Both the position numbers and the translations under genes were made by a program. Below are positions 1 through 22,516 of a DNA stretch of 22,516 nt, piece after piece. The notes beneath the pieces were generated by a model. The model was not told the origin of the DNA, made no database searches, and saw nothing but the letters and a program-made list of their open reading frames with translations. Source of the DNA: a virus; the IMG/VR virus record IMGVR_UViG_3300013004_002107, positions 1 through 22,516 of that record. One strand, written 5' to 3'. Positions within the stretch are counted from its first letter, which is position 1; each line of letters starts with the position of its first letter.

Positions 1-430
1 AGCAATCAAAACTGATGGAACTTTATGGACTTGGGGATATAATGCTAATTTACAACTTGGTAATAATGCTACAGGTAATAGATCCACTCCAATCACCACA
101 TTTGCCGGAGGAACCAACTGGAAACAAGTGAGTGGTGGAGGTTCTCATACGGCAGCAATCAAGACCGATGGAACTCTATGGACTTGGGGGGGAACTACTG
201 GATCACTTGGAAATGGTGTTGTCGGTAGTAGATCTACTCCAGTCACCACCTTTGCCGGAGGAACCAACTGGAAACAAGTGGCTGCTGGAGGTGCTCATAC
301 AGCAGCAATCAAAACTGATGGAACTTTATGGACTTGGGGATATAATGCTAATTTACAACTTGGTAATAATGCTACAGGTAATAGATCCACTCCAATCACC
401 ACATTTGCCGGAGGAACTAACTGGAAACAA
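1..430 (+). repeat. 303-bp-offset direct repeat inside the RCC1 gene
   Basis: Positions 1-127 and 304-430 are the same sequence with one mismatch (C at 115, T at 418). The offset is 303 bp, exactly 101 codons, so the duplication spans two RCC1 blades and keeps frame. The sequences diverge again within a few bases after the GT of the WKQV codons. Such long near-identity inside a protein repeat points to recent duplication or gene conversion. Confidence 0.9.
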
Positions 431-643
431 GTAACTTGTGGAACTAGTCATACATCGGCAATCAAGACCGATGGAACCTTATGGACTTGGGGTTCTGGAA
501 CTAATGGACAACTTGGAAACGCAACAATAACCAGCACATCCACTCCAGTCACCACCTTTGCCGGAGGAACCAACTGGAAACAAGTGGCTGCTGGAGGTGC
601 TCATACAGCAGTAATAAAATCAGTAGACTTCGCAAGTTTCTAA
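2..643 (+). CDS. RCC1-repeat beta-propeller protein (3' part, 5' end outside window)
   Basis: The reading frame is open from the left edge and stops at 641-643, so only the C-terminal 213 residues are visible. It consists of repeats of about 50 residues with the pattern AAIKTDGTLW-TWG-LGN-STP-TTFAGGTNWKQV, which is the RCC1/alpha-tubulin-suppressor type of beta-propeller blade; four TNWKQV units are visible. RCC1-like propellers are interaction scaffolds, and in phages such repeat proteins are often associated with tails or appendages. A virion or host-binding role here is inference. The protein ends with a short divergent tail (VIKSVDFASF). A GTG at 128 could pass for a start but is only an internal Val codon of a repeat. 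A second, complete RCC1 gene lies at 4284-5462 with very similar repeats. Confidence 0.85.
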   Translation, partial: AIKTDGTLWTWGYNANLQLGNNATGNRSTPITTFAGGTNWKQVSGGGSHTAAIKTDGTLWTWGGTTGSLGNGVVGSRSTPVTTFAGGTNWKQVAAGGAHTAAIKTDGTLWTWGYNANLQLGNNATGNRSTPITTFAGGTNWKQVTCGTSHTSAIKTDGTLWTWGSGTNGQLGNATITSTSTPVTTFAGGTNWKQVAAGGAHTAVIKSVDFASF

Positions 644-649
644 TAAATA
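641..649 (+). promoter_or_regulatory. Putative late promoter box (AATAAATA)
   Basis: TAATAAATA at 641-649 overlaps the stop codon of the RCC1 gene and lies 25 nt before the ATG at 675. It matches seven of eight positions of the T4 late consensus TATAAATA. It would start a transcript covering the block from 675 to 4259 and perhaps the RCC1 gene beyond. Confidence 0.5.
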
Positions 650-674
650 CCTCAAGATACATTCAATATTCTTT

Positions 675-2015
675 ATGAACCCCCTTGAGTTGGTCACAAA
701 AACACTGTATTCATTCAACGAAAAAGAACTCACAACACAAGTTCTTTCGGCATTTGGAAAGAGAGCAGAAACTTTTCAGCAATATGATGATGTAGCAAAG
801 ATTTTCTTTGAGATTAAAGATTTCTCAAATGCGATTACTTATGGCGAGAAAGCACTCAAACTCACAAAGACCAAAGAAGAAAAATATACAACATCAAAAA
901 ATCTTATCAACGCATACAATCAAAATAACTATCCAGAAAAAGCAATCACTCAAATATCAAAAATCAAATCACAAAATCCTCAAGATACCGAACTTCTTTT
1001 AGAGGAAACATTTTCATATTCTGCTTTAGGTCAAAATAATAAAGCAGAGAAACTTTTATTTGATTTACTCAAAAAGAAACTGCCACCTGAGATAGAAAGA
1101 AAAGCATATCACAACTTATCGGGTCATTACTTCAGGAAGGATGATATTCGCACAGGACTTCAACACTTTCTCAAGGCAGGAGAAGTGGAAGCATATAAGA
1201 ACCGACAACTTCCACCATTTCCAAAGTGGGACGGAACACCAGAGCCTGGAAGAACGATTATCATAGACAGTCAGTGTGGTGCTGGTGATGAGGTTATTCA
1301 TATTCGTTTTATGAAGCACCTGAAAGAACTTGGTATGAAACCAATCTGGACTTCTACAAGAAAAGAACTGGTGAAACTCTTCAACTATAATGGGTTTCAC
1401 TCTGTGTGTATCTACGATAAACCAGAGTTTCCAGAAGATGCCTGCTGGGTTTATGCTCTTGCTCTACCTTATTATCTCAATCTAAAAGTAGAAGATTTGG
1501 GTCAAACTCCTTATCTAAACCCATTACCAGAAAAACAAAAGCAATACTCTTATCTACAAGAAGACCAAAACTATAAGATTGGAATGTTTTGGAACTCTGG
1601 TTCTGGATTTGAGCAGGCACATTTTCGTTCTATTCAACCAGAACCTTTGTTTGATATTCTTTCTAAAACTCCAGCATCTTTATATTCCCTACAACTACCA
1701 GACCAAGTACCACCAGAAGGTTATGATGTAAAGACTTTTGATATTCCAAATCGTGACTTTACGGATACATTTTCAATTGTATCTCAAATGGACTTGGTGA
1801 TTACTTCGTGTACTTCTATTGCTCATATCGCAGCAGCACAAGGTAAGAAAGTTTGTGTGTTTGTGCCAATTATGGAATATTATGTATGGACAAGTTCAAC
1901 AGGAAAGTCTTGGTGGTATGGTGATAATGTTCATCTCTTCAAGCAAAAGAAACCAAGAAACTGGGACGAACCTTTGAAGCAATTGGGAGAGTTTCTAAAT
2001 GATAGAGGAATATAA
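675..2015 (+). CDS. TPR protein with C-terminal GT9/GT41-like glycosyltransferase domain
   Basis: This 446-residue protein has two parts. Residues about 25-190 are helical repeats of TPR type (for example FSNAITYGEKALKLTKTKEEK and NKAEKLLFDLLKKK). Residues about 195-446 resemble a GT-B nucleotide-sugar-binding half: SQCGAGDEVIHIRF near 197-210, WNSGSGFEQ near 305, and VITSCTSIAHIAAAQGKK near 374-391 followed by VFVP. That last pattern, a Thr/Ser-rich loop followed by an Ala-rich helix, is typical of GT9 heptosyltransferase-like and TPR-linked GT41-like enzymes. The predicted role is transfer of a sugar to a glycan or protein; donor and acceptor are unknown. It is the first gene of a five-gene overlapping block behind a late box at 641-649, and its end overlaps the next gene by 17 nt. 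Confidence 0.75.
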   Translation: MNPLELVTKTLYSFNEKELTTQVLSAFGKRAETFQQYDDVAKIFFEIKDFSNAITYGEKALKLTKTKEEKYTTSKNLINAYNQNNYPEKAITQISKIKSQNPQDTELLLEETFSYSALGQNNKAEKLLFDLLKKKLPPEIERKAYHNLSGHYFRKDDIRTGLQHFLKAGEVEAYKNRQLPPFPKWDGTPEPGRTIIIDSQCGAGDEVIHIRFMKHLKELGMKPIWTSTRKELVKLFNYNGFHSVCIYDKPEFPEDACWVYALALPYYLNLKVEDLGQTPYLNPLPEKQKQYSYLQEDQNYKIGMFWNSGSGFEQAHFRSIQPEPLFDILSKTPASLYSLQLPDQVPPEGYDVKTFDIPNRDFTDTFSIVSQMDLVITSCTSIAHIAAAQGKKVCVFVPIMEYYVWTSSTGKSWWYGDNVHLFKQKKPRNWDEPLKQLGEFLNDRGI

Positions 2016-2457
2016 CTTATCCTTTCTCAATCTAAATACGATTAAGAACACACTTTTACAGATAGAAGCAAGTTCTCACGGACTTGTCACTAAAGGGTTT
2101 TCCACTTATAATTATGGAATGCCTATTCTAATGTATCCAGAACTGACTGGATTGCGGAATATTTTCAAACAATATGTTAGATTATATTGTAATAAGTATG
2201 ATATTCCTCCACTCAAGTTTATCAATAGTTGGTTCAATATCTCACAAGCAGGAAATAAACTCAAGGCACATAAGCACGAAGAAAGTATTGTAAGTGGAGC
2301 ATTTTATATTTCTGGAAGCACTCCTTTGATATTTCCAGATACTTCAATTCATCCTTATCCAGGACTATTGGTTATCTTTTCAAGTGATTTGGTTCATTAT
2401 ACAGAAGAAGAAACTGAAGAACGAATTATTATTAGTTTTAACACGGATTACTTATGA
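1999..2457 (+). CDS. 2OG-Fe(II) oxygenase-like protein
   Basis: The 152-residue product has the layout of the small phage 2OG-Fe(II) oxygenase family (2OG-FeII_Oxy_5 type). It shows NSWFNISQAGNKLKAHKHEES (76-96) followed by SGAFYI, then PYPGLLVIFSSDLVHYTEE and RIIISFN at the C-terminus. Candidate iron ligands are H91 or H93 with the distal H133, and R142 would bind 2-oxoglutarate. Members hydroxylate proteins or small molecules and are common in cyanophages near tail or glycan genes. The substrate is unknown. The start ATG lies inside the upstream gene, with GGGAGAG at 1985-1991 as a plausible ribosome binding site, and the stop overlaps the next start (ATGA). Confidence 0.72.
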   Translation: MIEEYNLSFLNLNTIKNTLLQIEASSHGLVTKGFSTYNYGMPILMYPELTGLRNIFKQYVRLYCNKYDIPPLKFINSWFNISQAGNKLKAHKHEESIVSGAFYISGSTPLIFPDTSIHPYPGLLVIFSSDLVHYTEEETEERIIISFNTDYL

Positions 2458-3239
2458 AATTTTTATTTTTAGTTGGTTCGGCACTCAAACACTTTCAAGA
2501 GAAAGATTTTAGTGCCTATGATGAGCAACAAAGATTTGAGCAAACCTTAGAAACGATTGAGTGTATTCGTAAGAAAGTTCATAATTCTTATGTGGTTTTA
2601 TTTGAGTGTTCTTCTAAATCAATTGATGAAAACCAAAAAGATATTCTCAAAGAAAAAACGGATTTGTTTCTGGAGTTTTATGATGAACCAGTTCTCAAAC
2701 AAATCTATGAAAATCTTGAGGCAAGACCAGAACTGATTACATACGGCAAATCACTATTAGAAACAAGAGGATTACTGAATACTCTTTATGTAATACAAAA
2801 GCATAATATTTTTAATGATAGTCAAAGAGTATTCAAATTGACTGGTAGATATTTACTGAATGATGATTTTGATATTCAAGATTATCAAAGTAAGTTCCTT
2901 GAGAATAAGTATGTAATTAAAAAGTATGACTACCTTTCACAAGAAATGGAAAACTATGAAAAAGAACTTGAGAATGTTTATGCTTATCTCTATGGAGCAA
3001 AGGGTATGATGATTACGGGTCTTTGGTCTTTTGATAGAATGTTATTTACTGATACTATAGAAGCACTTGAAAAAGCATTTACTTATATGGAAAAAATGAT
3101 ACAGTTTACTGCCGGAACTGATGTAGAACATTCACTTTATCGTTTTATCAATAAGAAGAATGTTATTGATATTCCTAATCTTGGTCTTACGATGGTCAAA
3201 GGAATGTCCGGTGAAAATGGTGGAGTGTATCATTCGTGA
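2454..3239 (+). CDS. Putative glycosyltransferase-like protein (261 aa)
   Basis: The N-terminus (MKFLFLVGSALKHFQ) looks like a first beta strand, followed by a helix that collects IRKKV and then VVLFECSSKSI. The central FKLTGRYLLNDDFDI (near residues 128-142) resembles the K-x-T/S-G-R-Y plus acidic signature seen in viral and bacterial GT-A-like proteins of surface-glycan loci. No canonical DxD was located with certainty, so the function is inferred mainly from motif shape and context. The gene starts on the ATGA overlap with the oxygenase gene and ends on a GTGA overlap with the next gene, so the block is probably translated in a coupled way. It could also be a non-catalytic partner of a neighbouring transferase. 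Confidence 0.5.
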   Translation: MKFLFLVGSALKHFQEKDFSAYDEQQRFEQTLETIECIRKKVHNSYVVLFECSSKSIDENQKDILKEKTDLFLEFYDEPVLKQIYENLEARPELITYGKSLLETRGLLNTLYVIQKHNIFNDSQRVFKLTGRYLLNDDFDIQDYQSKFLENKYVIKKYDYLSQEMENYEKELENVYAYLYGAKGMMITGLWSFDRMLFTDTIEALEKAFTYMEKMIQFTAGTDVEHSLYRFINKKNVIDIPNLGLTMVKGMSGENGGVYHS

Positions 3240-3916
3240 AACTAGCAATCTTTTATCATATAGGACAAATGGGAATAGGTGCTTTCATTTACCAGCAACA
3301 ATTACATAGATTATATGCTTCAGGATTACTTCAAAATGCTGATTATACTTATTTTAGTGTAAATGGAAGTCAAGAACTTTTTAATGTTCCTGATAAAGTA
3401 ATAGTTAAGTATAATAAGGAGGAAGATTGGGGAACTGAAAAAACCACCTTATTAGCACTTAATGATTTCTGTAAGAATAATCCAGATTATAAGGTTCTTT
3501 ATTTTCATACCAAAGGAGCAACAAAGAATGAACTTTCGGTTCAATCTTGGAGATTAATGATGGAATATTTTGTGATTGATAAATGGAAGGAATGTATAAA
3601 GTATCTAGATACTTATACTTGTGTTGGTTCTCATTTGGGAACTATTGGGCCAAGTATTTGTGCCGATGGTTCTTTAATACCAAATGATAAGACTTATGCT
3701 TATATGGGAAATTTTTGGTGGGCAAATGCTTCCTATATTAATACAATCAAATCACGATACTTAAACTCTGAGTGTAGAATGGAAAAGGAAAGATGGATTG
3801 GTGATAGTGATAGTTGCTATCCAAAGACTTTATATAATGATGTATTATTTGAAGAAAATCCTTTTGAGTTTAATAATTATAGTTATTATTTTAAGGAGGG
3901 TGATTATGTTTCGTGA
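3236..3916 (+). CDS. Putative glycosyltransferase-like protein with HTKG and GNFWWA motifs
   Basis: The 226-residue protein contains VLYFHTKGAT (near 97-106), then a Trp-rich segment (SWRLMMEYFVIDKW), and later AYMGNFWWANASYI. This set of motifs recurs in uncharacterised proteins from bacterial and phage glycan clusters that are usually annotated as glycosyltransferase-like. The exact reaction cannot be read from the sequence. The start is GTG at 3236, the only start consistent with the GTGA overlap, and the first residues (KLAIFYHIGQMG) look like a native beta strand. The last 11 nt overlap the next gene, whose strong ribosome binding site AAGGAGG lies inside this one. Confidence 0.5.
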   Translation: MKLAIFYHIGQMGIGAFIYQQQLHRLYASGLLQNADYTYFSVNGSQELFNVPDKVIVKYNKEEDWGTEKTTLLALNDFCKNNPDYKVLYFHTKGATKNELSVQSWRLMMEYFVIDKWKECIKYLDTYTCVGSHLGTIGPSICADGSLIPNDKTYAYMGNFWWANASYINTIKSRYLNSECRMEKERWIGDSDSCYPKTLYNDVLFEENPFEFNNYSYYFKEGDYVS

Positions 3917-4259
3917 GTGTGGAGAATGTACTGCCTGCTGTTCTTGGTTGGTGGGCGATGCTTTTGGATGGAAGTTTGGGTGTAGTCAATCTTGTAGATT
4001 TCTAGAAGAAGGTGGTTGTGGAGTTCATAAGGCACGACCAGAAGTCTGTAGGAATTATCAGTGTGCTTGGTCTCAACATTTACTTCCAGAAGAAATGAGA
4101 CCTGATAAGTGTAATGTATTGGTCTCTGTAGAACAAAATGAGAACGGGCAGTATCTAAAGGCAGTTGGAATAAATAATAAAAAGATATCTGCTGATGTAA
4201 AAGATTGGTTTATAAAGTGGGGAGAGAAAATGAATACTCCAATTATGATATCAGAGTAG
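3906..4259 (+). CDS. YkgJ-like cysteine cluster protein
   Basis: The 117-residue product begins with C5-x2-C8-x2-C11-C12 and continues with C26, C30, C38, C48 and C53 in a pattern typical of the YkgJ (CxxCxxCC) zinc- or iron-binding family. RPEVCRNYQC is the characteristic end of the cluster. Family members are thought to bind metal; no enzymatic role is established. The start at 3906 is chosen over upstream in-frame codons because AAGGAGGG at 3893-3900 sits 5 nt before it and because the Cys motif begins at residue 5. A metal-binding protein next to an Fe(II) oxygenase gene could be functionally linked, but that is only a suggestion from order. Confidence 0.75.
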   Translation: MFRECGECTACCSWLVGDAFGWKFGCSQSCRFLEEGGCGVHKARPEVCRNYQCAWSQHLLPEEMRPDKCNVLVSVEQNENGQYLKAVGINNKKISADVKDWFIKWGEKMNTPIMISE

Positions 4260-4283
4260 TTTCCAAGTCTTTAGAGGTCCCTA

Positions 4284-5462
4284 ATGCCTACATTTTATAA
4301 CTTTACGGAAAATGGAGTTGTCTATAGTTTTGATGATGTCTTTGTGCCTGCTGATTTGTTTCGTGATGGGAACTTATTCACTTGGGGTGCTGGAGGTACT
4401 GGAATACTTGGAAATGCAGCAACAACCGATAGATCCACTCCAGTCACCACATCTGCTGGAGGAACCAACTGGAAACAAGTCAGTGGTGGGGCCGCGCATA
4501 CAGCAGCAATAAAAACCGATGGAACTTTATGGGTTTGGGGTTCGGGAACTTATGGAAGACTTGGAAATGCATCAACAACCAATAGATCCACTCCAGTCAC
4601 CACATTTGCTGGAGGAACCAACTGGAAACAGGTAAGTGCTGGAAATGGTTTGACAGCAGCAATCAAGACCGATGGAACCTTATGGACTTGGGGTTATGGT
4701 GCTAATGGAAGACTTGGAAACGCAGCAACAACCGATAGATCCACTCCAGTCACCACATCTGCTGGAGGAACCAACTGGAAACAGGTAAGTGCTGGAAATG
4801 GTTTGACAGCAGCAATCAAGACCGATGGAACTTTATGGGTTTGGGGTAATAATGCTAGTGGACAACTTGGAAATGCTGGCACAACTAGTAGATCCACTCC
4901 AGTCACCACATTTGCTGGAGGAACCAACTGGAAACAAGTGAGTTCTGGATTTGAGTTTACAGCAGCAATCAAGACCGATGGAACTCTTTGGCTTTGGGGT
5001 AAAGGATCTAGTGGTCAACTTGGAAACAATAGTAATGGCGATATATCTACTCCAGTCACCACATTCGCTGGAGGAACCAACTGGAAACAAGTGGGTGCTG
5101 CTGGATACTCTCCAGCAGCAATCAAAACCGATGGAACTCTATGGGTTTGGGGGTTTTCTTTTAGTGGAAGACTTGGAACTGGTGAGCCGCCATTTACCAC
5201 TAAATTCACACCAGTCACCACATTCGCTGGAGGAACCAATTGGAAACAAGTCAGTTCTGGATTTAATCACACAACAGCAATCAAGACCGATGGAACCTTA
5301 TGGACTTGGGGTTATGGTGCTAATGGAAGACTTGGAAACGCAGCAACAACTGATGTATCCACTCCAGTCACCACATTTGCCGGAGGAACCAACTGGAAAC
5401 AAGTGAGTTCTGGAGATAGTGCTCATACAGCAGCACTCACCTACCAAGACCCAGGCATCTAA
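4284..5462 (+). CDS. RCC1-repeat beta-propeller protein, complete seven-unit gene
   Basis: The 392-residue protein has a short N-terminal segment (MPTFYNFTENGVVYSFDDVF, then VPADLFRDG) followed by seven repeats ending in TNWKQV. This is the number of blades needed for one closed RCC1-type propeller. Each repeat reads roughly AAIKTDGTLW-WG-LGN-STPVTT-AGGTNWKQV, and the C-terminus ends in LTYQDPGI. No signal peptide or membrane segment is seen. The N-terminal segment before the propeller resembles attachment sequences of phage structural or appendage proteins, so a virion or host-contact role is likely but unproven. AGAGG at 4273-4277 is a plausible ribosome binding site. The stop codon is embedded in the late box at 5459-5465. 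The repeats are very close in DNA sequence to those of the partial RCC1 gene at the left edge. Confidence 0.85.
   Translation: MPTFYNFTENGVVYSFDDVFVPADLFRDGNLFTWGAGGTGILGNAATTDRSTPVTTSAGGTNWKQVSGGAAHTAAIKTDGTLWVWGSGTYGRLGNASTTNRSTPVTTFAGGTNWKQVSAGNGLTAAIKTDGTLWTWGYGANGRLGNAATTDRSTPVTTSAGGTNWKQVSAGNGLTAAIKTDGTLWVWGNNASGQLGNAGTTSRSTPVTTFAGGTNWKQVSSGFEFTAAIKTDGTLWLWGKGSSGQLGNNSNGDISTPVTTFAGGTNWKQVGAAGYSPAAIKTDGTLWVWGFSFSGRLGTGEPPFTTKFTPVTTFAGGTNWKQVSSGFNHTTAIKTDGTLWTWGYGANGRLGNAATTDVSTPVTTFAGGTNWKQVSSGDSAHTAALTYQDPGI
4608..4831 (+). repeat. 71-bp identical direct repeat, 153-bp offset, in RCC1 gene
   Basis: Positions 4608-4678 and 4761-4831 are identical over 71 bp, offset by 153 bp (51 codons, one blade). 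Other blades share shorter identical tracts; for instance, the text around 4682-4732 is nearly repeated at 5301-5350. This exceeds what protein conservation would require and suggests blade duplication or gene conversion. Confidence 0.85.
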
Positions 5463-5465
5463 ATA
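5459..5465 (+). promoter_or_regulatory. Putative late promoter box (CTAAATA)
   Basis: CTAAATA at 5459-5465 contains the TAA stop of the RCC1 gene and lies 20 nt before the ATG at 5486. It is a one-base variant of the TAAATA core of T4-type late promoters. The same heptamer precedes the genes at 16953 and 20470. It would start transcription of the run 5486-10201. Confidence 0.55.
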
Positions 5466-5485
5466 CTCATAACAATCAAAATATT

Positions 5486-6268
5486 ATGAAGACATTATAT
5501 TTTCTTGGAGGACTTCCAAGAAGTGGTTCTACATTATTAGGGTCTATACTCAATCAACATCCAGACATTTATGTATCACCAACATCTCCATTAGGTGATG
5601 TGGTGACTGATATTGAGCAATCATTCAATAAAGTAGACCAGCAGTTTACCTTTGACCGTAAAGCAATATCTTATAATGTCTACAAGGCAGTTCTTGCGAA
5701 CTTTTATAATCATATTCCAAAGTCAACAATCCTAGACAAGCACAGATTTTGGGGTAAGAACCTTGATACGGTTCAAATGTTTCTTTCAAACAAACCAAAG
5801 ATTGTAGCAACTTATCGTTCTATTCCAGAAGTTCTTACATCTTATATCTCACTGATAGAAAGAACCAAGCACGAAGATAATTTTATTGATAATCATTTGA
5901 GACGAGACAATCTTCCAATCACAAATAACAATCGTGCTGATTATATTTGGAGATATTATGTTGCTCCATCTTATGAGAGTATGGTATATGGTCTCACAAA
6001 GTATCCAGACTGGGTTCATCTGGTAGAATATAGTCAACTCATTTCTAATCCACAAGAAGAACTCAATAAGGTCTATGAGTTTTTAGAAGTTTCTCCTCAA
6101 GACAATAACTTCAATGAGATTGAGAATGCTTGTGGAGAACAGAAAGACGAAGCCTGGGGACTAAAAGACCTTCATACCATTCGTCCAAAGTTATCTAAAA
6201 TCTCACAAAATCCTATTGATATAATAGGAGAAGAAAATGTAAAACTATATTCCAAGTTTGATTTATGA
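5486..6268 (+). CDS. Sulfotransferase family protein
   Basis: The 260-residue protein opens with LGGLPRSGSTLLGSILNQHP (residues 7-26). This is the 5'-phosphosulfate-binding loop of PAPS-dependent sulfotransferases, with the typical PRSGST core. TYRSIPEVLTSYISLI near 109-124 fits the 3'-phosphate-binding R...S segment. These enzymes move sulfate from PAPS to a hydroxyl or amine, commonly on carbohydrates. Length is normal for the prokaryotic Sulfotransfer_3-type family. Its place at the head of a glycosyltransferase and methyltransferase run suggests sulfation of a glycan, which is inference. Transcription probably starts at the CTAAATA box 20 nt upstream, and the stop overlaps the next start (ATGA). 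Confidence 0.85.
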   Translation: MKTLYFLGGLPRSGSTLLGSILNQHPDIYVSPTSPLGDVVTDIEQSFNKVDQQFTFDRKAISYNVYKAVLANFYNHIPKSTILDKHRFWGKNLDTVQMFLSNKPKIVATYRSIPEVLTSYISLIERTKHEDNFIDNHLRRDNLPITNNNRADYIWRYYVAPSYESMVYGLTKYPDWVHLVEYSQLISNPQEELNKVYEFLEVSPQDNNFNEIENACGEQKDEAWGLKDLHTIRPKLSKISQNPIDIIGEENVKLYSKFDL

Positions 6269-7065
6269 AAACTCATTTGTTAGTTGTTCTTCAGTCTCAT
6301 TCAAAAGGAAACCGAGATGATAGTCACGAAAGATATTGTGAAGCACCAAAGATAGAAGTATCATCAAGATGTATTTTTTCTGTAATTGATAGTCTTAACT
6401 ATGCTCAAGAACAATATCCAGATTATGAAATAGAACTCCAAATTTTTGACGACCATTCAGACCAAGAGTTTCTAGATATTCTTCAAAGATTGATTGATAC
6501 GGCAAAGTTCAAAGTTAATTTGACCCATCTTGAAACTTATGGTATAATGCCTTCTATACTTCGTTGCTATGAACACGGCAGAGATTATGGAAAAGATTGG
6601 GTCTACTTTATTCAGGATGACTTTCTTCATCAACAAAACTCTGTTGAGTTGATGATAGATGCTATTAATCAGTTTAGTTGTAATCTAGGAAAACCTGCGA
6701 GTATCTTTCCATTTAATAAACCAGCAGAGTATCACGATCCTCAAAATACTGCTGTTCCCTGTAATCTTGTTGTTGGGAAAGACCGTTACTGGAGAACCAA
6801 CATTCATCCAGCAGTGACTTTGATGACCCATAGTAGTATTATAAAACTTCACTGGGACTTGTTTTATAAAATGGGAACAAGTGAAGTGAGTGAAACGATG
6901 GAAATGGAGAGTATAGATAAAATCTATTATGAAAGAGGATATTATTGCTTTACTCCTATTCCCTCACTAGCACTTCATATGCAAACAGAATGGGATAAGG
7001 ATTTCTTCCTTGATTGGAAGTCTTGGTGGAACGAATACGATTTGGAGAAACTGAATGAAAATTAA
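6265..7065 (+). CDS. GT-A-type glycosyltransferase
   Basis: The 266-residue protein has features of a GT-A glycosyltransferase. These are an N-terminal strand (THLLVVLQSHS), QIFDDHSDQ near residues 60-68 corresponding to the nucleotide-binding DD-S segment of GT2-like enzymes, and DWVYFIQDDFL near 111-121 as a DxD-like metal site. The predicted role is transfer of a sugar from a nucleotide donor; specificity is unknown. It overlaps the sulfotransferase stop by ATGA, and its own last 11 nt overlap the next gene. The next gene has a similar strand plus DD architecture but little visible sequence identity. Confidence 0.7.
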   Translation: MKTHLLVVLQSHSKGNRDDSHERYCEAPKIEVSSRCIFSVIDSLNYAQEQYPDYEIELQIFDDHSDQEFLDILQRLIDTAKFKVNLTHLETYGIMPSILRCYEHGRDYGKDWVYFIQDDFLHQQNSVELMIDAINQFSCNLGKPASIFPFNKPAEYHDPQNTAVPCNLVVGKDRYWRTNIHPAVTLMTHSSIIKLHWDLFYKMGTSEVSETMEMESIDKIYYERGYYCFTPIPSLALHMQTEWDKDFFLDWKSWWNEYDLEKLNEN

Positions 7066-7750
7066 TGTATATCTAAGGCACTGTTATTATTCTAAGATAC
7101 AGGAAAGTCCGGGAAAACAAAGACCAGAATGGTGGGATAAGGAAAAGGTATTTCAAAACTTCAAGAACACTCTCAATCCAGAAACCACAAACTATACACT
7201 CATTTACGATGAACACTATGGTAAGATAGAAGATACTTTCCTATCACAAGAAGAGAATGTTCATATTATAAATGCTGGTGGAGAAGCAAAGAGTTTTATT
7301 GAGACTTTGAAGTATATTCAAACTCAAAATCATTCAGCAGAAGATATCATTTATTTTCTTGAAGATGATTATGTTCATCGTCCAAACTGGGATAAGATTT
7401 TGATGGAAGGATTTGAACTTGGTGTTGATTATGTAACTCTTTATGACCACGGTGATAAGTATATGGAGTTTTATAGTGAGTTTAGAACCAAGGTCTTACA
7501 CTCAAAATCATCTCACTGGATGGCAACTCCTTCCACCACAAATACTTTTGCTGTGAAGTTTTCAACTCTTATGAAGGACTTTTCGGTTCATCATAAATAT
7601 TCTACAGGAGTGGAACCATCAGCAGACCACCAAAAGTTTTTAGAATTAGCACAAAAGGGAAGAGTTCTTATATCTTCAATTCCCGGTTATTCTACACACT
7701 GTCAAGCAGATTTATTATCTCCCTGTATTGATTGGAAAGAATTTTTATGA
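7055..7750 (+). CDS. Putative glycosyltransferase (GT-A-like)
   Basis: The 231-residue protein contains DIIYFLEDDYVHRPNWDKIL (near 96-115), which closely resembles the strand-DxD-helix segment of GT-A glycosyltransferases. AGGEAKSFIETLKYI lies just before it, as expected for the helix preceding the metal site. Acceptor and donor are unknown. GGAG at 7044-7047 provides a ribosome binding site 7 nt before the ATG. The gene overlaps both neighbours (11 nt before, ATGA after), so it is part of a coupled translation unit from 5486 to 10201. Confidence 0.65.
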   Translation: MKINVYLRHCYYSKIQESPGKQRPEWWDKEKVFQNFKNTLNPETTNYTLIYDEHYGKIEDTFLSQEENVHIINAGGEAKSFIETLKYIQTQNHSAEDIIYFLEDDYVHRPNWDKILMEGFELGVDYVTLYDHGDKYMEFYSEFRTKVLHSKSSHWMATPSTTNTFAVKFSTLMKDFSVHHKYSTGVEPSADHQKFLELAQKGRVLISSIPGYSTHCQADLLSPCIDWKEFL

Positions 7751-8319
7751 AAGTGATGCAGATAGGGTCTAACAAAGGCGACGACCATCTATCAAAATAT
7801 CTTAAAGACAACTATAAAGAATTAGATTTTGGTTTATTTGTAGAAGCAAATCCTCTTCATATTGGTAGTTTACTAAACTGCTATTCTTGTTATGAGAATG
7901 TTATTGTAGAGAATATTGCGATAAAAGTTCCATCATATCCTGATGATAAAGTAAAACTATATTATCATGAAAATGATGGTCCAATGTATCATGTTGCATC
8001 ATTAGTTAAAGAACATATATTAGTGTATTATTTCCCAGAAGGATTAAGAAGTTTTGATATTCCTTGTATAACACTTGAACAATTATTTCACAAATATGAG
8101 ATTACAACATTAGATTGGTTACTTCTTGATATTGAAGGTATTGATGCTGAGATATTATTAACTACAGATTGGACTAAATACGATATTAACAAAATAGAGT
8201 ATGAGAAACTGCATTTAGGTTCTCACGAAAAAGAGATTGAAAATTTATTTAAACAACTTGGTTATGCTCAAGTTGAATCTCTTGATAAAAAATACGATGT
8301 TGCTTGGGAAAAATTATGA
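7747..8319 (+). CDS. FkbM-family methyltransferase
   Basis: The 190-residue protein begins with MKVMQIGSNKGDDHL, a compact SAM-binding glycine loop. The middle has FGLFVEANP, where the acidic residue after the second strand fits the SAM ribose-binding position. Near 122-137 it has LDWLLLDIEGIDAEIL, the D-x-E-G-x-E signature of FkbM-type methyltransferases. FkbM enzymes methylate hydroxyl groups on sugars or natural products. The start is ATG 7747, on the ATGA overlap with the preceding gene; a TTG 15 nt upstream in frame is less likely. Two further FkbM-like domains occur in the fused proteins at 10270 and 13318. Confidence 0.8.
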   Translation: MKVMQIGSNKGDDHLSKYLKDNYKELDFGLFVEANPLHIGSLLNCYSCYENVIVENIAIKVPSYPDDKVKLYYHENDGPMYHVASLVKEHILVYYFPEGLRSFDIPCITLEQLFHKYEITTLDWLLLDIEGIDAEILLTTDWTKYDINKIEYEKLHLGSHEKEIENLFKQLGYAQVESLDKKYDVAWEKL

Positions 8320-9848
8320 ACATTACACTATATGCTATCTCTAAAAACGAAGAGAAGAACATTGGGAGATTTATTGAAATCTCCAAGAAGTTTATAAATA
8401 CCGTTGTAGTTGATACTGGAAGCACAGATAATACAGTAAAACTACTGAAGGAAGCAGGCATTGAAGTCTATGAGCATCCACAAACGAGAGATGAATTTGA
8501 TTTCTCCAAAGTAAGAAATCTGGCACTGTCTTATGTGAAGACTGACTGGGCATTTTCTTTAGACTTTAATGAGGATGTTGATGAGTTCTTTCCAGAAGGT
8601 CTTGATGTGATTGCTGAAGAGTTCACAGCATTCAGGCACGAACGATATGATAAGGTAGGAGACCAAGAACCAACTCCAGGTCAAACTGCTCATACTCGGT
8701 TTCATAGAACCAAGAACTATACTTGGGTAAATGCCGTTCATGAAAGTCCAGTCTTCATTCCAACTGAAGAACATTTGAATGAGAGTGCAGTTGATACTAC
8801 AATTAAGATTACTAAAAATGTTCATAACACTGTAGACAAGCAACTCTTCTATCTGTCTATTTGCGAAAGAGAGTTTGAAAAAGATAAGTCAAACACTTAT
8901 TACCTTTGGTTTATTTTCAAGCATTATTTTGAAGTCAAGAACCTCAATAAGGCACTTGAACTTGGTCAGGAGTATCTAAATCTTTCTAGAGCATACTTTG
9001 ACCCCACCAGAATTGATGTGTTTATGATGTGTAGTATTGCTCTCATTAGCACTCAAAATATTCAGCAAGCATCCAACTATGCCTTTCATGCAGTAAGTGA
9101 GGCAATGAATGTTGGTGGAGATGTTATGGGTAAGGCATTTACTCATCTACTTAACATCGGTAAACTCACACAGAACCCAAACATTATTGTCTTTGCTTCG
9201 GGATTTAATCCAGAGACTTTAAGACTTAAGGAAAGAATGGATGCCATTGATAAACTTTTCCTGACTAATCTAGATGATACTCCAGCAACTGCTTGGTCTG
9301 GCCATCGTCAGTTTGCCGAATGGTTAGTTTCTTATATGAAACCAGAAGTTACTGTTGACCTTGGTGTTGATTGGGGATTTTCCACATTTTCACTAGCAAT
9401 TCCTAGAATTGGTAAAGTATATGGTATTGATAACTTTGTTGGTGATTCCTTTGTTGGAACCGATGAACAAAGACTTAAGTACCAGTTTGTAACGACAAAA
9501 AGAGAAAAACTTCATCTTCAGGATAATCTAACTCTTATTGAAGGTGACTTTAACGAAGTTGCAGAAACCTGGGATAAAAAAATTGATATTCTTCACATTG
9601 ATGGAAGTCATAAGTATGAAGATATTAAACAAGATTTTGAAACCTGGAGTAAATTTTTAAATGATGATGGTGTAATTTTAATGCACGATACTTGTGTAGA
9701 AAATTATAATGGAAATGAATATGGAGTAAAAAGATTTTTTGAAGAGATTGATTTACCTAAAGTAACCTTTACTCATTGCTTTGGTCTTGGTGTTGTTTCT
9801 AAAAATGCACAATTAATTGAAACTATTAAAAACCAATTTAATCTATGA
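8316..9848 (+). CDS. Fusion: GT2-like glycosyltransferase, TPR-like linker, class I methyltransferase
   Basis: The 510-residue protein starts with a GT2-type domain. It shows ISKNEEKNI (8-16), VVVDTGSTDNT (30-40) and LDFNEDVD (82-89), the usual NEE, DxGSxD and D-x-D-like motifs. Residues about 185-300 look helical and TPR-like (NLNKALELGQEYLNLS). The C-terminal third has a SAM-binding fold: VDLGVDWGFSTFSLA near 346, ILHIDGSHKYEDIKQDF near 425 and ILMHDTC near 454, as in Methyltransf_24-type enzymes. One polypeptide may therefore add a sugar and a methyl group to the same product. ATG 8316 is preferred because it makes an ATGA overlap with the previous gene; a TTG four codons upstream is an alternative. 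Confidence 0.78.
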   Translation: MNITLYAISKNEEKNIGRFIEISKKFINTVVVDTGSTDNTVKLLKEAGIEVYEHPQTRDEFDFSKVRNLALSYVKTDWAFSLDFNEDVDEFFPEGLDVIAEEFTAFRHERYDKVGDQEPTPGQTAHTRFHRTKNYTWVNAVHESPVFIPTEEHLNESAVDTTIKITKNVHNTVDKQLFYLSICEREFEKDKSNTYYLWFIFKHYFEVKNLNKALELGQEYLNLSRAYFDPTRIDVFMMCSIALISTQNIQQASNYAFHAVSEAMNVGGDVMGKAFTHLLNIGKLTQNPNIIVFASGFNPETLRLKERMDAIDKLFLTNLDDTPATAWSGHRQFAEWLVSYMKPEVTVDLGVDWGFSTFSLAIPRIGKVYGIDNFVGDSFVGTDEQRLKYQFVTTKREKLHLQDNLTLIEGDFNEVAETWDKKIDILHIDGSHKYEDIKQDFETWSKFLNDDGVILMHDTCVENYNGNEYGVKRFFEEIDLPKVTFTHCFGLGVVSKNAQLIETIKNQFNL

Positions 9849-10201
9849 AGATTACAATTCCAGTATCAGTCGGTGAATTATTAGATAAGATTACTATTTT
9901 ACAAATTAAATCTTTATTCACCGACGATGAATATGTTCAAAAGGAATTGGAAGAACTTTATAGAATTAAAAGTACTCTTACTCAATACACTTTAGAATAT
10001 GAAGTGAGATTGAAGAAAGTTAATGAAAAACTTTGGAAAATAGAGGATCAGTTGAGAAAGTTGGAGAAAGAACAAAGATTTGATGAAGAGTTCGTTGAAC
10101 TTGCTCGTAGTGTTTATAAATTAAATGACCGAAGAGCACAGATAAAAAAAGAAATAAATGAACTGACTAATTCAAACTATAAAGAAATTAAGATTTATTG
10201 A
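9845..10201 (+). CDS. DUF6165-like small protein
   Basis: The 118-residue protein begins with MKITIPVSVGELLDKITILQIK and continues with a long, charged, probably coiled-coil helix (about 30-105). The opening VSVGELLDKITIL is characteristic, as I recall it, of the DUF6165 family, which is found in bacterial sugar and glycosyltransferase gene neighbourhoods and has no known activity. It may serve as an oligomerisation or scaffold partner for the surrounding enzymes (inference). It starts on an ATGA overlap with the upstream fusion gene and is the last gene of the 5486-10201 run. A promoter with an internal palindrome begins right after it. Confidence 0.65.
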   Translation: MKITIPVSVGELLDKITILQIKSLFTDDEYVQKELEELYRIKSTLTQYTLEYEVRLKKVNEKLWKIEDQLRKLEKEQRFDEEFVELARSVYKLNDRRAQIKKEINELTNSNYKEIKIY

Positions 10202-10204
10202 AAC

Positions 10205-10233
10205 TTGATTTTTATATAAAAATCAGTTATAAT
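10205..10233 (+). promoter_or_regulatory. sigma70-type promoter overlapping a 20-bp palindrome
   Basis: TTGATT (10205-10210), a 17-nt spacer and TATAAT (10228-10233) form a near-consensus sigma70 promoter. The bases 10206-10225 are a perfect 20-bp palindrome (half site TGATTTTTAT) covering most of the -35 box and the spacer. It could be an operator, a weak hairpin at the end of the upstream unit, or both. It drives the gene at 10270. Confidence 0.65.
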
Positions 10234-10240
10234 GCTAAGT

Positions 10241-10248
10241 AATAAATA
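10241..10248 (+). promoter_or_regulatory. Putative late promoter box (AATAAATA)
   Basis: AATAAATA at 10241-10248 lies 21 nt before ATG 10270 and just downstream of a sigma70-type promoter. The gene could thus be transcribed both by unmodified host polymerase and by the late phage system. Confidence 0.45.
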
Positions 10249-10269
10249 ATCCAAATCATTCATATTTTT

Positions 10270-11928
10270 ATGGCAGTAGATGAACTGAACTTTGTAAAAC
10301 TTGCTTTAGAGAATGGAGGATCAATTCATCCACTTATTCTTCCACACGAAGAACTTAAGGGACCAGCACTCACAAACCCTTCAATTTATCTTGATGGAGA
10401 TAAGTTACTAGTTAATCTTAGAAACATTAATTACACTCTTTATCATTCAGAAAAAAGAAAATTTGAACATCCTTGGGGCCCTCTCGTTTATATTCATCCA
10501 GAAAACGATTGGCGTCTTCGCACTTGGAATTATCTGTGCGAAATGGATGATAATATGAGAATCAAATCTTATCATCGTATAGACACCTCAAGTTTTCCCG
10601 ATAAAGAACTTTGGGATTTTGTGGGATTAGAAGATTGCCGTATTGTTCGTTGGAACAATAAACTCTATATGACTGGAGTAAGGAGGGATCTGGATACGAT
10701 TGGAACGGGTCGTATGGAACTTTCCGAAATTGAATTTACCGAAAATGGTGTAAAGGAAGTAAGTCAACATCGTATTCCTGCCCCACCTCCAGACCAAGAG
10801 TATTGCAACAAGAACTGGATGCCTATTCTTGATATGCCATATCATTATGTGAAATGGACAAATGGTACTGAAATTGTTAGATATAATATTGATACGAATA
10901 CTACAGAGACTGTTCTAAGAAGAGATTGGAAAGATTTTGGAACCACTGATCTTCGTGGTGGTTCTCAGATTATTCCTCTGGGTGACAATTATAGATTCTG
11001 TTTGACTCACGAAACTTATCTGACTCAAAGTGCCGCTGGAAGAAAAGATGGTGTGTATCGTCATCGTTTCATTGTCTGGGACAAGGAATGGAATATTGTT
11101 AAAGTATCAAGGCAATTCTCATTTATGAATGCCGAGATTGAATTTGCCGTTGGTATGGTAGAATATAAAGGTAATTATCTGATTACTTTTGGGTATCAAG
11201 ATAATGCAGCATATTTGGTTAAGGTATCCAAAGAATTTGTATTGGATTTTATTGGGATTGAAAATACATCAGAATCTCAACCAGAATCATTTCCGCCATT
11301 CACTGGATATCCTACAGAATCATTAGAAGGTCATATCTATTATACAAATGAAGAATGGACTTCACGACCTTTTTATGTCAACATTATTGAATTTCTCAAA
11401 GAAAGACAAATCAAATCAGTTCTAGATGTAGGTGGATGCACTGGGGAAGTTCCTAAAATTATGTTTGATAAAATTTCATCATTGGAGACTGCTTTGATTC
11501 TTGAACCAGTATCAGTAAACTTTAATTTTATTCAAGATAGATTTAAGAACGAATATCGTATTAAAGTAATTAATAAAGCACTTTATTATGGTGCTGACTT
11601 CATTTCATTGGGTCAATCTGATGGAAATGTAGGTGGATATAATATGCATTCCGATAATCATAATGTACAGTTCAACGACATTCCTACAACGACTTTAGAG
11701 AATCTTCCGAAATACGATTTCCTTAAGATTGATATTGAAGGTGCCGAAAGAAATATACTAGAAAATGCAAGTTGTTTTGTAGACTTCAAATATATTGCAA
11801 TTGAATTCCACGATGAAATGGGAAGTACTTGGCCAGAATTGGTTGAGAAATATATTCCCACTCATAAGATTGCGGTGGATGGTAGATTGTATGGAAACCC
11901 AGAATCAGTATTGCTTGAATTGAAATAA
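10270..11928 (+). CDS. Fusion: GH130-like beta-propeller and FkbM-family methyltransferase
   Basis: The 552-residue protein has an N-terminal part (about 1-335) that resembles the five-bladed propeller of GH130 mannoside phosphorylase-like and related glycosidase-like proteins. It shows NPSIYLDGDKLLVNLR, GLEDCRIVRWNNKLYMTG, NWMPI, RGGSQIIPLGDNYRFCLTHE and VGMVEYKGNYLITFGYQD. The C-terminal part (about 375-552) is an FkbM-type methyltransferase with SVLDVGGCTGE near 382-392 and FLKIDIEGAERNIL near 483-496. The propeller may bind or process a glycan that the second domain methylates. Whether the glycoside-active residues are kept cannot be judged by eye. ATG 10270 is preceded by a sigma70-type promoter and a late box, and the stop overlaps the next start (TAATG). 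Confidence 0.75.
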   Translation: MAVDELNFVKLALENGGSIHPLILPHEELKGPALTNPSIYLDGDKLLVNLRNINYTLYHSEKRKFEHPWGPLVYIHPENDWRLRTWNYLCEMDDNMRIKSYHRIDTSSFPDKELWDFVGLEDCRIVRWNNKLYMTGVRRDLDTIGTGRMELSEIEFTENGVKEVSQHRIPAPPPDQEYCNKNWMPILDMPYHYVKWTNGTEIVRYNIDTNTTETVLRRDWKDFGTTDLRGGSQIIPLGDNYRFCLTHETYLTQSAAGRKDGVYRHRFIVWDKEWNIVKVSRQFSFMNAEIEFAVGMVEYKGNYLITFGYQDNAAYLVKVSKEFVLDFIGIENTSESQPESFPPFTGYPTESLEGHIYYTNEEWTSRPFYVNIIEFLKERQIKSVLDVGGCTGEVPKIMFDKISSLETALILEPVSVNFNFIQDRFKNEYRIKVINKALYYGADFISLGQSDGNVGGYNMHSDNHNVQFNDIPTTTLENLPKYDFLKIDIEGAERNILENASCFVDFKYIAIEFHDEMGSTWPELVEKYIPTHKIAVDGRLYGNPESVLLELK

Positions 11929-13271
11929 TGGAACATATTTGCGGAAGTGATAATTTTGGTGAAGGTTGGTTTTCTTATCCCAATCTTTACTCTAGAGTTG
12001 CAAAACGATTTCCTTCGGGAAGTCGTTTCGTAGAAGTTGGTTGTTGGAAAGGTAAATCGGCAGCATATATGTGCGTTGAGATTGCCAATTCCAATAAGGA
12101 CATTGAGTTCTTCTGTGTAGATACTTGGGAAGGAAGTGTTGAGCACGAAGGAATGAAAGAGTTGCCAAAACTCTATGATATTTTTATTGACAACATGAGA
12201 CCTGTTGAGCAATATTATTTTCCTCTCAAGATGACTTCTCTTGAGGCAGTAAATAAATTCAAGGATAATTCTCTTGACTTTGTTTTCATTGATGCTTCTC
12301 ATGAGTATGAGGATGTTAGAGATGATATTATTGCTTGGTATCCTAAAGTCAAACCAGGTGGAATTATTGCTGGTCATGATTATTATCACGAAGAATACGA
12401 TTGGTTTCCAGGTGTAAAACGAGCAGTTAATGAATTGCTGACTGAATTTATTTCCGATGAAAAGTGCTGGATTCACTATAAACCAGATCCATCTAAACTG
12501 AAAAATCTACCTCCAGTTCATTATATTAGTGTTGAGTATTGTACCGAAAGAAGAGAAAAACTACATCAAAAGTTTGCTCAGTTTGGTATTGAGAATATTA
12601 CAGGTCACATTTTTCAAAAGTATGATGATACTCAGCACGAAATTATATCAGATTATATTGATTATCTGACTATCGGTAGTAGAGGTCCTGTTACTTCACA
12701 CCTGAAGGCAATTAAAGAATGGTATGATAATACTAAGGAGGAAGTTGCTTTCTTCTGTGAAGATGATTTAAGTATGGACTTAATCCAATATTGGAACTTT
12801 ACTTGGGATGATTTTTATAATAGTCTTCCTGATGACTGGGAGATTGTTCAACTTGCTTGGTTGAGGTATGAGTTTAATACATTTAAGATTGGTTTCCGCA
12901 ATCGTTGTTGGTGCGATTGGTCTGGTTGTGCGTATCTTATTAAAAGAGGATTTGTCAAAAAACTAATTGATACATATTATTATGATGGTAAGTTTCATCT
13001 AGATGTAAAAGGTGAGGATATTCATCTTAGAGAAGATTGGGCAAAGGTTCCTGTAATTGAAACAATTATATTCTCAGCATTAGGTAAAGTCTATACTGCT
13101 CCCTTATTCACTGAAGATTTGAGTTTCCTACCTTCATATCTAGACCCAAATACAGAGGAGGGAAAGAAACAACCAATTCACGAGGCTCATTATGAATCTT
13201 ATGACAATAATGTAGATTGGTGGAGAAATATTGGTTCTACTCAAACAATTGAAGAATTTATGAGGGAATGA
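11928..13271 (+). CDS. Fusion: class I methyltransferase and GT25-like glycosyltransferase
   Basis: The 447-residue protein starts with a SAM-dependent methyltransferase (about 1-185): FVEVGCWKGKSAAYM (34-48), FIDASHEYEDVRDDI near 119 and GGIIAGHDYYHE near 144, as in Methyltransf_24-type enzymes. From about 195 to the end it has a GT25-like domain (LPS biosynthesis/collagen galactosyltransferase type). The domain opens with VHYISVEYCTERREKL, then GPVTSHLKAIKEWY and VAFFCEDDLSM, whose EDD is the expected metal site. This second half is clearly homologous to the first domain of the next protein. The gene overlaps its upstream neighbour by TAATG. Its stop overlaps a 16-codon ORF that leads into the next gene. 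Confidence 0.8.
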   Translation: MEHICGSDNFGEGWFSYPNLYSRVAKRFPSGSRFVEVGCWKGKSAAYMCVEIANSNKDIEFFCVDTWEGSVEHEGMKELPKLYDIFIDNMRPVEQYYFPLKMTSLEAVNKFKDNSLDFVFIDASHEYEDVRDDIIAWYPKVKPGGIIAGHDYYHEEYDWFPGVKRAVNELLTEFISDEKCWIHYKPDPSKLKNLPPVHYISVEYCTERREKLHQKFAQFGIENITGHIFQKYDDTQHEIISDYIDYLTIGSRGPVTSHLKAIKEWYDNTKEEVAFFCEDDLSMDLIQYWNFTWDDFYNSLPDDWEIVQLAWLRYEFNTFKIGFRNRCWCDWSGCAYLIKRGFVKKLIDTYYYDGKFHLDVKGEDIHLREDWAKVPVIETIIFSALGKVYTAPLFTEDLSFLPSYLDPNTEEGKKQPIHEAHYESYDNNVDWWRNIGSTQTIEEFMRE

Positions 13272-13317
13272 TTAATAAACTAATAAAAATGAACAAAATT
13301 ACTAATCGCATAAAATA

Positions 13318-16197
13318 ATGAAAAATAACAAACTTGAAAACTTTCCATCAGTCTACTATGTTTCATTAGAAGAAAGCGTAGATAGGCAGCAAAATTTAGA
13401 GAAGCAGTTTGCCGAATATGGAATTACTCCAAAGGCAGTTATATCCAAAAGATATTCTGAGTCTGATGATGAAATTACCGGAAAATTTTTAGACCAAATG
13501 AATGGAGGGACAATTGGTTGTGCAGTCTCTCACATTAAGGCAATTCGTAGATGGTACGAAGAAACCGATGAAGATTATGGATTCTTTTGTGAAGACGATT
13601 TAAGTCTTGAAACCATTCAATATTGGGACTTTACATGGGAAGAGTTTATTGAAACAATTCCCGAAGATTCCTTATATGTGCAGTTACTAGTAATCAGAGA
13701 TAACTATGAAACATTTGAAATAAGAAAAAAATTATGGGATGATTGGGCGGCAACTGCATATATTCTTACACGAGATTATGCAAAACTCTTGATTGATAGC
13801 TATTGTCGGGGCGAAAAAAAGTTTCATCTTGAAATTCCCGGTGTTAATAATTATGCAGTTCCTCTGGTTGAAAATATTTTATTTGAAACAATTAATAAAG
13901 GTGGTTCCGTAATTCCTTTATTTGTAGAAGATATCAAGTTTGCTACTACATTTTCCCCAGAGGAAGATGGGGAAGTTGAAAATAATCAAAAAAGAGGTCA
14001 TTATGAGTCAAGAGAAACTGTTCTAAATTATTGGAAAAACAAAGAACAAATGAAATCATTTGCAGTTGAGAAAGTAGAAGAAAAAGAAGAAGAACCTCAA
14101 GATTTTACGATGAATCAGATTGAGTATCTTCTTACACAATATACTAATGACCCAGAAAATGCCGAAAATAATCTCAAAGTGGGTGCTTGGTATTGGAATC
14201 AAAGGCATACTGCACCTGCACTTTCATACTTTTTAAGATGTGCAGAAAGAGCAGAAGATCCAAATCTTGCTTATGAGGCACTATTATGGGCTCATTTTTG
14301 CTATGAAATGCAAGGAACAAGAGATTTGACTTCCCGTGGTTTACTTCAACATGCAGTATACACCTTACCAAATCGTCCAGAAGCATATTATCTTCTTGCT
14401 AAGTTTCATAGTAAGAGAGAGCAGTGGACTGATGCTTATATTATAGCAACTCAGGGTTTGAATTTAACAGAAAAGGATTTACCTCCACTTAAACATGATG
14501 TTGGATATCCTGGAACTTATGGTCTTCTGTTTGAAAAAGCAGTTTCTGGTTGGTGGTGGGGTAAAAACGAAGAGTCTGGTTTAATCTTTAAGGATTTGTA
14601 TGAGAACCACGATATGCAAAATGAGTATCGTGGTTCGGTTTTGGACAATCTTAAAAAGTATTTTCCAAGTTATTTGGTTCCGGACAATTTTGATTGGGGA
14701 GGAACAGATCCAGAATATGCTCAGATGTTTACCAATGAGAATTTTATTGAGAGAACATATGAGAAACATTGTCGTATTAAGACGGGAGACATTGTAATTG
14801 ATGCCGGTGCAAACTGCGGTTCATTTACATATTCAATTTTAGGTAAAAATCCCAAGCAAGTATATTGTGTTGAACCTTCCAATACTCTTATTCATTCTCT
14901 GAAAAAGAATGTTGGGCATGGTCCAGTAACTTTCATTAATAAGGCAATTTCAGACTTTGAAAGTGATAGTGTTGTGATTGCTGATAGGGGTGTCTACATC
15001 TATGAAAATAATGGAAATGAATATTCCACAACAACATTTAAAAAGATTATTGAAGAAAACAACATTACCCAAGTTGATTTTTTAAAGATTGATTGTGAAG
15101 GTGGGGAGTATTCTATTTTTACGAAAGAAAACTACGATTTTATTATTAAAAATGTCAAGCACTGTGCTGGAGAATGGCACATTAATGACCATAAAGATGC
15201 AATAGAGAGGTTCATTGAATTCCGAGATTTATATCTCACCAAATGTAACTTACTTCACGTTTATGAAAGAAGCGGTAAGGAAGTTACCGAACACATCTTT
15301 GATGATACCTACCTCTACGGATTCAGAGAATATTGGAAAGATACTTATCTTGGACAGTTTATTATCTACTTTACCTTTAATAATTCAACCGAAGATAGTG
15401 TAGATGTTGTTGAAGTCAGTGAAAGTGAGAAAATAGACATTATTCTTCAAGGTAAATATACTGAATACACTGATGAGATTATTGATGAGTATTTAAGAGT
15501 ACCTTTTGTAAATAATATAATCGTTTCTTGTTGGGGGGATGATAGGCCCGACCATTATCGCTCACCAAAAGTTAAATATGTTAGAAGTGTATATCCATTA
15601 ACTCCGGGAACTTGCAATAAAAATTTACAGATTACAACATCTTTTGCCGGAATTAAACTCTGCGAAACAAAGTTTTCTGTAAAGATGAGATCCGATCAAA
15701 AATATAATTACAATAGTATGATGAGTATGTATGAATTTTTTATGAAAAATCATACAAATGATAATATTTTTGTTGCAGGAATGTTTCCTTCATTACTTTT
15801 TCATCCAAGAGATCACATTTATTGGGGAGAAACAAAGGATCTTTATTGCTTGTTTGATATTCCTTTGGAGTATAATAGTCTTATTGATAAAGTTCGTATT
15901 GGAAAATATGAACTTGCAGAATATTCAAACTATTTGACACGACCTGAGACTTATATTGGAGCACATTACTGTGCTAAATTTGATGACTGTGTTAAGAAAA
16001 TGCTGATTGAACCTGAGAAATACCTTTATGATGATGCAATTAATTGGCAATATGCTAAGGATTTTAGTGATAGAATAACTCCTTTAATTTTTAAATCTTT
16101 TTCAAGAAAATGTATAGATTTTGATTGGACCTGCAAACCGGGATTTACAATTCAATCATATCTGGATGTCTGTTCTTGGCACGAAGATGGTTTTTAA
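13318..16197 (+). CDS. Four-part fusion: GT25-like, TPR, FkbM methyltransferase, WavE-like glycosyltransferase
   Basis: The 959-residue protein, the largest in the window, appears to have four modules. Residues 1-240 are GT25-like (VYYVSLEESVDRQQNL, GCAVSHIKAIRRWY, YGFFCEDDLSLE), paralogous to the preceding protein. Residues about 265-385 are TPR-like helical repeats. Residues about 485-655 are an FkbM methyltransferase (VIDAGANCGSFTYSI near 491, FLKIDCEGGEYSIF near 588). Residues about 700-959 carry IIVSCWGDDRPDHYRSP near 734 and FSVKMRSDQKYN near 786, like WavE lipopolysaccharide-synthesis proteins. It would assemble and methylate a glycan in one polypeptide. No signal peptide or membrane helix is evident. 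Translation may be coupled through the 13268-13318 mini-ORF, since no good ribosome binding site precedes ATG 13318. Confidence 0.78.
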   Translation: MKNNKLENFPSVYYVSLEESVDRQQNLEKQFAEYGITPKAVISKRYSESDDEITGKFLDQMNGGTIGCAVSHIKAIRRWYEETDEDYGFFCEDDLSLETIQYWDFTWEEFIETIPEDSLYVQLLVIRDNYETFEIRKKLWDDWAATAYILTRDYAKLLIDSYCRGEKKFHLEIPGVNNYAVPLVENILFETINKGGSVIPLFVEDIKFATTFSPEEDGEVENNQKRGHYESRETVLNYWKNKEQMKSFAVEKVEEKEEEPQDFTMNQIEYLLTQYTNDPENAENNLKVGAWYWNQRHTAPALSYFLRCAERAEDPNLAYEALLWAHFCYEMQGTRDLTSRGLLQHAVYTLPNRPEAYYLLAKFHSKREQWTDAYIIATQGLNLTEKDLPPLKHDVGYPGTYGLLFEKAVSGWWWGKNEESGLIFKDLYENHDMQNEYRGSVLDNLKKYFPSYLVPDNFDWGGTDPEYAQMFTNENFIERTYEKHCRIKTGDIVIDAGANCGSFTYSILGKNPKQVYCVEPSNTLIHSLKKNVGHGPVTFINKAISDFESDSVVIADRGVYIYENNGNEYSTTTFKKIIEENNITQVDFLKIDCEGGEYSIFTKENYDFIIKNVKHCAGEWHINDHKDAIERFIEFRDLYLTKCNLLHVYERSGKEVTEHIFDDTYLYGFREYWKDTYLGQFIIYFTFNNSTEDSVDVVEVSESEKIDIILQGKYTEYTDEIIDEYLRVPFVNNIIVSCWGDDRPDHYRSPKVKYVRSVYPLTPGTCNKNLQITTSFAGIKLCETKFSVKMRSDQKYNYNSMMSMYEFFMKNHTNDNIFVAGMFPSLLFHPRDHIYWGETKDLYCLFDIPLEYNSLIDKVRIGKYELAEYSNYLTRPETYIGAHYCAKFDDCVKKMLIEPEKYLYDDAINWQYAKDFSDRITPLIFKSFSRKCIDFDWTCKPGFTIQSYLDVCSWHEDGF

Positions 16198-16203
16198 TAT
16201 AAA
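16176..16203 (+). promoter_or_regulatory. Possible sigma70-type promoter for the glutaredoxin gene
   Basis: TTGGCA (16176-16181), a 16-nt spacer and TATAAA (16198-16203) each match five of six consensus positions. The -35 lies inside the end of the 959-residue gene. The -10 is 30 nt before ATG 16234. No terminator is visible between the two genes, so read-through is also possible. Confidence 0.45.
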
Positions 16204-16233
16204 TTAAATATACTTACTAAAGAGGAAAATAAA

Positions 16234-16470
16234 ATGAACTTTGCCGTATATACTAAGAATGATTGCCCATATTGCTATAAAGTCAAACAGGTACTAGAGT
16301 TGACAGGAAAGAACTTTGTGGTGTATAATTTGGGAGATGACTTCACTAAACAAGAGTTCTATGCGGAGTTTGGGGAAGGTTCTACATTCCCACAAGTTAT
16401 TTGTGATGATAAAAAACTTGGCGGATGTACTGATACTGTTAAATTTCTGAAGGAACAACAGATTGTATAA
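16234..16470 (+). CDS. nrdC: Glutaredoxin
   Basis: The 78-residue protein is a short glutaredoxin. YTKNDCPYCYKVKQVLE contains the redox CPYC at residues 11-14, TFPQV carries the conserved cis-proline, and GGCTDTVKFL provides the C-terminal glycine-rich glutathione-binding turn. It reduces disulfides, most likely those of phage or host ribonucleotide reductase, so it supports dNTP supply together with ThyX downstream. The length is typical of phage glutaredoxins. AGAGGAAAA at 16220-16228 is the ribosome binding site. The stop overlaps the next small gene (TAATG). The symbol follows T4 nrdC by function; orthology was not tested. Confidence 0.88.
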   Translation: MNFAVYTKNDCPYCYKVKQVLELTGKNFVVYNLGDDFTKQEFYAEFGEGSTFPQVICDDKKLGGCTDTVKFLKEQQIV

Positions 16471-16646
16471 TGCCAGACATAAATAATAGCATAACACCCA
16501 ATCGTGGTGTAGAACTTATACTTACTGGAGGAAAAAGAAAACAACCTAAACTTTTTCATCTTATATTCGAGAAGATAATTTCCTTTTTCAAACGAGAAGT
16601 AACCATCTATCTTGAATTTTCGATAAAGTCAAGGAAAGTCGAGTAG
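16470..16646 (+). CDS. Small conserved-looking phage protein, 58 aa
   Basis: The frame starts at ATG 16470 on a TAATG overlap with the glutaredoxin stop and encodes 58 residues beginning MPDINNSITPNRGVELILTG, with a basic patch GGKRKQPK and ending in EFSIKSRKVE. It is very basic, with no membrane segment and no known motif. I recognise no family. The coupled start, the absence of any other gene in the interval and the immediate fit before the next ribosome binding site (AGGAG at 16653-16657) favour a real gene. Confidence 0.6.
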   Translation: MPDINNSITPNRGVELILTGGKRKQPKLFHLIFEKIISFFKREVTIYLEFSIKSRKVE

Positions 16647-16664
16647 TTTCCCAGGAGAACAAAA

Positions 16665-16910
16665 ATGTTGGCAACTAGTTTAGTTATAGGTTCATTCTTA
16701 ACCGTACTATTTTTTGTAATGGGTCTATTGTTAGGTTGGGTCAGTAGAGAATATATGATGACTCATCAGGAAGGACCAAAGCAAATTGCCTATCATCCGG
16801 AGTTTTATAATAAGGACGGAGATCTTATTGATGAAGAAATTGTTTCTGTAAGATTTGAGCCAGGATATTTTGATGATGGAGATGAAGATCTTGACGACGA
16901 TGAAGAATAA
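16665..16910 (+). CDS. Small single-pass membrane protein with acidic tail, 81 aa
   Basis: Residues about 3-26 (TSLVIGSFLTVLFFVMGLLLG) form one hydrophobic transmembrane segment. The rest is a soluble tail that becomes strongly acidic (FDDGDEDLDDDEE). I recognise no named family. Small single-pass proteins with such tails are common in cyanomyoviruses. AGGAG at 16653-16657, 7 nt before the ATG, fixes the start. The likely topology is N-terminal anchor in the host inner or thylakoid membrane with the tail in the cytoplasm, which is inference. No function is proposed. Confidence 0.7.
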   Translation: MLATSLVIGSFLTVLFFVMGLLLGWVSREYMMTHQEGPKQIAYHPEFYNKDGDLIDEEIVSVRFEPGYFDDGDEDLDDDEE

Positions 16911-16913
16911 ACT

Positions 16914-16920
16914 CTAAATA
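16914..16920 (+). promoter_or_regulatory. Putative late promoter box (CTAAATA)
   Basis: CTAAATA at 16914-16920 lies immediately after the preceding stop codon and 32 nt before ATG 16953. A TATAAT at 16931-16936 is also present but lacks a -35 box at the proper distance, so the late box is the better candidate. Confidence 0.5.
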
Positions 16921-16952
16921 TCATTACAATTATAATTACATATTAAACAATT

Positions 16953-17534
16953 ATGACAGCGACAAAGGCAAAAGCAAAACCAAAAACAACCGCCTCAGTA
17001 AACGAAGATTTACCGGCAAATCCTTTTGTATTTGAGATTTTAAATCTTGTATCCAAGCAGAGGACCAACATTAAAAAAGTTGAGATTCTGAAAAAATATG
17101 CAGATCCATCACTCAAAGCAATTTTTATTTGGAACTTTGATGAGAGCGTAATATCTGCTCTTCCAGAAGGAATTGTTCCATACTCAAGTGTTGGGGAGCA
17201 AAATTCATTCAGCGGAACTCTAAGTGAAAAAATAGAAGATGCCGTGGGTAAAATGAGTGAAATGGGTTCTAATTCACTTGGTTCTCAAGACCAAGGATTT
17301 TCTTCAATTCGTAAAGAGTACACTAGATTTTATAATTTTGTAAGAGGTGGAAATGATGGACTGAGTTCTCTTCGTAGAGAAACAATGTTTATTAATGTAC
17401 TGGAGGGTCTTCATCCTCTAGAGGCAGAAATTCTATGCCTAGTAAAGGATAAGAAACTTCAAACTAAATATAAGATTACAAAAGAAATTGTTGCTCAGGC
17501 ATATCCAGAAATTGTGTGGGGAGGTCGTTCGTGA
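16953..17534 (+). CDS. Conserved cyanophage protein, possibly DUF6433 family
   Basis: The 193-residue protein has a basic, Ala/Lys-rich N-terminus (MTATKAKAKPKTTASV). A helical region with FVFEILNLVSKQRTNIKKVEILKKY follows, and the C-terminal part includes RRETMFINVLEGLHPLEAEILCLVKDKKL. The pattern of a 'KKVEILKKY..PSLKAIFIWNFD' segment, 'P.G..PY' and 'LEGLHPLEAEILCLVKDKKL' matches my recollection of a widespread T4-like phage family annotated DUF6433. No biochemical role is known to me. It is probably expressed from the CTAAATA box upstream. No SD is evident right before the ATG. Confidence 0.6.
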   Translation: MTATKAKAKPKTTASVNEDLPANPFVFEILNLVSKQRTNIKKVEILKKYADPSLKAIFIWNFDESVISALPEGIVPYSSVGEQNSFSGTLSEKIEDAVGKMSEMGSNSLGSQDQGFSSIRKEYTRFYNFVRGGNDGLSSLRRETMFINVLEGLHPLEAEILCLVKDKKLQTKYKITKEIVAQAYPEIVWGGRS

Positions 17535-17581
17535 GTAGAGTTCGTAATGTAGAAAGCAATATCACCGAGGAGAAAACTACT

Positions 17582-17884
17582 ATGGAATGGACTCCGGAAG
17601 AAAAGAAAGATATTCCTCCTCGTTATGGGTGTGAGATTCTGATTGAAAACGCATCACTTGCTCAGGTTAAAGATCCTTCTTTTCCTAATGATGCATATAT
17701 CGTATCTTATACATTAAAGGGAAACTCTTATATGGATTTGTGTCGTGGTACAAGAGTTAAAATCTTTGATATGTATTATGATAAGTTCGGCCCAGATGTA
17801 GTTACAAAAATTGATTGGGGATATGGAAGAGTGTCTCCTAAGATTTGGGGATACAGAGCACCCGAAAAGAAAAAGAGAAAGTGA
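17582..17884 (+). CDS. Conserved hypothetical cyanophage protein, 100 aa
   Basis: From ATG 17582 the product is 100 residues: MEWTPEEKKDIPPRYGCEIL, then a central VSYTLKGNSYMDLCRGTRVKIFDMYYDKFG and a basic end (APEKKKRK). I do not recognise a named family, although proteins of this appearance are common in T4-like cyanophages. The frame can be extended upstream to GTG 17531 or 17516, inside or overlapping the previous gene. ATG 17582 is chosen because GAGGAG at 17567-17572 lies 9 nt before it and the upstream extension looks unstructured. A terminator follows at 17945-17986. Confidence 0.7.
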   Translation: MEWTPEEKKDIPPRYGCEILIENASLAQVKDPSFPNDAYIVSYTLKGNSYMDLCRGTRVKIFDMYYDKFGPDVVTKIDWGYGRVSPKIWGYRAPEKKKRK

Positions 17885-17944
17885 TTTCCCATATCGGGCA
17901 AAAAAATTCCCCCAAAATTTTTGCTCCTTAAGGTTTTTAAAACA

Positions 17945-17986
17945 GTAGCGTACTGATACATTTTTAGTATCGGTTGCTACTTTTTT
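17945..17986 (+). terminator. Rho-independent terminator
   Basis: GTAGC...GATAC (17945-17959) pairs with GTATC...GCTAC (17967-17980) around the loop ATTTTTA, with one central internal loop, and is followed by six Ts (17981-17986). It ends the transcript of the 16953-17884 genes. The 3' arm and T-run also overlap a promoter for the next unit. A weaker A/T hairpin (17898-17904 with 17928-17934) lies just upstream and lacks a T-run. Confidence 0.75.
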
Positions 17987-18002
17987 GATTTTGTGGTAAT
18001 AT
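17974..18002 (+). promoter_or_regulatory. Possible sigma70-type promoter for the riboswitch transcript
   Basis: TTGCTA (17974-17979), a 17-nt spacer and TAATAT (17997-18002) match four of six positions in each box. The -35 is inside the 3' arm of the terminator. The predicted transcript start, around 18009-18010, falls exactly at the first base of the riboswitch-like element, which supports the call. A TATATT at 18002-18007 is an alternative -10 but has poor -35 spacing. Confidence 0.45.
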
Positions 18003-18011
18003 ATATTGTAT

Positions 18012-18056
18012 CGTTCATCTGGAATAATCCAGACGGAAGTAAGCCGACGCGGAACG
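18012..18056 (+). promoter_or_regulatory. Glutamine-riboswitch-like element, copy 1
   Basis: CGTTC (18012-18016) pairs with GAACG (18052-18056) as P1. Inside is a perfect hairpin, TCTGGA-ATAA-TCCAGA (18018-18033), followed by CGGAAGTAAG. The order CGTTCA, hairpin, GGAAGTA, GGAACG matches my recollection of the cyanobacterial glnA RNA (glutamine riboswitch) consensus. It could also be an upstream module of one longer structure with copy 2. Confidence 0.6.
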
Positions 18057-18059
18057 GAT

Positions 18060-18110
18060 CGTTCATTCGCTATTCGCAAATAGCGAACGCAAACGCCGAC
18101 TGAAGGAACG
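18060..18110 (+). promoter_or_regulatory. Glutamine-riboswitch-like element, copy 2 (Downstream-peptide type)
   Basis: CGTTC (18060-18064) pairs with GAACG (18106-18110). A perfect 9-bp hairpin (TTCGCTATT with AATAGCGAA, loop CGCA, 18066-18087) is followed by CGCAAACGCC and CTGAAGGAACGC. This order fits the Downstream-peptide RNA (glutamine-II riboswitch), which is known from marine cyanobacteria and cyanophages upstream of short ORFs. Here a 44-codon ORF begins 32 nt later. The consensus is from memory and was not aligned by a covariance model. Confidence 0.72.
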
Positions 18111-18142
18111 CTCTTTAACCTAAAAACTAAGGAGAAAACCTA

Positions 18143-18277
18143 ATGTCACAAGTCGTATATCGTGGTGTCTCTTATGACACCGAAGTTCGTCGCCAGCAAC
18201 AACAGCAGGCGCAACAGCAACCCCAACAGTATAATGAGACTTATCGTGGGGTTAAGTTTGTAAAGGAGGCGAAGTGA
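18143..18277 (+). CDS. Riboswitch-controlled small Gln-rich peptide (DUF4278-like), 44 aa
   Basis: The frame encodes 44 residues with two copies of a Y-R-G-V motif: VVYRGVSYD near the start and ETYRGVKFV near the end. They are separated by a Gln-rich linker with 11 Q in 13 positions (residues 17-29). The YRG-x-x-Y/F motif resembles DUF4278, a short cyanobacterial domain. AAGGAG at 18129-18134 lies 8 nt before the ATG. The gene sits directly behind the glutamine-riboswitch-like leader, so expression should respond to glutamine, a nitrogen-status signal. The molecular role is unknown. Its end overlaps the next tiny gene by one base. Confidence 0.75.
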   Translation: MSQVVYRGVSYDTEVRRQQQQQAQQQPQQYNETYRGVKFVKEAK

Positions 18278-18375
18278 TGAAAAAACTCAACTTCCTACAA
18301 CTTATCAAAGAACAAAAACAAAAAGAACAGCGTCGTCATTTAGCACAATTAGCACAACTAATCGGAGCAAAATAA
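18277..18375 (+). CDS. Small basic peptide, 32 aa
   Basis: ATG 18277 overlaps the TGA of the preceding peptide and is preceded by AAGGAGG (18263-18269), the strongest ribosome binding site of this region. The product (MKKLNFLQLIKEQKQKEQRR, then HLAQLAQLIGAK) is basic and likely forms one amphipathic helix. No family is recognised. The strong ribosome binding site and the TAATG coupling to the next gene support real translation. Confidence 0.6.
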   Translation: MKKLNFLQLIKEQKQKEQRRHLAQLAQLIGAK

Positions 18376-18461
18376 TGGCAAATCTCATAGTCTCAATGAG
18401 TGCCGGAATAGTTCTTTTGACTATTATTTTATCAATGTATATTCAGTGGCTTTATAAGTGA
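18375..18461 (+). CDS. Tiny single-pass membrane peptide, 28 aa
   Basis: The 28-residue product (MANLIVSMSAGIVLLTIILS, then MYIQWLYK) is almost entirely one transmembrane helix with an aromatic and basic C-terminal end. It starts on a TAATG overlap with the preceding peptide, with GGAG at 18364-18367 upstream. A terminator follows 10 nt after the stop, so it is the last gene of the riboswitch transcript. No function is known; its composition resembles small photosystem-type or membrane-regulator peptides, but no specific homologue is claimed. Confidence 0.55.
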   Translation: MANLIVSMSAGIVLLTIILSMYIQWLYK

Positions 18462-18470
18462 TATTTTTCT

Positions 18471-18502
18471 AAAGAGAGGATTGACAAGTCCTCTCTTTTT
18501 TT
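18471..18502 (+). terminator. Rho-independent terminator
   Basis: AAAGAGAGGA (18471-18480) pairs perfectly with TCCTCTCTTT (18489-18498) around an 8-nt loop. The T-run extends to 18502. The loop is TTGACAAG, so the -35 box of the next promoter lies in the hairpin loop. Confidence 0.88.
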
Positions 18503-18509
18503 GTATAAT
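18481..18509 (+). promoter_or_regulatory. Perfect consensus sigma70 promoter overlapping the terminator
   Basis: TTGACA (18481-18486), a spacer of exactly 17 nt and TATAAT (18504-18509) match the sigma70 consensus at all twelve positions. The -35 is in the loop of the upstream terminator, and the 3' arm plus T-run make up the spacer. The predicted start near 18516 leaves a leader of about 15 nt for the gene at 18531. It should be a strong early promoter for 18531-19594, including thyX. Confidence 0.88.
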
Positions 18510-18530
18510 CAAAACAGAATATTAATCTAA

Positions 18531-18674
18531 ATGGATAAGGACAAACTTAAATTAATTATTCGGAATATGGAACTGCTCTTGGACGCACTCAAGGCAGAAG
18601 TATATCCAGATACTCAGCAATATAAGTATGATGATATTCGTCCAGAAGAAGTTGACTATGATGAGGTTTTTTAA
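18531..18674 (+). CDS. Small acidic protein, 47 aa
   Basis: The 47-residue product begins MDKDKLKLIIRNMELLLDAL and ends with an acidic tail (YDDIRPEEVDYDEVF). The first half is an amphipathic helix. It is the first gene behind the consensus promoter, with a predicted leader of only about 15 nt and no visible Shine-Dalgarno sequence. No family is recognised. It lies 3 nt before the next small gene, so the two are co-transcribed with thyX. Confidence 0.62.
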   Translation: MDKDKLKLIIRNMELLLDALKAEVYPDTQQYKYDDIRPEEVDYDEVF

Positions 18675-18677
18675 CTA

Positions 18678-18842
18678 ATGTCTTTAAGAGCAAAAAAACT
18701 TGTAAAATTGTTGGAAAGATTGATTAGGCAGGACCACCTATATTCCGATGAACAACTTAAGCAAATGAAATCACAACTGCGAGTTGTAAAAGAAGAACTT
18801 GCGGAACTAGAAGCAAAAACATCAAAAGGATTTGGAAAATGA
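18678..18842 (+). CDS. Small coiled-coil-like protein, 54 aa
   Basis: The 54-residue product has two charged helical stretches: SLRAKKLVKLLERLIRQ and EQLKQMKSQLRVVKEELAEL. They resemble a short helical hairpin or coiled coil. The C-terminal KGFGK overlaps the thyX start codon by ATGA, so translation is coupled to thyX. No named family is recognised. Confidence 0.62.
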   Translation: MSLRAKKLVKLLERLIRQDHLYSDEQLKQMKSQLRVVKEELAELEAKTSKGFGK

Positions 18843-19594
18843 AACCAATTAAAGCAAAAGACCTTCTTGAACTTGACCAACATATGAAAGTTGTGATGCT
18901 TCGTCAGACACAACTTCCTCAAACTCTGGTTTATCAGGGAGGTAAGAATGATTATAGTGAAGACCCCATTCATACTAAGTTTCCTCCAAGTGAGAAGGAC
19001 TGTGGTAAGTGGGTGATTGAACAACTCCTGGCAAATGAAAGAGGGCACTGGGGACCGCTGGAGCACCCTGCCATTTCTCTGGACTGTGTTGGATTCGTTC
19101 ATAATGTCATCGTACAGGCACGAACTCATCGTGTTGGTGTAAGTTTTGATGTTCAGTCGCAGCGTTATACCGGTCGTCGTGTACTTAAAGTTGCCAAGGG
19201 TGAACTGAAACCTGAAGAAGTTTATTATGTGCGTCCAGAAGGTCTCTACCTGGACCGTAAAGGGCACAAGTATGAGTGGACTAGGGAAGACTACGAAAGG
19301 CAGTTAAAGTTCTGTCTGGCAGCATCTGAGAGGTATGCTGAGGGTTACGAACAGCGTGGTATGGCAGAGGAACATCTCCGTGATTATCTTCCTCAGAATA
19401 TCCGCCAGAACTTTGTAGTTTCATTCTCTCTTCGTGCCGCACTTCACTTTCTTGACCTTCGTGCTAAACTGGATGCTCAGGTAGAAATTCAGGCTCTCTG
19501 TGAAGGAATGGTTCCTGTAATGAAAGAATGGGTTCCTGAAATCTTCAGTTATTATGAGGAAAAGAGGCTTAGAAAAGCAAAACTTTCACCTTAA
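18839..19594 (+). CDS. thyX: FAD-dependent thymidylate synthase ThyX
   Basis: The 251-residue protein is a ThyX flavin-dependent thymidylate synthase, which makes dTMP from dUMP using methylene-tetrahydrofolate, NADPH and FAD. ARTHRVGVSFDVQSQRYTG (near residues 97-115) corresponds to the ThyX signature RHRxxSxNExSxRY, with THR where many members have RHR. The C-terminal SLRAALHFLDLRAKLDAQVEIQ fits the conserved substrate-binding helix. The length is usual. AAAGGA at 18825-18830 lies 8 nt before the ATG, and the start overlaps the preceding small gene. It belongs to the early transcript from 18481-18509. Phage ThyX provides thymidine nucleotides for DNA replication, alongside the glutaredoxin encoded upstream. 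Confidence 0.93.
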   Translation: MKPIKAKDLLELDQHMKVVMLRQTQLPQTLVYQGGKNDYSEDPIHTKFPPSEKDCGKWVIEQLLANERGHWGPLEHPAISLDCVGFVHNVIVQARTHRVGVSFDVQSQRYTGRRVLKVAKGELKPEEVYYVRPEGLYLDRKGHKYEWTREDYERQLKFCLAASERYAEGYEQRGMAEEHLRDYLPQNIRQNFVVSFSLRAALHFLDLRAKLDAQVEIQALCEGMVPVMKEWVPEIFSYYEEKRLRKAKLSP

Positions 19595-19619
19595 ACAAAA
19601 CCTAAATAAAAATGCCTGA

Positions 19620-19687
19620 AGTTGACTGCAATCTCTACAGGTGGGAGAGGTTAAACTTCTCCCTTATAAATATTAATGCAGTCAACT
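19620..19687. repeat. 11-bp inverted repeat with nested hairpin, upstream of homing endonuclease
   Basis: AGTTGACTGCA (19620-19630) and TGCAGTCAACT (19677-19687) are perfect inverted copies. Between them an inner hairpin, GGGAGA (19643-19648) with TCTCCC (19658-19663), adds a G-T and a G-C pair around a TTAAA loop. The inner hairpin has no T-run, so it is a poor terminator. The outer 3' arm ends immediately before AAAGAG, the likely ribosome binding site of the next gene. Confidence 0.85.
19665..19672 (+). promoter_or_regulatory. Consensus T4-type late promoter (TATAAATA) inside the inverted repeat
   Basis: TATAAATA matches the T4 late promoter consensus at all eight positions. It lies between the inner hairpin and the 3' arm of the outer inverted repeat, 26 nt before ATG 19699. 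Its transcripts would start around 19678-19680 and so lack the 5' arm of the repeat. Confidence 0.7.
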
Positions 19688-19698
19688 AAAGAGCAGTT

Positions 19699-20433
19699 AT
19701 GGTAAATCTTAACAGATTTTATACTTATGCTTATTTGCGTGAAGATAGAACTCCTTATTATGTCGGTAAGGGAAATGGTGATAGGGTTTATAGAAAAAGA
19801 TTAAAGGGGGTTAATGCTCCTAAAGATAAATCCAGAATAATCTTCCTGAAACAAAACATAACAGAGGAAGAAGCGTTCAAGCACGAGAAGTATATGATTG
19901 CTGTCTTTGGTAGACTAGATTTAGGAACTGGTATTCTTCATAATAGAACTGATGGTGGTGAGGGAATGTGTGGATATAAACATTCTGAGGAGACTAGAAA
20001 AAAAATTGGAGAACTTAGTAAAGGTAGAAAATGTAAAGATGAAACTAGAAAAAAATTAAGTAAAGCAAGTAAAAATAGAGTTTGTAGTGAAGAAACTAGA
20101 AAAAAATTAAGTGCATCAAAGACTGGTAAAAATAATCCTATGTATGGAAAAGAAATGAGTGAAGAACATAAACAAAAAATAAGTGAAGCAAATACGGGAA
20201 ATAGTTCTTGTTCTTGGAATAGAGGTAAAAAAATGGATCCTTTCAGTGAAGAACATCGAAGAAAACTGAGCGAATATGCAAAAAATAGAAGTGAAGAACA
20301 TAAACAAAAATTAAAAGAAACGGCAAAAGGTAGAACATCTCCTAATAAAGGTAAAAAAATGAGCGAAGAACATAAAAGAAAAATAGGTGAAGCAAATAGA
20401 AAAAGATGGGAAGAAAGAAAAAAAATAAATTAA
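19699..20433 (+). CDS. GIY-YIG homing endonuclease with NUMOD3 repeats
   Basis: The 244-residue protein has an N-terminal GIY-YIG nuclease domain (about 1-95): FYTYAYLREDRTPYYVGKG (7-25) carries the two tyrosine strands, R29 is the likely catalytic arginine, and HEKYMIAVFGR and LHNRTDGGEG follow. The rest is made of seven copies of S-E-E-H/T-K/R-x-K-L/I-x-E, for example SEETRKKIGE and SEEHKQKISE. These are NUMOD3-type DNA-binding repeats, and the tail is very basic. It resembles Seg and I-TevI-type phage enzymes that cut DNA and spread their own gene. It stands alone between thyX and the small gene at 20470, so it is free-standing rather than intron-borne. AAAGAG at 19688-19693 is the likely ribosome binding site. 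The A-rich NUMOD3 half differs in base composition from its neighbours, consistent with mobility. Confidence 0.9.
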   Translation: MVNLNRFYTYAYLREDRTPYYVGKGNGDRVYRKRLKGVNAPKDKSRIIFLKQNITEEEAFKHEKYMIAVFGRLDLGTGILHNRTDGGEGMCGYKHSEETRKKIGELSKGRKCKDETRKKLSKASKNRVCSEETRKKLSASKTGKNNPMYGKEMSEEHKQKISEANTGNSSCSWNRGKKMDPFSEEHRRKLSEYAKNRSEEHKQKLKETAKGRTSPNKGKKMSEEHKRKIGEANRKRWEERKKIN

Positions 20434-20440
20434 TATACCC

Positions 20441-20447
20441 CTAAATA
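20441..20447 (+). promoter_or_regulatory. Putative late promoter box (CTAAATA)
   Basis: CTAAATA at 20441-20447 lies 22 nt before ATG 20470, within the same 20-32 nt distance seen for the other late boxes. It would start the 20470-22148 transcript. Confidence 0.5.
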
Positions 20448-20469
20448 TTTTTGTAAATTATTATAACTT

Positions 20470-20712
20470 ATGTGCCCTACTTATAGATTTGAGAATACGG
20501 AAACGGGTGAAATCTTTGAGAAATGGATGTATATGGCGGACAAAGACCCATATCTCAAAGAAAATCCTCACATCAAACCACTTATTCCAACACAAATGAA
20601 TGTTGGTGAAGTAGGTGATTGGCGGAATAAACTAACCTCCAAGCACCCTTCGTGGAACGATGTCCTAGGTCGTGCCCAAAAGATGCCCGGATCAAAAGTA
20701 CAAAAACTCTAA
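20470..20712 (+). CDS. FmdB-like small conserved phage protein, 80 aa
   Basis: The 80-residue product begins MCPTYRFENTETGEIFEKWM. This resembles the opening of FmdB-type regulatory zinc-ribbon proteins (PxYxF...G..FE), but the usual CxxC pairs are missing, so it should not be expected to bind zinc in the same way. The remainder (ENPHIKPLIPTQMNVGEVGDW, ending in VLGRAQKMPGSKVQKL) looks like a family common in T4-like cyanophages near phoH. No role is known. It lies 6 nt before phoH and probably shares its promoter at 20441-20447. Confidence 0.68.
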   Translation: MCPTYRFENTETGEIFEKWMYMADKDPYLKENPHIKPLIPTQMNVGEVGDWRNKLTSKHPSWNDVLGRAQKMPGSKVQKL

Positions 20713-20718
20713 ACACTT

Positions 20719-21471
20719 ATGGCAAGAAGAAAAAGAGCAGAGCAACCAATCGGTGTTGATCTTACTACTCGTCAAGCAAAGCGTAAAAAACCGTTAAGTG
20801 GTGAATATCTAGTAGATATTGATCCACTTACCGAAAATCAAAAGAAACTTTTTGATTCTTATGCCAATCAAAAACATTTAGTTGCCTACGGGTGTGCCGG
20901 TACTGGTAAAACTTTTATCACCCTTTATAATGCTCTTCGTGAAGTCTTAGATGAAAAAACACCTTTTGAAAAAATCTATCTTGTTAGGTCATTAGTTGCC
21001 ACAAGAGAAATTGGATTTCTTCCCGGTTCTTATGATGACAAGTCGGATATTTACCAGATTCCTTATAAGAATATGGTGAAGTATATGTTCCAACTTTCAA
21101 ATGATGTTGAATTTGAGATGCTTTATGGCAATCTTAAGTCTCAAGAAACCATTAAGTTCTGGAGTACTTCATTCCTCAGAGGAACCACGCTTGATAATTC
21201 TATTATTATTGTGGATGAGTTCCAAAATATGTCATATCACGAACTAGATTCTATTATCACTCGTGTTGGTGAGAACTCAAAGATTATGTTCTGTGGAGAT
21301 GCGTCTCAGAGTGACCTTCAAAAAACAAATGAGCGTAATGGAATCGTTGATTTTATGACAGTATTGCGTAAAATGCCATCTTTTGATATAATTGAGTTTG
21401 GTGTAGATGATATTGTTCGTTCCGGACTTGTCAAAGAATACATTATTGCTAAACTAGAAGCAGGTTTTTAA
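20719..21471 (+). CDS. phoH: PhoH-like P-loop ATPase
   Basis: The 250-residue protein has VAYGCAGTGKTFIT (Walker A near 55-68) and SIIIVDEFQNMS (Walker B near 162-173), followed by ITRVGENSKIMFCGDASQSD. This is the standard arrangement of PhoH-like ATPases. PhoH proteins have predicted or shown ATPase and RNA-helicase-type activity and are very common in marine phages; their link to phosphate stress in phage is not settled. The length is typical of the single-domain phage form. The stop codon overlaps the next start (TAATG), coupling it to the nuclease gene. There is no Pho box that I can identify upstream. Confidence 0.92.
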   Translation: MARRKRAEQPIGVDLTTRQAKRKKPLSGEYLVDIDPLTENQKKLFDSYANQKHLVAYGCAGTGKTFITLYNALREVLDEKTPFEKIYLVRSLVATREIGFLPGSYDDKSDIYQIPYKNMVKYMFQLSNDVEFEMLYGNLKSQETIKFWSTSFLRGTTLDNSIIIVDEFQNMSYHELDSIITRVGENSKIMFCGDASQSDLQKTNERNGIVDFMTVLRKMPSFDIIEFGVDDIVRSGLVKEYIIAKLEAGF

Positions 21472-22148
21472 TGTTTAATCATCTTGATAATGTACTTCCT
21501 CAACTTGAAAGAGAAACGATTGATGGAGTCCGATATTATTCTGTGCCAGATGAGGACCAACTGCTGAAGTTGGTCTCCATCACTTCGGTAACCAGTCATT
21601 TTAATAAGGAAATCTTTGTCAAGTGGCGTAAGAGAGTTGGTGTAGAAGAGGCAGATAAAATCACCAAGGCAGCAACCAGTCGTGGAACTGATATGCACAC
21701 CCTGGTTGAGAACTATCTTTACAATAGAGACCTTCCTCCGGTTCAACCCATATCAGATTTTCTTTTTAAGATTGCAAAATCAGAACTGAATAGGATTAAT
21801 AATATCTACTGTCTGGAAGGAGCTCTATATAGTAAACAACTTGGTGTTGCCGGTACTACTGACTGTATTGCCGAGTTTGATGGAGAACTTGCCATCATAG
21901 ACTTTAAGACTTCTAAAAAACCAAAACCAAGAGATTGGATTGAGAATTATTTCGTTCAGGCTATGTTCTATGGAATGGCACTTTACGAGATGACAGATAT
22001 TAAAGTTAAAAAACTTGTAATTATTATGGCGTGTGAAAATGGTGAATGTGTTGTTTATGAAGAGAGAGACCTGAACAAATATATGAAACTTGTTGTGGAA
22101 TATATTAAAAAGTTTGTGAATGATAAACTTGAACTAATGTCTGCTTGA
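21471..22148 (+). CDS. PD-(D/E)XK nuclease, RecB/Cas4-like
   Basis: The 225-residue protein has SRGTDMHTLVENYL near residue 70, the G-x-x-H motif of RecB/Cas4-type nucleases. TTDCIAEFDGELAIIDFKTSKK (near 128-150) supplies the catalytic D...D-x-K (IDFKTSK). NYFVQAMFYGMALYE is the following Q-x-x-x-Y-type helix. It is predicted to be a metal-dependent DNA exonuclease in phage recombination, repair or host DNA breakdown. There are no Cys residues placed for a Cas4 iron-sulfur cluster, so it is closer to phage RecB-like single-domain nucleases. The start overlaps the phoH stop. A sigma70-type promoter for the next gene overlaps its end. Confidence 0.85.
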   Translation: MFNHLDNVLPQLERETIDGVRYYSVPDEDQLLKLVSITSVTSHFNKEIFVKWRKRVGVEEADKITKAATSRGTDMHTLVENYLYNRDLPPVQPISDFLFKIAKSELNRINNIYCLEGALYSKQLGVAGTTDCIAEFDGELAIIDFKTSKKPKPRDWIENYFVQAMFYGMALYEMTDIKVKKLVIIMACENGECVVYEERDLNKYMKLVVEYIKKFVNDKLELMSA

Positions 22149-22173
22149 CTAAACGATTATTTTATTTTATAAT
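22145..22173 (+). promoter_or_regulatory. Strong sigma70-type promoter for the gp33-like gene
   Basis: TTGACT (22145-22150), a 17-nt spacer and TATAAT (22168-22173) match eleven of twelve consensus positions. TATAAT ends 21 nt before ATG 22195, exactly the same distance as at 18504-18531. The -35 overlaps the stop codon of the nuclease gene. Confidence 0.8.
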
Positions 22174-22194
22174 ACATATTATTACTCTTAAATT

Positions 22195-22509
22195 ATGGCA
22201 AATATATTAGAGACATTTCTAGAAATTAATATAGAATCTATGGAACAAACGGAAACGAACAAAGAATTAGAAAAAGCAATAGAAGATAAGTTTCTTACTC
22301 CTTCCAAGTTTGCTTTAGAAATTGAAAAAATAGTTGCAGAAGAAAACTGCAATTATATTGATGCTATTTGTCATTATTGTGAAATCAACGGTATTGATGT
22401 AGAATCGGTTACTAAACTAGTTTCTAAACCTCTTAAAGAAAGACTAAAGTATGATGCGATTAGTCTTAACTTTATGAAGAGAACCTCTAAAGCGAAATTG
22501 CCTATCTGA
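22195..22509 (+). CDS. 33: Late-transcription co-activator, gp33-like
   Basis: The 104-residue protein has a variable acidic N-terminus and a conserved-looking C-terminal half: PSKFALEIEKIVAEENCNYI, then DAICHYCEINGIDVESVTKL, ending with LKYDAISLNFMKRTSKAKLP. This arrangement matches the T4 gp33 family, in which gp33 bridges RNA polymerase beta flap and the sliding clamp to activate late promoters read by gp55. The cyanophage form ending in KRTSKAKLP is one I recall as annotated gp33. It is driven by a sigma70-type promoter (22145-22173), as expected for a protein needed before late transcription. Its stop overlaps the next ATG. Confidence 0.78.
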   Translation: MANILETFLEINIESMEQTETNKELEKAIEDKFLTPSKFALEIEKIVAEENCNYIDAICHYCEINGIDVESVTKLVSKPLKERLKYDAISLNFMKRTSKAKLPI

Positions 22510-22516
22510 TGTCACC
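22509..22516 (+). CDS. Possible start of next gene (truncated by window end)
   Basis: ATG 22509 overlaps the TGA of the gp33-like gene in the ATGA arrangement used throughout this genome. Only two codons are visible (Met-Ser), so identity cannot be stated. Confidence 0.35.

Follow-up and report, generated by a model that had tools for sequence, protein, structure and literature searches.

Do the two glutamine-riboswitch-like elements that stand one behind the other in the leader of a small viral gene work as two sensors, or do they fold into one? The stretch of DNA analysed here, hereafter the window, is a 22.5-kb virus record whose gene content, judged by eye, looks like that of a T4-like cyanophage, and its leader region comes closest, among annotated sequences, to Synechococcus phage S-SRM01 (83% identity in two pieces, 60% query coverage). 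ATCGTTCAT is found at 18010 and 18058, 48 nt apart. It is followed each time by a perfect hairpin, of 5 bp in element 1 (TCTGG/CCAGA) and 9 bp in element 2 (TTCGCTATT/AATAGCGAA), then by a purine-rich stretch (CGGAAGTA and CGCAAA, respectively), and GGAACG closes both elements (18051-18056 and 18105-18110). A sequence-only reading of this locus had proposed a tandem of separate aptamers, the second of the Downstream-peptide (glutamine-II) form, ahead of the small ORF at 18143. That a cyanophage leader with glutamine-riboswitch sequence lies upstream of this ORF is borne out; the tandem of separate aptamers and the Downstream-peptide identity of element 2 did not hold up.

The similarity of the two elements to RF01739, the Rfam glutamine-I (glnA) model, is more than chance, and the covariance-model check proposed for them gave a score for both. 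Depending on the sequence length and filtering used, RF01739 finds the elements jointly, separately, or not at all: on 126 nt the best fit is one match over both (18010-18114, 41.2 bits, E 3e-8), which exceeds the gathering score of 35; in a 381-nt stretch they appear separately with 33.1 bits (E 1.6e-5) and 26.9 bits (E 8.3e-4), both below gathering; in the 22.5-kb record they again appear separately, at 36.8 bits (E 2.1e-8) and 33.1 bits (E 2.2e-7), so that 18010-18060 alone passes the gathering score; and a filtered whole-window scan at gathering scores lists nothing. The joint alignment pairs element 1 with element 2 in P1 and places a 56-nt insert in P3. Phage S-CREM1 (OP535465.1) carries the same RNA, which RF01739 scores at 34.4 bits joined versus 33.5 and 20.4 bits separate; it has been annotated as one 99-nt glnA element (44.0 bits, Table 4 of PMC9964418), and the passages of that paper available to us do not describe a double structure.

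The idea of a mixed tandem, glnA followed by Downstream-peptide, finds little support in these searches. RF01704 (glutamine-II) has no match at E<=10 in searches that include the 381-nt stretch; its best score on the window is 15.1 bits (E 0.073, over element 2 in the 126 nt), and even the 24.6 bits that it gives on element 1 of phage S-PM2 stay, like every other RF01704 score, below the gathering score of 33. There is a grain of truth in the idea, since the inner junction strand CGCAAA lies in a junction without AGUA and GAA and resembles the glutamine-II linking strand (CGCA...). However, the long-range pair of that class would have to form within one element, where it fails here (see below), and we regard a mixed tandem as extremely improbable. 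Downstream-peptide identity of either element was rejected on the Rfam scores together with the long-range pair. Weak matches of freshwater-2 (17.3 bits, E 2.8) and PreQ1 (13.4 bits, E 4.3) in the 381-nt stretch were dismissed as chance.

We gathered relatives by DNA patterns in viral contigs and phage records, and all counts are lower bounds. At least 162 distinct composites have a compact first arm (the window included), and at least 215 have either arm up to 330 nt long (the window and five phage-record loci included). The expressions required CGTTCA-arm-CGSAAG..-H5-GGAACG for element 1 and CGTTCA-arm-ACGSA-H3-AAGGAACG for element 2, in which S is the base in ACGSA, limited to C or G, and H5, H3 and T, the base directly 3' of GGAACG, were free. 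The P1 strands are invariant across composites, partly because the patterns fixed CGTTCA and GGAACG. Alignment A1 holds all 80 distinct compact composites among the matches listed; related sequences in the composites and in the alignment are not independent of each other. The pattern GGAACGGAN{1,4}CGTTCA, run over genome contigs, was rejected as too loose: it returned at least 118 stretches, the best 80 listed being, by title, mostly from unrelated bacteria and archaea. One of the patterns used to gather the composites was loose as well.

The comparison makes it highly probable, in our judgement, that the leader forms a single RNA in which two predicted glutamine pockets exchange strands and share a P3 helix; the strand pairing (exchange and shared helix) is supported by covariation, and the two pockets are suggested by the contact bases that they keep. 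Its predicted parts, all on the plus strand, are the following, with S1, T1, S2 and T2 numbered by element.

18012-18016, plus strand: 5' strand of the outer P1 (CGTTC of element 1); RNAalifold, the MFE fold of 18012-18111 and the Rfam glnA alignment all pair it with 18106-18110
18018-18033, plus strand: P2 hairpin of element 1, all five pairs changed on both sides in A1; an ORF arm in some relatives
18034-18041, plus strand: core strand CGGAAGTA with S1 = G18036, which forms the long-range pair with C18111
18042-18049, plus strand: H5, first strand of the shared P3 (AGCCGACG), covarying with 18094-18101
18051-18056, plus strand: GGAACG of element 1, 5' side of the inner P1', in a hairpin with 18060-18064 (RNAalifold)
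18057-18059, plus strand: GAT linker, loop of the inner P1', with T1 = G18057, which forms the long-range pair with C18090
18060-18064, plus strand: 3' side of the inner P1' (CGTTC of element 2), from the MFE fold and RNAalifold
18066-18087, plus strand: P2' hairpin of element 2; an ORF arm in some relatives
18088-18093, plus strand: inner core strand CGCAAA with S2 = C18090, from alignment A1 and the T1:S2 count
18094-18101, plus strand: H3, second strand of the shared P3 (CGCCGACT), covarying with 18042-18049
18102-18110, plus strand: GAA and GGAACG, closing the outer glnA core and forming the 3' strand of the outer P1 (Rfam glnA joint alignment)

In this architecture, CGUUC and core of element 1 would combine with GAA-GGAACG of element 2 into a canonical glnA (glutamine-I) aptamer, the outer pocket, in which the inner pocket would stand in place of the P3 loop. 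That inner pocket would consist of GGAACG of element 1 with CGUUC and core of element 2, a circularly permuted aptamer with a 3-nt closing loop, and both pockets would use the one P3 helix, 18042-18049 with 18094-18101. The outer aptamer is like glutamine-I (RF01739) in its order of CGUUCA, P2, ACGGAAGUA, P3 and GAAGGAACGC and in its joint score above gathering; unlike in that class, the P3 loop is a second, permuted aptamer, and the arms of relatives may hold ORFs. AGUA and GAA are present across the two elements, one contributed by each to the outer junction and both missing from the inner one, and P3 is an inter-element helix rather than a hairpin. We take the AGUA and GAA strands of the outer junction to be the glnA loop-E strands. 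A covariance model of our own, built from 36 relatives picked by hand among the aligned rows in which S1 is C (61 of 80), with the window and the S1 = G class excluded, finds window 18012-18111 with 86.2 bits (E 5.5e-24; its E-values are rough).

The proposed exchange of strands can be followed in the long-range S:T pairs beside the pockets. Glutamine-II has such a pair, C19:G41 (PMC6698751), and glnA-type cores appear to make the same one, an analogy that the covariation bears out. In the window, element 1 has G at both S and T and element 2 has C at both, so a Watson-Crick S:T pair is impossible within either element and perfect between them; neither a glutamine-II pseudoknot with a C19:G41-type pair inside one element nor a pair of complete aptamers, with a P1 and a P3 apiece, is found. 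S1:T2 is a Watson-Crick pair in 215 of the 215 listed composites (173 C-G, 42 G-C), and T1:S2 is a standard pair in 212 of them, the exceptions being L132, L089 and L102, the last with a core mis-parsed by the expression. The inner pair switches too, with S2 = G facing T1 = C or T in L017, L057, L104, L284, L311 and L334. Within elements, S and T can pair in 173 and 172 of the 215 composites and fail to do so in 42 and 43. In A1, with its 80 rows, 100% of the crossed pairs are formed and 22 cells are changed on both sides, as high as in none of 500 shuffles; the within-element pairs form in 75%, a value reached by 212 of 500 shuffles and hence at chance level. On a quick tree of the ORFs found in the second arm of some relatives (see below), S1 changes six times, and supported branches yield three independent pairs, with T2 following S1 in all three and T1 in none (sign test p 0.25, the pairs being too few for significance); the tree of first-arm ORFs gave one such pair, in which T2 followed S1.

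These counts bear directly on the simplest alternative, two independent glutamine-I aptamers in plain tandem, each with its own P1 and acting in pseudo-cooperative control. Tandem glutamine riboswitches are known (PMC9481103), some glnA RNAs occur in tandem (Weinberg 2010, PMC2864571), and 157 doublets and four triplets of glutamine riboswitches are listed as pseudo-cooperative in the part of PMC9481103 available to us. Among the loci examined, one expression also found four independent tandems in which each aptamer has its own P3 stretch (L276, L315, L050 and L066); none of them is among the 215 listed composites. All four are viral contigs with two glnA-like aptamers each. Rfam can moreover align each window element by itself, but its joint aptamer scores highest, a P3 hairpin is absent from both elements, and the strands that would have to pair within each element pair and covary between them, which leaves a plain tandem very improbable here. 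The composites share with published doublets two adjoining glutamine aptamer sequences in one leader (PMC9481103, PMC2864571); the published ones, in the passages seen, are treated as separate aptamers, whereas here P1, P3 and the long-range pairs all run between elements. The published doublet counts may well include RNAs of this kind.

The P3 strand of each element pairs with that of the other and covaries with it, which is why we read the composite as two pockets with exchanged strands. Over the 53 distinct H5/H3 combinations among the matches listed, matched duplexes reach -4.4 versus -2.9 kcal/mol for permuted ones; none of 10,000 permutations was as good, nor any of 10,000 within H5 length classes, and the result holds with one row per H5. 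At the corresponding locus of S-SRM01, the closest annotated relative, both helix ends carry both-sided changes relative to the window. In A1 the shared helix has 55 cells changed on both sides versus 19.7 in shuffles, and its five pairs with a both-sided change are matched by 11 of 500 shuffles; its further pair types do not rise above shuffles (330 of 500), nor do those of the whole structure (72 of 500). The helix is weak in common forms: among the 162 listed composites, 43 have AGCCGACTC, and their usual strand pair gives -1.6 kcal/mol. That of the window reaches -2.8 kcal/mol and adds 0.1 kcal/mol to the nested fold (-23.3 with it, -23.2 without). Mismatches occur in A1, columns 42/103 being unpaired in 62 of 80 rows and 45/100 in 34 of 51, and RNAalifold on A1 does not include the helix.

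By itself the shared helix would fit equally well with two self-closed aptamers whose P3 strands kiss in an inter-element pseudoknot, with P1 not exchanged, and a comparable pseudoknot occurs in glutamine-II (PMC6698751). The long-range pairs, however, follow the exchanged and not the self-closed P1. The linker from GAACG to CGTTC is at least 3 nt long in all 162 of the listed composites, though 1 nt was permitted, a minimum that suits the inner P1' because a hairpin loop requires it, and with the shared helix left out the exchanged form of the window folds at -23.2 versus -18.9 kcal/mol for two self-closed P1 helices. We therefore hold kissing aptamers to be very improbable. RNAalifold, unaided, and the MFE fold of 18012-18111 agree on the outer P1, the two arms and the inner hairpin; the whole structure is paired in 93.9% of A1 cells, with 271 both-sided changes versus 82.8 in shuffles. 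The longer leader, 18010-18145, has an MFE fold that keeps the inner hairpin, forms an anti-Shine-Dalgarno stem and leaves the outer P1 open, which may be read as the unliganded state and would equally fit the absence of any outer P1.

That both junctions of the exchanged-strand RNA could hold glutamine is suggested by analogy with the crystal structure of glutamine-II, in which C1, G2, G18, C39 and G40 form ligand contacts or the platform (PMC6698751). If positions of the two classes are equivalent, as we infer, counterparts of all five are present in both pockets in 80 of 80 A1 rows, most of these letters being fixed by the search patterns. In the parts of the literature consulted (PMC6698751, PMC2864571, PMC6316151), glutamine-II also shares with the composites the CGUUCA/GGAACG pairing, the CGCA linking strand, the long-range C:G pair and a place upstream of small peptide genes; unlike glutamine-II, the composites lack a P2 hairpin with GGAACG in its loop, and the window scores far below the gathering score of RF01704. 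L-glutamine in either pocket would stabilise the shared helix and both P1 helices, and the two sites should therefore help each other. Cooperativity is thus possible for a reason other than that given in the sequence-only reading, namely one helix common to two predicted pockets.

Downstream of the RNA lies a small gene unit, whose features are, again on the plus strand:

18111-18117, plus strand: CTCTTTA, predicted anti-Shine-Dalgarno, folding with 18128-18134 at -4.7 kcal/mol; its first base is T2, the partner of S1
18128-18134, plus strand: TAAGGAG, ribosome binding site of the peptide gene, ending 8 nt before the ATG at 18143
18143-18277, plus strand: gene for a 44-aa DUF4278-like YRG peptide, the presumed regulated gene (phrog_5049, E 7.9e-14)
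18277-18375, plus strand: 32-aa ORF whose ATG shares a base with the TGA of the first ORF (phrog_545, E 0.0048)
18471-18498, plus strand: terminator-like hairpin ending the unit (consensus scan only)

Pairing of C18111 with G18036 and closure of the outer P1 would oppose the CUCUUUA/UAAGGAG stem, so that S1:T2 pairing and the anti-Shine-Dalgarno stem may compete, and once open, the stem would leave the ribosome binding site of the DUF4278-like gene accessible, as in an ON switch. Known glutamine riboswitches are described as ON switches in the passages seen of PMC6698751 and PMC6316151, and a two-site glutamine ON switch is the likely role of the window leader under this folding model. The downstream stems vary between sampled loci. 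The 18143 peptide scores 20.1 bits (E 8.7e-4) against Pfam DUF4278, below the cut-off of 25.3, and shares 38 of 43 aligned residues with its counterpart in S-SRM01; of three other downstream peptides, that of L022 passes the same cut-off with 31.1 bits, and two stay below it (14.6 and 21). The part of PMC6316151 consulted links DUF4278 with glutamine riboswitches and locates the domain in the N-terminal part of IF17, a factor that inactivates glutamine synthetase. The 32-aa ORF probably lies on the same transcript as the 18143 gene. A consensus scan listed no sigma-70-like promoter just upstream of 18010.

Many relatives carry ORFs inside the arms that are P2 hairpins in the window. Both arms are hairpins, the form of the window, in 80 of the 215 listed composites; hairpin-ORF is found in 81, ORF-hairpin in 31 and two ORFs in 23, which places an ORF in the first arm of 54 and in the second arm of 104. 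The ORFs start with ATG 3-11 nt into the arm. Their stops lie no more than 16 nt from where the arm ends in 53 of the 54 first arms (ORFs of 59-69 codons; exception L382) and in 99 of the 104 second arms (49-67 codons; exceptions L449, L286, L132, L070 and L104). In 90 of these 99 the stop falls inside the aptamer core, so that peptide ends such as DAND and DAKAD are in-frame translations of the core. Substitutions at the three codon positions, counted over disjoint pairs, number 152/87/298 (20 pairs) and 171/64/262 (24 pairs), a coding signature, and the other two forward frames are open in only one of 54 first arms and three of 104 second arms. For either arm, the stem ends of ORF-bearing forms fit each other better than they fit permuted partners (0 of 10,000 permutations as good). 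A stem of 4 bp or more is present in 32 of the 42 distinct first arms and in 86 of the 87 distinct second arms, and it extends to the A of AUG in 26 first and 77 second arms. The linker is GGAG, possibly a ribosome binding site, in 60 of the 104 listed composites with a second-arm ORF and in none of the 111 without. GGAG, AGGA or GAGG is absent from the 12 nt before CGTTCA in all 54 composites with a first-arm ORF, which speaks against ordinary initiation of these ORFs.

In phage syn9 the two embedded ORFs are the annotated genes gp196 and gp197, followed by gp198 as the downstream gene; an Rfam search of this 5.2-kb stretch at E<=1 shows no glutamine riboswitch. A sigma-70-like promoter (TTGACT, 17 nt, TATAAT, by eye) stands directly before the syn9 composite, at 2217-2245 of that locus (L503). 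Compared with PHROGs, two of five embedded peptides match phrog_6471 (1.3e-27 and 1.1e-18), two match phrog_504, one strongly (2.9e-23) and one weakly (0.015), and one has no match; neither family carries a functional annotation. By tblastn, homologs of one embedded peptide type occur in 312 of 50,697 phage records, and the RNA may therefore be widespread in cyanophages, the RNA itself having been inspected in two of those 312 (syn9 and Syn33) plus five other phage records; another type occurs in four records.

When folded, the RNA of such relatives would hide the AUG and GGAG of the embedded ORFs, and we therefore propose that embedded and downstream peptides are made under opposite glutamine conditions. 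As a tentative extension, which we rate as somewhat less than an even prospect, the sensor would wrap genes in many cyanophages, syn9 among them: glutamine, bound cooperatively through the shared-helix pockets, would silence the peptides encoded in the arms and switch on the DUF4278-type peptide downstream, and ribosomes translating the arm genes would unfold the sensor.

Composite RNAs are found in cultured cyanophages of fresh and sea water and in viral contigs. The composite pattern was absent from a partial sample of host genomes, 386 from the phylum to which a Crocosphaera MAG belongs; model R1, which could miss ORF-bearing arms, matches six of the 386 under stricter filters, all at the single-aptamer length of 50-57 nt, and has one 56-nt match (E 0.001) in genome G001 of this phylum. 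In the literature searched, mostly passages, we found no description of an exchanged P1, a shared P3 or ORF-bearing arms, parts of which Ames and Breaker 2011 or Klahn 2018 could already cover. If true, this would be a new riboswitch architecture, with two strand-exchanging aptamers of which one is naturally circularly permuted, and the shared helix would offer a direct physical route to cooperativity. It also suggests that the arms of a sensor may house protein-coding genes, in a form that Rfam did not see in the syn9 stretch. T4-like cyanophages would thereby be tied to host nitrogen sensing during infection through DUF4278-like small peptides (PMC6316151, seen in part).

Several features of the composites and of the window deserve mention in their own right. 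The arm TTCGCTATT-(2-6 nt)-AATAGCGAA (window 18066-18087) recurs almost verbatim, as either arm, in composites that otherwise differ. It lies directly 3' of CGTTCA in 45 of 46 copies in the loci examined, re-fetched records kept in, and looks like a swapped module. Elsewhere in the window, RCC1-like repeat proteins are encoded at 1-643 and 4284-5462, near many ORFs that by eye resemble glycosyl- and methyltransferases. The ORF at 19699-20433, which adjoins a ThyX-like gene, resembles a GIY-YIG homing endonuclease with NUMOD-like repeats. At 18471-18509, the loop of the terminator-like hairpin holds TTGACA, and TATAAT stands just 3' of its T run. These two boxes match the consensus at 12 of 12 bases with a spacer of 17 nt, which suggests that a terminator and a promoter overlap where the peptide unit ends.
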